From: Bacillota bacterium
GTDB taxonomy: Bacteria > Bacillota > Limnochordia > DTU080
Reading direction: 5' to 3'
Assembly (NCBI GenBank): GCA_012840225.1
Contig: DULU01000082.1
Span: 1-63,658 of the forward strand
Length of the DNA stretch: 63,658 bases
A program made the translations under genes and the position numbers. Below the pieces are notes generated by a model. It made no database searches. It was not told where the DNA came from and worked only from the letters and a program-made list of their open reading frames with translations. This document shows, piece by piece, positions 1 through 63,658 of this stretch (its first letter is position 1; every line of letters starts with the position of its first letter).

Positions 1-105
1 ATTCTGACGAAGTCGGCCAACCGACATCCCTCCGCTCTGCATCAAATTCACCATTGTTGCCGCCATCGCCTGGGAACCTTCCCATTCCACAAACCTATGT
101 TGCAC
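1..105 (-). CDS. Partial divergent ORF, unrecognised
   Basis: An open minus-strand frame enters from the left edge. It can begin at GTG 105 or GTG 90, because an in-frame TAA lies at 112-114. An AAGGAGG-like sequence sits at 107-113, too close to GTG 105 and rather far from GTG 90, so the start is uncertain. The roughly 30 visible residues (from GTG 90: VEWEGSQAMAATMVNLM and on) contain no motif I recognise. It would be transcribed away from lepA, making the region between them a divergent regulatory region. Existence of the gene is a weak inference. Confidence 0.3.
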   Translation of the reverse strand, partial: MQHRFVEWEGSQAMAATMVNLMQSGGMSVGRLRQN

Positions 106-140
106 CCCTCCTTACTTTGGGCATATTATTGGGTAAATGC

Positions 141-216
141 ATTATGTAAACTCTTAAAATAATAATGTCGGTTACATCATGAATGATGTAATTAGTGGGA
201 GTAGTGATTACATAAC
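141..216. promoter_or_regulatory. Nested palindrome with four TTACAT half-sites
   Basis: A perfect inverted repeat of two 9-base arms, TTACATCAT (172-180) and ATGATGTAA (183-191), is separated by GA. It is flanked by an outer inverted pair, TTATGTAA (142-149) and TTACATAA (208-215), perfect over 8 bases. All four sites share the core TTACAT or its complement. The layout, between a possible divergent gene and the lepA promoter, suggests an operator for a dimeric repressor or activator. I do not recognise the regulator: the sequence does not match CIRCE, Fur, Rex, BirA or LexA boxes. Confidence 0.55.
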
Positions 217-275
217 GTGCCATGCCGGGTTTATCTGGTCTTTTGCTGCTCAGGCCTGTGCGAATTGAAGCAATG

Positions 276-305
276 TTGTCGGTTTCGGAAGGCTTTTGCT
301 ATAAT
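276..305 (+). promoter_or_regulatory. Sigma-A-type promoter for lepA
   Basis: TTGTCG (276-281), an 18-base spacer and a perfect TATAAT (300-305). The expected transcript start is near 312, giving a leader of about 80 bases before the TTG start of lepA. Confidence 0.6.
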
Positions 306-340
306 AAAGGCCGAATGTCGCAGAGAGATGATAGAAGAGA

Positions 341-369
341 CGCTAACGGATGAGACGCTACCGTTAGTG
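341..369 (+). other. Leader hairpin upstream of lepA
   Basis: CTAACGG (343-349) pairs perfectly with CCGTTAG (361-367) around an 11-base loop. A G-T and a C-G pair extend the stem to nine pairs. It lies in the predicted leader, 24 bases before the start codon, and has no T-run, so it is not a terminator. It could affect translation or mRNA stability. Confidence 0.4.
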
Positions 370-392
370 AAAGTGGAAAGGATAAAAGGCGC

Positions 393-2192
393 TTGCAGGA
401 CAAAATAAGGAATTTTTGCATCATCGCCCACATCGATCATGGAAAATCCACACTGGCCGACCGGTTGTTGGAGATGACCAATACCATCTCTTCCAGGCGT
501 AAGGTGGACCAGATACTGGATTCCATGGATCTGGAAAGAGAGCGGGGGATCACCATAAAGCTGCAGGCGGTGCGCCTGCAATACCAAGCCCGTGACGGGC
601 AGGAGTATATCCTGAATTTGATCGATACCCCCGGTCATGTTGATTTTTCCTATGAAGTGAGCCGTTCATTGGCCGCCTGCGAAGGCGCTCTCCTGGTGAT
701 CGACGCCACGCAGGGTATTGAAGCCCAGACTCTGGCCAATTTATACATGGCTCTCGATAACAACCTGGAAATTATCCCGGTGATCAACAAAATAGATTTG
801 CCCAACGCCGAACCCAAGCGGGTGCTGCACCAGCTGGAAGAGATGATCGGCATGCCGGCGGAGGAGGCCTTGTTGATCAGCGCCAAAACCGGCGCCGGGG
901 TGGATGAGGTGCTGGAGGCTGTCATTAAGCGCATTCCACCGCCCAAGGGTAATCCTAACGCGCCGCTGCAGGCGCTGATCTTTGATTCTCATTATGATTC
1001 GTACCGGGGCGCCGTGGCATATGTGCGAGTGATTTCCGGCACCCTGACAATAGGAACCCGCATAATGATGATGTCGAGCGGCCGGACCTTTGAAGTGTCC
1101 GAGCTGGGTGTCTTTCGCCCGGATATGGTGCCTGTTCAGAAACTCTCTACCGGCGAGGTAGGTTGCGTCATCGCGCAGATGAAGAATGTGAAAGATACCA
1201 GGGTAGGCGACACCATCACCGAAGCCGAACGCCCGGCGGCGGCACCACTTCCCGGTTACCGCAAAGCCATCCCCATGGTTTATTGCGGCCTTTATCCGGT
1301 GATCAACGAGGATTACGCCGATCTGCGGGATGCGCTGGAAAAGTTGGAGCTGAACGATGCGGCGCTGGTATATGAACCGGAAACATCGGCGGCTTTGGGA
1401 TTCGGCTTCCGCTGCGGCTTTTTGGGCCTGTTGCATATGGATATCGTCCAGGAGCGCCTGGAAAGGGAATTTGGCCTGAATCTGATTGCTACCGCTCCTA
1501 GCGTTGTATATAAAGTGTATCTGACCAACGGGGATATGCTGGAGATCGACAATCCGTCCAGATATCCCGATCCCACCGTTATCGACAGGGTGGAGGAGCC
1601 GTATGTGAGAGCTTCCATCCTGGTGCCGCCGGACTTTGTCGGTCCGGTGATGGAGCTCTGCCAGAACAAAAGAGGCCAGTATGTGACCATGGAGTATATA
1701 ACGCCTGAGAGAGCCAGGCTGGAATATGAAATGCCGCTCGCCGAGATCCTGATGGATTTCTTCGATAAGCTGAAGTCCCGCTCCAAGGGGTATGCTTCTC
1801 TGGATTACCAGCTCATCGGCTATCGCCCCAATCACATGCAGAAGATGGATGTCCTGCTCAACGGGGAGCCGGTCGACGCTCTGTCCTGTATAGTTCATCG
1901 TGACAAAGCCAATGAGCGGGCCCGGCAGCTGGCGGAGAAGCTGAAAGAAGTGATCCCGCGGCAGTTGTTTGAGATCCCGATTCAGGTGACCCTGGGCGGC
2001 CGGATCATCGCCAGGGAGACGGTGAAAGCCATACGCAAGGATGTGTTGGCCAAGTGTTACGGCGGCGACGTCACCCGCAAGCGGAAGCTTTTGGAGAAAC
2101 AAAAAGAAGGCAAGAAAAGAATGAAGCAGTTGGGCCGGGTGGAAGTGCCGCAGGAAGCTTTTCTGGCTGTGCTGCGCAGCTCCGATGAATAA
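393..2192 (+). CDS. lepA: Elongation factor 4 (LepA), ribosome back-translocase GTPase
   Basis: Translational GTPase that acts on stalled or mistranslocated ribosomes. At 599 residues it has the normal family length. Visible motifs: G1 AHIDHGKST (residues 12-20), the switch I RERGITIK (49-56), G3 DTPGHVDF (78-85) and G4 NKID (132-135), followed by the EF-G-like domains and the LepA-specific C-terminus rich in Lys/Arg (near [19 protein letters not shown]). The start is TTG 393 preceded by purine-rich GGATAAAAGG; no ATG lies near the conserved N-terminus. hemW follows after 5 bases, an order common in Firmicutes. Confidence 0.97.
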
Positions 2193-2197
2193 ATTGT

Positions 2198-3481
2198 GTG
2201 GTGACCGTGACCATGGGTGGGGCCGGTCTATATGTGCATGTGCCATTTTGCCGCCGGAAGTGCTTATATTGCAGCTTTGTCTCCTTTCCGTTGCCGGCCG
2301 CCGGCGCCGAGGCTTCCCCGGATTGCTGTAACGGCTACGGTGTACCTGATGTGCCGGCCTATCTGGCGGCCTTGCAGCGGGAGATGGCGGTCCTCGCCCA
2401 GAGGCCCGATGTCCGGCTGACCCGCTTTTCTTCTATATATATCGGCGGCGGCACCCCGACCGTGCTGGCTCCGGAGCAATTGGCGGCTGTTTTGTCCTGG
2501 GCCAGGCAGCTGGCCGGGGTGACTGGCACCGGGGTGACTGGCACCGGGGTGACTGGCACCGGGGTGGATGGCACCGGGCTGGATCGGCGCCGGGAGCAGG
2601 TGGCCGGGATGGAAATAACGGTGGAGGCCAACCCGGGTACGTTGACTCCCCGTCACCTGCAGGTGCTGAAGGAAGCCGGGGTCAATCGCCTTAGCCTGGG
2701 TGTGCAAAGTTTCCACGATCATGAGCTGAAGGTGCTTGGCCGGCTGCATACGGCTGATGAAGCGCGGCAATCATTTGCTTTGGCCCGGGAGGCCGGGTTT
2801 GACAATATCAATATCGATTTGATGTTCGGGATTCCGGGGCAGAGCGAAACCTCCTTTTATCAAAGCCTCCAAGCAGCCCTTCGCCTCCACCCGGAGCATC
2901 TTTCCTGCTATGGGCTGACGGTGGAGGAAGGGACACCCCTCGAGAGTTTGCTTCAGGCCGGGGAATATATCCTGCCGGGTGAGGAAGCGGAACTTGCCCA
3001 ATTCCACCTGGCCAGGCAGCTCTTAACCGCTGCCGGTTATATCCATTATGAAATATCCAATTATGCCCGCCCCGGCCGCGAGTGCCGGCACAATATGCTT
3101 TACTGGCACCTAGAGCCCTATTTGGGGGTGGGCCTGGGGGCTCATTCCTATTGGGGCGGGCGGCGCCTGGCCAATCCCGACCGGCTGGAGATATATTGTC
3201 GGCTGGTGACCGGCAAGGGATGTCCGGCCGAGTGCGAAAGGGAGGCCGATCCGGCTGCCGATATGGATGAGGCCATGTTCCTGGGCTTGAGAACGCTGGC
3301 AGGAGTGGATGATGCCTGGTTTGCCAAACGTTTCGGACATTCGCTATTTAACATTTATAATGATGCCATTGAGCGACTTGTCGATAAAGGTTTGGTATAT
3401 ATTGCCGGACAGCGGTTACGCTTGAGCGAAAGGGGTTTACCGCTGGCCAATCAGGTCTTTGTTGAGTTCTTACGTGCTTGA
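2198..3481 (+). CDS. hemW: HemW-like radical SAM protein (heme chaperone family)
   Basis: Radical SAM protein of the HemW/coproporphyrinogen-III-oxidase-like family, whose studied members bind and deliver heme. The iron-sulfur ligands C18, C22 and C25 are in HVPFCRRKCLYCSF. The GGGTP motif, ANPGT and the family C-terminal domain follow. At 427 residues it is longer than the usual ~380, because residues about 107-126 are a tandem GVTGT repeat and a Cys-containing insert follows the cluster. The start is uncertain: GTG 2198 or ATG 2213, neither with a strong ribosome binding site. Its stop codon overlaps the -35 box of the hrcA promoter. Confidence 0.9.
   Translation: MVTVTMGGAGLYVHVPFCRRKCLYCSFVSFPLPAAGAEASPDCCNGYGVPDVPAYLAALQREMAVLAQRPDVRLTRFSSIYIGGGTPTVLAPEQLAAVLSWARQLAGVTGTGVTGTGVTGTGVDGTGLDRRREQVAGMEITVEANPGTLTPRHLQVLKEAGVNRLSLGVQSFHDHELKVLGRLHTADEARQSFALAREAGFDNINIDLMFGIPGQSETSFYQSLQAALRLHPEHLSCYGLTVEEGTPLESLLQAGEYILPGEEAELAQFHLARQLLTAAGYIHYEISNYARPGRECRHNMLYWHLEPYLGVGLGAHSYWGGRRLANPDRLEIYCRLVTGKGCPAECEREADPAADMDEAMFLGLRTLAGVDDAWFAKRFGHSLFNIYNDAIERLVDKGLVYIAGQRLRLSERGLPLANQVFVEFLRA
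2516..2575 (+). repeat. In-frame 15-bp tandem repeat inside hemW
   Basis: Three perfect copies of GGGGTGACTGGCACC (2516-2530, 2531-2545, 2546-2560), a fourth with two changes (2561-2575) and a partial fifth. Each unit adds GVTGT to the protein, so copy-number change would keep the frame. The perfect identity points to recent expansion by slippage or unequal recombination. Confidence 0.9.
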
Positions 3482-3507
3482 CAAGAAAAGGCAGGGGGTG
3501 CTATGTT
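3478..3507 (+). promoter_or_regulatory. Sigma-A promoter of the hrcA-grpE-dnaK operon
   Basis: TTGACA (3478-3483), an 18-base spacer and TATGTT (3502-3507). The -35 box overlaps the hemW stop codon. The predicted transcript start (about 3514) lies just before the CIRCE element, the usual arrangement for HrcA repression. Confidence 0.8.
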
Positions 3508-3521
3508 TGTTTATGGATATG

Positions 3522-3548
3522 TTAGCACTCTTGGTCAATGAGTGCTAA
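3522..3548. promoter_or_regulatory. CIRCE operator (HrcA binding site)
   Basis: A perfect match to the known CIRCE element: TTAGCACTC (3522-3530), nine-base spacer, GAGTGCTAA (3540-3548). HrcA binds it as a dimer and represses the heat-shock operon. It lies immediately downstream of the promoter and upstream of hrcA itself, so hrcA is autoregulated. Confidence 0.97.
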
Positions 3549-3606
3549 CAGCTTGGCTAACAATCTTGGCTGCTTTGTGAAATCCGCTAAGAGGTGGTCA
3601 GGTGGA

Positions 3607-4629
3607 ATGGAGGATAGAAAGAAAAACATTCTGCGGGCCATCATTGATGATTATATCGAAACGGCCGAGCCGGTAGGCTCGAGGACGATTGCTCGCAGGT
3701 ACCAGTTGGGTGTCAGCCCGGCCACCATCCGCAACGAGATGGCTGATCTGGAAGAGTTGGGTTACCTGCAGCAGCCATACACCTCGGCGGGGAGGATTCC
3801 CTCCGATAAAGGTTATCGATATTACGTAGACGCTTTGATGCCCCAGACCTCATTGAGCCCCAGAGAGAGGGAACTCTTGTGGGAACAGATACAGCTGCAA
3901 ATGTCCCAGGCCGCAGTGGAGACCTTGGTGCACAGGGCGGTGCGCCTGCTGGCCGATATGACCAGCTATGCGGCGGTGGCCATGGCGCCGAGCATAATGG
4001 ACAGCGTCATCAAAACCGTACAATTCGCTCCCATCGACTCGCGCAGCGTGCTCCTGGTTCTCATCAGTGAGCCCGGTTTTGTGCAGCATCGCATCGTAGA
4101 CGACCTGCGCAGTGCGGTCGACGAATCGCTTTTGTCCTATGGCCGCCGGGTGACTGCCCTGCTGCGGGGGATGCCGTTCGGCTCGGTTCCCGCCGTCATC
4201 AGAGAGGCGATCAGGGAGATTATCAGGGAAGAAGAGCTGCGGGAAGCTCTCCTGGAGATGATCACCGCCGGGGAAAAACATGATTACACCGAAAAAGCCT
4301 ACCTCGAAGGCAGCGTCAACCTGATGGATCAACCCGAGTTCAAAGATGTGAGCAAAGCCAAAGCTGTGCTGACCGCCTTGGAGGAACCCAGCCGCCTTCT
4401 CGAGATGCTCAGTCAAAACGAGGGGGACACCGTAGTTATCGGAGCGGAGAATATAATAGACGATATGCACGAATGCAGTTTGGTTACCGCGACCTACCAT
4501 GTCAAAGGCCGGGTTCTGGGCACGGTGGGGGTGATCGGCCCCACCAGGATGGTATATAACCGGGCCATCACGTTGGTGGATAATGTGGCGGCTGCTGTTT
4601 CAGAAGCCCTAAGCAAGGTCAAGATATAA
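3607..4629 (+). CDS. hrcA: Heat-inducible transcription repressor HrcA
   Basis: Repressor of class I heat-shock genes through CIRCE, with activity tuned by GroEL in studied bacteria. 340 residues from ATG 3607, the normal length. The N-terminal winged helix (EPVGSRTIARRY, VSPATIRNEMADLEELGYL) is followed by the GAF-like and dimerisation region. I chose ATG 3607 because GAGGTGG (3591-3597) lies nine bases upstream and the protein then begins MEDRKKNILRAI like its family. The longer frame from 3538 would start inside CIRCE. Confidence 0.96.
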   Translation: MEDRKKNILRAIIDDYIETAEPVGSRTIARRYQLGVSPATIRNEMADLEELGYLQQPYTSAGRIPSDKGYRYYVDALMPQTSLSPRERELLWEQIQLQMSQAAVETLVHRAVRLLADMTSYAAVAMAPSIMDSVIKTVQFAPIDSRSVLLVLISEPGFVQHRIVDDLRSAVDESLLSYGRRVTALLRGMPFGSVPAVIREAIREIIREEELREALLEMITAGEKHDYTEKAYLEGSVNLMDQPEFKDVSKAKAVLTALEEPSRLLEMLSQNEGDTVVIGAENIIDDMHECSLVTATYHVKGRVLGTVGVIGPTRMVYNRAITLVDNVAAAVSEALSKVKI

Positions 4630-4689
4630 ATAACTCAAGACACTATTCTTTTTTCCGCTCACATTAATTATTCTTAGGAGGCGAGACTT

Positions 4690-5466
4690 TTGACGACGGA
4701 GGACACCGGCATGGGAGTGTCTGTGCCGGAGCCGGAGAATGAAGCTGTGAAGAAGGAGGAAACTGCCGCTGCCGCCGCCCGGGACCGGGATGGGGTGGGA
4801 GAAGAACCGGCAGCAGAGCCGGCGGAGAAAGGGGCAGGAGAACCGGCAACAGAGAAGGATGTAGCTCAGGCGCAGGCTGAAGAAGGAGCTTCCGTCGCAG
4901 AGGAAAAAGATCCGGCTGAGCTGGCGGTTATGCTGGAGGAGGCCCGGCGGGAAAACCAGGAGTTAGTGGCCCGCTACCTGCGCCTGCAAGCCGATTTCGA
5001 CAATTTCAGAAGACGCTCCCGCCAGGAGTTGGCTCAGGCCGGGAATAAAGCGGCCGAAAAGTTGATCGGCCAGCTCTTGCCGGTAATCGATGATCTGGAG
5101 AGAGCTTTGCAGGCGGCTACTGAAGCAGGTGAAAGTCAGGCCCTGATCACCGGCGTGCAGATGGTTTACCACAACTTGCTCGAGCGGCTGCGCCAGGAAG
5201 GACTGGAAGCCGGGCCGGGCGTTGGGGCTCCTTTCGATCCGCATTGGCATGAAGCGGTATACCGGGTGGAAGGAGAGACCCAGCCTGAAGACGGGGACAA
5301 CCTGATTGTGCTGGAGATGTATCGCAAGGGTTACAGTTTGTCCGGCAAAGTGATCAGGCCGGCCATGGTCAAGGTGGGCCCGGCTTCGGCTGCACCCGCA
5401 AAGGCAACGGCAAATCCGCCTCCGGTGTCGTCTGGGGAGCGGGGCGAAGGCGCTGCAGAAAGCTAG
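4690..5466 (+). CDS. grpE: Nucleotide exchange factor GrpE
   Basis: DnaK nucleotide exchange factor. TTG start at 4690 behind AGGAGG (4676-4681). The first ~80 residues form a long Glu/Ala-rich acidic tail, then comes the coiled-coil (RLQADFDNFRRRSRQE, from about residue 98) and the C-terminal beta domain ending near VKVGPAS. A Pro/Ala-rich tail follows. At 258 residues it is longer than the usual ~190-200 because of both tails. Second gene of the CIRCE-controlled operon. Confidence 0.95.
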   Translation: MTTEDTGMGVSVPEPENEAVKKEETAAAAARDRDGVGEEPAAEPAEKGAGEPATEKDVAQAQAEEGASVAEEKDPAELAVMLEEARRENQELVARYLRLQADFDNFRRRSRQELAQAGNKAAEKLIGQLLPVIDDLERALQAATEAGESQALITGVQMVYHNLLERLRQEGLEAGPGVGAPFDPHWHEAVYRVEGETQPEDGDNLIVLEMYRKGYSLSGKVIRPAMVKVGPASAAPAKATANPPPVSSGERGEGAAES

Positions 5467-5481
5467 AATAAAGGCTTAAGC

Positions 5482-5502
5482 TGGAAAAGATTTATTTTTC
5501 CA
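5482..5502 (+). other. Hairpin between grpE and dnaK
   Basis: TGGAAAA (5482-5488) and TTTTCCA (5496-5502) form a seven-pair stem with a seven-base loop, followed by ATTTTGC. It is too AT-rich and lacks a proper T-run for a confident terminator. It could be an mRNA-stability or processing element that sets a different level of dnaK. Confidence 0.35.
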
Positions 5503-5530
5503 ATTTTGCATCCAGGGAGGAACCTGATAG

Positions 5531-7426
5531 ATGAGCAAAATAATAGGCATTGACCTCGGCACCACAAACTCTGTCGTCGCAGTAATGGAAGGTGGAGAGC
5601 CGGTTATCATTCCCAATGCCGAAGGGAGCCGACTAACGCCCTCGGTGGTGGGCTTTACCAAAGAAGGCGAGCGGGTGGTAGGACAGGTAGCCAAAAGGCA
5701 AGCCATCAGCAATCCTGACCGCACCATCGTCTCCATAAAAAGACATATGGGCACCGAATACAAGGTGAATATCGACGGACGTTACTACACGCCCCCGGAG
5801 ATATCGGCGATGATCCTGCAGAAACTGAAGCAGGATGCCGAAGCTTATCTGGGCGAAAAGGTGACCAAAGCGGTGATCACCGTTCCGGCTTATTTCTCCG
5901 ACGCCCAACGGCAGGCGACCAAAGATGCCGGGACCATCGCCGGCCTGGAAGTGCTGCGCATCATCAACGAGCCGACAGCGGCCAGCCTGGCCTATGGTCT
6001 GGACAAGACGGAAGACCAGACGATCCTGGTCTTCGACCTGGGTGGCGGGACGTTCGACGTCTCCATTCTGGAGCTGGGAGAAGGGATTTTTGAGGTCAAG
6101 GCCACCAGCGGCAACAACAGGCTGGGCGGTGACGACTTCGACCAGCGCATCATGGACTGGATGATCGCCGAATTCAGAAAGAGTCACGGCGTAGATCTAT
6201 CCAAAGACCGCATGGCCATGCAGCGGTTGAAGGAAGCGGCCGAGAAAGCCAAAATCGAGCTTTCCACCCTGTCGCAGACCAGTATCAATCTGCCGTTTAT
6301 CTCCATGGGCAAGGAAGGACCCCTGCATATGGATCTGACGCTCACCCGGGCCATGTTCAACGAGATGACCAGAGATCTGGTGGAGGCGACCATGGGACCC
6401 ACCCGGCGGGCGCTGGCCGATGCGGGGTTGGAGCCGAGCCAGATAGACCGGGTCATTTTGGTGGGCGGGGCCACCCGCATGCCGGCAGTGCAGGAAGCCA
6501 TCACCCGCCTGATGGGGAAGGAGCCGCACAAGGGGGTCAATCCTGATGAAGTGGTGGCTATCGGAGCCGCCATTCAGGCAGGGGTGCTGGGCGGCGAAGT
6601 GAAAGATATCGTGCTGCTCGACGTCACTCCCTTAAGCCTCGGGGTCGAGACTTTGGGTGGGGTGATGACCAGGCTCATCGAGCGCAATACCACCATCCCC
6701 ACTTCCGCCAAGCAGATCTTCACCACCGCAGCCGACAACCAGACGGCGGTCGACATCCGGGTGCTGCAAGGGGAGCGGCAGTTTGCCGCCGACAATGTCC
6801 TTCTCGGCCATTTCCAGCTGACGGGGATATTGCCTGCGCCCAGGGGAGTGCCGCAGATTGAGGTGACCTTCGACATCGATGCCAACGGCATTGTGAAAGT
6901 ATCGGCCAAAGACTTGGGCACCGGTAAGGCCCAAGCCATCACGGTGACCGCCCGCACCGGGCTGAGCGAGAAAGACATCGACCGCCTGGTGAAGGAGGCC
7001 GAAGCGGCTGCCGAAGAGGACCGGAAAAAGAGAGAGCTGGTGGATGCCAGGAACGAAGGCGATGCTTTAATCTATTCCACCGACCGCACCCTCAAGGAAC
7101 TGGGCGACAAGGTGAGCGAGGAAGAAAAGAAAACCATCCAGGCTGCCCAGGATGAGCTGAGGCAGGCTATGAACGGCAACGACGTTCAGGCCATCAAAGA
7201 TAAGCAGGGAGCCCTCAGCGAGGCTTTGTATAAGGTGACGTCCAAGATATATCAGGCGACGGGCGGCGGGACACATCCTGGAGCCGGTCCTGAGGCCGGA
7301 GCCGGCGCCGGAACCGAAGGATTTGCCGGCGGCAGCGGTTTTGCCGGAGGTGGAGCAGGAGCCGCCGGTGGTGACGGCAAAACAGTAGACGCCGATTTCA
7401 CCGTGGAAGACGACGACAAGAAGTGA
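5531..7426 (+). CDS. dnaK: Molecular chaperone DnaK (Hsp70)
   Basis: ATP-dependent Hsp70 chaperone, 631 residues. GIDLGTTNS near residue 6, [23 protein letters not shown] and VGGATRMP mark the ATPase domain. [11 protein letters not shown] opens the substrate-binding domain and the helical lid follows. The tail is Gly/Ala-rich (from about residue 577) and ends in [13 protein letters not shown], a typical DnaK C-terminus for DnaJ cooperation. GGGAGG (5515-5520) precedes the ATG. Third gene of the operon. Confidence 0.98.
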
Positions 7427-7519
7427 GCGAATTGGCCATGGTCAAATTGGCCTTGTGATTTTGGTCAGTGATATGCGTGAGTCCGGTGTATGCCGGTTAA
7501 TGCGGAAGGGTGTGGCGGT

Positions 7520-8659
7520 TTGGCAAAACGGGATTATTATGAGGTATTAGGCGTTGGCAAGGATGCCGGCGAAGAGGAGATAAAGAAAGCTTACCGGCGC
7601 TTGGCCCGCAAATACCACCCGGATGTCAATAAAGACGACCCCCAAGCGGCAGAAAAATTCAAAGAGGCCACCGAAGCATATAAGATACTGTCTAATCCCG
7701 AGACCAGAGCGAAATACGATCAGATGGGACATGCTGCGTTTGAAGGTCAGTTTGAAGGCGATCCCTTCTCCGGTTTCGGCGGTTTCGGCGGCTTTGAGGA
7801 TCTGGGCAGCATCTTCGACATGTTTTTCGGCGGCGGGGGGCGGGAACGCCATACCGTCCGCAGAGGCGCCGATGTGCGCTATGATCTGGAGATCAGCTTC
7901 CTGGAAGCGGCCAAAGGTCTGGAAGAAGAGCTGCGCGTGCCGCGCACCGAGACCTGCGGCCGCTGTCATGGCAACAGAGCTGAACCGGGCACGAAGATCA
8001 GCACCTGCGATGAATGCCGGGGCAGCGGCGAGGTCAGAAAGGTGCGACAGACGGCTTTTGGCCGCATGGTCAACGTGACCACCTGTCCCAAATGCCGGGG
8101 TGAAGGCAAGATCATCAGCCAGCCCTGCAAGGAATGCCGGGGAACGGGCACGGTGCATAAAGAGCGCCGTATAAAGGTGAAGATACCGGCCGGCGTGGAG
8201 AGCGGGATGCGCATCAGGGTGGCCGGCGAAGGCGAAGCCGGGATCAGGGGCGGACCTCCGGGTGATTTGTTTGTATATATCACCGTCAGGCCGCATGAGT
8301 TTTTCACGCGGGAAGCCAACCATGTTGTCTGTGAAGTGCCCATCAGCTTTGCCCAGGCGGCATTGGGGGATGAGATTGAAGTACCGACTCTGGAGGGTAA
8401 AGCCAAGCTTAAGATCGCCGAAGGCACCCAGACCGGCACGTTATATCGTCTGCGGGGCCTGGGATTCCCCTCGATCGATGGTTTTGGCCGCGGCGATCAG
8501 CTGGTGAGAGTGAAGGTAGTCACTCCCACCCGTCTGACGCCTCGCCAGCGCGAGCTCCTGAGGGAACTGGAAGGACTCAACAGTGAAAACGGTCAGGACA
8601 AATCGTTCTTTGACCGGATCAAAGAGACATTAGGCGGTAACCGTGAGCGAAATCAATGA
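7520..8659 (+). CDS. dnaJ: Chaperone DnaJ (Hsp40)
   Basis: Co-chaperone that stimulates DnaK ATPase. The J domain carries HPD at residues 33-35, followed by a Gly/Phe region and four zinc-binding CxxCxGxG-type repeats ([31 protein letters not shown]) and the C-terminal substrate domains. 379 residues from TTG 7520, which has GGAAGGG nine bases upstream and gives the canonical start [12 protein letters not shown]. An ATG at 7490 in the same frame would add ten residues not seen in the family. Confidence 0.96.
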
Positions 8660-9677
8660 TAATAAAGGTATCTGGATGGAAGTGGGCGTGGTCACCTGCC
8701 CTCCGGCGGTCGAAGCCGTGACCTGGATGTTGCTGGAGCTGGGAGCCGAGGGAGTGGTGGTGGACGAACCCGACCTCTTGAGAAAGCGGCGGCAACAACT
8801 GGGCCCGGATCTCCTGGCCGACGATGAGTTTTTGGAAGAGGCGCCGTCTCCGTCTCCCGGCCGGGCGGCGGCCGGGGCCACCACCGTCACCGCCGGAGGC
8901 GGAGGTGGAGATGCGGAGGCAGAGGTGGCTATAGTCCGCGCCTATCTCCGGCCCCGCCAGCTCTCGCCGCCGTTGCTGCAGGATTTGGCGGTAAAGGTGA
9001 AGAGCCTGCCTTCTTTTGGGCTGCCGGCAGGTGAGGGGCGGGTGTATTGCCGGGAGGTCGCCGAGGAAGCCTGGGCGGAATCCTGGAAAAAGTATTACCG
9101 GCCGATCAGGGCCGGCCGTCGTCTGGTAGTCGTCCCTTCGTGGCTTTCCTATACGCCGCAGCCGGAAGATATTTTGCTCATCCTTGATCCGGGTATGGCT
9201 TTCGGCACGGGACATCATCCCACCACACAGATGTGCCTGGCCGAACTGGAGCAGGTGGTCAAGCCTGGGCAGCGTGTGCTTGATTTGGGCACGGGTTCAG
9301 GCATATTGGCTATTGCCGCCGCCAAATTGGGAGCGGCGCAGGTGACGGCCGTCGATATATCCCCGGAAGCGGTAGAAGTAGCGGCTGAGAACGCTGGGCG
9401 CAATCAGGTGGAGGGAGCCATCACTTTTCTGGCCGGCACTTTGGCCGACATATCCGAGGAGAACCGATTTGATGTGATTGTGGCTAACATAACGGCGGAT
9501 GTCATCATCGCCTTGCTGCCGGGCATAGCCGCCCGCCTGGCGCCCGGGGGGCGGTTCATTGCCAGTGGGGTGATTATCGGCAAAGCGGCCGCCGTGGAGC
9601 AGGCCTGGAGCGCCGCCGGTTTAAAGATGGAGAAGTGCCTGGAGACCGATGAGTGGGTGTGCCTGGTAGGAGGCTGA
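8643..9677 (+). CDS. prmA: Ribosomal protein L11 methyltransferase PrmA
   Basis: SAM-dependent methyltransferase that modifies ribosomal protein L11. The SAM motif [20 protein letters not shown] and the NxxA-type motif VANITADVI are present, with [14 protein letters not shown] before them. 344 residues from GTG 8643, which overlaps dnaJ by 17 bases; ATG 8676 is an alternative. Residues ~75-97 are a Pro/Ala/Gly-rich insert ([10 protein letters not shown] and a Gly run) that interrupts the N-terminal domain. Confidence 0.93.
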
Positions 9678-9682
9678 TCCGC

Positions 9683-10519
9683 TTGCACCGCTTTATAACC
9701 GCGCCGGAGATGGTGAAAAGAGATGCCGACGGTCGGGCTGAGCAGTTGCTGATCGTGGGGGAGGAGTTGGCGCATCTCTCCCGGGTGCTGCGCCTGTCGC
9801 CGGGGGAGGCGATTCAGGTTATCGACGGCAGCGGCTGGCAATATGATGCGGTATTACAGGAAGTGACACCTGAAGTGGCCGTGGCGGCGGTGACGGGCGC
9901 ATCTTTCGGCAGAGGGGAGATGAAGGCCCGCCTCCACCTTTTCCAGGCGTTGCCCAAAGGCGACAAGATGGATTACATAGTGCAGAAGGCGACGGAGTTG
10001 GGGGCGGCGGCCATCATCCCGGTGAGCAGCGTTCGCTCCATTCCTATAATAACCGGGGACAGGGCCCGCCGGCGGGTGGAGCGCTGGCAAAGAATTGCCC
10101 GGGAAGCGGCCAAACAGTGCGGGCGGACGATCTGGCCGGTAGTGCAGGCACCGGCCCCGCTGGTGGAGGCCGTGCGGGAAAGCGGGTTGCCTCATATCAT
10201 CCTGGCCTGGGAAGAGGCCACAAAGCCGCTGGCGGCAGCGGTGGAGGCCGTCAAGGCGGCCACAATAAAGGTGGAGGCAAAAATGCCGGCAGAGCTCACC
10301 TCTCTTTCCCCTTCCGCCACTCCCTCTTCTCCTGCCGGCACCGGACCGGCTATCGGGGTGGTCGTCGGCCCGGAAGGTGGACTGGATGCCGCCGAAGTGG
10401 CGGAACTGGCGGCCGGCGGTGCCGTGACGGTCTCCCTGGGTCCCAGGCTTTTGCGCACGGAAACCGCCGGGCCGGCTTTGCTCGCCGCCATCTCATATGG
10501 ATTGGGGGAACTGGGCTGA
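9683..10519 (+). CDS. rsmE: 16S rRNA m3U1498 methyltransferase RsmE
   Basis: SPOUT-family methyltransferase for U1498 of 16S rRNA. 278 residues from TTG 9683. TAGGAGG at 9667-9673, inside the end of prmA, selects this start, and the protein begins LHRFITAPEM like its homologues. The C-terminal knot motifs VVVGPEGGLDAAEVAELA and LGPRLLRTETAGPALLA are intact. Residues ~195-225 are a low-complexity Ser/Pro/Ala insert before the knot. It follows prmA as in many Firmicutes. Confidence 0.94.
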   Translation: MHRFITAPEMVKRDADGRAEQLLIVGEELAHLSRVLRLSPGEAIQVIDGSGWQYDAVLQEVTPEVAVAAVTGASFGRGEMKARLHLFQALPKGDKMDYIVQKATELGAAAIIPVSSVRSIPIITGDRARRRVERWQRIAREAAKQCGRTIWPVVQAPAPLVEAVRESGLPHIILAWEEATKPLAAAVEAVKAATIKVEAKMPAELTSLSPSATPSSPAGTGPAIGVVVGPEGGLDAAEVAELAAGGAVTVSLGPRLLRTETAGPALLAAISYGLGELG

Positions 10520-11019
10520 TGCGCATCGGCGTCCTTTCAGACACGCATATTCCCGGCCGGGCCAGAGCTTTGCCCGGCAAAATTTTCGGACTTTTTGCCG
10601 GGGTCGATCTGATCCTCCATGCCGGGGATATCACCATTCACGACGTGCTGGATGAGCTGGCTGCCTTGGCTCCGGTGCATGCGGTATGCGGCAATATGGA
10701 TCCTTATGAATTAAGATACAGCATTCCGCGCCGGCAAGTGGTTACCGCCGCTGGCAAGCGCATCGGCCTGATACACGGCGACGGTGCGGCCGGCTCCACC
10801 AAGGTTCGTGCTCTATCGGCTTTCAGCGACGAGGAAGTGGATGCCGTGGTCTTCGGCCACTCGCATATGCCCACCTGCGAGCGTCATGGTTCGATTCTCC
10901 TTTTTAATCCCGGCTCGCCCACCGACAGGCGCTTCGGCCTGCACCTGACGGCCGGCATCATCCACATCACGTCCGACGGCGGGCTGGAGGGTGAGATCTG
11001 CGCCGTGGACGACAAGTGA
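10519..11019 (+). CDS. Metallophosphoesterase, YfcE/MJ0936 type
   Basis: Calcineurin-like phosphoesterase of 166 residues. Metal ligands are visible in SDTHIPGRA (near residue 7), HAGDIT, GNMD, HGD and GHSHMP. Members of this family hydrolyse phosphodiesters such as small nucleotides; the substrate here is unknown. ATG 10519 overlaps the rsmE stop (TGATG), so the two are translationally coupled. The next gene is a second phosphoesterase coupled in the same way. Confidence 0.88.
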   Translation: MRIGVLSDTHIPGRARALPGKIFGLFAGVDLILHAGDITIHDVLDELAALAPVHAVCGNMDPYELRYSIPRRQVVTAAGKRIGLIHGDGAAGSTKVRALSAFSDEEVDAVVFGHSHMPTCERHGSILLFNPGSPTDRRFGLHLTAGIIHITSDGGLEGEICAVDDK

Positions 11020-11825
11020 TGGGGGAGAAGGCGGCCGACGACATGCATCTTTTTGCTCTGAGCGACTTGCATTTGCCCGGCGGGCAAAAAAAACCCATGG
11101 ACATATTCGGCTCGGCATGGAGCGATCACCAGGAGCGCATCGCTGCCGCCTGGCGGCGCCTGGTGCAGCCTGAGGATTGGGTGCTGTTGCCGGGCGATCT
11201 CTCCTGGGCCATGACTCTGGAAGAGGTAAAAGAAGATCTGGCTTATTTGGGCGACCTGCCGGGCTATAAAGTGATCCTGCGCGGCAATCATGACTATTGG
11301 TGGCAGGCTATCGGTAAGGTGAGGAAAGCGCTGCCTCCCGGGGTATTTGCCCTGCAAAATGACTTCCTTTTGATTCCGGGGAGCGGGGAGACGGCGATAG
11401 CCGGCTCCAGAGGCTGGGAGCTGCCGGGCGTGGCTGGTAGGGATGGCATGAGTGGTAGGGATGGCATGAGTGGCAGGGATGGCATGGGTGGCGGTGGTGA
11501 GGCCGGGACACCGGACCAGGATGAGAAAATATACCGACGTGAACTGCTGAGGCTGGAATTGTCGCTGCAGGCTGCCCGCCGGGCCAACTGCCGGAGGCTG
11601 ATCGTCATGATGCATTTCCCTCCGGCCGGGAGCGACGGCGCCCCCACCGGTTTCACAGACTTGTTGGAAAGATATGAGGTAGAGATGTGTGTTTACGGCC
11701 ATCTCCACGGGCCCGCCGTGGCGCATCACCTGCACGGACGCCACAGGGGAGTGGCTTATTATTTGGTCTCGGCGGACGCCGTCGGTTTCACGCCGCTCTG
11801 GTTAACCCGGTTGCAGTCGCCGTAA
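11019..11825 (+). CDS. Metallophosphoesterase (second, different subfamily)
   Basis: Calcineurin-like phosphoesterase with SDLHL, KPMDIFG, LPGDLSW, GNHDYWW, MMHFPP and YGHLHGP as metal-site motifs. About 268 residues from ATG 11019 (TGATG overlap with the previous gene); GTG 11016 and ATG 11043 are alternatives. Residues ~140-160 are a tandem GRDGMS repeat inserted in a loop. Its 3' end overlaps the 3' end of the convergent phoU gene by 67 bases. Substrate unknown. Confidence 0.85.
   Translation: MGEKAADDMHLFALSDLHLPGGQKKPMDIFGSAWSDHQERIAAAWRRLVQPEDWVLLPGDLSWAMTLEEVKEDLAYLGDLPGYKVILRGNHDYWWQAIGKVRKALPPGVFALQNDFLLIPGSGETAIAGSRGWELPGVAGRDGMSGRDGMSGRDGMGGGGEAGTPDQDEKIYRRELLRLELSLQAARRANCRRLIVMMHFPPAGSDGAPTGFTDLLERYEVEMCVYGHLHGPAVAHHLHGRHRGVAYYLVSADAVGFTPLWLTRLQSP
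11436..11489 (+). repeat. In-frame 18-bp tandem repeat inside a phosphoesterase gene
   Basis: Copies of GGTAGGGATGGCATGAGT at 11436-11453 and 11454-11471 are identical. The third (11472-11489) differs at two positions. Each adds GRDGMS. Like the hemW repeat, the unit is a multiple of three and keeps the frame. Confidence 0.88.
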
Positions 11826-12457
11826 ACCAGGTAGCCGACCCGCTCGGCGATATTGGTGGCATGATCGGCGATGCGCTCCAGAAAGCGAGCCACGAGCAAT
11901 AGACTCAAAGCTTGGCCTGCTCTGATCTTGTCGCCGCCTTCCATGATAAATCCCAGCAACACGTCATATAGCTCAAAATAAAGGCGATCCACCGGCAAAT
12001 CGTCCCGGCACACTTTTTCGGCCAATTCCACGTCGCGCCTGACAAAGGCATCCAGGCTGCTGTGTACCATCTGCAGGGCCATGGACGACAGCCTGGGAAT
12101 GTCTATGAGCGGTTTGATCAGCGGCGCTTCACCCAGCTTGAGAGCGACTTCCGCGATGTTGGTGGCATGATCGCCCATGCGCTCCAGATCGGTGATCACT
12201 TTCAGAGCCGTGGTCACGGCGCGCAGATCTCCGGCCAGCGGCCGTTTCAGGGCCAGCAACTCCAGGCAGAGCGCTTCGATCACTTTCTCCAACTGGTCGA
12301 TGTCGTCGTCGCCGGCCACCACTTTTCTGGCCAGGGCTAAATCCTGGGTCATCAGCGCCTTGTCGGCATTGTGGATAGCTTCCTCCACCAAGGCACCCAT
12401 GCGCAAAATATATTGATGAATGGCATCGAGCTCTAACCGGCATCGCCCTTCATTCAT
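11759..12457 (-). CDS. phoU: Phosphate signalling protein PhoU
   Basis: Negative regulator that links the Pst transporter with the PhoR kinase. 232 residues, two three-helix bundles each with the metal-binding motif: ERMGDHATNIAE and ERIADHATNIAE. Start ATG 12457 is preceded on the minus strand by AAGGAGGAG; an upstream extension to 12562 belongs to the previous gene in another frame. It overlaps the ATPase gene by four bases (ATGA), and it ends inside the convergent phosphoesterase gene. No terminator is visible between the two. Confidence 0.95.
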   Translation of the reverse strand: MNEGRCRLELDAIHQYILRMGALVEEAIHNADKALMTQDLALARKVVAGDDDIDQLEKVIEALCLELLALKRPLAGDLRAVTTALKVITDLERMGDHATNIAEVALKLGEAPLIKPLIDIPRLSSMALQMVHSSLDAFVRRDVELAEKVCRDDLPVDRLYFELYDVLLGFIMEGGDKIRAGQALSLLLVARFLERIADHATNIAERVGYLVYGDCNRVNQSGVKPTASAETK

Positions 12458-13263
12458 GGCTGGCTCCTCCTTTTTTCGCTGCCGGCCAAGGCGTAAAGCC
12501 GTCGGTAATCGCCGGTGAGGAAACTCTCGGTGCGCGGATCCCTCGGAAATTCGAAAAGGCACCTGGCACTGCCTGATTCCACCAGTTCCCCATTATATAA
12601 AAAGGCGATCTGCCCGGCTACCCGCCCGGCTTGATCCGGTTCTCTGGTGCCCCAGATGATGGTGGCGAAACCTTCGGCCAGGATGCGCACCACCGCATCC
12701 TCAAAGCGGGCCCGGCTGATGCTGTCGAGGCCGCGGGTAGGATCATCAAGCAGGAGCAAACCCGGTTGCCTGGCGATGGTGCGGGCCAAGCACAAAAGCC
12801 TGAGCAGGGTAGGATCGGCATGGTTATAGGGCTGATGCAGGCGATCCCTCACCTCTTTCCACAACCCCACCAAGCGCAGAGCCCACTCCACCTTGGCAGC
12901 TACCTCTTGTGCCGGGCTGGAGAGGGAACGCAGAGAGACGGCCACTTCGCTGTAGGGAGTGCGGGAAAGGGAGACGGGAATCAAAAGGCCCACTCGGTGC
13001 CGCAGCTCTTTGACCGATATATTATGATTGTCAATGCCGTCTATCAGCACCTGACCGGTGATGCTCATACCCGGCACTTCTGCCAGGAGCCCGTTGGCCG
13101 CCCATAAAATTTCCGACTTACCGGAATTCACCGGCCCCATGAGGGCTAGAGTGCCTCCGGCGGTGACGGAAAGAGAGACATTCTTTACCCGAATGCCGTC
13201 GCGGCAGCGCACTGTGAGTTCCTTGATCTCAAGGCTCAAAGGTTGCGGTGGCGGTGTGAGCAT
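12454..13263 (-). CDS. Degenerate PstB-like ABC ATPase lacking the signature motif
   Basis: 269 residues that align throughout with PstB (phosphate ABC transporter ATPase): SITGQVLIDG, KELRHRVGLL, LWKEVRDRLH, DDPTRGLDSIS, QAGRV, FLYNGELVESG and RTESFLTGDY correspond to PstB landmarks. Walker A (GPVNSGKS, residues 43-50) and the Walker B aspartate D173 are kept. The Q-loop Gln is Pro96, the LSGGQ signature is ADPTL (149-153), the catalytic Glu is Asp174 and the switch His is Arg207. Such a protein should bind nucleotide but is unlikely to drive a normal transport cycle. Coupled to both neighbours (TAATG upstream, ATGA downstream). I infer a regulatory role with PhoU. Confidence 0.85.
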   Translation of the reverse strand: MLTPPPQPLSLEIKELTVRCRDGIRVKNVSLSVTAGGTLALMGPVNSGKSEILWAANGLLAEVPGMSITGQVLIDGIDNHNISVKELRHRVGLLIPVSLSRTPYSEVAVSLRSLSSPAQEVAAKVEWALRLVGLWKEVRDRLHQPYNHADPTLLRLLCLARTIARQPGLLLLDDPTRGLDSISRARFEDAVVRILAEGFATIIWGTREPDQAGRVAGQIAFLYNGELVESGSARCLFEFPRDPRTESFLTGDYRRLYALAGSEKRRSQP

Positions 13264-14654
13264 TAGGTAACCTCCTCTTGTCCGATCGACAGGAAATCAG
13301 CGGACCAAGCCATGGTCGGCCGCGGCCAGGTGCTGCGCACCCAGAGTGAGAGGACATGAAGAAAAGCGGCTGCCGTCAGCCAGAAAAAGATCCGCCCCAC
13401 CGGCAGGGAAGCAGCCGCGCCGGCGGCTCCTACAGCGGCGCAGATTTCCAGCAGCGCCGCTGCTCCGCTCCAGGCGGCGGCAGCCGAGAGCGCCTGGCAG
13501 ACATCGTTGATGAAGCCTTGTGGGTCGGAAAGCGGCAGACCTAAAGCCCGGGCGGCACCGGCCATGGTGTTCTCTCCGGGCACTAAAGCCGCTTCACCCA
13601 CCATCAGGTTTACCTGATGCGCCGCCATGACCTGGATGATTACATAAAGACAAATGCTGCCGGCAACAGCGGGGAGCCAGAGAAACCACGGTCCGGGCAT
13701 AAGGGCGACCACCAAAGCAGCAAAAAGCACCGGCGAGAGGCCGGCCGGCACTAACAGGAATTTATCCAAAAAAATCTTGGGGAAAAAGTCTTGCTCCTTA
13801 TTCATGTTGTTCATTTTGGGCCCGCGGAGGAAAAAGAGCAGGGCGCCGGCAGCCAGAAACAACAACAACAGCGAGAGCACAGGATGAAGATTGGGGAAGA
13901 CGAACGACCCGGACAGCCCCTCCACCGTTTTGCCGAAAATGCAGCCCAGAAACAAAACGATTAACCACAGGAGCAACATGGCGGCTAACACCCCGCAGAG
14001 CAACCCCCTCAGGTGAAAGCGTATACCCAGCCGCGGCGGTGTCTCCGGCAGGGGGCAGAAATGCGGCGGATTGGCGGGAGCGCCCGTCAGCTGTACCAAT
14101 CTGGTCAGATGCCTGGCAAACAAAACGGCCGAAAGCACAAGGGCTGTGACCACAAGGGGGATGGCGAAACGAAAGTGATCACACCAGGTAAAAAAGAGCA
14201 AAAGGCTGAGGAAATCGGTGGTAATGCGCAACCCGGCCAAGGCGAGAGCATTGCCTGTCTCCGCTCCGGCGGAGGTGAACATGGTGGTAAAGAGGGAGAT
14301 GTCCGACAAACCCAGAGCCCGGCCGGTCGGCGCCACCGCCCAGTGCGGTTCCAGCGCATGGAGCATAAGCACGACCAGAAGCGGTATATATGACAAGGTC
14401 AAAGCCGACCCCAACAGAGCCGGATTCGACCATACATATTGCTTGTTGTCCACCACCAGGGTTGAGATGACGAGAAAAAGGGCGAAAAGTCCGGGTCCCG
14501 CCAACCCGGTAGCCCACTCCCCGGCCAGACGGATAAAGGAAGCAATGCGATATGGCAGAAAAAAGACGGTACAGATGCCTATTGCCAGGCTGATGCCCAG
14601 GGTCAGAATACCGGCTCCGGCAACCGAGAGAACCGGGGCCATTACGGTAATCAT
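13263..14654 (-). CDS. PstC-PstA-like fused membrane protein (degenerate permease)
   Basis: 463 residues, about 11 hydrophobic segments, and no soluble domain. The N-terminal half resembles PstA/PstC: a segment ending LGISLAIGICTVFFLPY, then IRLAGEWATGLAGPGLFALF (compare the PstA stretch containing VPS-VYG), then TGRALGLSDI (about 111-120) in the position of the EAA loop that docks the ATPase. A second EAA-like GAARALGLPLSD lies near 367-378. This suggests a fusion of two six-helix permease units that has drifted far. ATG 14654 has AAGGAG (14661-14666) six bases upstream; GTG 14657 is possible. The stop overlaps the ATPase start. Family assignment is inference. Confidence 0.62.
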   Translation of the reverse strand: MITVMAPVLSVAGAGILTLGISLAIGICTVFFLPYRIASFIRLAGEWATGLAGPGLFALFLVISTLVVDNKQYVWSNPALLGSALTLSYIPLLVVLMLHALEPHWAVAPTGRALGLSDISLFTTMFTSAGAETGNALALAGLRITTDFLSLLLFFTWCDHFRFAIPLVVTALVLSAVLFARHLTRLVQLTGAPANPPHFCPLPETPPRLGIRFHLRGLLCGVLAAMLLLWLIVLFLGCIFGKTVEGLSGSFVFPNLHPVLSLLLLFLAAGALLFFLRGPKMNNMNKEQDFFPKIFLDKFLLVPAGLSPVLFAALVVALMPGPWFLWLPAVAGSICLYVIIQVMAAHQVNLMVGEAALVPGENTMAGAARALGLPLSDPQGFINDVCQALSAAAAWSGAAALLEICAAVGAAGAAASLPVGRIFFWLTAAAFLHVLSLWVRSTWPRPTMAWSADFLSIGQEEVT

Positions 14655-14693
14655 CACTCGCTCCTTAATGCCCGTGAAGTACCTTCTTAGATC

Positions 14694-14760
14694 AGTATAA
14701 CACTATGGAATTGTATGAACGGGCTATCGTAGTGGAAAACCACCGTAAACTAATTGTTAA
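14694..14760 (-). promoter_or_regulatory. Candidate Pho box and -10 for the Pst-like genes
   Basis: Read on the minus strand, TTAACA (14755-14760), TTTACG (14744-14749) and TTTCCA (14733-14738) are direct repeats with 5-base spacers. This is the 11-base periodicity of PhoP/PhoB boxes in Firmicutes. A -10-like TATACT lies at 14694-14699 with no good -35 box, as expected for an activated promoter. The repeats overlap the end of phoR. The distance to the -10 is longer than usual, so this is tentative. Confidence 0.35.
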
Positions 14761-16274
14761 CTATGGCTGCCCGGAGAAGCGGGATTGTCGGGAGCTGTCT
14801 GGCTGCCCGGAGCGGCCGTATTGCCTGCAGCCGCCGAATTGTCCGGACTGGCAGGACCATTCGGAGCAACAGGACCATGCGGACCGGCAGGACCATTCGG
14901 GGCAGCAGGTGGCCGGGGGGCGGCCCTCAGGGTCAAGGTGAAGGTGCTGCCTTTGCCGACTGTGCTGGCTGCTTTCACCTTTCCCCCGTGGCGCTCGGCG
15001 ATCAGCCTGACGATGGCCAGACCCAGCCCGGTGCCGCCGACGGATCTGGAGCGAGCCTTATCCACCCGGTAAAAACGGTCGAACAGGCGGTTCAGGTGGG
15101 AAGAAGGAATGCCCGGGCCGGTATCGTGGACGTTGATGTCCACCAGCCCTTCTGCTTCCCGGGCTTCCACCGTGATCCACACCCTGCCGTCTTCAGGCGT
15201 ATACTTAATGGCATTGTCCAGCAGGTTGAGCAGCGCTTGGTGCAGCATAGCCTTATTGGCTTTGATCAGGATGTTGCGCTCCACATGTACTTCGGTCTTG
15301 ATGCGGCGGTTCTGGGCCAGCGGGGTCATCAGTTCCATGACCTGATCGATAGCCTCCGCCACCTCCACCGTCTCCATCGGCACAGGACCGGTCTCGGCTT
15401 CCAGACGGGACAAATCGAGCAGATCGTTGACCAGATTGGCCAGGCGGTTGGCTTCGTTGCTTAAGATAGTTAGAAACCGGCGACAGGTTTCGGTGTCGTC
15501 CATGGCGCCGTCCAGCAAGGTTTCGAGAAAACCCTTGATGGAAGTGATGGGAGTGCGCAATTCATGGGAGACATTGGCCACAAATTCCCGCCGCATCTCC
15601 TCCAGCCGCCTCAGCTGGGTGACATCGTGGAGGACGGCCACCGCTCCCGTGAGCTCGCCTTTGGTGGAACGCACGGGGGCTAAATCGGCCTGAAAATGGC
15701 GCATGGGCACATCAAAGGTCTCCAGTTCCAGGGTGATGGGTTTGCCGTTGGCGGTCACATCCTGCATGGCCCGCGCCAGTTTCTGGTGCCGGATGACCTG
15801 CAGCACCCCCTGGCCGACCACAGCGGCGGCTTTCACTTCGAAAAGCCGCTCGGCGGCGGGATTGATGAGCACAATGCGTCCACTGCTGCCCAAAGTGATC
15901 ACGGCGTCGCGCATGCTGGTGAATACGGCGCTCAGCCGGTTGCGGTCATTCTCCAGCTGCGCCAGGCGCTCGCGCACGCGCATGTTCATCTCCTCTAAAG
16001 CCGCCGTCAGCCGCATCAACTCCACGCCGGGGGCGGTGGAAAGCTGGGGCAGCGTGCCCTCAGGCAAAGTTTCCACCGCTTGCTGCAGCTGCTGGAGGGC
16101 GTGGCGTATGGTGCTGATTCTTTTCATTAATATGGAAAAAAGATAGATGCTAAAGAGCAAGCTGAAGAAGGCCACCAGCAGGTGACCGCTGCCGGCGGCC
16201 ACCCCCGCTCCCAGGGCGGCCACAATGCCGCTGGCCGCTATATATAAAATGCCCGGACGACGAAATTCAAACAT
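14757..16274 (-). CDS. phoR: PhoR-type sensor histidine kinase
   Basis: 505 residues. Two adjacent membrane segments (about 8-27 and 31-50) leave almost no extracellular loop. A linker/HAMP-like helix, a PAS domain (about 112-220), the H-box VSHELRTP with His237, and the ATPase domain (NLLDNAIKYTPE, DTGPGIP, GGTGLGLAIV) follow. The last ~55 residues are a Pro/Gly/Ala/Asn tail (APNGPAGPHGP and on) absent from normal kinases. It overlaps phoB by eight bases. In related systems PhoU and Pst signal through the PAS domain, which fits the neighbouring genes. Confidence 0.93.
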   Translation of the reverse strand: MFEFRRPGILYIAASGIVAALGAGVAAGSGHLLVAFFSLLFSIYLFSILMKRISTIRHALQQLQQAVETLPEGTLPQLSTAPGVELMRLTAALEEMNMRVRERLAQLENDRNRLSAVFTSMRDAVITLGSSGRIVLINPAAERLFEVKAAAVVGQGVLQVIRHQKLARAMQDVTANGKPITLELETFDVPMRHFQADLAPVRSTKGELTGAVAVLHDVTQLRRLEEMRREFVANVSHELRTPITSIKGFLETLLDGAMDDTETCRRFLTILSNEANRLANLVNDLLDLSRLEAETGPVPMETVEVAEAIDQVMELMTPLAQNRRIKTEVHVERNILIKANKAMLHQALLNLLDNAIKYTPEDGRVWITVEAREAEGLVDINVHDTGPGIPSSHLNRLFDRFYRVDKARSRSVGGTGLGLAIVRLIAERHGGKVKAASTVGKGSTFTLTLRAAPRPPAAPNGPAGPHGPVAPNGPASPDNSAAAGNTAAPGSQTAPDNPASPGSHS

Positions 16275-16962
16275 TGTGCGGTTCCTGTTCGATAAATTTA
16301 TAGCCCAGACCGTGCACCGTCTCTATATACTTCGGCGACTGGGGATCATCATTTATTTTTTGCCGCAGGCGGCGAATATGCACATCCAGGGTGCGGGTGG
16401 CGCCGGCGAAGGAATAGCCCCAAACTTTTTCCAGAAGGTAATCACGTTCCAGGACCTGACCCGGAGAGACGGCGAGCTCCCTGAGCAGCTCAAACTCCTT
16501 GGGCGTCAGATCGATAAGCTTCCCGCCCACCCGCACCTCATGGCGCAGGTCGTCGATCACCAGGTCGCCGATGGCGATCACGTGGTCATCCTGCAAGGTG
16601 GGAGCCCGGCGCAGGACCGCCCTCACTCTGGCCAGGAGTTCTTTGGGACTAAAGGGCTTCACCATATAATCGTCAGCCCCCAGATCCAACCCTTTCACCC
16701 GGTCGGCTTCCTCACCGCGGGCGGTGAGCATGATCACCGGCGTGGCTCCTTCCCGGCGGATCACCCGGCACACTTCGTAGCCGTCCGGCTCCGGTATCAT
16801 CAGATCGAGAATGACCAGATCAGGGCGTTCCGAGCGCCAAAGCTCCAGGGCTTTTTGCCCATCCTCGGCCACGATTACCTCATAACCTTCTTTTTTCAGA
16901 TTGAAGGCGACGAGCTCCACAATGGCCGGCTCATCATCGACGATCAAAACTTTGTTAGACAT
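16267..16962 (-). CDS. phoB: PhoB/PhoP-type response regulator
   Basis: OmpR-family regulator of 231 residues: receiver domain with D9, D10, phospho-acceptor D53 and YMVKPF, then the winged-helix DNA-binding domain ending RTLDVHIRRLRQKI and VHGLGYKF. ATG 16962 is chosen because AAGAGGAGG lies upstream and the protein starts MSNKVLIVDDE; a longer frame to 17394 runs into mtaB. First gene of the minus-strand cassette, divergent from mtaB. The name PhoB rests mainly on the phoR/phoU context. Confidence 0.93.
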   Translation of the reverse strand: MSNKVLIVDDEPAIVELVAFNLKKEGYEVIVAEDGQKALELWRSERPDLVILDLMIPEPDGYEVCRVIRREGATPVIMLTARGEEADRVKGLDLGADDYMVKPFSPKELLARVRAVLRRAPTLQDDHVIAIGDLVIDDLRHEVRVGGKLIDLTPKEFELLRELAVSPGQVLERDYLLEKVWGYSFAGATRTLDVHIRRLRQKINDDPQSPKYIETVHGLGYKFIEQEPHNV

Positions 16963-17125
16963 GCAGAACCTCCTCTTGCCCGCGATGGCCAATGAGGGTA
17001 GACATATTATTGATATATTGACTATTCGCTCCCTTTGGCGGCACATCCTTTGCCGATATACCAGCGTTGTTGGCGCGACCCGCCATAATTGACAAAAAAC
17101 TAACCAACGTTTCGGCATCAGGATG

Positions 17126-17154
17126 TTGACCGGCATCCTGACTGTGCTTACACT
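17126..17154 (+). promoter_or_regulatory. Sigma-A promoter for mtaB
   Basis: TTGACC (17126-17131), 17-base spacer, TACACT (17149-17154). The transcript would start near 17161, just before GGAGGT (17163-17168), which supports the ATG at 17176. The 16963-17175 interval between divergent phoB and mtaB shows no gene. I see no clear promoter for phoB in it. Confidence 0.6.
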
Positions 17155-17175
17155 GGCTTTATGGAGGTAGCACCA

Positions 17176-18525
17176 ATGAGCGGGACGACGAAAAAGAGGA
17201 TAGCTTTGGCCACTTTGGGCTGCAAGGTCAACTATTGTGACATGGAGGCTCTCGCTACCCTGTTTAAAAAGCACGGTTTTGAGCTGGTGGATTTCGATCA
17301 GGAAGCCGATGTCTATGTGGTCAACACCTGCTGCGTCACCTCTGTGGCGGCCTCCAAATCCCGGCAAAAGTTGAGAAAGGCGATCAACGAACATCCCGGG
17401 GCGCTGGTGGCCGCCACGGGATGTTATGCGCAGACGGCAGCGGATGAATTGGCCGGCATTCCGGGTATCGGCATCATTTCCGGGGTGCAGCCCCGTGCCG
17501 GTTTGGTGGAGCAGGTGGAGGCGATTTTAGCCGGCCTGGTGCCGGAAGACGTCAAGCAGCCGGCCAGAGCGGCTACTTTCCGCCAGTTTGAGGAAATCCC
17601 CACCAGCTTCTCCGAAGGGCGGGTGCGAGCCTTTGTGAAAATCCAGGACGGCTGCAACGAAAGCTGCGCCTTCTGCATCATCCCCAGAGCCAGAGGGCCC
17701 AGCCGCAGCCGCCGGCCGGAAAAGGTGTTAGCCGAGGTGCAGGACCTGATGGCGCAAGGATTTGGGGAGATTGTGCTGACGGGCATCAACCTCGGGTCTT
17801 GGGGCCTGGATCTGCCGGGAGAGTGGCGCCTGGCGCGCCTGGTGGAGGAATTGGCCCGCCTCCCCGAGATGAAACGCCTGCGGCTGAGTTCCATCGATCC
17901 TCATCAGGTGAGCGATGAACTGCTGGAGGTGATGGCCGGTCACCCGGAGGTGATGTGCCGCCACCTGCATATCTCGGCGCAATCCGGATGCGACAAGATA
18001 TTGGAGGCCATGAGGCGCCGGCACAGCGCCGATGATTTCCGCCAGCTGGTAGAGCGTATGCGCCGCCTGATCCCGGAAGTGGCCGTCACCACGGATATCA
18101 TCGTCGGCTTTCCCGGCGAGACGGAAGCTGATTTTGAGGCTACCTGCCGGTTTTGCCGGGAGATGGCCTTCAGCAGGATCAATGTGTTTCCTTTTTCCAG
18201 GCGGAAAGGGACGATAGCCTATAACATGCCTGATCAAGTGCCCTCCGAGGTTAAAAAAGAAAGAGTGCGGCGCTTGATGGAGCTGGCCGACGAGCTTTCC
18301 CTGCAATTTCATGAGGGAGTTATAGGAAAAACAGTAAATGTTTTAGTGGAAGGGACCTCGGATGCATATCCTGGATATATGCAAGGATTGACGGATAACT
18401 ATATCAGGGTGCACCTGCCGGTGCCGGTGTCGGGGAATAAAGCGCTTGATAAGGGCATACCGCTTGGCCAACTGGTGCCGGCCACGCCGGTTTCCGCATT
18501 TAGTTTTGGGGTAAAAGCAAATTAG
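17176..18525 (+). CDS. mtaB: tRNA (N6-threonylcarbamoyladenosine) methylthiotransferase MtaB
   Basis: Radical SAM methylthiotransferase that makes ms2t6A at position 37 of tRNA. 449 residues: the UPF0004 domain with LGCKVNYCDME and further cysteines (TCCVTS, GCYAQ), the radical SAM cluster motif CNESCAFCIIPRARG, the HISAQSGCDKILEAMRRRH stretch and a C-terminal TRAM-like region. Start ATG 17176 is set by GGAGGT eight bases before it. Downstream genes are on the same strand. Confidence 0.94.
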   Translation: MSGTTKKRIALATLGCKVNYCDMEALATLFKKHGFELVDFDQEADVYVVNTCCVTSVAASKSRQKLRKAINEHPGALVAATGCYAQTAADELAGIPGIGIISGVQPRAGLVEQVEAILAGLVPEDVKQPARAATFRQFEEIPTSFSEGRVRAFVKIQDGCNESCAFCIIPRARGPSRSRRPEKVLAEVQDLMAQGFGEIVLTGINLGSWGLDLPGEWRLARLVEELARLPEMKRLRLSSIDPHQVSDELLEVMAGHPEVMCRHLHISAQSGCDKILEAMRRRHSADDFRQLVERMRRLIPEVAVTTDIIVGFPGETEADFEATCRFCREMAFSRINVFPFSRRKGTIAYNMPDQVPSEVKKERVRRLMELADELSLQFHEGVIGKTVNVLVEGTSDAYPGYMQGLTDNYIRVHLPVPVSGNKALDKGIPLGQLVPATPVSAFSFGVKAN

Positions 18526-18623
18526 GCAGGAAGCGCCAAGGTTTTGTCGAATATGGCTGGGTCGAAAGTTTCAGGGTTCGCTAAGTTAAGCTCTGATTTA
18601 CCAGCAGTACCGGGGGGATTCAT

Positions 18624-18974
18624 GTGGCCGAAGTGCCGGATTGCATCTTCTGTAAGATAGCAGCGGGGGAAATACCTGCCAAAATCGAGCATGCGGATGA
18701 GGACATTGTGGCCTTTCACGACATCAATGCGGCTGCCCCGGTACATCTGTTGGTGATACCACGCCGTCACATTGCTTCACTGGCCGAGACGACCGACGCC
18801 GAAGCGCCTTTGTTGGGCCGGATCGTCTCGGTCGCCAGGCAGTTGGCCGCCAAATTTGAGCTGGATAGCGGGTATCGCGTCGTCATCAATTGCCGGGAGG
18901 ACGGCGGACAATCGGTACCGCACATTCACCTGCATCTCCTGGGCGGCCGGCGTCTCGGTTGGCCTCCGGGATGA
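18624..18974 (+). CDS. HIT family nucleotide-binding protein
   Basis: 116 residues of the HIT (HinT-like) family, which hydrolyse nucleoside phosphoramidates and related compounds. CIFCKIAAGEIPA at the N-terminus and the catalytic triad HIHLHLLGG at the C-terminus are intact. Start GTG 18624 follows a G-rich ribosome binding site (GGGGGGA). The 98 bases before it hold no gene. In Clostridia this gene usually sits between mtaB and rpsU, as here. Confidence 0.94.
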   Translation: MAEVPDCIFCKIAAGEIPAKIEHADEDIVAFHDINAAAPVHLLVIPRRHIASLAETTDAEAPLLGRIVSVARQLAAKFELDSGYRVVINCREDGGQSVPHIHLHLLGGRRLGWPPG

Positions 18975-19059
18975 TGAACGGTTCAGGGGAGCGCCCTAGG
19001 CAGCATTTATCCGTCACGAGGAGAATTGACGTCGAACCGGCGCGAAAGGAGGGGTTTTC

Positions 19060-19251
19060 ATGGCACAAGTACGCGTTAATAAAAACGAGTCCTTCGATCG
19101 CGCCTTGCGGCGATTTAAGCAGGCTTGCCGCAGAGCAGGCATCCAGTCGGAAGCACGGAAGCACGAAGTATACGAAAAGCCCAGCGTGCGGCGGAAGAAG
19201 AAAGCCGAGGCCGCCCGGAAGAGAGCAAGCCGCAGGAACAAGGAGTTTTAA
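19060..19251 (+). CDS. rpsU: 30S ribosomal protein S21
   Basis: 63 residues, strongly basic, beginning [20 protein letters not shown] and ending in an Arg/Lys-rich tail. This is the full family length. AAAGGAGG lies just upstream of the ATG. A strong terminator follows directly, so transcription probably ends here in part. Confidence 0.97.
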
Positions 19252-19262
19252 TATGACCCACC

Positions 19263-19300
19263 GCCCCGCCGATCACGTGCGGGGCTCTTTTTTTATCTTT
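19263..19300 (+). terminator. Rho-independent terminator after rpsU
   Basis: GCCCCGC (19263-19269) and GCGGGGC (19279-19285) form a perfect seven-pair GC stem with a nine-base loop, followed by a T-rich tract (TCTTTTTTTA). Confidence 0.9.
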
Positions 19301-19414
19301 TTTTGCATATGCCCCGCGTCTTTTAACCCCCTTTCATCAAGTAAGAGGAATGATGGTAGCCCATAGGAAGATATAGTCTATCACGGATGATTTTTCGATA
19401 AGGAGGGGCCGATT

Positions 19415-20329
19415 ATGCCTGTCCCTTCATTGCTTACCGTGATGGCGCTCTTTTTGCCGGTGCTCCCGGCGGCGCTCCTGGTGCTGCTCCTGTTGGCTAT
19501 AATTACCGGTTTCTTTCCCATAGGTTTATGGATATCGGCCCGGGCGGCAGGGGTGAAGGTCGGCCTGCCGGCTTTGATCGGCCTGAGGCTGCGGCGCATC
19601 GCCCCGGCACGAGTGGTCCTACCGCTCATCAAAGCGCGCCAAGCCGGCTTACCGGTGACTGGTGCAGAACTGGAAGCTCACCTCATAGCCGGTGGTGATG
19701 CGGATGAAGTGGTAGACGCTATGGTGACGGCGCAGCGGGCGCACATCGACCTACCCTTCGCCAAAGCGGCCGCCCTGACTTTGGCTGGGTGCCATATAAA
19801 GGAAGCCGTGCGGATGTGCCTTTTGCCCAAAGTGATCGAAATACCCTTTGTATCGGCCTTTGCCAAAGACGGCGTGGAGCTCAAAGTCAAGGCCAAGGTG
19901 ACGGTGCGGGCCGTGCTCGACCGCCTGTCTGGCGGGGACGCCGGGGAAGCCGCCATTGTGGCCCGGGTCGAAGAGGGCTTGGTGGCCGCAATTGGTGCCG
20001 CAAGCTCTCATCAGGCGGTCCTGGAGGATCCCGGCCTTTTTTCCGCCGCCGTGCTGGAGAAGGATTTGGCGACCAATACGGCTTTCGAGATCCTCTCCAT
20101 TGCCATCACCGCTGTGGATATAGGGCGACATGCCGGCGCCAAGCTGGAGAGCGAGCAGGCGGAGGCGGAAGTGCTCAGAGCCTTGGCCTGGGCTTTGCGC
20201 CGCGGCCGGCTGGGGGTGAGGTGCTGCCGGCATGCGCCCGGCGCAGCATACCCTGGTGAGGCCGGAGAGGATCCATACGAAGCCGGCACCGATCGCTTTG
20301 CCGGCGAAGAGATTGGTCCGGATATATAG
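19415..20329 (+). CDS. floA: Flotillin-like protein FloA, coiled-coil region missing
   Basis: Membrane scaffold protein of the FloA/YqfA family. 304 residues against about 330. An N-terminal membrane segment (residues 7-38) is followed by LWISARAAGVKVGLPALIGLRLRRIAPARVV and the SPFH-like domain (KVIEIPFVSAFAKDGVEL, TAFEILSIAITAVDIGRHAGAKLE). The ~45-residue Glu/Ala-rich coiled-coil that normally follows QAEA is absent: SEQAEAE joins directly to VLRALAWALRRGRLGV. The last ~50 residues, from CCRHAPGA, are unlike the family. AAGGAGGGG precedes the ATG. The NfeD-type partner usually found upstream is not present. Confidence 0.85.
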   Translation: MPVPSLLTVMALFLPVLPAALLVLLLLAIITGFFPIGLWISARAAGVKVGLPALIGLRLRRIAPARVVLPLIKARQAGLPVTGAELEAHLIAGGDADEVVDAMVTAQRAHIDLPFAKAAALTLAGCHIKEAVRMCLLPKVIEIPFVSAFAKDGVELKVKAKVTVRAVLDRLSGGDAGEAAIVARVEEGLVAAIGAASSHQAVLEDPGLFSAAVLEKDLATNTAFEILSIAITAVDIGRHAGAKLESEQAEAEVLRALAWALRRGRLGVRCCRHAPGAAYPGEAGEDPYEAGTDRFAGEEIGPDI

Positions 20330-20465
20330 GATATAGTCGCCGCAGGCCGGGAGAGCAAAAGCTCACCGCAGCAGACCAGACCACGGTACACCTACGGCAA
20401 CAGCGGTTCTTGACCCCTCCTCCCGCTGCATAGAGTAGGAGAGACCTGTGCGGGAGGTATGACTG

Positions 20466-20747
20466 ATGCCGGAGGCCGGAGCTTGGCATCGTATGCTGGA
20501 GAAGCTCTCCGGAGCGCTGGAGCTGCCCCAGGATGTGGTCCTGGATTTATCCAGGGTGATACTTGTCGGCCGGCTGCAGCTCCAGGTGGAAAACCACAAA
20601 GGTGTGATCGAATTTTCCCCGAGCCGTATCCGCATCGCCACCGCACACGGTGAAGTGATTGTCACCGGCACGAGGCTCTTCATCAGTGCCATCTATGAAC
20701 ATGAAGTGCTGGTGAGTGGGCAGATCGATGGTTTGCAGCTCTTATAG
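20466..20747 (+). CDS. yqfC: Sporulation protein YqfC
   Basis: 93 residues of the YqfC/YabP family, small sporulation proteins made in the mother cell under SigE in Bacillus. VVLDLSRVILVGRLQLQVENHKGVIEF is typical. ATG 20466 follows GGGAGGT. The 136 bases before it hold no gene. Pairing with yqfD is conserved in spore formers. Confidence 0.88.
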   Translation: MPEAGAWHRMLEKLSGALELPQDVVLDLSRVILVGRLQLQVENHKGVIEFSPSRIRIATAHGEVIVTGTRLFISAIYEHEVLVSGQIDGLQLL

Positions 20748-20770
20748 CCGGCACCGGACCGGGTGGGAAG

Positions 20771-22072
20771 GTGGAGTTTTCCGAGGTGAGGCGCGGCAAT
20801 TACTGGCACTGGCCAGGCTATGTTATAATCAAGGTTAAAGGCCGCCGGCTCGAGCGATTTATCAACGCCGCCGCTCATGCCGGGGTGGTGCTGCGCCATG
20901 TGGAGCGGCTCACCGCAGACATGCTGGTGACCAGGGTCTCCGCCGCCGGCTTTCGCCGGCTCAGGCGGTTGGCGGGGCGCCAGGAATGGCGGATGACCAT
21001 CCTGAAACGGGTGGGGCTGCCTTTTTTCCTGCACAAACTGGCGCGGCGCAAAGCTCTCATAGCCGGCGGGCTTCTTGCCTTGGCGATCATATATGTGCTT
21101 TCTTCCATGGTGTGGTTTGTGGAGGTCAAAGGAGCGCTTACCGTGCCCGGTGAACGCCTCCTGGCCGTGGCCGCCCAACATGGGCTCTATCCGGGTGCCT
21201 GGAAAAGAGCTTTTTCCAGCGGGGAAGTGGAAAGAGAGCTGCTTTTGACCTTTGACAATCTTTCTTGGGCTTATGTGGAGACCAGGGGCACACTGGCCGT
21301 CATTCATGTGGCGGAAAAAGTGTTTCCCGATCCGGAGCTGACGTTGCCCGGGGATATTGTGGCGTTATATGACGGCATGATAGTCGAAATATTTGTGCTG
21401 CGCGGTATACCGGTGGTGGCAAAAGGAGATACGGTGCGGGCCGGAGAGGTATTGATCAGCGGTTTGCTGCCACCGCAGCATCCATTGCATGCCGAAAAAA
21501 TAGCCAAGGGTGAGCCGCCGTATCTCAGGGCGGAAGGTGTGGTGCGAGCCTTGGTGTGGCATGAGGGGCGGGCGGAAGCGGCTCTGACGGAGCGCAGCGA
21601 AGAGCCGACCGGCCGTCGCCACCGGCAGATCCGCCTCACGGTGGGGAGCCGGGATTTTTTCCTGGGCGGCACACCGGAATTTACCGATTATAAGCAAAAG
21701 GTGAAAAGATGGCAGCCGTCTTTGGGCCGTTTTACCTTGCCGTTGGTTTTGTCCATCACCTGGAGCGAGGAGATAAAGCTGCACCGGCAACCGGTCGATG
21801 AGCAGACCGCTTACCGGCTGGCGGAGGCGGCCGCCTGGGAACAGGTGCAGGCTCGTCTGCAGCCGGGAGCGGAATTGCAGTGCCCCCCAAAGATAGAAGT
21901 GGAGCGGTTGTCGGTAGGAGATATTGAGGTATTGCAAGTAAAAATAATGGTGGAGGCTATAGAAAATATCAGAAGTTTCCAACCGCATGTGACGGCCGCG
22001 GCGGCGGGAGCGGACTATTACCGGCCGGCTCTTGGATCGCTGACCGGCAAAATGCCGATTCCCGGACCTTGA
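20771..22072 (+). CDS. yqfD: Sporulation protein YqfD
   Basis: 433 residues. An N-terminal cytoplasmic domain (GYVIIKVKGRRLERFINAA) precedes one membrane segment (AGGLLALAIIYVLSSMVWFVEV, about 97-118) and a large external domain, with VKGALTVPGERLL just after the membrane. In spore formers YqfD belongs to the mother-cell programme with YqfC. GTG 20771 is the only start close to the conserved N-terminus. The reading frame ends shortly before the phoH promoter. Confidence 0.9.
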   Translation: MEFSEVRRGNYWHWPGYVIIKVKGRRLERFINAAAHAGVVLRHVERLTADMLVTRVSAAGFRRLRRLAGRQEWRMTILKRVGLPFFLHKLARRKALIAGGLLALAIIYVLSSMVWFVEVKGALTVPGERLLAVAAQHGLYPGAWKRAFSSGEVERELLLTFDNLSWAYVETRGTLAVIHVAEKVFPDPELTLPGDIVALYDGMIVEIFVLRGIPVVAKGDTVRAGEVLISGLLPPQHPLHAEKIAKGEPPYLRAEGVVRALVWHEGRAEAALTERSEEPTGRRHRQIRLTVGSRDFFLGGTPEFTDYKQKVKRWQPSLGRFTLPLVLSITWSEEIKLHRQPVDEQTAYRLAEAAAWEQVQARLQPGAELQCPPKIEVERLSVGDIEVLQVKIMVEAIENIRSFQPHVTAAAAGADYYRPALGSLTGKMPIPGP

Positions 22073-22105
22073 GCGACCGGCCGGTTACCTGGCAAACCGT
22101 TTATC

Positions 22106-22134
22106 TTGCCTTGTATACGCTGTTTTTATATAAT
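22106..22134 (+). promoter_or_regulatory. Sigma-A promoter for phoH
   Basis: TTGCCT (22106-22111), exactly 17 bases, then perfect TATAAT (22129-22134). The transcript would start near 22141. This rules out the ATG at 22106 as the start of phoH. Confidence 0.75.
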
Positions 22135-22222
22135 CATTATCCGTGCTGTTGCAACCGTGCTGCCGGCCGGGGTGCCCGGGTTATTAATCGGGCAATCAAA
22201 AAGAAAGGTGGACAAGCTCATT

Positions 22223-23212
22223 TTGAGCACCAATATAATCCATAGTCAATTTGTGGTGGACGATGAGGCCTCGCTCCCGGGGCTTTTCGGTCCCAGAGAC
22301 GAGAATCTGAAAGTGATTGAGGAAAGCCTGGGGGTGAAGATCGTCGCCCGCGGGCGCACTCTGCTCCTTTCAGGATCGGGTGATGGCATCAACAAGGCGA
22401 AAGCGGTGCTCACCGACCTCGTGGCCATGTGTCGCCGGCGCCCATATATTACTGTAAATGAAGTGAAACATGCTATACAGCTGGCGTTGGACGGCAACGG
22501 CACTTTGGAAGACATTCAGTCCGACGTGGTGACGGTCACGGCGCGCGGACGGCGCATCTATCCGAAGACCAGGGGACAAAAAATATATGTGGATGCAATC
22601 CGCCGCAACGGCATCGTCTTCGGCATCGGCCCGGCGGGCACGGGCAAGACCTACCTGGCTATGGCCATGGCCATCAATGCCCTGAAAAACAAGGAGGTCA
22701 ATCGGCTGATCCTCACCAGGCCGGCAGTGGAAGCCGGTGAGAAGCTGGGCTTTCTTCCCGGCGATCTGCAGGATAAGGTCGATCCGTATCTGCGGCCGCT
22801 ATATGATGCGCTTTATGATATTATGGGCGTGGAAATGTTCCAGCGCCATATGGAGCGGGGCATCATTGAGGTGGCGCCGCTGGCTTACATGCGGGGCCGG
22901 ACCCTGGACGACGCCTTCATCATTCTCGACGAAGCTCAAAACACCACGCCGGAACAGATGAAGATGTTCCTCACCCGTATGGGTTATAATTCCAAAATCG
23001 TGGTCACGGGGGACATCACCCAAGTGGACTTGCCGGCGGGCCAGTTTTCCGGACTGATTGAAGTGCAGACCATCCTGGCAGGTATCAGTGGCATTAGTTT
23101 TGTTTACCTGGATGAAAGAGATGTGGTCCGTCACGAACTGGTGCAGAAAATAATAAAAGCATATGAAGAGTATGCCGACAGGGTGGAGCGCAAAGGCGAG
23201 GTGCTGCCATGA
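22223..23212 (+). CDS. phoH: PhoH-like ATPase
   Basis: P-loop ATPase of the PhoH family, found beside ybeY and era in most Firmicutes and linked to RNA metabolism. Walker A GPAGTGKTYLAMAMA, LTRPAVEAGEKLGFLPGDLQ, the Walker B IILDEAQNTTPEQMKMFLTR and VVTGDITQVDLP are intact. An N-terminal KH-like region contains LKVIEESLGVKIVARG. I choose TTG 22223, eleven bases after AAAGGTGG; GTG 22208 is possible. About 329 residues. Confidence 0.93.
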   Translation: MSTNIIHSQFVVDDEASLPGLFGPRDENLKVIEESLGVKIVARGRTLLLSGSGDGINKAKAVLTDLVAMCRRRPYITVNEVKHAIQLALDGNGTLEDIQSDVVTVTARGRRIYPKTRGQKIYVDAIRRNGIVFGIGPAGTGKTYLAMAMAINALKNKEVNRLILTRPAVEAGEKLGFLPGDLQDKVDPYLRPLYDALYDIMGVEMFQRHMERGIIEVAPLAYMRGRTLDDAFIILDEAQNTTPEQMKMFLTRMGYNSKIVVTGDITQVDLPAGQFSGLIEVQTILAGISGISFVYLDERDVVRHELVQKIIKAYEEYADRVERKGEVLP

Positions 23213-25362
23213 AAAAACAAGACGCCCTGAAGACGGTAGGCGAACGGTTTCGCAAATGGACCCCGGCCCTCGGCCGCAACCCATGGTGGCCGGTGCTTCT
23301 GGTCTTGTTCATCGTGATCAATGCCATATTGCTTGTCGACCTGATACCCGAGCCCATCAGCGCCGTGGTGGGACAGGTGGCCAAGCGTGATGTGGTAGCC
23401 CCGCGGCGGGTGATCAACCGCTACCGCACCGAACAGCTGCGGGAAGAGGCGGCGGAAGCAGCTTTCCGGGAGGCGGCGGCCGTAGCCGCCAATTATGTCA
23501 TCGATCCCAGCGTGGCCCTGAAAGCGGAAGAAAACCTGGCCGGGGTTTTCGCCATCCTGCGCAGTCGCCAGGAAGAGCTGGGCGGTGAAGCCGCCAAACT
23601 GCAGGAGGTGGCGGAAGCAGCGAGAGAGGACATAGCCACCCGCTATGGCCTGACCATCGGCATGGAAGTGATCAAAGAAGGCCTGCAGATGACCCTTGAC
23701 GAGCTGAACAGCTGGGAGAGGGAAGGACGCGCCCTTTTAAGCGAAGAGATGCGCAACGAGCGGATCAGCGATGCGCAGATCGATATCGAACGCGCCCGCT
23801 TCAAGGACAGGCTGGAAGCTTCCTTGCGCAGCGCCGGGCAGAAGACGTTCCTCGCCGGGGTGGTGCCGGCGGTGGTGATGCCCAATCTGTCGCTCGATTG
23901 GCAGAAAGTGGAAAGAATCCGGGAACAAGCCCGCCGCCAGGTGCAGTCGGTTTATGTGGAGCAAGGGCAGATTATCGTGCGGGAAGGGGACTTGATCCAG
24001 CCGGAGCATTATGAGATCATGCGCGATCTGGGCCTCCTGGGCCGGCGGGCCAACTATTTTGCCGCCCTGGGCCTGATTTTGCTGGTTACCTTGCTTCTGA
24101 GCGCCTTGTCGCTTTACATTTACCAGCAATACAAGCCGCTTTTGGTCAAGCGCCACCTGCTCATCTGGTTGGCATTGATTATTGCGATATCCACCGGCCT
24201 GATCAAGTGTATGAGTCTATTTTCCTGGGAGGGGATGGGTTACCTCATTCCCACCGCCATGGCCAGCATGTTGGTGGCCATCACCTTGGACAGCAAGCTG
24301 GCCGTGATGGTCACCTTATATCTGGCGGCCACCATCGGCATCGTCATGGGTCAGGATATGAAATATGTGCTGCTGGCCATGGCCGGCGGCCTCACCGGGG
24401 TGTTCAGCGTCTCCCGGGTCAGCCAGCGCATGGATTTAACCAGGGCCGGCCTGGTGGTCGGTCTGGTGAATTTCCTCACGCTCCTGGCCATGGGGCTCTT
24501 TCGCTCGGAGAGCTTCCTGACCAAATATTCCTTTCTCGGTTTCTTCAACGGCTTGCTCTCCTCCGTCCTGGTGATAGGCATATTGCCGTATGCCGAGAGC
24601 CTGTTCCGCATCACCTCCTCCATCAGGCTGCTGGAGTTATCCAATGCCAATCATCCTCTGCTGCGCAAGTTGCTGTTGGAGGTGCCGGGAACCTATCATC
24701 ACAGCCTGATTGTGGGCAATCTGGCCGAGGCGGCGGCGGAGGCTATCGGCGCCGATCCCTTGCTGGCCAGGGTGGGCGCCCAGTATCACGACGTGGGCAA
24801 GACAAAGCGGCCGTTGTTCTTTATCGAGAATCAATACGGCATGCCCAATCCGCACGACAAGCTGACGCCTTCCCTTTCCACCCTGATCATCACTTCGCAT
24901 GTAAAAGACGGGGTGGAGCTGGCGCGGAGCTATAAGCTGCCCGAGGAGATCATCAATATCATTGAGCAGCATCATGGCCGGGATATGGTCAAATACTTCT
25001 ACCACAAAGCGGTGGAAAATGCCGGTGGGGAGCAGTTGGAGACGAAAGATTTCAGCTATTCCGGCCCGCTGCCCCAGACCCGGGAAGCAGCCATAGTGAT
25101 GCTGGCCGATGCCTGCGAAGCAGCGGTGCGCTCCATGGAGCAGCCCACGCCGGGCAAAATCGACGGCATGGTCCGCAAGATCATCAAGGAGCGGCTTCAT
25201 GACGGCCAGCTGGATGAGAGCGATATCACCTTCAAGGATCTGGATCGCATAGCCAACGCTTTCGTCAAGGTGCTGACCGGGATTTACCACCGCCGCATCG
25301 AGTATCCTGGAGGTGCGGTGGTGGAGGACATGCAGGGCTCGACGCCGGAGGAGGCGGTATGA
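23209..25362 (+). CDS. pgpH: PgpH-type 7TM-HD cyclic-di-AMP phosphodiesterase
   Basis: 717 residues, YqfF/PgpH family, which hydrolyses c-di-AMP to pApA. One N-terminal membrane segment (about 28-45), an extracellular 7TMR-HDED domain, a block of about seven membrane helices (270-465) and a cytoplasmic HD domain with HHSLIVGNLAE, QYHDVGKTKRP and EQHHGRD. The HD signature is complete, so it is probably active. It overlaps phoH by four bases (ATGA). ybeY follows after one base. Confidence 0.94.
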   Translation: MKKQDALKTVGERFRKWTPALGRNPWWPVLLVLFIVINAILLVDLIPEPISAVVGQVAKRDVVAPRRVINRYRTEQLREEAAEAAFREAAAVAANYVIDPSVALKAEENLAGVFAILRSRQEELGGEAAKLQEVAEAAREDIATRYGLTIGMEVIKEGLQMTLDELNSWEREGRALLSEEMRNERISDAQIDIERARFKDRLEASLRSAGQKTFLAGVVPAVVMPNLSLDWQKVERIREQARRQVQSVYVEQGQIIVREGDLIQPEHYEIMRDLGLLGRRANYFAALGLILLVTLLLSALSLYIYQQYKPLLVKRHLLIWLALIIAISTGLIKCMSLFSWEGMGYLIPTAMASMLVAITLDSKLAVMVTLYLAATIGIVMGQDMKYVLLAMAGGLTGVFSVSRVSQRMDLTRAGLVVGLVNFLTLLAMGLFRSESFLTKYSFLGFFNGLLSSVLVIGILPYAESLFRITSSIRLLELSNANHPLLRKLLLEVPGTYHHSLIVGNLAEAAAEAIGADPLLARVGAQYHDVGKTKRPLFFIENQYGMPNPHDKLTPSLSTLIITSHVKDGVELARSYKLPEEIINIIEQHHGRDMVKYFYHKAVENAGGEQLETKDFSYSGPLPQTREAAIVMLADACEAAVRSMEQPTPGKIDGMVRKIIKERLHDGQLDESDITFKDLDRIANAFVKVLTGIYHRRIEYPGGAVVEDMQGSTPEEAV

Positions 25363-25363
25363 G

Positions 25364-25870
25364 ATGAGCATCGTGATCACGGTGCAAAATGTCGAGGTGT
25401 CCGAGCAACTGCTCGCCGTGGCCGAGAAGGCCGCTCTTGAGGCACTGCGCCGCTTTGGGGATGCCGGGGCAGAGGTGAGCCTGCTCATCACCGATGAGGA
25501 GCTGATCAGGGAGCTCAACCGCACCTGGCGGGGTGTCGACGCCCCCACCGATGTCCTCTCTTTCTCTTTGCTTGAGGGCGAGGACGGGCCACCGGTAGAG
25601 GAGCCGGAGCAGGGAGCGGAACCGGAGTCGGGGCAGGGAGCTGAACAGCTGCCGGTGCTTTTAGGCGATGTGGTAATCTCCCTTCCCAGGGTATACCGGC
25701 AGGCGGCGGAATATGGCCATACGGTGGAAAGGGAGATGGCCTTTTTAACCGTGCACGGGGTATTGCATTTGCTCGGCTTTGGGCATGATTCGGCAGAGGA
25801 ACGGTCTATCATGCGAGAAAGCGAGGAGGCCGTGCTGTCCGGCATCGGTTATAGCCGGCAGGGCGACTGA
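25364..25870 (+). CDS. ybeY: Endoribonuclease YbeY
   Basis: Metal-dependent RNase required for 16S rRNA maturation. 168 residues from ATG 25364, with GGAGGAGG (25347-25354) upstream. The zinc motif is HGVLHLLGFGHD, and RELNRTWRGVDAPTDVLSF is conserved. Residues ~68-90 are an insert of Glu, Pro, Gly and Gln (GPPVEEPEQGAEPESG) where the family has a short loop. Confidence 0.94.
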   Translation: MSIVITVQNVEVSEQLLAVAEKAALEALRRFGDAGAEVSLLITDEELIRELNRTWRGVDAPTDVLSFSLLEGEDGPPVEEPEQGAEPESGQGAEQLPVLLGDVVISLPRVYRQAAEYGHTVEREMAFLTVHGVLHLLGFGHDSAEERSIMRESEEAVLSGIGYSRQGD

Positions 25871-25872
25871 AG

Positions 25873-26580
25873 TTGGGTTACTTTAAATCGCGTCATTTTA
25901 TGGAAAGCATGACCTTCGCCCTGAGAGGGATGGTTCATGCCTACCGCACGCAGCGCAATTTCCGGATTCACCTTCTGATGGCTCTCCTGGTGATCCTTCT
26001 GGCGACGGCTTTCCGGATGTCGCCGCTGGAAACGGCGCTCTTGGCTTTGGTGATCGGCTTGGTCCTGGTAGCGGAATTGATCAACACGGCCATCGAGAGC
26101 CTGGTCGACCTGGTGACCGAGGAGTATCACCCGCTGGCGGCCGCGGCCAAAAATGTGGCTGCCGCCGCCGTCTTGATCTCTTCCATCATCGCTGCCGGGG
26201 TGGGATTCTTGCTCTTTTCCGAGCGGTTGGTCTTGCTGCACCAAAGGCACCTGGTGCGCTTGCCGCCCATACCGGCCCAGGTGACGCTGGTGGGAGTAGC
26301 CGCGGTTTTGATCGCCGTCCTATTGCTCAAGGCTTTCGGCGGGGCGGTCCTGCAGTTGCAGGGCGGAATGCCGAGCGGTCATGCCGCCGTGGCTTTTTCC
26401 CTGGCTACAGCCACTTTCTTCATCAGTCCCACTGCCTTGCCGGTCCTTTTTTCGCTGGCCATCGCTTGCCTCGTGGCGCAGAGCAGGGTGGAAGCCCGCA
26501 TACATAATGTCGCCGAGGTGGTGGCCGGCGGGCTCTTGGGTATCCTGTTGACCACCTTAGTGTTCCAACTATTCTGGTAG
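25873..26580 (+). CDS. DgkA-type lipid kinase fused to a PAP2 phosphatase
   Basis: 235 residues in two membrane domains. The N-terminal half (1-120) is an undecaprenol/diacylglycerol kinase: FALRGMVHAYRTQRNFRIHL, VAELINTAIESLVDLVTEEYHPLAAAAKNVAAAAVLI. The C-terminal half is PAP2-like, with the catalytic GGMPSGHAAVAFSLA and SRVEARIHNVAEVVAGG. The first domain should phosphorylate undecaprenol (or a lipid) and the second should dephosphorylate a lipid phosphate, both relevant to cell-wall carrier lipid recycling. TTG 25873 starts two bases after ybeY. Such fusions are known in some Firmicutes. Confidence 0.88.
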   Translation: MGYFKSRHFMESMTFALRGMVHAYRTQRNFRIHLLMALLVILLATAFRMSPLETALLALVIGLVLVAELINTAIESLVDLVTEEYHPLAAAAKNVAAAAVLISSIIAAGVGFLLFSERLVLLHQRHLVRLPPIPAQVTLVGVAAVLIAVLLLKAFGGAVLQLQGGMPSGHAAVAFSLATATFFISPTALPVLFSLAIACLVAQSRVEARIHNVAEVVAGGLLGILLTTLVFQLFW

Positions 26581-26595
26581 GAAAGTGGATGATAT

Positions 26596-27045
26596 ATGGA
26601 TTCCGGTCACATAGCTCCCGAACTGAGCGAAAAATTGATTGCGGCGGCCGGCGCCGCCCGGCAGAATAGTTATGCTCCTTATTCCGGTTTCCGGGTGGGA
26701 GCGGCACTGCTCGGCCAAAGCGGCAAAATCTACACCGGCTGCAATGTGGAGAATGCCTCATATGGGGCGACTATCTGTGCCGAGCGGACGGCCCTGGTGA
26801 AGGCGGTCTCGGAGGGGGAGCGCGCCTTCCGGGCTATCGCCGTGGTGGCCGACACCGGGGAAGAAGAGGTGCCGGTACCCTGCGGCGTGTGCCGTCAGGT
26901 CCTCGCCGAGTTCAGTCCGGAGATGACGGTGATCATGGCCGCTCTCACCGGTAAGAGGGAGATCGCCGCCCTGGAGCGCCTCTTGCCGGCGCCTTTCTCT
27001 TTATCTTTACATAAAACCGGCGATAGGAGGGGAAGCCGCCTTTGA
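26596..27045 (+). CDS. cdd: Cytidine deaminase
   Basis: Zinc enzyme of pyrimidine salvage (cytidine to uridine). 149 residues. Zinc ligands and catalytic Glu are in CAERTAL and PCGVCRQVL, and PYSGFRVGAAL and YTGCNVENASYGATICAE are present. The C-terminal tail is slightly longer than usual. It overlaps era by four bases. Confidence 0.95.
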   Translation: MDSGHIAPELSEKLIAAAGAARQNSYAPYSGFRVGAALLGQSGKIYTGCNVENASYGATICAERTALVKAVSEGERAFRAIAVVADTGEEEVPVPCGVCRQVLAEFSPEMTVIMAALTGKREIAALERLLPAPFSLSLHKTGDRRGSRL

Positions 27046-27950
27046 CTGCAGATAATCATGTCTCCGGCTTTGTGACCATAGCCGGCCGGCCCAATGTGGG
27101 CAAATCGACTTTGTTAAACCTAATGATCGGCAAAAAGATCGCCATTGTCTCCGACAAACCCCAGACCACCAGGAACAGGATTACCGGGATCCTGACCAGA
27201 CCGGGCAGTCAGATCATCTTCCTGGACACTCCGGGCATACACAAGCCGCAGCACTTGTTGGGGGAGAATATGGTACGGGTGGCGTTCTCCGCCTGGCTGG
27301 ATGTGGACTGCATTTTGTTTCTCGTCGACGGGGCGGCGGGCATAGGCGGGGGCGACCGCTTTATTGCCGAGCGCCTGGCCCAGACGGAGACGCCGGTGAT
27401 CCTCGCCGTAAACAAAGTGGACGCCCTGGAGAGAGATAAGGTGGAGGCCGTCCTGGAAGAGGCCGCGAGTCTGGGGAAATTCCACGCCGTCTTTCCCATC
27501 TCCGCCCTGACTGGGTATAATGTGGCGCCGCTCTTAGAAACCATCACCGCTTTGTTGCCGCCCGGGCCTTTATATTATCCTGAAGGCCAAACCAGTGAGC
27601 GGCCGGAGAACTTCATCATCGCCGAGTTGGTGAGAGAGCAGATATTGCACCTGACCAGCGAGGAAATACCTCATGCCATCGCTATAGAGACGATGCGCAT
27701 CGAGCCCAGAGCGGGCCGCGACGATCTCATCGATGTGGAGGTCAATATCTACGTAGAGCGGGAGTCGCAAAAAGCCATCATCATCGGCAAAGGCGGCTCG
27801 ATGCTGAAGGCTGTCGGTACCGGGGCCCGCCGGGAGATCGAGGCGCTCTTGGGATGCCAGGTCTTCCTCTCGCTCCGGGTGAAGGTGAAGCCCGGCTGGC
27901 GCGATCACGGCGCCTTTATAAAACAGATGATTTACAAGCATGACGATTAG
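27042..27950 (+). CDS. era: GTPase Era
   Basis: Ribosome assembly GTPase binding the 3' end of 16S rRNA. 302 residues with G1 GRPNVGKSTL, G3 DTPGIHKP, G4 NKVD and the KH domain GKGGSMLKAVGTGARREIEALLG. TTG 27042 overlaps the cdd stop (TTGA), with AGGAGG upstream inside cdd. The downstream 94 bases hold GC-rich GGCCGG repeats and no gene. Confidence 0.96.
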   Translation: MTADNHVSGFVTIAGRPNVGKSTLLNLMIGKKIAIVSDKPQTTRNRITGILTRPGSQIIFLDTPGIHKPQHLLGENMVRVAFSAWLDVDCILFLVDGAAGIGGGDRFIAERLAQTETPVILAVNKVDALERDKVEAVLEEAASLGKFHAVFPISALTGYNVAPLLETITALLPPGPLYYPEGQTSERPENFIIAELVREQILHLTSEEIPHAIAIETMRIEPRAGRDDLIDVEVNIYVERESQKAIIIGKGGSMLKAVGTGARREIEALLGCQVFLSLRVKVKPGWRDHGAFIKQMIYKHDD

Positions 27951-28044
27951 CCGGACCGACATTGGCCCGGCCGGCATTACGACGGCCGGTGCGCCGCCGG
28001 AGGCCGGACCGCCGGGAGCAAGCTGGAAATGAGTATGATGTACA

Positions 28045-29103
28045 TTGCGTGTGGATGAGTTTTATTATGAGTTGCCTGAGGAGCTAATTGCTCAGGAACC
28101 TGTCGAACCGAGGGATGCCGCCCGTCTGCTCGTCCTGGAACGGGCCGGGGAGAGGCTCGCCCATCGCCATTTTTACCAGTTGCCTGAGATGTTGCAGCCG
28201 GGCGATTGCCTGGTGGTCAATGATTCCCGTGTCCTGCCGGCGCGGCTCCTCGGCCGGCGCCAGCCGGGTGGCGGGGCGGTGGAGTTCCTCCTTTTGCGCC
28301 GCCTCGATGAGCGGCGCTGGGAAGTGCTGGCCAAACCGGGCCGGCGTCTGCAGCCCGGTGCCGCGGTGAGCTTCGGTGCCGCTCCCGCCGCCGGCGCTGG
28401 CTCCGGAGAGCTGTCGGCCGTGATCTTAGCCAAGACGGCTGCCGGGGGCAGGCTGGTGGAATTCAGCTGCCGGGAAGGGACGGTCGACGAGCAGCTCACC
28501 CGGCTGGGCCGCACACCGCTTCCGCCGTATATAAAAAAAGATCTGGCAGATCCGGAGAGATATCAGACTATATATAACCGCCACCCCGGCTCGGCCGCGG
28601 CTCCCACGGCCGGGCTGCATTTCACGCCGGAGTTGGTGGCCAAGCTGACGCAGATGGGAGTGGCTTTTGCTTATGTCACCTTGCATGTCGGTCTCGGCAC
28701 CTTCAGACCGGTGAAAGAGGCGGTGGTGGAGAAGCACGTCATGCACAGCGAAGCCTATACTCTGAGCCCAGAAGCGGCCGGGATCATCAACCGCGCCAAA
28801 GCCGGGGGCGGGCGGATCGTGGCTGTAGGTACCACTTCCGTCAGGGTGCTTGAGACCCAGGCCGATCCGGAACGACCGGGACTGGTGCGACCAGGAGGCG
28901 GGGAGACCGCCATCTTCATCTATCCCGGCTTTCGCTTTCAGGTGACCGATTGTTTGATCACCAACTTCCACCTGCCCTGCTCCACGCTTTTGATGCTGGT
29001 CAGCGCCTTTGCCGGGCGCGATTTGGTCATGAGAGCCTATGCTGAGGCGGTGGAGAAGAGATACCGTTTCTACAGCTTCGGAGACGCGATGATTATCATT
29101 TGA
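28045..29103 (+). CDS. queA: S-adenosylmethionine:tRNA ribosyltransferase-isomerase
   Basis: Queuosine pathway enzyme that transfers the ribosyl part of SAM to 7-aminomethyl-7-deazaguanine in tRNA. 352 residues. FYYELPEELIAQEP at the start, DCLVVNDSRVLPARL, TPLPPYIKK, APTAGLHFTPELV and LITNFHLPCSTLLMLVSAF are all conserved. TTG 28045, with GTG 28051 as an alternative; no strong ribosome binding site. Residues ~112-123 carry a small Ala/Gly insert. Followed by tgt. Confidence 0.95.
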   Translation: MRVDEFYYELPEELIAQEPVEPRDAARLLVLERAGERLAHRHFYQLPEMLQPGDCLVVNDSRVLPARLLGRRQPGGGAVEFLLLRRLDERRWEVLAKPGRRLQPGAAVSFGAAPAAGAGSGELSAVILAKTAAGGRLVEFSCREGTVDEQLTRLGRTPLPPYIKKDLADPERYQTIYNRHPGSAAAPTAGLHFTPELVAKLTQMGVAFAYVTLHVGLGTFRPVKEAVVEKHVMHSEAYTLSPEAAGIINRAKAGGGRIVAVGTTSVRVLETQADPERPGLVRPGGGETAIFIYPGFRFQVTDCLITNFHLPCSTLLMLVSAFAGRDLVMRAYAEAVEKRYRFYSFGDAMIII

Positions 29104-30282
<1,179 letters not shown>

Positions 30283-30320
30283 GGTTCTGGGGTCAACTAA
30301 AAATTAGGAGTGGATGAAGA

Positions 30321-30623
30321 ATGCTCTTGACTGCTGCAGCCGAGGCGCCGGCCGCCGCGCCGGCGGGTGCCCCTATCATCGCCCAGGTGATACCTTTCCT
30401 CATCGTGCTGCTGATGTTTTACTTCCTGCTTTTGCGCCCTCAGCAGATCCAGCAGAAAAGACGGCAGGAGATGCTGTCCAAACTGAAGAGAGGCGACCGC
30501 ATCCTGACCGTGGGCGGTCTGTATGGGGAGATCGTGGCCATGCGCGACGATGTCCTGACGGTGCGCCTGGCCGATAATGTCGAAGTGAAAATGACCAAGA
30601 ACGGGGTTTCCTCTGTAGTATGA
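30321..30623 (+). CDS. yajC: Preprotein translocase subunit YajC
   Basis: 100 residues: an Ala/Pro-rich N-terminus, one membrane segment (QVIPFLIVLLMFYFLLLRPQQ) and the cytoplasmic YajC domain (LKRGDRILTVGGLYGEIVAM). It is an accessory protein of the Sec translocon. TTAGGAG precedes the ATG. In many Clostridia secD and secF come next; here recJ follows directly with a four-base overlap. Confidence 0.93.
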   Translation: MLLTAAAEAPAAAPAGAPIIAQVIPFLIVLLMFYFLLLRPQQIQQKRRQEMLSKLKRGDRILTVGGLYGEIVAMRDDVLTVRLADNVEVKMTKNGVSSVV

Positions 30624-33088
30624 CCACGGCTCCCTTGTGGCGGTTTGCTCCTTTAGACCCGGATCTGGTGGAAGAGATCAGCCGCTCGCTGGCGGTGAGC
30701 CGGGTGACAGCTGCGGTGCTCGTCGCCCGCGGCGCTTCCTCCGTCCAGGCGGCGCGCTCCATGCTCGACGGCGATGTGCAGATCATGCACTCTCCCTGGC
30801 TGCTGCCGGATGTGGAGAAAGCTGTGGCCCGCCTGGTGGAGGCCAGGAAAAACGGCGACCGGATAGTGATCTATGGCGACTACGATGTAGACGGGCAGAC
30901 CGGGGTGGCGACGGCCTTGATCGCCTTGCGCCGCCTGGGCTATGCCGTCGACTACTACCTGCCGCATCGCCTGGATGAGGGTTATGGTTTAAATAGGGAA
31001 GCGATAAAGATGATCGCCGCTACCGGTTGCCGGCTGCTCCTCACGGTGGACTGCGGCACCAATGCCCGGGAAGAAGTGAAGCTGGCTGCCGAGTTGGGCG
31101 TTGATTGCCTTATCACCGACCATCATGAACCTGAGGAGGATGTGGCCGCCCCGCTGGCGCTGATCAATCCTAAAGTCGGCGGAGGCGGCTATCCATTCCC
31201 CCATCTGGCGGGGGTGGGAGTGGTCTATAAACTCCTCTCGGCCCTGGCAGAAGCCCTCGCCGTCCCGGACAGCCTGAGGGATCTCCTGGACCTGGTGGCA
31301 TTGGGCACCATTGCCGATGTGGTACCGCTGGTCGACGAGAACCGGGTGATGGCCCGCCTGGGCCTCCATTTCCTGAACGAAGCGCCGCGGCCGGCCATCT
31401 CGGCTCTGGCGGCGGTATCCGGATGCACTCCCGGCAGCATTGATGCCTATCAGGTAGCTTTTCATATTGCTCCCCGGTTGAACGCTGCCGGCAGGATGGC
31501 CGATGCTGCCGCCGGGGTGGAAATATTCCTGACGGCAAGCATGGAAGACGCTATGAGAATCGCCTGCCTGCTCGATCAGGAGAACACCAGGCGTCGCGCT
31601 GTGGAAGAGCTGGTGCTGGCGGATGCCCTGGCTCAGGCTGCGAAGGAGGACGAGGGACTGCCTGTGGTGGTGGCGGGCGACGGTTGGCATCCGGGAGTGG
31701 TGGGCATTGTGGCTTCCCGCCTGGTGGAAGAGTGTGACCGCCCCGCCATAGTGCTTTCCAGGCAGGGCGATATGGCCACCGGCTCCGGGCGCTCGGTTCC
31801 GGGGTTTCACCTGACCGATCAGCTGGGCCAGTGCCGGGAATTCCTTTTGCGCTATGGCGGACATGCCATGGCTGCCGGGCTGACCTTGCCCGTAGCCCAT
31901 CTGGCATGCTTCCGGGAAAAGCTGGGCGAGTTGTGGCGCCGGCACATCAGCGTCACTCCCTATCGCCGGGAGATTTGCGTCGATGCCTGCATCTCTCCCT
32001 CCGAGCTGACCATGGCCATGGTCGGCGAGCTCAACCGCCTGGGTCCTTTCGGTTACGGCAATCCCAGTCCGGTGTTGGCCTGGTGCGGGGTGGAACCTTT
32101 GGCTGTGCGCCATGTGGGTCGTGATGAGGCCCACCTCCGCCTGACCTTGCCCGCCGGCCGGAGCCAGGTCGGTGCCATCGGTTTTCGCCTGGGGAAGACG
32201 GCCCTCCCTTCAGGTCCGCTGGATCTGGTCTTCTCGCCGGGCATCAATGAATGGCAGGGAGAGCGCCGCCTGGAGCTGCGCCTGCGTCATATCAGGGCTC
32301 ATCATCCGGAAAATCGGGAGGGAGCTTTGGCCTTGCCGGCCGCTCCGAGTCAGGCGCCGGCTGAGCCGGTTTTCATCAAGGAGATCCCGGCGGCCGGCGC
32401 CGAGGCGTATATTAGTCTGTTGGAAAGGCGGGGCGACGATATCCTGGTGTGGAGAGCCGCCGGACCGGAAACAACCGGATCCGGTGCCCCCGGAGCAGGT
32501 GCCGGCGGGTTTGCGGCCGTCGGACGGGGCCGCAGGTTCACCTGTTTTCCGGGCGGGCCGCTGCCGCCGCCATTAGGCCGGCGGCCGTGGCTTTTGGTGT
32601 TCCAGACGCCTCCCATAGGCGAGGCTTGGGATCTTCTGCTTTCCCATCTGCGCGGCAGCCGCCCGCCGCTGGAGGTGCATTTCATCTATCCGCCGGGTGA
32701 GCGGGAGGCTCTGGCCGCTTTGGCGGCTGACTGGCCGGACAGAGAGGCGATGGTGCGGGTATATCGCTACCTCCGGGATGGGAAAGGCCGGACCGGGGTG
32801 AGCGAGATCGCCGCCCACTGCGGCTTGAGTGTCCTTGGAGCCCGCCGGGCGCTCGCTGTTTTGCAGGAGTTGGGCTTGCTCTGGGAGGAGAACGGCTGGC
32901 CCCGCCTGCGCCCCGCACCCGGTGTTAAGCTGGACTTGACTATGTCGCTCAGCTATAATGAGAGCATAACTAGAAGGCGGTGGGGCGAAGATATCATAAC
33001 ACTCAGAGAAGATTGTGCACTTATATGGAAGAGGCTCTGGCCTCCGACTATTCCAACCGCCGGCTCAGACATTCTCACCGCCGGCTAA
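30620..33088 (+). CDS. recJ: Single-stranded-DNA exonuclease RecJ
   Basis: 5'-3' exonuclease of the DHH phosphoesterase family, acting in recombination and repair. 822 residues. YGDYDVDGQTG, TVDCGTN, DHHEPEE and GTIADVVPL mark the catalytic core, and DGWHPGVVGIVASRL the DHHA1 domain. The C-terminal region contains a Gly/Ala insert (GSGAPGAGAGGFAAVG, about 618-633) and a winged-helix-like stretch (GVSEIAAHCGLSVLGARRAL). Overlaps yajC by four bases. Confidence 0.94.
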   Translation: MTTAPLWRFAPLDPDLVEEISRSLAVSRVTAAVLVARGASSVQAARSMLDGDVQIMHSPWLLPDVEKAVARLVEARKNGDRIVIYGDYDVDGQTGVATALIALRRLGYAVDYYLPHRLDEGYGLNREAIKMIAATGCRLLLTVDCGTNAREEVKLAAELGVDCLITDHHEPEEDVAAPLALINPKVGGGGYPFPHLAGVGVVYKLLSALAEALAVPDSLRDLLDLVALGTIADVVPLVDENRVMARLGLHFLNEAPRPAISALAAVSGCTPGSIDAYQVAFHIAPRLNAAGRMADAAAGVEIFLTASMEDAMRIACLLDQENTRRRAVEELVLADALAQAAKEDEGLPVVVAGDGWHPGVVGIVASRLVEECDRPAIVLSRQGDMATGSGRSVPGFHLTDQLGQCREFLLRYGGHAMAAGLTLPVAHLACFREKLGELWRRHISVTPYRREICVDACISPSELTMAMVGELNRLGPFGYGNPSPVLAWCGVEPLAVRHVGRDEAHLRLTLPAGRSQVGAIGFRLGKTALPSGPLDLVFSPGINEWQGERRLELRLRHIRAHHPENREGALALPAAPSQAPAEPVFIKEIPAAGAEAYISLLERRGDDILVWRAAGPETTGSGAPGAGAGGFAAVGRGRRFTCFPGGPLPPPLGRRPWLLVFQTPPIGEAWDLLLSHLRGSRPPLEVHFIYPPGEREALAALAADWPDREAMVRVYRYLRDGKGRTGVSEIAAHCGLSVLGARRALAVLQELGLLWEENGWPRLRPAPGVKLDLTMSLSYNESITRRRWGEDIITLREDCALIWKRLWPPTIPTAGSDILTAG

Positions 33089-33114
33089 AATATGATGATA
33101 AGCGAGGCAACGAT

Positions 33115-33633
33115 ATGGATTTGCGGGCATTGATCAGGCAAGTACCTGATTTCCCCAAGAAAGGGATAAACTTTATCGATATCACTACCGTGCTCCGGGA
33201 TAAAGACGCTCTGCAATATGTAGTGAAATCCATCGCCGACAACTTCCGCACCGAGGATGTGGATCTGGTGGCCGGAGTGGAGTCCAGGGGATTCATCCTG
33301 GCGGCTCCGGTGGCCTATGAGCTGCAAAAGGGCTTGGTGATCGTGCGCAAACCCGGCAAGCTGCCGGCCGCCAAGCTCAAAGTGGAATATGAATTGGAAT
33401 ATGGCATCGATGCGTTGGAGATTCACCGCGATGCCGTGGCTCCGGGACAGAAGGTGCTCTTGGTCGACGATCTCCTGGCCACGGGGGGTACCATCGCCGC
33501 CGTAGCCGATCTCATCAAAAAGTTGGGGGGCATCGTCGCCGGTTACGCCTTCATGGTGGAATTGAGCTTTCTGAACGGCCGGGAACGACTGGGCCCGGAG
33601 AAAATCGTCTCGCTGGTGTCGTACGAAAAATAA
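33115..33633 (+). CDS. apt: Adenine phosphoribosyltransferase
   Basis: Salvages adenine to AMP using PRPP. 172 residues from ATG 33115: LIRQVPDFPKKGINFIDIT, VESRGFILAAPVAYEL, RKPGKLPA and the PRPP motif VLLVDDLLATGGT. The start is set by GCGAGG seven bases upstream; an in-frame ATG-less extension to 32980 lies in recJ. Order recJ-apt-relA is conserved in Clostridia. Confidence 0.96.
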   Translation: MDLRALIRQVPDFPKKGINFIDITTVLRDKDALQYVVKSIADNFRTEDVDLVAGVESRGFILAAPVAYELQKGLVIVRKPGKLPAAKLKVEYELEYGIDALEIHRDAVAPGQKVLLVDDLLATGGTIAAVADLIKKLGGIVAGYAFMVELSFLNGRERLGPEKIVSLVSYEK

Positions 33634-33673
33634 AAGGACGGGGAAGCGGTGGGAAACCGGGAGTGACCTCTCA

Positions 33674-35872
33674 GTGATCCAGTCTTCAGTCACCGAAGAT
33701 CATAAACAACAGGACGATATCGCCACCATCGAACAGCTGCTGGAAAAAGCGCGCCACTATTACCAGGAAGCTGAGACCAAAGTGATCGAAGAGGCTTTTC
33801 GCTTTGCCAAAGTGGCCCATGAGGGGCAGGTGCGCGATTCCGGCGAACCTTACATCCAGCATCCGCTGGAGGTGGCCATCATCCTGGCGGACCTGGAACT
33901 GGATCCGGTCACCATCGCTGCCGGACTATTGCATGACGTGCTGGAAGATACCCCGGTCACCCGTACCGAGCTGGAAAACCGTTTCGGACCGGTGATCGTC
34001 CGTTTGGTGGACGGGGTGACCACCCTGACCCGCATTCACTTCCAGACCAAGGAAGAACACCATGCGCAATCGTTGCGCAAAATGTTCCTGGCTATGGCGG
34101 AAGACCTGCGCGTCGTCCTCATCAAACTGGCTGACCGCCTGCACAACTTGCGCACCTTGTATGCCTTGCCGGCCGAGCGGCAGCAGAAGGTGGCCCGGGA
34201 GACGTTGGAGATCTATTCGCCGCTGGCCCATCGCCTCGGCATCTGGAGCATGAAGTGGGAGATGGACGATCAGGCCTTCCGCTATCTTGATCCCACAGCC
34301 TATTATTCCCTGGCCCAGAGGATCGCCCGCAAGCGGCGGGAGCGCGAGGGGGAGATCGAGGAAGCCATCAACCTGCTCAAAGCGCGCTTTCTGGAAGGCG
34401 GGGTGACCTATACCGAAATTCAGGGCCGCCCCAAACATCTCTACAGCATCCATCAGAAAATGGTGAAGCAGAAGGTGGACCTGGCGGAGATCTATGATCT
34501 CCTGGCCGTGCGGGTGATCACCACCAGCATCCAGGATTGCTACGGCGCCCTGGGCCTGGTGCATTCCTTGTGGAAGCCGATACCCGGCCGGTTTAAAGAT
34601 TACATCGCCATGCCGAAATCCAATCTATATCAATCGCTGCACACCACAGTGGTCGGTCCCAGGGGCGAGCCGCTGGAGATCCAGATCCGCACCGAGGAGA
34701 TGCACCGCATCGCCGAGAGAGGTATCGCCGCGCACTGGATATATAAGGAAGGCCACACCGATCCGAAATTCGAGGAGAAGGTGGCCTGGCTCCGGCACCT
34801 GATGGAATGGCTGCGGGAGATGAAAGATCCCGACGACTTCATGGAGACCTTGAAGATCGACCTGTTCGAAGACGAGGTCTTTGTCTTTACCCCCAAAGGT
34901 GATGTAAAGAGCCTGCCGGCCGGCTCCACACCGGTGGACTTTGCCTTCAGCGTGCACACCGACATCGGCATGCGCTGTATCGGCGCCAAGGTGAACGGCA
35001 AAATCGAGCCGCTAAACTACCGGCTCTCCAACGGCGAGTTTGTGGAGATCCTGACGGGCAAGACGGCCGCTCCCCGCCGTGACTGGCTGAGCTTTGTCAA
35101 GACCTCCAAAGCCCGCAGCAAGATCCGCTCTTTCCTGAAGGAACAGAGAAGGGCGGAGAGCGTGGTGAAGGGGAAAGAACTGATCGAGAAGGAATGCCGC
35201 AAGTACCAGCTCGAACCCAGGGATATCTGGCAGCCTGAGGCGACAGCGGAGGTTCTGAAAAAATACGGCTTCAGCGATATTGAGGATTTATATGCCGGCG
35301 TCGGTTTCGGCGTTGTGACGGCCACGCAGGTCCTGGTCAGGCTCCTGGGACGGGATGAATTCGAGCGACGCCGCCGGGAGTTGCTTCTGAACGAACGGAG
35401 AAAGGCGCGGCCGCGCCGGGTGCAACACGGCATTCTGGTCAAAGGCGAAGGGGATATGCTGGTGCGCATGTCGCGCTGCTGCAACCCGGTGCCGGGCGAC
35501 AAAATCATCGGTTATATCACGAGAGGGCGCGGTGTGTCGGTACACCGGGCCGATTGTCCCAACACCGCCGCCTTGCGGGATGATCCCGGGCGGCAGATCG
35601 AGGTGTCCTGGGATACCAAAGATGCCGGTCCCTATCCGGTGGAGATTGAGGTGGAAGCGCTCGATCGCCTGAACCTCCTGACCAACATTATGAACTCGGT
35701 ATCGGAAGGCAAAACCAACATCTCTTCCGTCAATGCCAGGACCATCAAGGGACAGATCGCGTATATTCATCTCACGGTGGACATCACGGATATCAAGCAG
35801 ATGGAGTCGGTGATGGAAAGGATCCGCAAAGTGAACGGGGTCCTGGATGTGCACCGCGCTCTGCCGACTTGA
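33674..35872 (+). CDS. relA: Bifunctional (p)ppGpp synthetase/hydrolase RelA/SpoT
   Basis: Stringent response enzyme, 732 residues. The hydrolase HD domain is intact ([22 protein letters not shown]), the synthetase has [25 protein letters not shown], then TGS ([27 protein letters not shown]) and a C-terminal ACT domain. It should both make and degrade (p)ppGpp. GTG 33674 is the start nearest to the conserved N-terminus, with only GGGAG upstream. Confidence 0.96.
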
Positions 35873-35895
35873 CGGGAAAGTACAGGAGAAGAGCT

Positions 35896-36351
35896 ATGCG
35901 TTTTTGCATTCAAAGGGTCAAATGCGCCTCGGTCCGGGTAGCCGGCGAGTTGGTCGGCAGCATCGGTCCGGGGCTGGTGATATTGATGGGTGTGGAAAAA
36001 GGCGACACCACAGCCGATGTAGAGTGCCTGGTGGAGAAGATTGTCAATCTGCGCATCTTCTCCGACGAAAACGGGAAGATGAACCGCTCCCTCCTGGATA
36101 CCGGCGGCGCCGTCCTCCTCATTTCCCAGTTTACCTTGATGGCCGACTGCCGCCGGGGACGGCGTCCGGATTTCCTCCAGGCAGCGCCGCCGGAAATCGC
36201 TCTGCCGCTCTTTGAGAAGGCGGCCGATGCTATTGAGAAGAAATCTGTGCCGGTGGCAAAAGGAACATTCGGTGCGCATATGGAAGTAGCTCTGGTGAAC
36301 GATGGCCCGGTGACCATTCTCCTTGCGGCCAAAGACGGCGAGATCTGTTGA
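35896..36351 (+). CDS. dtd: D-aminoacyl-tRNA deacylase
   Basis: Removes D-amino acids (and glycine from tRNA-Ala) from mischarged tRNAs. 151 residues from ATG 35896, six bases after [23 protein letters not shown] and the Gly-cisPro motif NDGPVTI are intact. relA-dtd order is conserved in Firmicutes. Confidence 0.96.
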
Positions 36352-36442
36352 CCTTTTTTTGCCGTGAGAAGCAAGGGTAGGCCGCCCAGGCAGGATGAGG
36401 CACCTCACCCAGCTAAAAGTCGTTTATTTGCCGGGCTTTTCA

Positions 36443-36471
36443 TTGACAGTACCAGGGCCGACAGTTACAAT
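36443..36471 (+). promoter_or_regulatory. Sigma-A promoter for the PPIase-TPR gene
   Basis: TTGACA (36443-36448), exactly 17 bases, TACAAT (36466-36471): close to consensus. The predicted leader is about 80 bases. This is the only feature I see in the 208-base gap after dtd. Confidence 0.85.
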
Positions 36472-36559
36472 GTGCATTGGATTTATAAAAAGCACCACCT
36501 TGAATTCGTGTCGTTTTTTAATTTCAATAGAGTGATCTAGTTAAAGGGGGCAGTGCCGC

Positions 36560-38032
36560 ATGTTTTTCCGCGCTTTACGCAACAAGCGGCTGATGAAAGG
36601 AGTTCTTATCGTCGTAGTGGTGGCCTTTGCCGGCACCTTGCTATATGCCGGGGGCAACATCTTCTACAACAGGGGCGCTACCAACACCGTCATCGCCAAA
36701 GTTAACGGCCAGGCCATCAAAGCCCAGGAATTCGAGAAAAGGTATCTGGACACGGTGCGTTATTACGAGCAATACCAGGGCACCATTCCCAACACGGCCG
36801 TGGAGGAATTGCGCTATTATACCCTGCAGCAGTTGATCAACAACAAGTTGATGCTGCAGAAAGCGCGCCAGGCCAAGATCAAGGTGACCAAGGACGAAAT
36901 CAATGCGGAAATCGCCGCCATCAAAGAGAACTTTGTGACGGACGAGGAATATGAGTATTGGTTGTCCGGCATGGGCCTGACCGATGCCGAACTGCGCACT
37001 ATGATCAGTGAGAATCTGGCGGTGGAGAAGCTATATGATTCCATCACCAAGGTGGAGATCACGGAAGAGGATATCAAGAAGGCATATGAGCAGGTGAAAG
37101 CCAGCCACATCCTGATCGAGCCGGTGAGCGACAACTGGGAAGCCGCCCGCATGCAGGCGGAAAGGGTGCGCAACGAAATCCTGAAGGGTAAAAGTTTTGA
37201 AGAGCTGGCCAAAACCAATTCCGCCGATTTCCAGACCAAGGATATGGGCGGTAATGTGGGTTATTTCGGCCGCGACGCCCAAATGGATCCCAACTTCATC
37301 GAAGCGGCATTTAAGCTCAAAGTGGGCGAGATCAGCGAACCCGTGCGGACCTCATATGGTTACCATCTCATCAAAGTGACCGAGCGCATCGAGGCGGAGG
37401 GCGAGGAATTCGAAAACGCCAAGGAGAGCATTAAAGCCCAGCTGGAGGCTAGGGCAGCCGAGACCAGATTCACCGAGTGGTATCAGCAGGTGATGGCCGA
37501 CGCCAAAATCGTGGTCAACGATCCGGCGCTGCGGGCCAGACAGTTTGTGGCCAATAACCAACTGCCGCAGGCCGTCTCCCAATACCAGGAGGCTATAGAG
37601 AAAAACCCGAGCGATCCTTACCTGCATCTATCGCTCGCCAGCGTCTACAAGCAGTTGGATGATCCCGACAGATCCCTGCGGGAGTTGGAAGAAGCCGTCA
37701 GGTTGGGCTATACCGATGCCGAACTCCACCTGATTCTGGGCATGGAGTATATGGACAGGAAAATGAACGACAAGGCGGCTCAGGAATTCCGGACCGCTTC
37801 CGGCCTGGATCTTTATAACTATAGCCTGCATTATCAGCTTAAGGAGCTCTTCAACCAGCTGGACCTGCCTGATGATGTGAAGGTGGAAGAAGAGCGGATG
37901 CAGGAGATCATCGCGGCATACGAAGCGCAGCAGAAAGCCTATGAGGCTCAGCAGAAGGCTTATGAAGAGCAGATGAAGGCCTTAGAGGAAGCGCAGAAGA
38001 GCCAAACGGACGACTCCGGCTCCCAGCCGTAA
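36560..38032 (+). CDS. Membrane-anchored parvulin peptidyl-prolyl isomerase with TPR domain
   Basis: 490 residues. One N-terminal membrane anchor (about 12-33), a SurA/PrsA-type chaperone region (VNGQAIKAQEFEKRYLDT, LQQLINNKLMLQKARQ), and a parvulin domain (ASHILIEP, GKSFEELAKTNSAD, GGNVGYFGRD, EPVRTSYGYHLIKV). Two or three TPR-like helices follow (330-425, ASVYKQLDDPDRSLRELEEAV), and a charged heptad tail repeats YEAQQKA. It should fold exported proteins outside the membrane. The TPR addition suggests a fixed protein partner. Not a standard PrsA: there is no lipobox. Confidence 0.85.
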   Translation: MFFRALRNKRLMKGVLIVVVVAFAGTLLYAGGNIFYNRGATNTVIAKVNGQAIKAQEFEKRYLDTVRYYEQYQGTIPNTAVEELRYYTLQQLINNKLMLQKARQAKIKVTKDEINAEIAAIKENFVTDEEYEYWLSGMGLTDAELRTMISENLAVEKLYDSITKVEITEEDIKKAYEQVKASHILIEPVSDNWEAARMQAERVRNEILKGKSFEELAKTNSADFQTKDMGGNVGYFGRDAQMDPNFIEAAFKLKVGEISEPVRTSYGYHLIKVTERIEAEGEEFENAKESIKAQLEARAAETRFTEWYQQVMADAKIVVNDPALRARQFVANNQLPQAVSQYQEAIEKNPSDPYLHLSLASVYKQLDDPDRSLRELEEAVRLGYTDAELHLILGMEYMDRKMNDKAAQEFRTASGLDLYNYSLHYQLKELFNQLDLPDDVKVEEERMQEIIAAYEAQQKAYEAQQKAYEEQMKALEEAQKSQTDDSGSQP

Positions 38033-38116
38033 ACCGAATCAGTTGTTAGTGAATGAGAAAGTGATATTGCGGCAAACAGCGGCGGCAGGTTTGGCCGCAT
38101 CATGAAAAAGGCATGG

Positions 38117-38154
38117 CGAGAGGCTTGCCCCAGGCGGGCCTCTCGTGTTATACT
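38117..38154 (+). promoter_or_regulatory. hisS promoter overlapped by an inverted repeat
   Basis: TTGCCC (38125-38130), 18-base spacer, TATACT (38149-38154). The arms CGAGAGGC (38117-38124) and GCCTCTCG (38138-38145) form a perfect eight-base inverted repeat around the -35 box and spacer. That is the position of an operator rather than of a terminator, and no T-run follows. No T-box motif is visible in the 54-base leader. Confidence 0.5.
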
Positions 38155-38207
38155 CTCGGGAAACCCATGGTGAAAGCTGTGGATTCCGGGTAACTGGAGG
38201 CTTTGAC

Positions 38208-39503
38208 ATGCAGGTAAAAGCACCCCGGGGCACATATGACCTCCTCCCCGGGCAGATCGAGCGCTGGCAATGGCTGATCGCCCAGGCCAGGGAAGTGTTT
38301 ACACAGTATGGCTACGGAGAAATCATCACGCCCATCTTCGAGCATGCCGAGCTGATCGAGCGCGGAGTGGGGGAGACCACCGATATTGTCAGCAAACAGA
38401 TGTATACCTTCAGCGACAAAAGCGGCCGCCGGCTCACCTTGAGGCCGGAGTGGACCGCTCCGGTGGTGCGGGCTTATCTGGAACACAACCTCCATGCCCG
38501 GCCGCAGCCGGTGAAACTTTATTACATAGGCCCGAGCTTCCGCTACGAGCGGCCGCAGGCCGGGCGCTACCGGCAGTTTCACCAGCTGGGTGCCGAGGCG
38601 ATCGGCAGTGCGGACCCGGCTTTGGATGCGGAAATGATCGCCATGCCCATCGAGCTTTACCGGCGATTGGGCCTGAGCCGGTTTGTGATCCTGCTCAACA
38701 GCATTGGCTGTCCGGTGTGTAGGCCGGCCTATCGCCAGGCCTTGCGAGCGGCCCTGGCACCTCACCTGGAGGAACTTTGCCCGGTGTGCCGCACCCGTTA
38801 TGATTTGAATCCCTTGCGCATCCTGGATTGCAAATCGGAAAAGTGCCACGAGCTCTCGGCCGGGGTGCCGGCCAGCCGGGAATTTCTCTGCCGGGAATGC
38901 GCCGACCATTTTGCACAGGTACAGGCCATCCTCGAAGCGTTCGGCCTGGAATACCGGCTCGACGACCGTCTGGTGAGAGGCCTCGATTATTACACCAAGA
39001 CGGTGTTTGAGGTGACGAGCCCCGATCTGGGTTCTCAATCCTCCCTCCTGGGCGGCGGCCGCTATGACGGTCTGGTGGAGGAGTGCGGGGGACCACCCAC
39101 CCCCGGCGTCGGTTTTGCCGCCGGCATGGAGCGGGCTATGAGCGTCATGGAAGAGCAGGGCCTCAATCCGCCGGTTAAAGGCGGGCCGGATGTCTTCGTG
39201 GTCACGGCAGGCGGCAGCAGGGCTGGAGAGTACGGTGTGCGCCTCCGGGGGCTCGCTCTCCTCAATGAATTGCGCCGGGCCGGCCTCACGGCCGAAACCG
39301 ACTATATGAACCGCAGCCTCAAAGCGCAACTGAAGGCGGCCGGGCGGCTGAGCAGCCGCTTCGCCCTGATCATCGGGAGCGAAGAGATGGCCAAAAACAC
39401 CGTGCAGATCAAAGACATGCAACAGGGCACGCAGGAGGAACTGCCGCTCGACAGCGACCTGATCGGTTGGATACAGCAAAGAATCGGAGGCAGCAAACAA
39501 TGA
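38208..39503 (+). CDS. hisS: Histidyl-tRNA synthetase
   Basis: Class II synthetase charging tRNA-His. 431 residues from ATG 38208, chosen because CTGGAGG lies just upstream. GTYDLLPGQIERWQWL, RPQAGRYRQFHQLGAEAIG, the histidine motif RGLDYYTKTVFEV and GGGRYDGLVEECGG are present. The insertion domain carries paired cysteines (CPVCRPAY, CPVCRTRY, CKSEKC, CRECADHF), as in other Clostridial HisRS. Overlaps aspS by four bases. Confidence 0.97.
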   Translation: MQVKAPRGTYDLLPGQIERWQWLIAQAREVFTQYGYGEIITPIFEHAELIERGVGETTDIVSKQMYTFSDKSGRRLTLRPEWTAPVVRAYLEHNLHARPQPVKLYYIGPSFRYERPQAGRYRQFHQLGAEAIGSADPALDAEMIAMPIELYRRLGLSRFVILLNSIGCPVCRPAYRQALRAALAPHLEELCPVCRTRYDLNPLRILDCKSEKCHELSAGVPASREFLCRECADHFAQVQAILEAFGLEYRLDDRLVRGLDYYTKTVFEVTSPDLGSQSSLLGGGRYDGLVEECGGPPTPGVGFAAGMERAMSVMEEQGLNPPVKGGPDVFVVTAGGSRAGEYGVRLRGLALLNELRRAGLTAETDYMNRSLKAQLKAAGRLSSRFALIIGSEEMAKNTVQIKDMQQGTQEELPLDSDLIGWIQQRIGGSKQ

Positions 39504-41275
39504 AAAGTCATCGTTGTGGAGAATTAAACCTGGCCCACTGTGGATGTATGGTGGAGTTGGCCGGCTGGGTGCAGCGCCGGCGCGATCACGGCGGGCTGAT
39601 CTTTGTTGATTTGCGGGACCGCTTCGGCGTGGTGCAGGTGGTCTTCAACCCCGAGATCGACAAGGCCGCTTTTCTGGCCGCCGAGAAACTGCGCAACGAA
39701 TTTGTCGTCGCCGTGAAGGGCCAGGTGATCAAGCGCCTGCCCGGTATGGAAAATCCTAATCTGGCCACCGGGGAAATCGAGGTGGCCGCCCACAGCCTGG
39801 AAGTGTTGAGCGAATCGAAGCCGCTGCCCTTCCAGCTGGACCGGGCGGAAGATGTCGATGAATCCTTGCGCCTGCGCTATAGATACCTGGATCTGCGCCG
39901 GCCGGAGATGCAGCGCAATTTGATCCTGCGCCATCGTACCTGCCAAGCGGTGCGGAACTATTTCAACGAACACGATTTCCTGGAAATCGAGACCCCCATG
40001 CTCACCCGGTCCACTCCGGAAGGCGCCCGCGACTACCTGGTCCCCAGCCGTCTACATCCCGGGGCCTTTTATGCTCTCCCACAGTCGCCGCAACTTTTCA
40101 AGCAGCTCCTGATGGTTTCCGGCCTGGAGCGGTATTACCAGATCGTGCGCTGCTTCAGGGACGAGGATCTGCGCGCCGACCGACAGCCGGAATTCACCCA
40201 GATCGACGTGGAAATGTCCTTCACCGACCGGGAAGAGATCATACATATCATCGAAGGGATGATCCGGCGCGTCTTCCGGGAAACCATCGGCCTGGAAGTG
40301 CAGCCGCCGTTTCCCCGGCTGACCTACCGGGAGGCGATGGACAAATATGGTTCGGACAAACCCGACCTGCGCTTCGGGCTGCCGATTGTGGACATCTCCT
40401 CCGTGGTGGCCAACAGCGGCTTCAAGGTCTTCTCCCAGGCCATAGCCAAAGGTGGCGTGGTGAGAGGGCTGAATGTGAAAGGCGGCGGCAGCCTGCCCCG
40501 CCGGGAGATCGATCTCCTGGCCAATGTGGTGACGGAAGCCGGCGCCGCCGGCTTGGCGTGGGGTATCGTGGAAGCCGGCGGTGAGCTGCGCTCCTCCATC
40601 GCCAAATTTTTATCTGCGGAAGAGGTGGCCGGAATCCTAAACGCCATGGCGGCCGAGCCGGGCGATCTGCTCTGCTGGGTGGCCGCCCCGCTGGCCGTCG
40701 CCGCCACCGCCTTGGGCCGCCTACGGCTTTACCTGGGAGAGAAGCTCAACCTGATCGACCGGAACAGCTGGCAGTTTGTATGGATCGTGGACTGGCCGCT
40801 CCTGGAGTGGAATCCTGAAGAAAGACGCTATGAAGCTTTGCATCATCCTTTCACTTCGCCGCATCCGGACGATGTGGAGCTGCTGGTCACCGATCCCGGC
40901 AAGGCCCGGGCTCAAGCCTATGACCTGGTGCTGAACGGTATAGAGCTTGGCGGAGGCTCCATCCGTATCCATCGCCGGGAAGTGCAGGAGAAGATGTTCA
41001 AAGCCCTGGGCATGAGCAATGAGGAAGCTTATGCCCGCTTCGGTTTCCTCCTGGACGCTTTCGACTACGGTCCGCCGCCGCACGGCGGCATCGCCTTCGG
41101 CCTGGACCGCCTGGTGATGCTCCTCGCCGGCCGGGATTCCATCCGCGATTGCATCGCTTTCCCCAAGACGCAAAGCGCCATGGACCTTTTGACCCAGGCC
41201 CCGGCGCAAGTGGCGGCCTCTCAGCTCCGGGAACTGCACATCAGGACGGTGGCCGAGGCACCTGTCCAGAAATAA
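39500..41275 (+). CDS. aspS: Aspartyl-tRNA synthetase
   Basis: Class II synthetase, bacterial type with an inserted GAD domain. 591 residues from ATG 39500 (ATGA overlap with hisS). OB-fold WVQRRRDHGGLIFVDLRDRFG, motif 2 RCFRDEDLRADRQPEFTQIDVEMSF, and motif 3 GGIAFGLDRLVMLLAG are present. Whether it discriminates Asp from Asn tRNA cannot be told from the sequence alone. Confidence 0.97.
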   Translation: MKSHRCGELNLAHCGCMVELAGWVQRRRDHGGLIFVDLRDRFGVVQVVFNPEIDKAAFLAAEKLRNEFVVAVKGQVIKRLPGMENPNLATGEIEVAAHSLEVLSESKPLPFQLDRAEDVDESLRLRYRYLDLRRPEMQRNLILRHRTCQAVRNYFNEHDFLEIETPMLTRSTPEGARDYLVPSRLHPGAFYALPQSPQLFKQLLMVSGLERYYQIVRCFRDEDLRADRQPEFTQIDVEMSFTDREEIIHIIEGMIRRVFRETIGLEVQPPFPRLTYREAMDKYGSDKPDLRFGLPIVDISSVVANSGFKVFSQAIAKGGVVRGLNVKGGGSLPRREIDLLANVVTEAGAAGLAWGIVEAGGELRSSIAKFLSAEEVAGILNAMAAEPGDLLCWVAAPLAVAATALGRLRLYLGEKLNLIDRNSWQFVWIVDWPLLEWNPEERRYEALHHPFTSPHPDDVELLVTDPGKARAQAYDLVLNGIELGGGSIRIHRREVQEKMFKALGMSNEEAYARFGFLLDAFDYGPPPHGGIAFGLDRLVMLLAGRDSIRDCIAFPKTQSAMDLLTQAPAQVAASQLRELHIRTVAEAPVQK

Positions 41276-41289
41276 AGGCGGAGATGGTC

Positions 41290-42627
41290 ATGGAGAGGAA
41301 CCTGTTTTCGCAGAGTGCCGCAGAGGAGATGAAAAAAGCGGCACCGCTGGCGGAACGGATGAGACCTCGTAATCTCTCAGAATTCATAGGGCAGGAAAAG
41401 GTGGTGGGCCCGGGCAGCATGCTGCGCCGGGCCATTGAAGCTGGGCGCTTGCCCTCTATGATTCTCTGGGGACCACCGGGTAGCGGCAAAACCACGCTGG
41501 CCCGCCTGACGGCCGAGCATACCAAAAGCCGCTTCGTACAGGTAAATGCCGTCACCTCGGGAGTGGCCGAGCTGCGCCGGGTGATCGAGGAAGCCAGAGA
41601 GCGGTTGGAGTTTTATGGAGAGCGCACTGTTGTTTTCATCGACGAGATTCACCGCTTCAACCGCAACCAGCAGGATGCCTTGCTGCCGGCGGTGGAGAGC
41701 GGCTTGATCACCCTGATCGGGGCCACCACGGAAAATCCTATGTTTGAGGTGAACGCCCCGCTGATCTCCCGTTGCCGCCTGTTCCAGCTGCGGCCGTTGG
41801 GAAAAGAGGAGATCATCTACCTTCTGAAAAGAGCCGTCGCCGACCCCGAGCGCGGCTATGGCCGCCTGCCGGTCGAGGTCGCTCCCGAAGCGCTCGATCA
41901 CTGGGCCGAGGCCTGCGGCGGCGATGCCAGGGTGGCTTTGAACGCTTTGGAGTTGGCGGTGGCCGCCGCCGGTGATGGGGCAGGCCCGGTGCACATTGGG
42001 CTGAAGGAGGCGGAGGAGGCCATCCAAAGGCGGGCTTTGTCCTACGATAAAGCTCACGACGAGCATTACGACACCATCAGCGCCTTCATTAAAAGCGTGC
42101 GCGGTTCGGACCCGGATGCCGCCCTTTTCTGGCTGGCCAAAATGATATATGCCGGGGAATCCCATCGCTTCATCATGCGCCGCTTGCTCATCCTGGCTGC
42201 TGAGGATGTCGGTCTGGCTGATCCGCAGGGCATAGTGGTGGCTTCCGCCTGTGCTCAGGCGCTCGAGTGGTGCGGTATGCCGGAGGGACAATACCATCTG
42301 GCCATGGCCACCCTTTACCTGGCCACCGCTCCCAAAAGCAACTCCGTCGGCGCCTATTTTAAAGCCTATGACGACATTGCCAAGGGCTGTCCCGCTGAGG
42401 TGCCTATTCATCTGCGGGACAGCAACCGGGATGCCGCGCGGTTCGGCCACGGGCAGAACTACCTATACCCGCACGATTTTCCCGATCACTGGGTGGCGCA
42501 AGCCTATCGCCCCGCCGGTGCCGCTTCAGCCAAATATTACCAACCCGGAGCGCTCGGGTATGAAGCCATGATCAAGCGCTGGCTCGCCACCTTGTCCCAG
42601 AATAAGGCGCCGGCCTGGCCGCGTTGA
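41290..42627 (+). CDS. rarA: AAA ATPase RarA (MgsA)
   Basis: Replication-associated recombination ATPase of the clamp-loader-like AAA family. 445 residues from ATG 41290, six bases after GGCGGAG; an ATG at 41284 is too close to that site. [17 protein letters not shown], Walker [14 protein letters not shown], Walker [24 protein letters not shown] and the C-terminal [37 protein letters not shown] family signature are intact. Confidence 0.96.
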
Positions 42628-42658
42628 AACCTCTCCGGCCGGTGATATTACCTCCGGG

Positions 42659-43174
42659 GTGAATCTTCTTGTGGAAAAAGCCCGCCGACTGTTGGGACGG
42701 CTTGTATATGCCCGTGACGGCCGCTGCCTGGGAGAAGTAGCCGACTGCCTTTTAGACGACAAATGCCGCCGGCTGGCGGGCCTGGTGATCAAAGCGCCGC
42801 TCTGGCACCGGCCGCGCTATGCCGCCGCCCGCGATATCTCCAGTATAACTTCCGAGGCAGTGCACCTCCGGGTGTCGCGGCTGCCTTATCAACCCATAAA
42901 AGGCAGGCGTTTGTTCGGCTCCGGCGCCTCGCTCCTGGGCAAAATAGTGGTGACCACCGGAGGGACCGGCAATGGGCAGATCAAGGATGTGCTGCTGGAC
43001 AGGCGGCGTCTGGAGGTCTGGGGTTTTGAGGTGTCCGACGGCTTGGTAAAAGACGTCCTCGAAGGAGCCAAGTACCTCCCCAGAGCGCTGGTCGGCCGCC
43101 TGGCGGCGGAGCCCGGCCACATGAATGCACCGCTGATTGGTAAACATACCTGGCGAGGGGGTGAGCGCCCGTGA
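42659..43174 (+). CDS. PRC-barrel domain protein
   Basis: 171 residues with two PRC-barrel-like units: GRLVYARDGRCLGEVADCLLDDKCRRLAGLVI and GKIVVTTGGTGNGQIKDVLLD. PRC barrels are small beta domains found in RNA-processing and envelope proteins; in spore formers similar double-PRC proteins are common and of unknown role. GTG 42659 or GTG 42671 (seven bases after GGGGTGA, perhaps the better start). Overlaps the next gene by four bases. Confidence 0.8.
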   Translation: MNLLVEKARRLLGRLVYARDGRCLGEVADCLLDDKCRRLAGLVIKAPLWHRPRYAAARDISSITSEAVHLRVSRLPYQPIKGRRLFGSGASLLGKIVVTTGGTGNGQIKDVLLDRRRLEVWGFEVSDGLVKDVLEGAKYLPRALVGRLAAEPGHMNAPLIGKHTWRGGERP

Positions 43175-43431
43175 CACGCACGTGGCGGGGCAAGCTGTTC
43201 TGGAGTGCCTTGGGTGTGGCGATAGGTGCCCTGGCCTATACCACTGCCCGCCGCCGGCGGGAGGGAGCGACGAGGAGCAAAGCGCGAGCAGTGACCGGAG
43301 GGAGAGCGAGAGCCGGCATTAATAGGAACGGCGGCGGATATGGCTCAAAGATAGCGATCCTGAAGATCGCAGCCAATACCTATAAAGTCCTGACGGATAC
43401 AGCCGGCCGGGCTTTGCGGGCTCGTATATAA
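43171..43431 (+). CDS. Small membrane protein, unknown function
   Basis: 86 residues, one membrane segment near the N-terminus (LFWSALGVAIGALAYTTA) and a very basic remainder (RRRREGATRSKARAVTGGRARAG). Begins with GTG 43171 overlapping the PRC-barrel gene (GTGA), with AGGGGGTGA upstream, so coupled to it. I do not recognise a family. The pair may act together at the membrane. Confidence 0.65.
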   Translation: MTRTWRGKLFWSALGVAIGALAYTTARRRREGATRSKARAVTGGRARAGINRNGGGYGSKIAILKIAANTYKVLTDTAGRALRARI

Positions 43432-43442
43432 ACCACATATAA

Positions 43443-44516
43443 ATGACGCAGAAAACCAGATGGACGATATTGACGGCAGCTGCCGGCGGAGCAGTCCTCT
43501 TTTTCTACAGCACCCGACAGGTGCTTGCCCCTTTCCTCTTGGCAGCTGTCATTGCTTACCTCCTGACCCCCTTGGTCCGCCTTTTTGAAAGGCGGGAAAT
43601 CCCGCGCCCGATAGCTATTTTGCTGGTCTACATCATCTTCGGTATTGTGGTCGGCATCTTTCTTTACCTTGTAATTCCGGCCCTGATCAGCGAGTTGCAG
43701 GCCATCCTTTTCATTCTGCCGGAGACGGCGGCGGCGGTGGAAGATTTTATCAATAAATGGTTGGGCCGGCTGCTCATCCACCTGCCCGGCAATGCCTTTT
43801 TGCAGGATCTGGCGGCCGATGCCGTGCGCCGGGGGAGCAGTCTGCTGCAGGAGGCGGCCTTGCGCACCCTCAATGCCATGCTCTCCTTTTTCTCCAGAGC
43901 TTTCAGCCTATTTCTGGCTCCATTTCTGGCCTATTATATGCTGCGGGACCGGGAGCATTTGGCGGAAGCGCTCGTCAACCTGTTGCCGGTCAGAAAACGC
44001 CCCTCTTTCCATCGCTTTCTGGCCGATCTCAACAAAGCGGTCTCCAGGTTCCTGCGCGGCCAGGTGATCGTTTCGGCTTTTGTCGGTGTCTTCATCACTA
44101 TCGGCCTGGTAATTTTGCGGGTGGACTACGCTTTTCTGATCGGGGTGTTCGCCGGGGTGACCGATGTGATACCCTATTTCGGACCAATTATCAGCGGCGT
44201 GCCGGCCGTCTTGCTGGGGCTTCTTAAAGGGCCGGTGAAAGCCTTATGGGTGCTTTTGCTGTTCCTTTTGGCTCATCAGCTGGAAGGAGCTCTGCTGCAG
44301 CCGAGGATCATCGGCAGCAATGTGGGCCTGCATCCGCTCACGGTGGTCTTTGCCGTCTTGGCGGGCGGCCGGCTGATGGGCGTCTGGGGAATGCTCCTGG
44401 CGGTGCCGGCGGCGGCGGCGCTGAAGGTGACCGGAAACTACATCATGGACAGCCTGACCGCGGCAGCGCCTGAGGAAGGGGAAACCGGTACGGCCGACGA
44501 GATAAGCTTGCGTTGA
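43443..44516 (+). CDS. AI-2E family permease (YtvI/PerM-like)
   Basis: 357 residues with about eight membrane helices and the family stretch FLLAAVIAYLLTPLVRLFERR near the N-terminus. A mid-protein cytoplasmic segment (NLLPVRKRPSFHRFLADLNKAVSRFLRGQ) and GVTDVIPYFGPIISGVPAVLLGLL complete the family pattern. Substrates are mixed in this family (autoinducer-2 export, ion or proton-coupled efflux), so none is assigned. It stands before alaS, an order common in Clostridia. Confidence 0.88.
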   Translation: MTQKTRWTILTAAAGGAVLFFYSTRQVLAPFLLAAVIAYLLTPLVRLFERREIPRPIAILLVYIIFGIVVGIFLYLVIPALISELQAILFILPETAAAVEDFINKWLGRLLIHLPGNAFLQDLAADAVRRGSSLLQEAALRTLNAMLSFFSRAFSLFLAPFLAYYMLRDREHLAEALVNLLPVRKRPSFHRFLADLNKAVSRFLRGQVIVSAFVGVFITIGLVILRVDYAFLIGVFAGVTDVIPYFGPIISGVPAVLLGLLKGPVKALWVLLLFLLAHQLEGALLQPRIIGSNVGLHPLTVVFAVLAGGRLMGVWGMLLAVPAAAALKVTGNYIMDSLTAAAPEEGETGTADEISLR

Positions 44517-44541
44517 CGCCTTTTCCATGCTCCTGTATGAT
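44513..44541 (+). promoter_or_regulatory. Sigma-A promoter for alaS
   Basis: TTGACG (44513-44518), exactly 17 bases, TATGAT (44536-44541). The -35 box overlaps the permease stop codon. The leader to ATG 44667 is about 119 bases, GC-rich, and contains the ten-base word CCCGGTCGGC twice, but no T-box motif. Confidence 0.7.
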
Positions 44542-44666
44542 AATGATTGTATTCGCCCCGGTCGGCTCGTTGCAGGCGGCTTATCCCGGTCGGCCGGCGC
44601 CGGCGGCGGCACCGCTTCTGGTGTATCCGAGTTTACATAGCTATTCCTGCAGGAGGCGCGATTTTT

Positions 44667-47306
44667 ATGCTGTATATGACCGTAGATCAGCTGCGCGAAG
44701 CTTTTCTTACCTTTTTTGAGTCCAAAGGTCACCTCCGGCTGCCCGGGGCCTCATTGGTGCCCGTCGGCGATCCGACCCTGCTATTGACGGCGGCCGGGAT
44801 GGTGCCGTTAAAACCATATTTCATCGGCGTCGACCAACCGCCTTCCCGGCGCATCACCACCTGCCAGCGCTGCCTGCGCACCCCCGACATCGAAAATGTA
44901 GGCATCACCTCCCGGCATGCCACTTTTTTCGAGATGATGGGCAACTTCTCTTTCGGCGATTATTTTAAGGAAGAGGCTATCTCCTGGGCTTGGGAATTCG
45001 TCACCTCGGTGCTGCAGGTGGACGCGGATAAGCTCTGGGTGAGCATTCATGACGACGACGACGAGGCCTATGGCATCTGGAAGGATAAGATCAAGGTGCC
45101 GGCCGAACGGATCGTCCGCCTCTCCGACAACTTCTGGGGCATCGGCGTGGGACCGTGCGGTCCCTGTTCCGAAATTCACCTGGACCGCGGCGAAGCCATG
45201 GGCTGCGGCAAGCCTACCTGCCGGCCGGGATGCGACGACTGCGAGCGCTTCTTCGAGATCTGGAACCTGGTCTTCATTCAATATAACCAGAATGAGGACG
45301 GGCAGTTCATCCCTCTGGAGAAAAAGGGTATCGATACCGGCATGGGGCTGGAACGGGTGGCGGCTATGCTGCAGGGGGTGGAAAGCATATTTGAGACCGA
45401 TCTGCTCAGCCCGATAGTCGACTTCATCGCCCGTGAGGCTGAGCAACCTTTAGCCGGCTCCCAGAAAGCCAGGCAATTCAGGGCCGGCACCCGCCTAATC
45501 ACCGACCACCTCAGAGCGGTGACTTTCATGGCCTTCGACGACATCCTGCCAGGCAACGAAGGCCGGGGCTATGTGATGCGCCGCCTCCTGCGCCGGGCTA
45601 TCCGCTATTGCCGATTGATCGGTTTCGACAGCCGGAAGCTGCCGGAGGTGGCGGGCATCATTGCCCGGCAGATGCAGGTCGGCTATCCGGAATTGCCCTC
45701 CAGGCTCGATTACATCAAGAAGGTGATCGGCGCCGAGGAGGAGCGTTTCAGCGAAACTCTCGACCAGGGCATGAATCTCTTTGAAAAGATCACCGCGGCA
45801 GCAGTGAAGAAGGGGAGTAAGGTCATCTCCGGCGAGGAGGCCTTCCGCCTGCACGACACCTACGGTTTCCCGCTCGAACTCACGGAGGAGATGGCCGGTG
45901 CCATCGGTATGACGGTGGACAGGGAAGGATTCAATCAGGCCATGGAAGACCAGCGCAACCGGGCCAGAGCAGCCCGCACGGAGAGCGGTTACCTGGGCAA
46001 TCACCTCGAGGTCTACGGCACCCTGGCCTTGCCGCCGACCGAATTTGTCGGTTATGAGCAGAAAGAAGCGGAGACGGAGATCCTGGCCATCATCCAGGAC
46101 GGCCGGGAAGTGAAGGAACTGCACGGCGAAGGCCAGGCGGAGTTGGTGCTGCGGGCCACGCCTTTCTATGCGGCTTCCGGCGGCCAGGTAGCCGACAGGG
46201 GCATGATCACCATTGACGGGGGCGGCAGATTCACGGTGGACGAGGTGCTCTCCATCGGGCGGGGCCTCATCATCCATCGCGGCACCTACAGTGGAGACTG
46301 GTGGACAGGCGCTCCGGTGAAAGCCGTGATCGACGTGGAAGCGCGGCTCGCGGTACAGCGCAATCATACCGCCACCCACCTTCTGCATAAGGCTTTACAT
46401 CTTAAGCTGGGAGAGCATGCCAACCAAGCCGGCTCCTTAGTGGCGCCCGATCGCCTGCGCTTCGACTTTGTGCATTTTTCCGCCCTGAGCCCGGAGGAGT
46501 TGCAAGAGATTGAGCGGGAAGTGAACGCCCGCATCCTGGAAAACAGGCCGGTGGTCACCACCATTATGCCGTATAAGGAAGCCATAAAGACCGGGGCCGC
46601 CGCCCTGTTCGGGGAAAAATACGGCGACGAAGTGCGGGTGGTGTCCGTCACCGACTATAGCCGCGAGCTGTGCGGGGGCACGCATGTCAAAGCTACCGGC
46701 GAGATAGGCCTCTTCCACATCGTCTCCGAAGGCAGTATCTCCTCGGGTGTCCGGCGCATTGAAGCCGTCACCGGCAAAGCGGCTCACCAGCATATCCTCG
46801 AACAATTGCGCCTCTTGGACACGGCGGCCGCCACCTTGCAAACCTCGCCCAAAGACCTGCCGGCCCAGATCGAGAAGCTGCAGGCCGATCTCAAGCAGGC
46901 CCAGCGCCGCCTCCTGGAATATAAAGAGAGCAAAGCCCAGTCCCTGGGCGAAGACTTGCTTTCCCGGGCGGTGAAAATCGGGGAAGTCCGGGTGCTGGCG
47001 GCCAAGGTGAACGACATGGACCGGAAGGCCATGCTCAGCTTGGGCGACAAGCTGAAGGAAAAGCTGGATCCTTGCGTTCTGGTCCTGGGTGGCGTCGCCG
47101 AGGGCAAGGTGGCCCTGATGGTGATGGTTGGCAACGCCGCCAGGGATCTCGGCCTCCATGCCGCCGAAATTGTGAAGAGCCTCTGGGGCGGCGGCGGCGG
47201 CAGCGCCACCCTGGCTCAGGCTGGCGGCAAGAACGAAGCCGCCCTGGATGCCGCCTTGGCGGCAGTGGTGCCGCAACTGACGCAGAAACTCGGGGCTCGG
47301 GTGTAG
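44667..47306 (+). CDS. alaS: Alanyl-tRNA synthetase
   Basis: 879 residues, standard bacterial AlaRS. Catalytic domain (FFESKGHLRLPGASLVP, TCQRCLRTPDIENVG), tRNA-recognition domain, editing domain with HTATHLLHKALH and CGGTHVKATGEIG, and C-terminal oligomerisation domain ending GGGGGSATLAQAGGKNEAALDAAL. ATG 44667 has GCAGGAGG (44649-44656) upstream; the in-frame extension to 44547 lies in the leader. Confidence 0.97.
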   Translation: MLYMTVDQLREAFLTFFESKGHLRLPGASLVPVGDPTLLLTAAGMVPLKPYFIGVDQPPSRRITTCQRCLRTPDIENVGITSRHATFFEMMGNFSFGDYFKEEAISWAWEFVTSVLQVDADKLWVSIHDDDDEAYGIWKDKIKVPAERIVRLSDNFWGIGVGPCGPCSEIHLDRGEAMGCGKPTCRPGCDDCERFFEIWNLVFIQYNQNEDGQFIPLEKKGIDTGMGLERVAAMLQGVESIFETDLLSPIVDFIAREAEQPLAGSQKARQFRAGTRLITDHLRAVTFMAFDDILPGNEGRGYVMRRLLRRAIRYCRLIGFDSRKLPEVAGIIARQMQVGYPELPSRLDYIKKVIGAEEERFSETLDQGMNLFEKITAAAVKKGSKVISGEEAFRLHDTYGFPLELTEEMAGAIGMTVDREGFNQAMEDQRNRARAARTESGYLGNHLEVYGTLALPPTEFVGYEQKEAETEILAIIQDGREVKELHGEGQAELVLRATPFYAASGGQVADRGMITIDGGGRFTVDEVLSIGRGLIIHRGTYSGDWWTGAPVKAVIDVEARLAVQRNHTATHLLHKALHLKLGEHANQAGSLVAPDRLRFDFVHFSALSPEELQEIEREVNARILENRPVVTTIMPYKEAIKTGAAALFGEKYGDEVRVVSVTDYSRELCGGTHVKATGEIGLFHIVSEGSISSGVRRIEAVTGKAAHQHILEQLRLLDTAAATLQTSPKDLPAQIEKLQADLKQAQRRLLEYKESKAQSLGEDLLSRAVKIGEVRVLAAKVNDMDRKAMLSLGDKLKEKLDPCVLVLGGVAEGKVALMVMVGNAARDLGLHAAEIVKSLWGGGGGSATLAQAGGKNEAALDAALAAVVPQLTQKLGARV

Positions 47307-47410
47307 GCGCAGGTATATTTGAGTGGCCAGGTGGGGGAGAACGCCGGCAATTTATGGAGGAATGTGAGGCAGGCACTAGAAATAGTGCATGGACCGGGAG
47401 GGCGATAAGC

Positions 47411-47665
47411 ATGGAAGAGCAGAAGGATCATACCATTTCCTTTCGGATGGAAGGCAAGGCTACAAAAGCCGGTACTATTCTGCGCCATGTATATAAAGCC
47501 TTGTGCGAAAAAGGATATGACCCCGCCGGTCAGATTGTAGGTTATCTCTTATCGGGTGATCCTACTTATATCACCTCGCATAATAATGCCCGCAATCTTA
47601 TGCGCAGCATTGAACGCCACGAGATATTGGAAGAGCTGCTGAAAGCTTATCTGGAGGGCTTGTGA
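47411..47665 (+). CDS. ireB: IreB family regulator (UPF0297)
   Basis: 84 residues. In enterococci IreB is a phosphorylated substrate of the IreK Ser/Thr kinase and limits antibiotic tolerance. The family pattern is clear: HTISFRMEGKATKAGTILRHVYKALCEKGYDPAGQIVGYLLSGDPTYITSHNNARNLM. ATG 47411 follows GGGAGG. The alaS-ireB-ruvX order is conserved in Firmicutes. Confidence 0.95.
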   Translation: MEEQKDHTISFRMEGKATKAGTILRHVYKALCEKGYDPAGQIVGYLLSGDPTYITSHNNARNLMRSIERHEILEELLKAYLEGL

Positions 47666-47733
47666 TGCCGGGGGCCGGCCGGGTGCGCTCACGCCGGATA
47701 AAGCTCGCACTGGGCGAGGAGGTTCACTAAGCA

Positions 47734-49053
47734 TTGATGCCGGTGAGACCCGGTGAGGGAGAACCGACCGCTTTGGATAAAACCCAGCCCATATCTATAC
47801 CGGACGACCTGCACCAAAACGCCCGTTCCCCGGCCGCGGCCACAGCGCGGCAGCCGGCGGTCCGGCGGCGCGGGAGGCAGGCGGCGGCGGCTTTGCTGGT
47901 AGCCGTGGCGGCCCTTTGTCTGCTGCTCTTTTTCTACGCCCCCCGCATCACCGTCGTAGTCACTCCCGCCGTGTATATTTGGGATCAGACCGTGGCCATT
48001 CCCCTGGAAGAGTTGCCGGTGGCCGAAGTGAAAACCACCGTCGAGCGCACCGGCGCCGCTCCGGCCACAGGGCGGAGGACGTTAGGTGTCACGCCGGCTA
48101 AAGGGGAGGTGGTTTTCACCAACAAGTCCACCCGGGAGATAGTGGTGCCCGCCGGCACGCCTATTTCGACAGGCGACGGCAAAGAATATGTCACCTTGCG
48201 CCGGGTGGAAGTACCTCCAGCCCGCACGGAATTCGACGAGCAGATGCTACCCTCAGGTATAAGATACGGAATGGCCAAGGTCGAGATACAGGCGGCCGCG
48301 CCGGGAACAACCGGCAATGCCGCAGCCAGGACGCTGATCAAGCTCCCCGTGGGACCTGCCGGGCTCGAGGTGATCAATCCCGAACCTCTCACAGGAGGCA
48401 GCGACCGGGTGGAGACTTTCGTCACCGCAGCCGATATTGCCCGACTGGAGAAAGAACTCCTCTCTGCCTTTGCCGCCGCCGGCCGGGAAGAATTGCAGAA
48501 AGTCGTCAAAGATAATGGCTTCCTCCTGCCTATGGATACCGTCGCCGGTACCCCCGCCGTCAGTGCCGTACCAGCGGCCGGTCAGGTGGCGGAACGGGTC
48601 CAGGTGACGGTGCGGGGAGAGGTGAAAGGAAGTTATGTGCCGCTGGCGGCAGTGACCCGCTGGCTCGGGGAAAACCTGGAACCCGATTTGCCGCCGGACA
48701 GGGAACTCCTGGGCTACCCGGTCGTGGTGGCGCTGCGCTGGCCGGAAGTTCCCGCTTCAGTTCCGGAGGGCTCATTGCTCGTCGATCTGCAAATGCCGGT
48801 AGCTCCCCGGCTGGACTTGGAGGAAATATGGCCAGCCGTCGCAGGCAAGGCCGTGGCCGAAGCCCGTCCGGCTCTGGCGGCACTCGGCGCGGCCAGGGCA
48901 GAGTTCCCACCCGGCGTGGAGCGTTTGCCCAATTGGAAACCATGGCTGAAAATGGTGATCGCCGCTCCCGCTGCTACCGGAGCCGCTTTTGCCAATATGA
49001 AAACGATCGAGCTTAACGGAGTCATGGGAGCCACGGAGGCGGCCGGACGATGA
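47734..49053 (+). CDS. Membrane-anchored baseplate J-like protein
   Basis: 439 residues (TTG 47734; ATG 47737 possible; GAGGAGG at 47716-47722). A Pro/Arg-rich cytoplasmic N-terminus is followed by one membrane segment (AAAALLVAVAALCLLLFFYA, about 50-69) and an external region. GEVVFTNKSTREIVVPAGTPISTG, ending before VTLRRVEVP, matches the start of phage baseplate J/gp47 domains. Genes like this occur between ireB and ruvX in other Clostridia with no known function. It is coupled to ruvX by a four-base overlap. I infer a domesticated phage-tail-like fold at the cell surface. Confidence 0.7.
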   Translation: MMPVRPGEGEPTALDKTQPISIPDDLHQNARSPAAATARQPAVRRRGRQAAAALLVAVAALCLLLFFYAPRITVVVTPAVYIWDQTVAIPLEELPVAEVKTTVERTGAAPATGRRTLGVTPAKGEVVFTNKSTREIVVPAGTPISTGDGKEYVTLRRVEVPPARTEFDEQMLPSGIRYGMAKVEIQAAAPGTTGNAAARTLIKLPVGPAGLEVINPEPLTGGSDRVETFVTAADIARLEKELLSAFAAAGREELQKVVKDNGFLLPMDTVAGTPAVSAVPAAGQVAERVQVTVRGEVKGSYVPLAAVTRWLGENLEPDLPPDRELLGYPVVVALRWPEVPASVPEGSLLVDLQMPVAPRLDLEEIWPAVAGKAVAEARPALAALGAARAEFPPGVERLPNWKPWLKMVIAAPAATGAAFANMKTIELNGVMGATEAAGR

Positions 49054-49499
49054 AGATCCGCCCCAAACTGATCGGTATAGATATTGGCGAGCGGCGCATA
49101 GGCTTAGCCGTAAGCGACGATTTGTGGCTGACGGCGCAGCCCAGAGGGGTATATCACCGGAGCGGAGAAGCAAAGGATATTGACTATCTGGTCGCTTTGG
49201 CCAGAGAGGAAGGCGCCGTGGCTTTTGTGGCCGGGCTGCCGAAGCGCACCACGGGCGAGGAAGGACCGGAAGCCGCCAAAGTGCGGGCCTTTACCCGGAA
49301 GCTTGAGGAGAAAAGCGGGCTGCCCGTTCGCTTTGCCGACGAGCGCTTCACCACGGTGATCGCCCACAATCTGCTTTTGGCCGCCGACACCTCACGGGAA
49401 CGACGGCGACAGGTGGTGGACAAACTGGCTGCGGCGCTGATATTGCAAACCTTTTTGGATACTCATCGGGATCGGGCTACCGAGTGGGAAAAAACATAA
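49050..49499 (+). CDS. ruvX: YqgF/RuvX family putative pre-16S rRNA nuclease
   Basis: 149 residues with an RNase-H-like fold: GIDIGERRIGLAVSD, GLPKRTTGEEGPEAAKVRAF, RFADERFTTVIAHNLL, and a catalytic acidic residue in VVDKLAAALILQTFLD. The family removes the 5' extension of 16S rRNA precursor. Overlaps the previous gene by ATGA. Confidence 0.95.
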   Translation: MKIRPKLIGIDIGERRIGLAVSDDLWLTAQPRGVYHRSGEAKDIDYLVALAREEGAVAFVAGLPKRTTGEEGPEAAKVRAFTRKLEEKSGLPVRFADERFTTVIAHNLLLAADTSRERRRQVVDKLAAALILQTFLDTHRDRATEWEKT

Positions 49500-49526
49500 A
49501 ACAGCCCGGTAGAAAAAGGTGAAGAA

Positions 49527-49811
49527 ATGGCAGACGAAATGGAACGGCACGCCGGCGAGGAGATCATCACTCTGCTGGACGAGAACAATCATGAGCACCA
49601 CTTTATCCTGGTGGACATGGTGGATGTCGACGAGCGGAGCTATGTGGTGCTGGCCCCCGAGGACAGCGAAGAAGGTGAAGCCTATATCTTCCGCATAGAA
49701 ACCATCGGCGACGAAGATCATCTGGTAATTGTCGAGGACGATGATGAGTTTGAAAAGGTGGAGGCTGTGCTGGCCGAACTGGATGAGGATTGGTCCGGGC
49801 CCGAAAAGTAA
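49527..49811 (+). CDS. DUF1292 protein (YrzB-like)
   Basis: 94 acidic residues, beginning MADEMERHAGEEIITLLDENN. The conserved core DEEGEAYIF-type pattern appears as SEEGEAYIFRIE, followed by VIVEDDDEFEKVEAVLAELDED. Function unknown; always near ruvX and mltG in Firmicutes. Its 3' end overlaps the probable 5' end of mltG in another frame. Confidence 0.9.
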   Translation: MADEMERHAGEEIITLLDENNHEHHFILVDMVDVDERSYVVLAPEDSEEGEAYIFRIETIGDEDHLVIVEDDDEFEKVEAVLAELDEDWSGPEK

Positions 49812-50853
49812 TGAGCAGCCCGGGACGAGCCCGGAACTGCGCCGGTCCGGCGGCGGCAGGACGCCTTTTATCATCGGCTTGGTAATCGTCACCCTGGCGG
49901 TGCTCTTTTATTTCCTCTTACCCGCCGCCTTGCCGGGTCAGGTGCCGGTGGAGGTCAGGGTGACCACTGGAAGCAGCACCAGGGCCATCGCCCGCCAGCT
50001 CGCCGCACAAGGCGTGGTGCGCTCGGCGGAGCATTTCCTCCTCTGGGTGCGCCTTCTGAGCGCCGACGGGCGGCTGCAGGCCGGCGATTACCTGCTCTCT
50101 CCCGGCATGACCCCGCCGGCTATCGTGGCGGTCATCAGAGACGGCCGGGTGGCCGGCAAAGGGGTCACCATCCCCGAAGGGTACACGGTGGCCCAGATTG
50201 CCGACCTTCTCGAGCGGCTCAAGCTGGCCGAGCGGGAAAAATTCCTGGCCGCCGCCGCCGATCCCGCCCTCGTTTTGGGGGAAGACAGCCCCTTCGAGAT
50301 CCCCAACCCCAGCCTGGAAGGTTATCTCTTTCCCGATACCTACCGCATCGCCCCCGGTACCCCGGAGGTGGATATTCTGCGGCTGATGGTGCGGCGCACC
50401 GCCGAGAAGCTCCTGCCGCTGGTGACGGAGATCGGTCTGCCGGAGGGCTTAAGCCTGCACGGACTGCTCACCCTGGCCTCCATTGTGGAAAAGGAAGCCA
50501 GGATACCTGAAGAGAGACCGCTGATTGCCGGGGTGTTCTGGCGACGGCTGAAAATGGACATGCCGCTCCAGGCCGACCCCAGCGTCAAATATGTCCTGTC
50601 GCCGGCCCCGGTCTATCTGTCGCATGAAGATATCCAGATAGATTCGCCCTACAACACATACCGCTACCGGGGACTGCCGCCGGGACCGATCGCCAATCCC
50701 GGCCTGGATGCTGTCAAAGCCGTCCTGGAGCCGAAAATCACCGACTATCTCTATTTTGTCGCCAAGGGAGACGGCACGCACATCTTCTCCGCCACCTATG
50801 AGGAGCATCTGGCCGCCAAACACCAAGTGCAAAGGGAAGCCGCCGCAGATTAA
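49783..50853 (+). CDS. mltG: Endolytic murein transglycosylase MltG
   Basis: Cleaves nascent peptidoglycan strands in the membrane and sets glycan length. One membrane helix (PFIIGLVIVTLAVLFYFLL) is followed by a LysM-like subdomain and the YceG catalytic domain: ASIVEKEARIPEERPLIAGVFWRRL (catalytic Glu), LQADPSVKYVL, and SPYNTYRYRGLPPGPIANPGLDA. The start is unclear: ATG 49783 gives 356 residues with a short cytoplasmic tail, but TTG 49729 and ATG 49744 are in frame, all inside the preceding gene. Confidence 0.93.
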   Translation: MRIGPGPKSNEQPGTSPELRRSGGGRTPFIIGLVIVTLAVLFYFLLPAALPGQVPVEVRVTTGSSTRAIARQLAAQGVVRSAEHFLLWVRLLSADGRLQAGDYLLSPGMTPPAIVAVIRDGRVAGKGVTIPEGYTVAQIADLLERLKLAEREKFLAAAADPALVLGEDSPFEIPNPSLEGYLFPDTYRIAPGTPEVDILRLMVRRTAEKLLPLVTEIGLPEGLSLHGLLTLASIVEKEARIPEERPLIAGVFWRRLKMDMPLQADPSVKYVLSPAPVYLSHEDIQIDSPYNTYRYRGLPPGPIANPGLDAVKAVLEPKITDYLYFVAKGDGTHIFSATYEEHLAAKHQVQREAAAD

Positions 50854-50962
50854 AGGACGCGCACCAACTGCCGCCCGGCGGCATAGAAATGTGCTGTTGG
50901 CCGGTTGAGGCGCCGGTGAAGCCTTCCCGGCGGAGATTCAAGGCAAAAAGGAGGATGCCTTC

Positions 50963-51667
50963 TTGTTCACTGTGCTCGGTGCGCTCCTGGGCTTCATCCA
51001 GATCATGCAATATCTGGTATCTTATGTAGCCGGCGGCAGCGTCTTTCCCGTGCCGCTGAAGCCGGAGGAGGAAGCTGCGTACCTCGAGGCCATGGAAAGA
51101 GGGGACAAAAATGCCCGCCATGTCCTCGTGGAACGCAACCTGCGCCTGGTGGCGCATATCGTCAAGAAATTCGACAATACCGGCGAGGAGATCGACGACC
51201 TCATCTCCATCGGCACCATCGGTTTGATCAAAGCCATCAACACTTTCAACCGGCACAAGCAGACCAGGTTGGCCACCTATGCCGCCCGCTGTATAGAGAA
51301 TGAAATATTGATGTATCTCCGCTCGACCAAAAAGAACCGCAACGAAGTGATGCTGCACGACCCCATCGGCTCGGATAAGGAAGGCAACGAGATCACCCTG
51401 ATCGACATCCTTTCCAATGAAGGCGATGTGCTCGATCATGTGGAGCTGCGGGTGGAACAGGAAAACATGATGCAGAAGATGCAGCGCCTCACCAGCCGGG
51501 AGAGGAAAGTGCTCGAGCTGCGCTACGGCTTGATCGACGGGGTGAGAAAGACGCAAAGAGAGATCTCCCGGCGCTTGGGCATCTCCAGGTCCTATGTCTC
51601 CCGCATTGAAAAACGGGCCTTAACCAAACTGCAGGAATCTTTGCTGCCTGAGGGTACGCAAGGCTAG
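50963..51667 (+). CDS. sigK: Sporulation sigma factor SigK, uninterrupted
   Basis: Late mother-cell sigma factor, 234 residues, TTG start behind AAAGGAGGA. The N-terminal pro-sequence-like segment (MFTVLGALLGFIQIMQYLVSYV) precedes the conserved VPLKPEEEAAYL, as in pro-SigK, which is activated by SpoIVFB-type cleavage. Region 2 (RNLRLVAHIVKKF, EEIDDLISIGTIGLIKAI, LATYAARCIENEILM) and region 4 (SRERKVLELRYGL, TQREISRRLGISRSYVSRIEKRAL) are complete. No skin-like element interrupts it. Confidence 0.94.
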   Translation: MFTVLGALLGFIQIMQYLVSYVAGGSVFPVPLKPEEEAAYLEAMERGDKNARHVLVERNLRLVAHIVKKFDNTGEEIDDLISIGTIGLIKAINTFNRHKQTRLATYAARCIENEILMYLRSTKKNRNEVMLHDPIGSDKEGNEITLIDILSNEGDVLDHVELRVEQENMMQKMQRLTSRERKVLELRYGLIDGVRKTQREISRRLGISRSYVSRIEKRALTKLQESLLPEGTQG

Positions 51668-51692
51668 CCGGAGGGAATCTTTCCGGGAAAAA

Positions 51693-51721
51693 TTAACCCT
51701 TTCTTTTCCATGTGTTATAAT
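51693..51721 (+). promoter_or_regulatory. Promoter P1 for yqeG-yqeH
   Basis: TTAACC (51693-51698), 17-base spacer, perfect TATAAT (51716-51721). It lies just after sigK and gives a leader of about 65 bases. Confidence 0.6.
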
Positions 51722-51737
51722 CGAAAGCGGCGTCTGC

Positions 51738-51766
51738 TTGGCTCCGCTTTCCTTTTGTTGTATGAT
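51738..51766 (+). promoter_or_regulatory. Promoter P2 for yqeG-yqeH
   Basis: TTGGCT (51738-51743), 17-base spacer, TATGAT (51761-51766), 45 bases downstream of P1. Both sites place the transcript start before GGAGG (51783-51787) and the TTG start of yqeG. Confidence 0.5.
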
Positions 51767-51793
51767 CTAACAAATGGAGCTCGGAGGTTGTCA

Positions 51794-52348
51794 TTGCTGA
51801 AAAAACTTTGTCCCAGACAAATCGCCGCCTCCCTTTGGTCCTTGGATCTGGAAGATCTGAAAGGCAAAGGGATCACCGCCATCATCCTCGATCTGGACAA
51901 CACCCTTTTGCCCTGGGGCAGCAACGATATTCCTGCCGAGACGTTGCGCTGGGTGGATAAGGCCAAGAAGCTTGGTTTTAAGCTCTGCATCACCTCCAAT
52001 GGGCTGACGGGGCGGGTGCAGCAGATCGCCGCCACTCTCGATGTACCGGCGGTCTGCAAAGCGGTCAAACCCCGGAAAAAGCCTTTTCAGAAGGCCTTGG
52101 AGCTCCTGGAGACGTGCCCCGGGGAGACGGCGGTGGCCGGGGATCAGCTATTCACCGACATTTTGGGCGGCAATCGCCTGTCTTTATATACCATCCTGAC
52201 CAATCCGCTCAGCGACAGGGAATTGTCGAGCACTCGCCTTTTGCGCCGCGTCGAAACATATGTGATGGGCAGACTGCTGAAAAAAGGTTGCCTGACGGCC
52301 GGCCAGTTTTCTACGAGATACAGCGCGGGCGGCCGGGAGAGGGGATAG
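51794..52348 (+). CDS. yqeG: HAD-family phosphatase YqeG
   Basis: 184 residues of the YqeG (HAD superfamily, subfamily IIIA) group. Motif I is DLDNTLLPW, motif II is CITSN, and motif III/IV is VKPRKKPF with VAGDQLFTDILGGNRLSLYTILTNPL. The substrate is unknown; in this family members include phosphatidylglycerophosphatases. TTG 51794 sits six bases after GGAGG; the frame continues upstream to 51710 across promoter P2 and is unlikely to be translated there. yqeH follows immediately. Confidence 0.93.
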   Translation: MLKKLCPRQIAASLWSLDLEDLKGKGITAIILDLDNTLLPWGSNDIPAETLRWVDKAKKLGFKLCITSNGLTGRVQQIAATLDVPAVCKAVKPRKKPFQKALELLETCPGETAVAGDQLFTDILGGNRLSLYTILTNPLSDRELSSTRLLRRVETYVMGRLLKKGCLTAGQFSTRYSAGGRERG

Positions 52349-53404
52349 ATGGTGGCGTCGAACAAGCCTGATATGGCGACTCAGCTGCGCAACGCCTTGG
52401 AGGGGGCGGCGCTGGTCATACTGGTGGTCGACGGCGTCGATTTTGCCGGCACCATCAGCCGTCGCCTGCTGCAAAAGATCAATAAGCCCTTGTTCATTGT
52501 GGTCAACAAAGCCGACTTGCTGCCGGCTAATATCTCTCCCAAAGCCTTGGGCGACTGGTGTAAAAGTCAGCTCGCCGAGATGAACGGCAAACCTCTCGGC
52601 ATTTTTGTGACCAGCGCCAAAAGCGGTTTTGGCGTGGAAGCTTTGTGGCAGGCTGTCCGTACCGAACTCTGCCAGCCGGCTAAAGGTAAAGAGGGCAAAG
52701 CGGCCTCTGCCGGGGCGGCCGGCGGCGGGTCGGCGGCCGGTGGAGTGGCAGCCGGCGGGGGCAGCGCCGCAGTGGTGTTGATCGGCGCCAAGGGAGTGGG
52801 CAAATCCGCTCTGCATAGCACTTGGCTGGCCTACAAAGAACAGCCGGCCGGGACCAGACGGCACAGGAGAAGGCGGGGCAAGGCAGATGCTGCGGGGAAA
52901 AGCGGCAAGTGGCCGACCGCATATCCCGTGGTGGATACCCCGGGCTTTTGCGACACCAGCAACGTCAAAGAACTGCTGTGTGCCGGCTGCGCCGCTCTCT
53001 TGGCCCCGGAAAAACGCATCCGCTGCCGCACCATGCACCTTTGGCCGGGACAAGCCGTCAGCTTGGGCGGTCTGGCGGTAGTCACCGCCACGGCGCATAA
53101 CCCCTCGGCCCAGGTAATTCTGCGCATATATATGCCCACTGGCATTCCCGCCAGGCGGATAGGTGGCGAAAAAGTGGAAGCGATGGCCAAAGGGGAAGCG
53201 ATGCTGCCCAAAGCGGTTTGTCCGACTTGCCGGGAGAAGCTCACCCGCCAGGGTTGGGAAGAGTGGACGGTCACCCTGCAGCAGCGCGATGAGGTGGCCG
53301 TGGCCGGCCTGGGGAGGCTATATGCCAAGCACAGCCCGGTTACGCTGCGCTTCCTCCTTCCTGCCGGAGTTTATGCCATTGTGGAGCGGCGTCAGGATCT
53401 ATAA
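52349..53404 (+). CDS. yqeH: YqeH-like circularly permuted GTPase lacking the N-terminal zinc finger
   Basis: Ribosome-assembly GTPase with the permuted motif order: G4 VNKAD (52-56), G5 TSAKSG, G1 GAKGVGKS (146-153), G3 DTPG (196-199). 351 residues. Bacillus YqeH starts with a CxGC...CxRC zinc finger; here the protein begins directly at the G4 domain (MVASNKPDMATQLRNAL). An Ala/Gly-rich insert (about 112-140) separates G5 and G1, and the G2 region is replaced by a basic TRRHRRRRG stretch. The C-terminal TRAP-binding-like domain contains CPTCREKL. ATG directly follows the yqeG stop. Confidence 0.85.
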   Translation: MVASNKPDMATQLRNALEGAALVILVVDGVDFAGTISRRLLQKINKPLFIVVNKADLLPANISPKALGDWCKSQLAEMNGKPLGIFVTSAKSGFGVEALWQAVRTELCQPAKGKEGKAASAGAAGGGSAAGGVAAGGGSAAVVLIGAKGVGKSALHSTWLAYKEQPAGTRRHRRRRGKADAAGKSGKWPTAYPVVDTPGFCDTSNVKELLCAGCAALLAPEKRIRCRTMHLWPGQAVSLGGLAVVTATAHNPSAQVILRIYMPTGIPARRIGGEKVEAMAKGEAMLPKAVCPTCREKLTRQGWEEWTVTLQQRDEVAVAGLGRLYAKHSPVTLRFLLPAGVYAIVERRQDL

Positions 53405-53528
53405 GATCCGCCCGCAAGTGCTTATGGAAATAAGCCAAGTTGACCGGGCACGCCAGGAATCGGCCGGAGGGCCAGAGAATGCTTAATCCCTGCGAACAGT
53501 GCGGGTTTTTGCCTATTGGAGGATGGAT

Positions 53529-54770
53529 GTGTTACGCTACCTGACGGCTGGAGAATCACATGGACAGGCTTTGCTGGTGATCCTGGAAGGCCTCCCGGCC
53601 GGGCTGCCGCTGGTTCCGGCGGATATCGACCGGCACCTGGCCAGGCGGCAGGCGGGTTGGGGCCGGGGCGGGCGTATGAAGATTGAGCGGGACGGCGTGG
53701 TGATTCTTTCCGGTGTGCGCCACGGCTTCACCATCGGCAGCCCGATAGCTCTGGAAATCGCCAACCGGGACTGGGCGCGCTGGCAGGAGATCATGAGGGT
53801 CGATCCCCCGGCGGCTCCACTGCCGCAAGAAACAGAGGGGGCCATGAAACCCCCGGATGCCGGCGGCGGCCCGGCAGTGGTTACCCGTCCCCGGCCGGGG
53901 CATGCCGATTTAGCCGGCGCCCTAAAGTATGGACACGAGGACATGCGCCAGGTGCTGGAGCGGGCCAGCGCCCGGGAGACTGCCGCCAGAGTGGCGGCCG
54001 GGGCTGTGGCCATGCGCTTTCTCGCCTTTTTCGGCATCACCGTGGGAAGCCATGTAGTCGGTATCGGCGAGGTGACCGCCCCCTCTCCGGCGGAGGCGCC
54101 CCTGGAAGCCGCCGCTTTGGCCGATCTTCTGGCCAGGGCGGAAGCCAGTCCGGTGCGCTGTGCCGACCCGGAAGCCGCTGCTGCCATGATTGCCGCCATC
54201 GACCGCGCCAAAGCCGAGGGAGACACCTTGGGCGGGGTGTTTGAGGTGATCGTCCACGGCGTCCCTCCCGGCCTGGGCAGTCATGTCCAGTGGGATCGCA
54301 AACTCGACGGCCGGCTAGCCCGGGCGCTGATGAGCATTCAGGCCATCAAAGGGGTGGAGATCGGCTGCGGTTTTGCCGCTGCAGGGAAGCCCGGTTCCGC
54401 CGTGCATGATCCCATCTATTACGATCAGGAAAAAAGGCGCACCGCCTGGGGCTTTTACCGGCGCACCAACCGGGCGGGCGGCCTGGAAGGCGGCATGTCC
54501 AACGGGGAGGCTATCGTCCTGCGGGCGGCCATGAAACCGATCGCCACCCTGATGAAGCCTCTGCCGAGCGTGGACATAAAAAGCAAGGAATCTTTCCTGG
54601 CGGCGGTGGAACGTTCTGACACCTGTGCCGTACCGGCGGCGGCCGTGGTGGGCGAGGCTGTGGTAGCCTTGGAGATAGCCGCTGCTTTTCTGGAGAAGTT
54701 TGGAGGCGATTCCATGACCGAGACGGCTAATAATTACCAATCCTATCTAAAGATGTTGGCCGGGAGATGA
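53529..54770 (+). CDS. aroC: Chorismate synthase
   Basis: Last enzyme of the shikimate pathway, FMN-dependent. 413 residues from GTG 53529, six bases after GGAGG, giving the canonical [77 protein letters not shown], and [21 protein letters not shown] are present. ATG 53523 and an ATG-less extension from 53499 are less likely. Overlaps the next shikimate gene by four bases. Confidence 0.96.
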
Positions 54771-56407
54771 GCGAGCTCGTCATGCATGGCAACCAGGCCG
54801 GCGGGCAGGCGGCGCGCAACATCGCTTTGGTCGGTTTTATGGGAGCCGGCAAAAGCACCGTCGGGCAGATGCTTGCCGCCCAGGGAGGGTTGACCTTCCT
54901 CGATATAGACACCCTCATCGAAAAGGAAGCCGGCCTCTCCATCCCGGCCATCTTCGAGACGCGGGGCGAAGCCTATTTTCGCCGGCTGGAGAGTAGGCTC
55001 ACCCAGGAAGCGGCCGCCGGAGAAGGATTGGTGATTGCCACCGGCGGAGGAGCCGTCACCGACCCGGCCACCTTGGAAGCCTTAAAGAAAAACTGCTTTG
55101 TGGTTTGGCTGCATGCCGGCCTGGAACTGCTTCTGGCGCGCACCGGTCACACCCCCGGGACCAGGCCCCTTTTGGCCGGAAAGAAAGAACAGATTGAAGA
55201 ATTATGGCGCCGCCGCCTGCCACTTTATGCCGTCGCCCATCTGGTGGTCGACGCCGCCGCGCCGGCCGCCGAGATCGCCGGCCGCCTCCTGAGATTGTGG
55301 CGCGGCACGGAGCGCTTCGGGCCCCTGGCCGTTGCCGGGGTGGCTTTGGGAGCACGCAGTTATCAGATCACCGTCGGCACCGGGCTCCTGGCCGATATAG
55401 ATCGCTATATCCCCGGCCACAAGGGCAAGGCTTTGGTGGTGGGAGACAGCAACACCTGGCCTTTATATGGCGAACAAGTATTTTTGGCCCTGGCGCGGGC
55501 CGGCTGGGAATGCCGCCAGTGTGTGTTCCCGGCCGGCGAACGCAGTAAAAATCTGGAAGTTTTGGCCGGACTTTACAAGGCTTGTGCCCAGGCCAGGCTG
55601 GAGCGGAGTTCGGTGGTGATCGCCGTCGGCGGCGGGGTGACGGGAGACCTCGCCGGCTTGGCCGCCGCCACCTACCTGCGCGGGGTCCGCTTCGTCCAGG
55701 TGCCCACCACCCTTTTGGCCCAGGTGGATGCCGCCGTGGGCGGCAAGGTGGCTATAGACCTTGAAGAAGGTAAAAACCTGGTCGGTGCTTTCTACCAGCC
55801 GGCGGCGGTCGTCGCCGACATGGCCGCCTTGTCTTCCTTGCCTTCCCGCCAACTGCTTTCAGGATTGGCAGAGGTGATCAAGCACGGCCTGATTGCCGAC
55901 GCACCGCTCTTTGCTTTTCTGGAGGAGGAGTTGCCGGCCGTCCTGTCATACCACAGCGCCGCTTTGGCCAGATGTGTCCTCGATTCCTGCCGTATTAAAA
56001 GCGCCGTGGTCGAAGAGGACGAGACGGAAGCCAAGGGACGGCGAGAACTGTTGAATTTCGGCCACACGGTGGCGCATGCGGTGGAAACCGTCACCGGCTA
56101 CAGTCGCTATACTCATGGAGAGGCCGTGGCCATCGGCATGGTGACGGCCACTCACCTCTCGGTCAACCGCGGTCTGCCGGCCGGGGTACTGGAGCGGCTT
56201 TTGAATTTGCTGAAAAGAGCGGGATTGCCGGTAGCGGCCCCCGATCTGCCCATTGAGGCCGTGGTGGCGGCCGCCGGCCGGGACAAAAAAGTGAAGGACG
56301 GGCAACTCCGTCTGGTACTTTTGACCGCTTTAGGCCGGGCGCAAGCCGGGGTGCCGGTCTCCCCCGAGGAGTTGGCACAGGCGCTCTCCTGGCAGGCAGG
56401 CTTGTAA
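54767..56407 (+). CDS. aroKB: Fused shikimate kinase / 3-dehydroquinate synthase
   Basis: 546 residues in two domains. Shikimate kinase (about 15-185): Walker [36 protein letters not shown], and RPLL. Dehydroquinate synthase (about 195-546): [57 protein letters not shown], and metal ligands in [11 protein letters not shown] and [10 protein letters not shown]. Steps 2 and 5 of the pathway are thus on one chain. No stop or frameshift lies between the domains. Coupled to aroC (ATGA). Confidence 0.94.
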
Positions 56408-56436
56408 AAACGGCGAAAGGAGTGGGCAACTAGATC

Positions 56437-56889
56437 ATGGCTAAGCTGAAATTTCTGGTCGTGCACGGTCCCAATCTCAACCTCCTGGGCCGGCGGGAGA
56501 CTCACCTATACGGCACCGAAACCATGGCGGAGATCAACTCCATGCTCGCTGAGAATTGTGCCGGGCTAGACGTCGAGCTGCGCTTTGTCCAGTCGAACCA
56601 TGAAGGCGGCCTCATCGACGCCATCCAGGAAGCAGCCGGTTGGGCCGACGGCCTGATCATCAATCCCGGCGGCTACACCCACACCAGCGTGGCTTTGCGC
56701 GATTGCATCGCCGCAGTGGGCCTGCCGGCCATAGAAGTACATATCACCAACATCAGCGCCAGGGAAGAATTCCGCCACCGCTCGCTCATCGCTCCGGTGT
56801 GCGTAGGACAGATCGCCGGCCTGGGCGGATATGGTTATTACCTGGCCGTGTTGGGTTTGGTGCAGCTCTGCGGAAGGAGGAGCAGTTAG
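56437..56889 (+). CDS. aroQ: Type II 3-dehydroquinate dehydratase
   Basis: 150 residues. VVHGPNLNLLGRRETHLYG, the NPGGYTHTSVALRDCI active-site stretch, EVHITNISAREEFRHRS and the GQIAGLGGYGYYLA C-terminus match the dodecameric type II enzyme. It catalyses the third step of the shikimate pathway, directly after AroB. GAAAGGAG precedes the ATG. Confidence 0.97.
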   Translation: MAKLKFLVVHGPNLNLLGRRETHLYGTETMAEINSMLAENCAGLDVELRFVQSNHEGGLIDAIQEAAGWADGLIINPGGYTHTSVALRDCIAAVGLPAIEVHITNISAREEFRHRSLIAPVCVGQIAGLGGYGYYLAVLGLVQLCGRRSS

Positions 56890-57965
56890 TGTATAAAAGA
56901 CGCCTGGATTCCGTGAGAGAGCACCTGGCCGGAGCCGGGGCGGAACTCTTTTGGAGCAGCGCGGCCGCCAATCGCCGCTGGCTCAGCGGCTTCACCGGTT
57001 CAAGCGGAGCCGTGGTGATCGGCCGGGAGAAAGCGTGGCTCCTGGTGGATTTCCGCTATACCGAGCAGGCCGGGGCAGAGGCTCCCCCCGAGGTGGAAGT
57101 GGTGGAGGTGGAAGAGATCCACAAAGGCATCGCCGCTTTGTGTGCCAATCTGGCGGTGCGTAAAGGCTGTTTCGACAGTCGCCACACCACATATAAAAAT
57201 TATCAGAAGCTGGGGGAGCTGGCCCCGCAGGTGGAATGGTTGGGGGTAGAGAATTGGGTGGAAACCGGGCGCGGCCGCAAAGACCAGGCGGAACTCGCCG
57301 CCCTGAGCCGGGCCGTAGAATTGGCCGACGTCGCCTTCACCCACATCATTGATATGATAAAACCCGGCATTCCGGAGCGGGAATTGGCTCTGGAATTGGA
57401 GTATTATATGAGACGGGCCGGAGCCGAGGGGACAGCCTTCCCGGTTATTGTGGCCTCCGGACCGCGGGGAGCCTTGCCGCACGGCCGGCCTTCGGAGCGT
57501 CGCCTCGCCGCCGGAGATCTGGTGACCATGGATTTCGGGGCGATTTATGCCGGCTATTGTTCGGATATCACCCGCACGGTGGCCGTGGGGCATTGTGATG
57601 CCAGGCAGAGAGAGCTGTATAACCTGGTGTTGACGGCGCAACTGGCCGGCATTGAGGCCGTGACGCCCGGCAAAACCGGCCGGGAAGTGGATGCCGCTGC
57701 CCGGGAAATCATCCAGGCCGCCGGTTACGGGGCCAACTTCGGGCACGGCCTCGGGCACGGCATAGGGCTGGAAGTGCATGAGGAATTTCCCCGCCTGAGC
57801 CGCACCTCGGAGGTGATGCTGCAGCCGGGCATGGTCTGCAGCGTGGAGCCGGGGGTCTATTTGCCCGGCTGGGGCGGCATACGCATTGAAGATCTGGTAT
57901 TGGTCGAAGAGAAAGGTTGCCGGGTGTTGACCAAATCGTCCAAGGAACTCTTGGTAGTCGGGTGA
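56889..57965 (+). CDS. pepQ: M24 family Xaa-Pro aminopeptidase
   Basis: 358 residues. An N-terminal creatinase-like domain (RRLDSVREHLAGAGAELFW, NRRWLSGFTGSSG) is followed by the pita-bread peptidase domain with metal ligands in MDFGAIYAGYCSDITRTVAVG, HGLGHGIGLEVHE and EPGVYLPGWGGIRIED. GTG 56889 overlaps the aroQ stop, with GGAGGAG upstream. Whether it prefers dipeptides (PepQ) or longer substrates (PepP) cannot be told; the gene stands before efp as in many Firmicutes. Confidence 0.92.
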   Translation: MYKRRLDSVREHLAGAGAELFWSSAAANRRWLSGFTGSSGAVVIGREKAWLLVDFRYTEQAGAEAPPEVEVVEVEEIHKGIAALCANLAVRKGCFDSRHTTYKNYQKLGELAPQVEWLGVENWVETGRGRKDQAELAALSRAVELADVAFTHIIDMIKPGIPERELALELEYYMRRAGAEGTAFPVIVASGPRGALPHGRPSERRLAAGDLVTMDFGAIYAGYCSDITRTVAVGHCDARQRELYNLVLTAQLAGIEAVTPGKTGREVDAAAREIIQAAGYGANFGHGLGHGIGLEVHEEFPRLSRTSEVMLQPGMVCSVEPGVYLPGWGGIRIEDLVLVEEKGCRVLTKSSKELLVVG

Positions 57966-58036
57966 CGGCCGGCCATGCGTAAAGCGGCCTTTCTTTGGCG
58001 ATTTTAATAAAGGCTAAGATAATAGGGGGCAACAGG

Positions 58037-58594
58037 ATGATCTCAGTCAACGATTTAAGGACAGGCTTAACCATCGAGGTGGACGGCGAACTCATGTCGG
58101 TCATTGAGTTCCTGCATGTGAAGCCGGGAAAAGGGGCCGCCTTTGTGCGCACCAAACTGAAGAACATCAAGACCGGGGCGGTGCGGGAAGTGACCTTCCG
58201 CGCCGGGGAAAAGGTGAACCGGGCGCATATCGAAACCAAAGATATGCAGTATCTCTATCGCTCGGGCGATGAATTCACCTTTATGGACACCGAAAGCTAT
58301 GAGCAGCTGACCCTGAGTGCGGAAAACCTGGGCGATGCGCCCAAATGGCTGAAAGACAACATGACCATCGGCATCCAGTTTTATCAGGGACAAGCCATCG
58401 GTGTCGATCTGCCTACTTTTGTGGAACTGGCCGTGGTGCAAACCGAACCCGGAGTGCGGGGCGACACCGTCTCCGGAGCCACCAAACCGGCCACATTGGA
58501 AACGGGTGTGGTGGTGCAGGTGCCGCTCTTCGTCAACGAGGGCGATGTGATCAGAGTGGATACCCGCACCGGGGAATACTTGTCCAGGGTGTGA
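58037..58594 (+). CDS. efp: Elongation factor P
   Basis: Relieves ribosome stalling at proline runs. 185 residues, three beta domains. The tip loop is [10 protein letters not shown] with Lys32 at the position that is modified in Bacillus. ATG 58037 follows AGGGGG; the longer frame from 57995 begins in non-coding sequence. C-terminal pattern YLSRV is slightly shorter than in some species. Confidence 0.96.
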
Positions 58595-58641
58595 TTAGGT
58601 GCCTTGGCTTTCGGGCAAAATGAACAGGGAGGCGGATAGAG

Positions 58642-59133
58642 GTGGAAATCAAAGAGCGCATCGCCTATTTGCGCGGGGTGATCGAAGGAGCCGAGTTTTA
58701 TGGTCAGGATGCCAAAGCGAAGACCGTGTGGGAGACGCTTCTGGCCATATGCGATCAGCTGGCCGATGAACTGGAAGAGCTGAATACCACCGTTGAAGAG
58801 CTGGAGGAGCATGTAGAGGCGATCGACAGCGATCTTTATGATCTGGAAGGCGAAGTCTTCGGCGAGGACGATGAGGATTTCGACGACGAAGAAGATGAGG
58901 ATGAAGACGATGAAGACGACGACCTCCTGGAGATGGAGTGCCCGCATTGCGGGGAGAGCGTCTTCATCGAAGACGGCTTCCTTTATGATCCCGAGGCCGC
59001 CATCTCCTGTCCCGAATGCGGCGCTTTGGTCTTTGCGGCCGAAGAAAGCCGGGGCAAACGGAAAAACCACACCGTCAACTCCGAAGACGACATAAACAGG
59101 CAAAACAACGGCACCAACAATACCTCAGGCTGA
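58642..59133 (+). CDS. Acidic zinc-ribbon protein (CD1247-like)
   Basis: 163 residues. The N-terminus (ERIAYLRGVIEGAEFYGQDAKAKTVWETLL) matches a helical domain common in Clostridia next to efp or spoIIIA. A coiled segment and an extremely acidic run (about 72-94, mostly Asp/Glu) lead to a zinc ribbon: CPHCGESVFIEDG and CPECGALVF. GTG 58642 follows GGGAGG. The function is unknown; the acidic stretch and zinc ribbon suggest a nucleic-acid or polymerase partner, but that is inference. Confidence 0.85.
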   Translation: MEIKERIAYLRGVIEGAEFYGQDAKAKTVWETLLAICDQLADELEELNTTVEELEEHVEAIDSDLYDLEGEVFGEDDEDFDDEEDEDEDDEDDDLLEMECPHCGESVFIEDGFLYDPEAAISCPECGALVFAAEESRGKRKNHTVNSEDDINRQNNGTNNTSG

Positions 59134-59172
59134 GCTCCGGCAAGCGGCCTAGGTTTTTCCTGTATAGATCAC

Positions 59173-59211
59173 AAAATGGATCGGCTTTAGTTTGGGCCGG
59201 TCCATTTTTTT
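59173..59211 (+). terminator. Rho-independent terminator before spoIIIAA
   Basis: TGGATCGGC (59177-59185) pairs with GCCGGTCCA (59196-59204) with one G-T pair. The preceding AAAA and the following T-run (59205-59211) extend the stem. It separates the efp region from the sporulation operon. The rest of the 169-base gap shows no clear SigE-type promoter to my eye. Confidence 0.88.
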
Positions 59212-59302
59212 GTTCTGCCCGCCGGGAGACAAGGCATAGGTTGTACTGAAACGATAGGTTACGATCGGCCGCGATAGGCCGCAAGCGTGGTGACAGCCTG
59301 GT

Positions 59303-60319
59303 ATGCATTCATCGCTGGAAGAGGTACTGAACTATTTCCCGCCGGTGCTGAAGGATGCTTTGGCGGCGCTGCCGCCGTCCGTGCAAAATCGCCTGGAAGA
59401 GGTGCGCCTGCGGCGCGGCCGGCCGGCGGCGGCTGTAAGCGGGGGCCGGGAGTTTTTCCTCGGTCCCTCGGGGGTGGCCCGGACGCCCGAGGGCGCCATC
59501 AGCTGCAGCGAACCGTTGATGTCGGCTTTCCTTGAGGCGGTGAGCAGGGCTTCGCTTTATGCCTATGCCGAGCAGGTGCGCCGGGGGTATATCACCTTGC
59601 CGGGCGGTCACCGCCTGGGCCTGGCGGGAGAGGCGGTGCTTTCAGGTGGAGAAGTGCGCACCATTAAACATATCGGCGGCTTCAATCTGCGCCTGGCGAG
59701 AGAAATCAAAGGCGCCGCCGATAAAATATTGCCCGGCTTACTTGCGGAGGGACGGCTGTGCCACACCCTGATCGTTTCCCCTCCCGGCAGCGGCAAAACC
59801 ACCCTCCTGCGCGATCTGGCCCGGCAGATTTCGAACGGAGTAGAGGCGTTGGGCCTGCCCGGGTGCAAGGTGGCCATTGCCGATGAGCGATCGGAGATCG
59901 CCGCCTGCTACCGTGGCGAGCCTCAGCTGGATGTGGGCCGGCGCACGGACGTCCTGGACGGCTGCCCCAAAGCCGAAGCCATCATGATGTTGATCAGAGC
60001 GATGTCGCCTGAGGTGTTGATCACCGATGAGATCGGGAGCGAGGCCGACGGTCGCGCCCTGGAGGAAGCGTTGCATTGCGGCATCACCCTGGTGGTCACC
60101 GCCCATGGGGCGAGCGGCGAGGACATATGTCGCCGCCCGGTGATTGAGCGACTGGTGCGCTCCGGCGGCCTGGAACGGCTGGTCTTCCTGAGCCGGCGCC
60201 GGGGACCCGGTACGCTGGAGGGGGTTTTCACCCTTTCCAAAGCCGCAGGCGGCCATAATATAAGGCCGATGCCGGCCATTTCTGCAGCCATTACTGCCGT
60301 GGGAGGAAGCCGGGTTTGA
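59303..60319 (+). CDS. spoIIIAA: Stage III sporulation protein AA (ATPase)
   Basis: 338 residues of the secretion-ATPase-like SpoIIIAA. YAEQVRRGYITLPGGHRLGLAGEA, Walker [40 protein letters not shown], and VLITDEIGSEADGRALEEA are present. It is the motor of the mother cell to forespore channel with SpoIIIAB-AH and SpoIIQ. First gene of the operon, overlapping spoIIIAB by four bases. Confidence 0.95.
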   Translation: MHSSLEEVLNYFPPVLKDALAALPPSVQNRLEEVRLRRGRPAAAVSGGREFFLGPSGVARTPEGAISCSEPLMSAFLEAVSRASLYAYAEQVRRGYITLPGGHRLGLAGEAVLSGGEVRTIKHIGGFNLRLAREIKGAADKILPGLLAEGRLCHTLIVSPPGSGKTTLLRDLARQISNGVEALGLPGCKVAIADERSEIAACYRGEPQLDVGRRTDVLDGCPKAEAIMMLIRAMSPEVLITDEIGSEADGRALEEALHCGITLVVTAHGASGEDICRRPVIERLVRSGGLERLVFLSRRRGPGTLEGVFTLSKAAGGHNIRPMPAISAAITAVGGSRV

Positions 60320-60825
60320 CGCTTTTGGGTGCCCTGCTGCTGGTAGTGGCCGCCGGCCTGCTCGGGGAGAGGGCGGCCGCCTGGGAACGGTATAAGCTCG
60401 ATCTGCTGGAAAATCTGCTGGTGGGGCTTCTGGTGCTGCGGGCGGAGATCGATTATCTGGCTACCGATCTGGCCGCAGCCATGCGCCGGGCGGCCGGAGC
60501 GGCACCGGCCGCCGCCGAGCTTTTTGCCGGGATGGCGGAGGAATTGGCTGTTCCCGGCATGGCCGCCGGTCCGGCCTGGCGGCGGGTGGTCGGGCGCTGG
60601 TGCCGGAGAAAAAGACTGGACGGCCGCCTGCCGGGGATATTGAGCCGGCTGGAGGCAGCTTTCGGTCCCTGGCAGGCGGCGGAAGTAGTCAGGCACCTGG
60701 AGTTGGTGCAGAAATTATTGATCCAGGAGCGGGACGAGCGACGCGCCAAACTGGACGGCACTGTGCGTCTGTGGCGTTATCTCGGGATCTGTGGCGGTCT
60801 GACGGCCGCTTTACTCCTCTGCTGA
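60316..60825 (+). CDS. spoIIIAB: Stage III sporulation protein AB
   Basis: 169 residues, TTG start in the TTGA overlap with spoIIIAA. An N-terminal membrane segment (LLGALLLVVAAGLLGE) is followed by ENLLVGLLVLRAEIDYLATDLAAAM, the GspF-like helical domain, and a C-terminal hydrophobic end (YLGICGGLTAALLLC). It is the inner-membrane platform of the SpoIIIA channel. Confidence 0.9.
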   Translation: MTLLGALLLVVAAGLLGERAAAWERYKLDLLENLLVGLLVLRAEIDYLATDLAAAMRRAAGAAPAAAELFAGMAEELAVPGMAAGPAWRRVVGRWCRRKRLDGRLPGILSRLEAAFGPWQAAEVVRHLELVQKLLIQERDERRAKLDGTVRLWRYLGICGGLTAALLLC

Positions 60826-60838
60826 AGAGGTGATGGGT

Positions 60839-61036
60839 GTGGATATAACGGCTATTTATAAAATCGCCGGTTTGGGCATTGTGGTGGCGGTGTTGAACAT
60901 CTTCCTGACCCAGGCCGGCAAACAGGAACAGGCGCAGATGCTCTCCCTGGCCGGGGTGATCATCGTCCTGATCTGGCTGGTACAAATGATTGCGCGGCTG
61001 TTTGCCGATGTGGAAAATGTGTTCCACTGGTGGTAG
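60839..61036 (+). CDS. spoIIIAC: Stage III sporulation protein AC
   Basis: 65 residues with two membrane helices. GTG 60839 gives the canonical MDITAIYKIAGLGIVVAVLN and lies six bases after AGAGGTG; GTG 60830 and ATG 60833 are possible but less likely. The QAGKQEQAQMLSLAGVIIVL motif is conserved in the family. Confidence 0.93.
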   Translation: MDITAIYKIAGLGIVVAVLNIFLTQAGKQEQAQMLSLAGVIIVLIWLVQMIARLFADVENVFHWW

Positions 61037-61062
61037 AGCCGGAAACGGGGAGGAAGAGGGCC

Positions 61063-61455
61063 GTGGATGAGATGGTGCGCATCGTCGCCATCGCCCTGGT
61101 GCTGACCATACTCCTGGGCTTTCTGCGGTCGGCGGCTCACGGAGCTTTCGCCGCCCAACTGGGTATGGGCTTCATGCTGCTGATGCTGGCGGTGCTCCTG
61201 GTGCCCCTGCGCCAGGTGGTGGCCTTCTTTGTGGATCTCGGCCGGCAGGCGGAGATCAAGCCGGCCTACACCTCCCTCATCCTGCGGGCCATCGGCATCG
61301 GTTATCTGGCCTCATTCGGCGCCCAGCTCGCCAGGGACGCCAAGGAAGATACGGTGGCCAACATGGTGGAGATGGCCGGCAAAGTATTCATCCTGTTGCT
61401 GGCCGCTCCTGTGGTGGCCGGCATTCTGGAGGCCCTGATGGGGATTCTGCCATGA
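61063..61455 (+). CDS. spoIIIAD: Stage III sporulation protein AD
   Basis: 130 residues from GTG 61063 (GGGGAGG upstream), four or so membrane helices. YTSLILRAIGIGYLASFGAQLARDAKE is the family hallmark. A start at GTG 61030 would overlap spoIIIAC and add 11 polar residues. Overlaps spoIIIAE by four bases. Confidence 0.92.
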   Translation: MDEMVRIVAIALVLTILLGFLRSAAHGAFAAQLGMGFMLLMLAVLLVPLRQVVAFFVDLGRQAEIKPAYTSLILRAIGIGYLASFGAQLARDAKEDTVANMVEMAGKVFILLLAAPVVAGILEALMGILP

Positions 61456-62708
61456 AAAAACACAGAGCGGAATCGAAAAAAAGAGCCGCAATGGTCACGG
61501 TGCTCCTCATCCTCCTGGTGGCGCTCTTAACTCTCCTTTTGGCGCTTTGCCTGGCGGGACAGGCCGGGGCGGCAGACTTTTCATCCATATATAATTCCTA
61601 TGACCAAGAGCGCCGCCACCTAATCGAGGTGGTGGAAACCCAGCTCAATCTGCTGGATACCAGCAGCGTGGCTGCCTATCTGCAAAACCTCCAGGCGGAG
61701 TTGCGGGAAGAGCTCGGTCCTTTCGATCTGAAGCAGATGGTCGTCGCTCCCGAAGGCCGCCGGCAGTTTGACCTGCCGTCGCTCCTGCGCCGCCTGGCCT
61801 CCGGTCTGACCAGGGAGATCACTCACAACACCCGTCTGCTAGGGCAGTTGGTTTTGCTGGCGGTGTTCAGCGCTCTCCTCAAGGCGCTGGCCTCGGCCCT
61901 CCCAAATCCGGGTGCGGCAGAAACCGCCTTTATACTGGTGTTCATCACCTTGTTCTATCTTTCCCTGCAGTCTTTCCGGACGGCCGTCGGTCTGGCTGAG
62001 GAGGCGGTGGAAAGTATGGTGGGATTCATGCATGCCATCCTGCCTTTGATGCTGACCATGCTGGCAGCGGTGGGTGGCGTCACCACAGCCACAGTGTTTC
62101 AGCCCCTGCTTTTTATCACGGTCAACACCGTGGCCACCCTGACCAAAAACCTCATCTTCCCGCTTATCCTGCTTTCAGCGGTTCTCTCGGCCGTCGGCTC
62201 CTTATCTAAGGAGTTTCCCCTCAAACAGCTGGGCGGGGTCGTCCGGCAGTGGAGCATTATCCTTCTGGGCTTGCTCTTTATCATCTTTTTCGGCGTCCTC
62301 ACCATTAAAGGGGCGATTGCGCCGGTGAGCGACGGTTTGACCTTGAAGACGATCAAATTTTTCACCGGCACCTTTGTCCCGGTGATCGGGGGCCGCATGG
62401 CTGAGGCGGTGGAAGTGGTGGCCGGCGGTTCCATGCTGATCAAAAATACCATCGGCACTTTCGGCTTGTTGACGGTCTTTTTTATCACCGCTTTGCCGGT
62501 GCTTAAAATATGCGCCATCTTGCTCATCTTCCGGGCGGCTACGGCGGCGATGGAACCCATCAGCGACAGCCGTCTGGTGGAAGTGATGGTGGCCCTGAGC
62601 AACGGCTTGGCACTGGTGCTGGCCGGGGTGCTCACCGTGGGGCTGATGTTTTTCCTGACGCTGACCACCTTGATCAATCTGGGCAATGTGACCGCTTTCA
62701 TCAGGTGA
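61452..62708 (+). CDS. spoIIIAE: Stage III sporulation protein AE
   Basis: 418 residues with an N-terminal signal or anchor segment (MVTVLLILLVALLTLLLALCLAG) and about seven further membrane helices. FILVFITLFYLSLQSF, GFMHAILPLMLTMLAAVGG, and SKEFPLKQLGGVVRQWSIILLGLLFIIFFG match SpoIIIAE, the large membrane core of the channel. Coupled to spoIIIAD (ATGA). Confidence 0.94.
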   Translation: MKKHRAESKKRAAMVTVLLILLVALLTLLLALCLAGQAGAADFSSIYNSYDQERRHLIEVVETQLNLLDTSSVAAYLQNLQAELREELGPFDLKQMVVAPEGRRQFDLPSLLRRLASGLTREITHNTRLLGQLVLLAVFSALLKALASALPNPGAAETAFILVFITLFYLSLQSFRTAVGLAEEAVESMVGFMHAILPLMLTMLAAVGGVTTATVFQPLLFITVNTVATLTKNLIFPLILLSAVLSAVGSLSKEFPLKQLGGVVRQWSIILLGLLFIIFFGVLTIKGAIAPVSDGLTLKTIKFFTGTFVPVIGGRMAEAVEVVAGGSMLIKNTIGTFGLLTVFFITALPVLKICAILLIFRAATAAMEPISDSRLVEVMVALSNGLALVLAGVLTVGLMFFLTLTTLINLGNVTAFIR

Positions 62709-62737
62709 GCGAGGAGAGAAAAGGAGGGAGCGCCGCT

Positions 62738-63316
62738 GTGATCGGCCTGTGGATGCGCCAGCTGATCTTTATCATCCTTTTTGCCACAGTGGCCGAAGTG
62801 CTGCTCCCGGCCGGTGATCTGCGCCGCTATGTGAAGATGGTGCTGGGCTTGGTGGTGATCGTCGCTATGATCACCCCTGCGGCGGATTTATGGAAGGGCG
62901 CCGACTGGCTGGAATCGTTGCTCTTTGTGGAACTGGACGCTGCCGTCCCGGCCGGGAATTCGGCCTGGACCAAAGAGGAAGATCCGACAGCCAAAGGCGT
63001 ACGTCTTGCTGAAGAAGCTTTGGCCGGAGTGCTTGAGCGCTGGGCGGCGGAAGACGCCGGGGAAACAGCAATAGCCGGGGAGACGACACAAGCTTGGGGA
63101 GCAGCGGCACAAGCCGGGACCGGAGAGCTCGTCGCTCTCCTACTCGCCGTCGACCAGGTGGAGGAGGCCGTCGTCACCCGGCCGGGCGAGCGGCCGGCGA
63201 TCACCATCAAAGCGGTGCCTGGTGCCGACCTGGAGCAGCTCACCGGAAAAGTGCAACGCATAGCGGGTGCGGTGCTGGGCGTCCCACCTGCAGAGATAGT
63301 GGTGCATATGGAGTAG
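62738..63316 (+). CDS. spoIIIAF: Stage III sporulation protein AF
   Basis: 192 residues from GTG 62738, with AAAGGAGGG upstream. Two N-terminal membrane helices (LIFIILFATVAEVLLP and MVLGLVVIVAMITP) precede an external ring-forming domain. The linker contains an Ala/Glu/Thr-rich stretch (about 105-130) that is longer than usual. The frame runs open further upstream into spoIIIAE but without homology there. Confidence 0.9.
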   Translation: MIGLWMRQLIFIILFATVAEVLLPAGDLRRYVKMVLGLVVIVAMITPAADLWKGADWLESLLFVELDAAVPAGNSAWTKEEDPTAKGVRLAEEALAGVLERWAAEDAGETAIAGETTQAWGAAAQAGTGELVALLLAVDQVEEAVVTRPGERPAITIKAVPGADLEQLTGKVQRIAGAVLGVPPAEIVVHME

Positions 63317-63371
63317 AAGACCGATATTTCATGCCGGCAAAAACCGCGAGGGCGTCAAGGGAGGAAAGAAG

Positions 63372-63658
63372 TTGTCTCGCTTCTCCGATGTTTGGGCTAA
63401 ATGGTTTCCTCAAACTCCAGCCAAGGACCAAAGGGAGCAGGGGGGAGAACAGGCCAAAGAGCGCACCGGAGCCCTGCCGCCGCTCTTGAGTGCGGCCACC
63501 GGCCGCAACCTGCTCATATTGGCGCTGGCCGGGGTCCTGCTCATGCTGCTGAGCAAAGGCGGAGGTGACGGGGGAGAGCTCGGCACCTCTTCCCGGAAAG
63601 ACCCCACTTCCGCCTCCGGGACCGAAACGGCGGCCGTTCTCCCTGTGGCCGCCGGCAG
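63372..63658 (+). CDS. spoIIIAG: Stage III sporulation protein AG, 5' part
   Basis: Runs off the right edge; about 95 residues are seen. TTG 63372 follows GGGAGGA. It starts LSRFSDVWAKWFPQ, has one membrane segment (LLILALAGVLLMLLS) after a polar cytoplasmic tail, then a Gly/Ser/Thr-rich external linker, as in SpoIIIAG, which forms a large ring in the intermembrane space. Position after spoIIIAF supports the call. Confidence 0.85.
   Translation, partial: MSRFSDVWAKWFPQTPAKDQREQGGEQAKERTGALPPLLSAATGRNLLILALAGVLLMLLSKGGGDGGELGTSSRKDPTSASGTETAAVLPVAAG

Follow-up and report, generated by a model that had tools for sequence, protein, structure and literature searches.

The window analysed here, the whole 63,658-nucleotide stretch of Bacillota DNA, carries an apparent operon of five genes in the order phoB-phoR-P0002-P0001-phoU, all on the minus strand. 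The response regulator gene phoB (16267..16962) encodes 231 aa from an ATG at 16962 and is followed by the histidine kinase gene phoR (14757..16274), whose product has PAS, HisKA and HATPase domains, and by the gene of a membrane protein of 464 aa without a Pfam family (P0002; 13263..14657). Next lies a 269-aa ORF with an ATG start (P0001; 12454..13263), here called pseudo-PstB, and last phoU (11759..12457), which encodes 232 aa from an ATG at 12457. The stop of P0002 and the start of pseudo-PstB overlap as TAATG, and the stop of pseudo-PstB and the ATG of phoU as ATGA, with a strong ribosome-binding site at each. The phoU product scores 200 bits against the PhoU cut-off of 130 and is linked to PhoB/PhoR. 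There is no pstS at the locus.

Pseudo-PstB is PstB-derived: PstB is its nearest relative by both sequence and fold, while its score and motifs place it outside the PstB equivalog. The top NCBIfam model, the best of 166 families, is PstB TIGR00972, which matches the full length of the protein (11-252) with 144 bits, below the 343-bit cut-off. The nearest PDB sequences are those of E. coli PstB (9k3x_C and 9k3s_C, ~30% identity), and the same chains are the nearest folds to the AlphaFold model (pLDDT 90.9; TM 0.88-0.91, rmsd about 2 Å); 9k3s and 9k3x are E. coli PstSCAB structures of 2026. A sequence-only reading of this DNA had described a PstB paralogue that keeps Walker A and Asp173 and has lost four other elements of the ATPase, and alignment with E. 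coli PstB and with orthologues confirmed the motif losses. Walker A (GPVNSGKS, residues 43-50; minus strand 13114..13137, like the following positions computed from the ORF) and the Walker B Asp173 (LLLLDD) are retained in the ORF and its orthologues. ADPTL occupies residues 149-153 (12805..12819), where LSGGQ is expected, the catalytic Glu is replaced by Asp174 (D173-D174; 12742..12747), and the switch His by Arg207 (12643..12645) within an invariant TREPDQAGR. The Gln of the Q-loop is lost as well, but not by the proposed substitution with Pro96: in both the gapped phmmer alignment to 9k3x_C and the MAFFT alignment this loop has a two-residue deletion (GLLI--P versus GMVFQKP), which removes the Gln, and P96 pairs with the conserved Pro that follows it. 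A further loss is that of the PstB A-loop aromatic (LYYG). All of the motifs are kept in 15 of the 15 canonical PstBs of the same alignment, 14 of them from the class. From its motifs, pseudo-PstB is predicted to have lost ATPase activity.

The operon is not an oddity of one assembly. Orthologues of P0002 are found in two other genomes (G001 and G002) of 73 in the class, both members of the same family (f1), and both have the identical five-gene order and identical PstB losses: all three proteins are without the Q-loop Gln, LSGGQ, the catalytic Glu and the switch His. No orthologue was found in which signature and Glu are normal, and damage in a single genome is rejected by these two cases. 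The orthologues score 128 and 149 bits against TIGR00972. The three pseudo-PstBs are 54-57% identical, close to the 57% of PhoR, with PhoU at 65%; GPVNSGKS, D174 and R207 are invariant among them. The dN/dS ratio is below 1 in the pairs with measurable dS, which is weak evidence because synonymous sites within f1 are mostly saturated.

We searched the rest of the genome for canonical Pst components. No PstB above the TIGR00972 cut-off is encoded anywhere in this assembly, which is about 97% complete, nor does PstS have a match there at E 1e-12; for PstC there is a weak match and nothing better. A canonical PstB elsewhere, with pseudo-PstB as its spare copy, is thus rejected, as no match exceeds the cut-off. 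A 246-bit match (C46) was also rejected as PstB: it adjoins amino-acid-type transporter genes, and similar scores occur in nearly every relative. G001 is likewise without a detectable canonical PstB or PstS. The term paralogue from the sequence-only reading should therefore be used with caution: in these two genomes the canonical counterpart is undetected, which leaves pseudo-PstB as the only Pst-like ATPase here. The genome also encodes a Na/Pi cotransporter that contains a PhoU domain (C34). G002, on the other hand, has a separate canonical pst cluster (L095), so that this genome has a working PstB alongside the pseudo form. In this cluster phoB, phoR, pstB and phoU lie on one strand and pstC-pstA on the opposite strand; no pstS is nearby, and the PstS match sits on another contig. 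All genomes of f1 and of the second pseudo-PstB family (f3, below) are multi-contig assemblies, 91-99% complete.

The membrane protein P0002 could not be placed in a known family: it has no Pfam or NCBIfam match above cut-off, and its two orthologues have no Pfam match either. By profile evidence its N-terminal half is probably a remote relative of the PstC/PstA-type permeases: compared with a pooled PstC+PstA alignment, it gives an hhalign probability of 84 (E 8e-6 for the single pair; 0.46 for the reversed control). For the C-terminal half, profile-profile comparison detects no permease homology. Two EAA-loop-like ALGL stretches, one in each half and ~257 residues apart, suggest that P0002 is a fused PstC-PstA relic with a putative permease as its C-terminal half. 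The AlphaFold model is weak (pLDDT 58.8, pTM 0.68); its sole high-probability fold match in the PDB is a chain of E. coli PstSCAB (9k3x_B), with a probability of 0.97 but an E of 1.7. Identity among the P0002 orthologues is 28-31%, so the protein diverges much faster than pseudo-PstB, PhoR and PhoU. Outside f1, none of the 73 class genomes contains an orthologue (three fragment matches, E 0.002-0.005), and none was found in 398 phylum genomes.

In another family of the order (f3; G004 and G005) pseudo-PstB and PhoU form a single protein of 463-470 aa, encoded at L097:6602-8014 and L099:4111-5775. The fusion gene occupies the same slot as P0001, with phoR on one side and metallophosphoesterase-rsmE-prmA-dnaJ on the other, and no permease gene lies between phoR and the fusion in either genome. 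Residues 1 to ~235 are the ABC domain, and the remainder is PhoU (TIGR02135, 166-174 bits). The ABC domain, which aligns with P0001 at E 1e-10, keeps Walker A as GP(E/Q)GAGKS and Walker B as LLIDD; its signature and Gln are lost, and His is replaced by Arg. Among the matches listed for the class and for the 398 phylum genomes, no PstB-PhoU fusion occurs outside f3. Covalent fusion in G004 and G005 argues for a contact between PstB and PhoU. The numerous lost catalytic residues might also be read as those of a pseudogene on its way out, which we regard as highly improbable: the gene is intact in three f1 genera and, as a fusion, in two f3 genera, it overlaps and is translationally coupled with its neighbours, and it is constrained about as strongly as phoR, with dN/dS at 0.26 in the ABC portion of the fused protein. 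The suggestion that selection maintains a non-hydrolysing PstB is supported by a state common to the three f1 genomes and to sister families, and by conservation close to that of the neighbouring PhoR.

Degenerate PstBs are found in two further settings. In G018 (family f11), the cluster phoB-phoR-pstC'-pstA'-pstB'-phoU (L133:6118-11353) is without pstS; its PstB' retains Glu but neither Walker A (here GDRNSGIL) nor the Walker B Asp, signature or His. These losses are more extreme than those of P0001. A canonical PstB is encoded elsewhere in the G018 genome. In the 11 genomes of family f8 the gene order is pstC-pstA-pstB'-phoU, with no adjacent pstS at the loci examined (including L173, L174, L175 and L177). 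A PstS match is missing from every one of the 11, two of which are listed as 100% complete, and this recurrence makes the absence more secure here. The f8 PstB' is a milder form and is intact in 10 of 11 genomes, with Gln replaced by Arg, an LSPGQ signature (LSPGE in one), Glu replaced by Asp and His kept or replaced; in the eleventh it is split by an apparent frameshift. Its dN/dS is about 0.04-0.07. No such PstB' was found outside f8 in the phylum sample, where f8 members score 507-510 bits and the next match 388. The f8 system may still transport in an unusual way, or it may represent an intermediate step in the conversion to signalling discussed below. Several points speak for P0001 and P0002 as a transporter that still moves phosphate or another solute by unorthodox catalysis: the membrane protein is retained in f1, the f8 versions have intact EAA loops and a largely preserved signature, and a Glu to Asp change may leave some ABC proteins with residual activity. 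We nevertheless consider transport quite improbable for the f1 pair, as a homodimer would lack Gln, signature, Glu and His at each of its two composite sites, the binding protein is absent, the permease is fast-evolving, and the fusion form does without one.

Phosphate signalling is separable from transport in E. coli (PMC5775613), where PhoU binds both PstB and the PAS domain of PhoR (PMC4423584). The PstB signature mutant Q160K is transport-dead and signals phosphate sufficiency, and E179Q signals starvation (PMC5775613). P0001 combines both kinds of change, Q160K-like and E179Q-like, with further ones. The explanation we favour, and hold to be probable, is that a Pst transporter has become a transport-dead partner of PhoU and PhoR that serves signalling only; within a Pst complex, P0001 is probably the signalling half. 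Retention between PhoR and PhoU, together with the fusion in the sister family, suggests that the old pump was kept as a signalling part only. The homology, the operon, the conserved losses, the selection, the missing pstS and the sister-family PhoU fusion are shown by the analysis, and from them we infer the absence of hydrolysis and transport, the contact with PhoU and PhoR in this species and the identity of the signal. The shared losses and the fusion point in the direction of the locked regulator that had been proposed from the sequence. The literature searched yielded no account of a degenerate PstB or of PstB fused to PhoU, an absence that is no proof.

Pseudo-PstB and the decayed PstC/PstA-type membrane protein would form a transport-dead Pst relic, held at the membrane with its nucleotide-binding domain (NBD) presented to PhoU, and PhoU would relay to the PAS domain of PhoR, provided that the PhoU/PhoR contact also exists in this species. 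Lacking the signature, Gln, Glu and His, P0001 should not run an ATP-driven import cycle; instead of turnover, either PhoU (Pi or metal) or a ligand of the retained P-loop would determine its output. The open "sufficient" state would be the likeliest default, because the ATP sandwich is not expected to close in the absence of the signature, and by analogy with E. coli PstB(Q160K) the default output would most likely be PhoR phosphatase. A Pst relic need not signal, however, since PhoU of M. smegmatis functions without Pst (PMC12301784).

Within the signalling-only explanation, the remaining P-loop can be given two roles. As an ATP or energy-state sensor, the NBD would bind ATP or ADP unhydrolysed, with its occupancy read by PhoU/PhoR. 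The invariance of GPVNSGKS and the Walker B Asp in f1, with GP(E/Q)GAGKS and LLIDD kept in f3, fits such a role, and PhoR of Salmonella responds to an intracellular phosphorus signal (PMC10055408); the A-loop aromatic and the Q-loop are lost, however, the signature that closes the sandwich is missing, and we hold this sub-form to be possible but doubtful. The earlier idea of nucleotide binding without hydrolysis is accordingly supported in part, by the retained Walker A and Walker B Asp of f1 and f3, and weakened by the loss of the A-loop aromatic and Q-loop; nor is nucleotide binding a general requirement, as G018 has lost the P-loop itself. As a pure scaffold, also no more than tentatively proposed, the protein would merely anchor PhoU to the membrane beside PhoR, with the P-loop as a structural leftover. 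The G018 form keeps its operon without Walker A, the Walker B Asp and the signature, and the f3 fusion dispenses with a permease; against this, GPVNSGKS is exactly conserved in f1 despite an overall identity of 54-57%, and f3 has no membrane partner to anchor to.

In BceAB-type modules, an ABC transporter with a working ATPase serves as the sensor for a histidine kinase. Sensing through an ABC protein to a kinase would be similar here, except that the ATPase of P0001 is predicted to be dead. With PstB of PstSCAB (TIGR00972; 9k3s, 9k3x), P0001 shares full-length homology, fold, adjacency to phoU and the Walker A and Walker B Asp, and it differs by the missing A-loop aromatic, Q-loop Gln, LSGGQ, Glu, His and pstS. 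The partners are those of the E. coli Pst-PhoU-PhoR complex in which Q160K and E179Q were described (PMC5775613), here in one operon, and P0001 would be a natural equivalent of a transport-dead, signalling-competent E. coli PstB mutant. Unlike in those mutants, the losses of P0001 are natural, multiple and fixed, the permease is decayed, and the f3 form is fused to PhoU. Functionally unequal PstBs within pst-phoU are also known from the tandem PstB1/PstB2 of Enterococcus faecalis, both of which keep all ATPase motifs and act in import (PMC12096839).

Phosphate sensing by PhoR is a matter of dispute, as is the role of Pst, which might signal through transport, through its conformation or as a scaffold alone: the E. 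coli mutants point to conformation (PMC5775613), M. smegmatis to PhoU alone (PMC12301784). Natural Pst relics that keep the link to PhoU/PhoR but not the chemistry of transport amount to separation-of-function variants produced by evolution, and the fusion offers a single protein, without an adjacent permease gene, for direct study of the PstB-PhoU contact.

A single origin of all degenerate PstBs is neither rejected nor demonstrated by the tree (p-AU 0.27; branches are long). A joint reading of f8, f1 and f3, speculative and rather unlikely to hold as a whole, is that a Pst importer was converted stepwise, possibly once, to a signalling-only module: PstS would have been lost first, then the Q-loop and Glu (f8), then the signature, His and A-loop (f1), and finally the permease, with fusion to PhoU (f3). 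The P-loop of f1 and f3, without adenine stacking, may in that case act as the Pi sensor through direct binding of phosphate or of a phosphorylated ligand. As for the surroundings of the f8 operons, SLH-domain and ExbD/TonB-like genes adjoin them at L171, L174 and L175, neighbours that suggest a cell envelope with an outer membrane.
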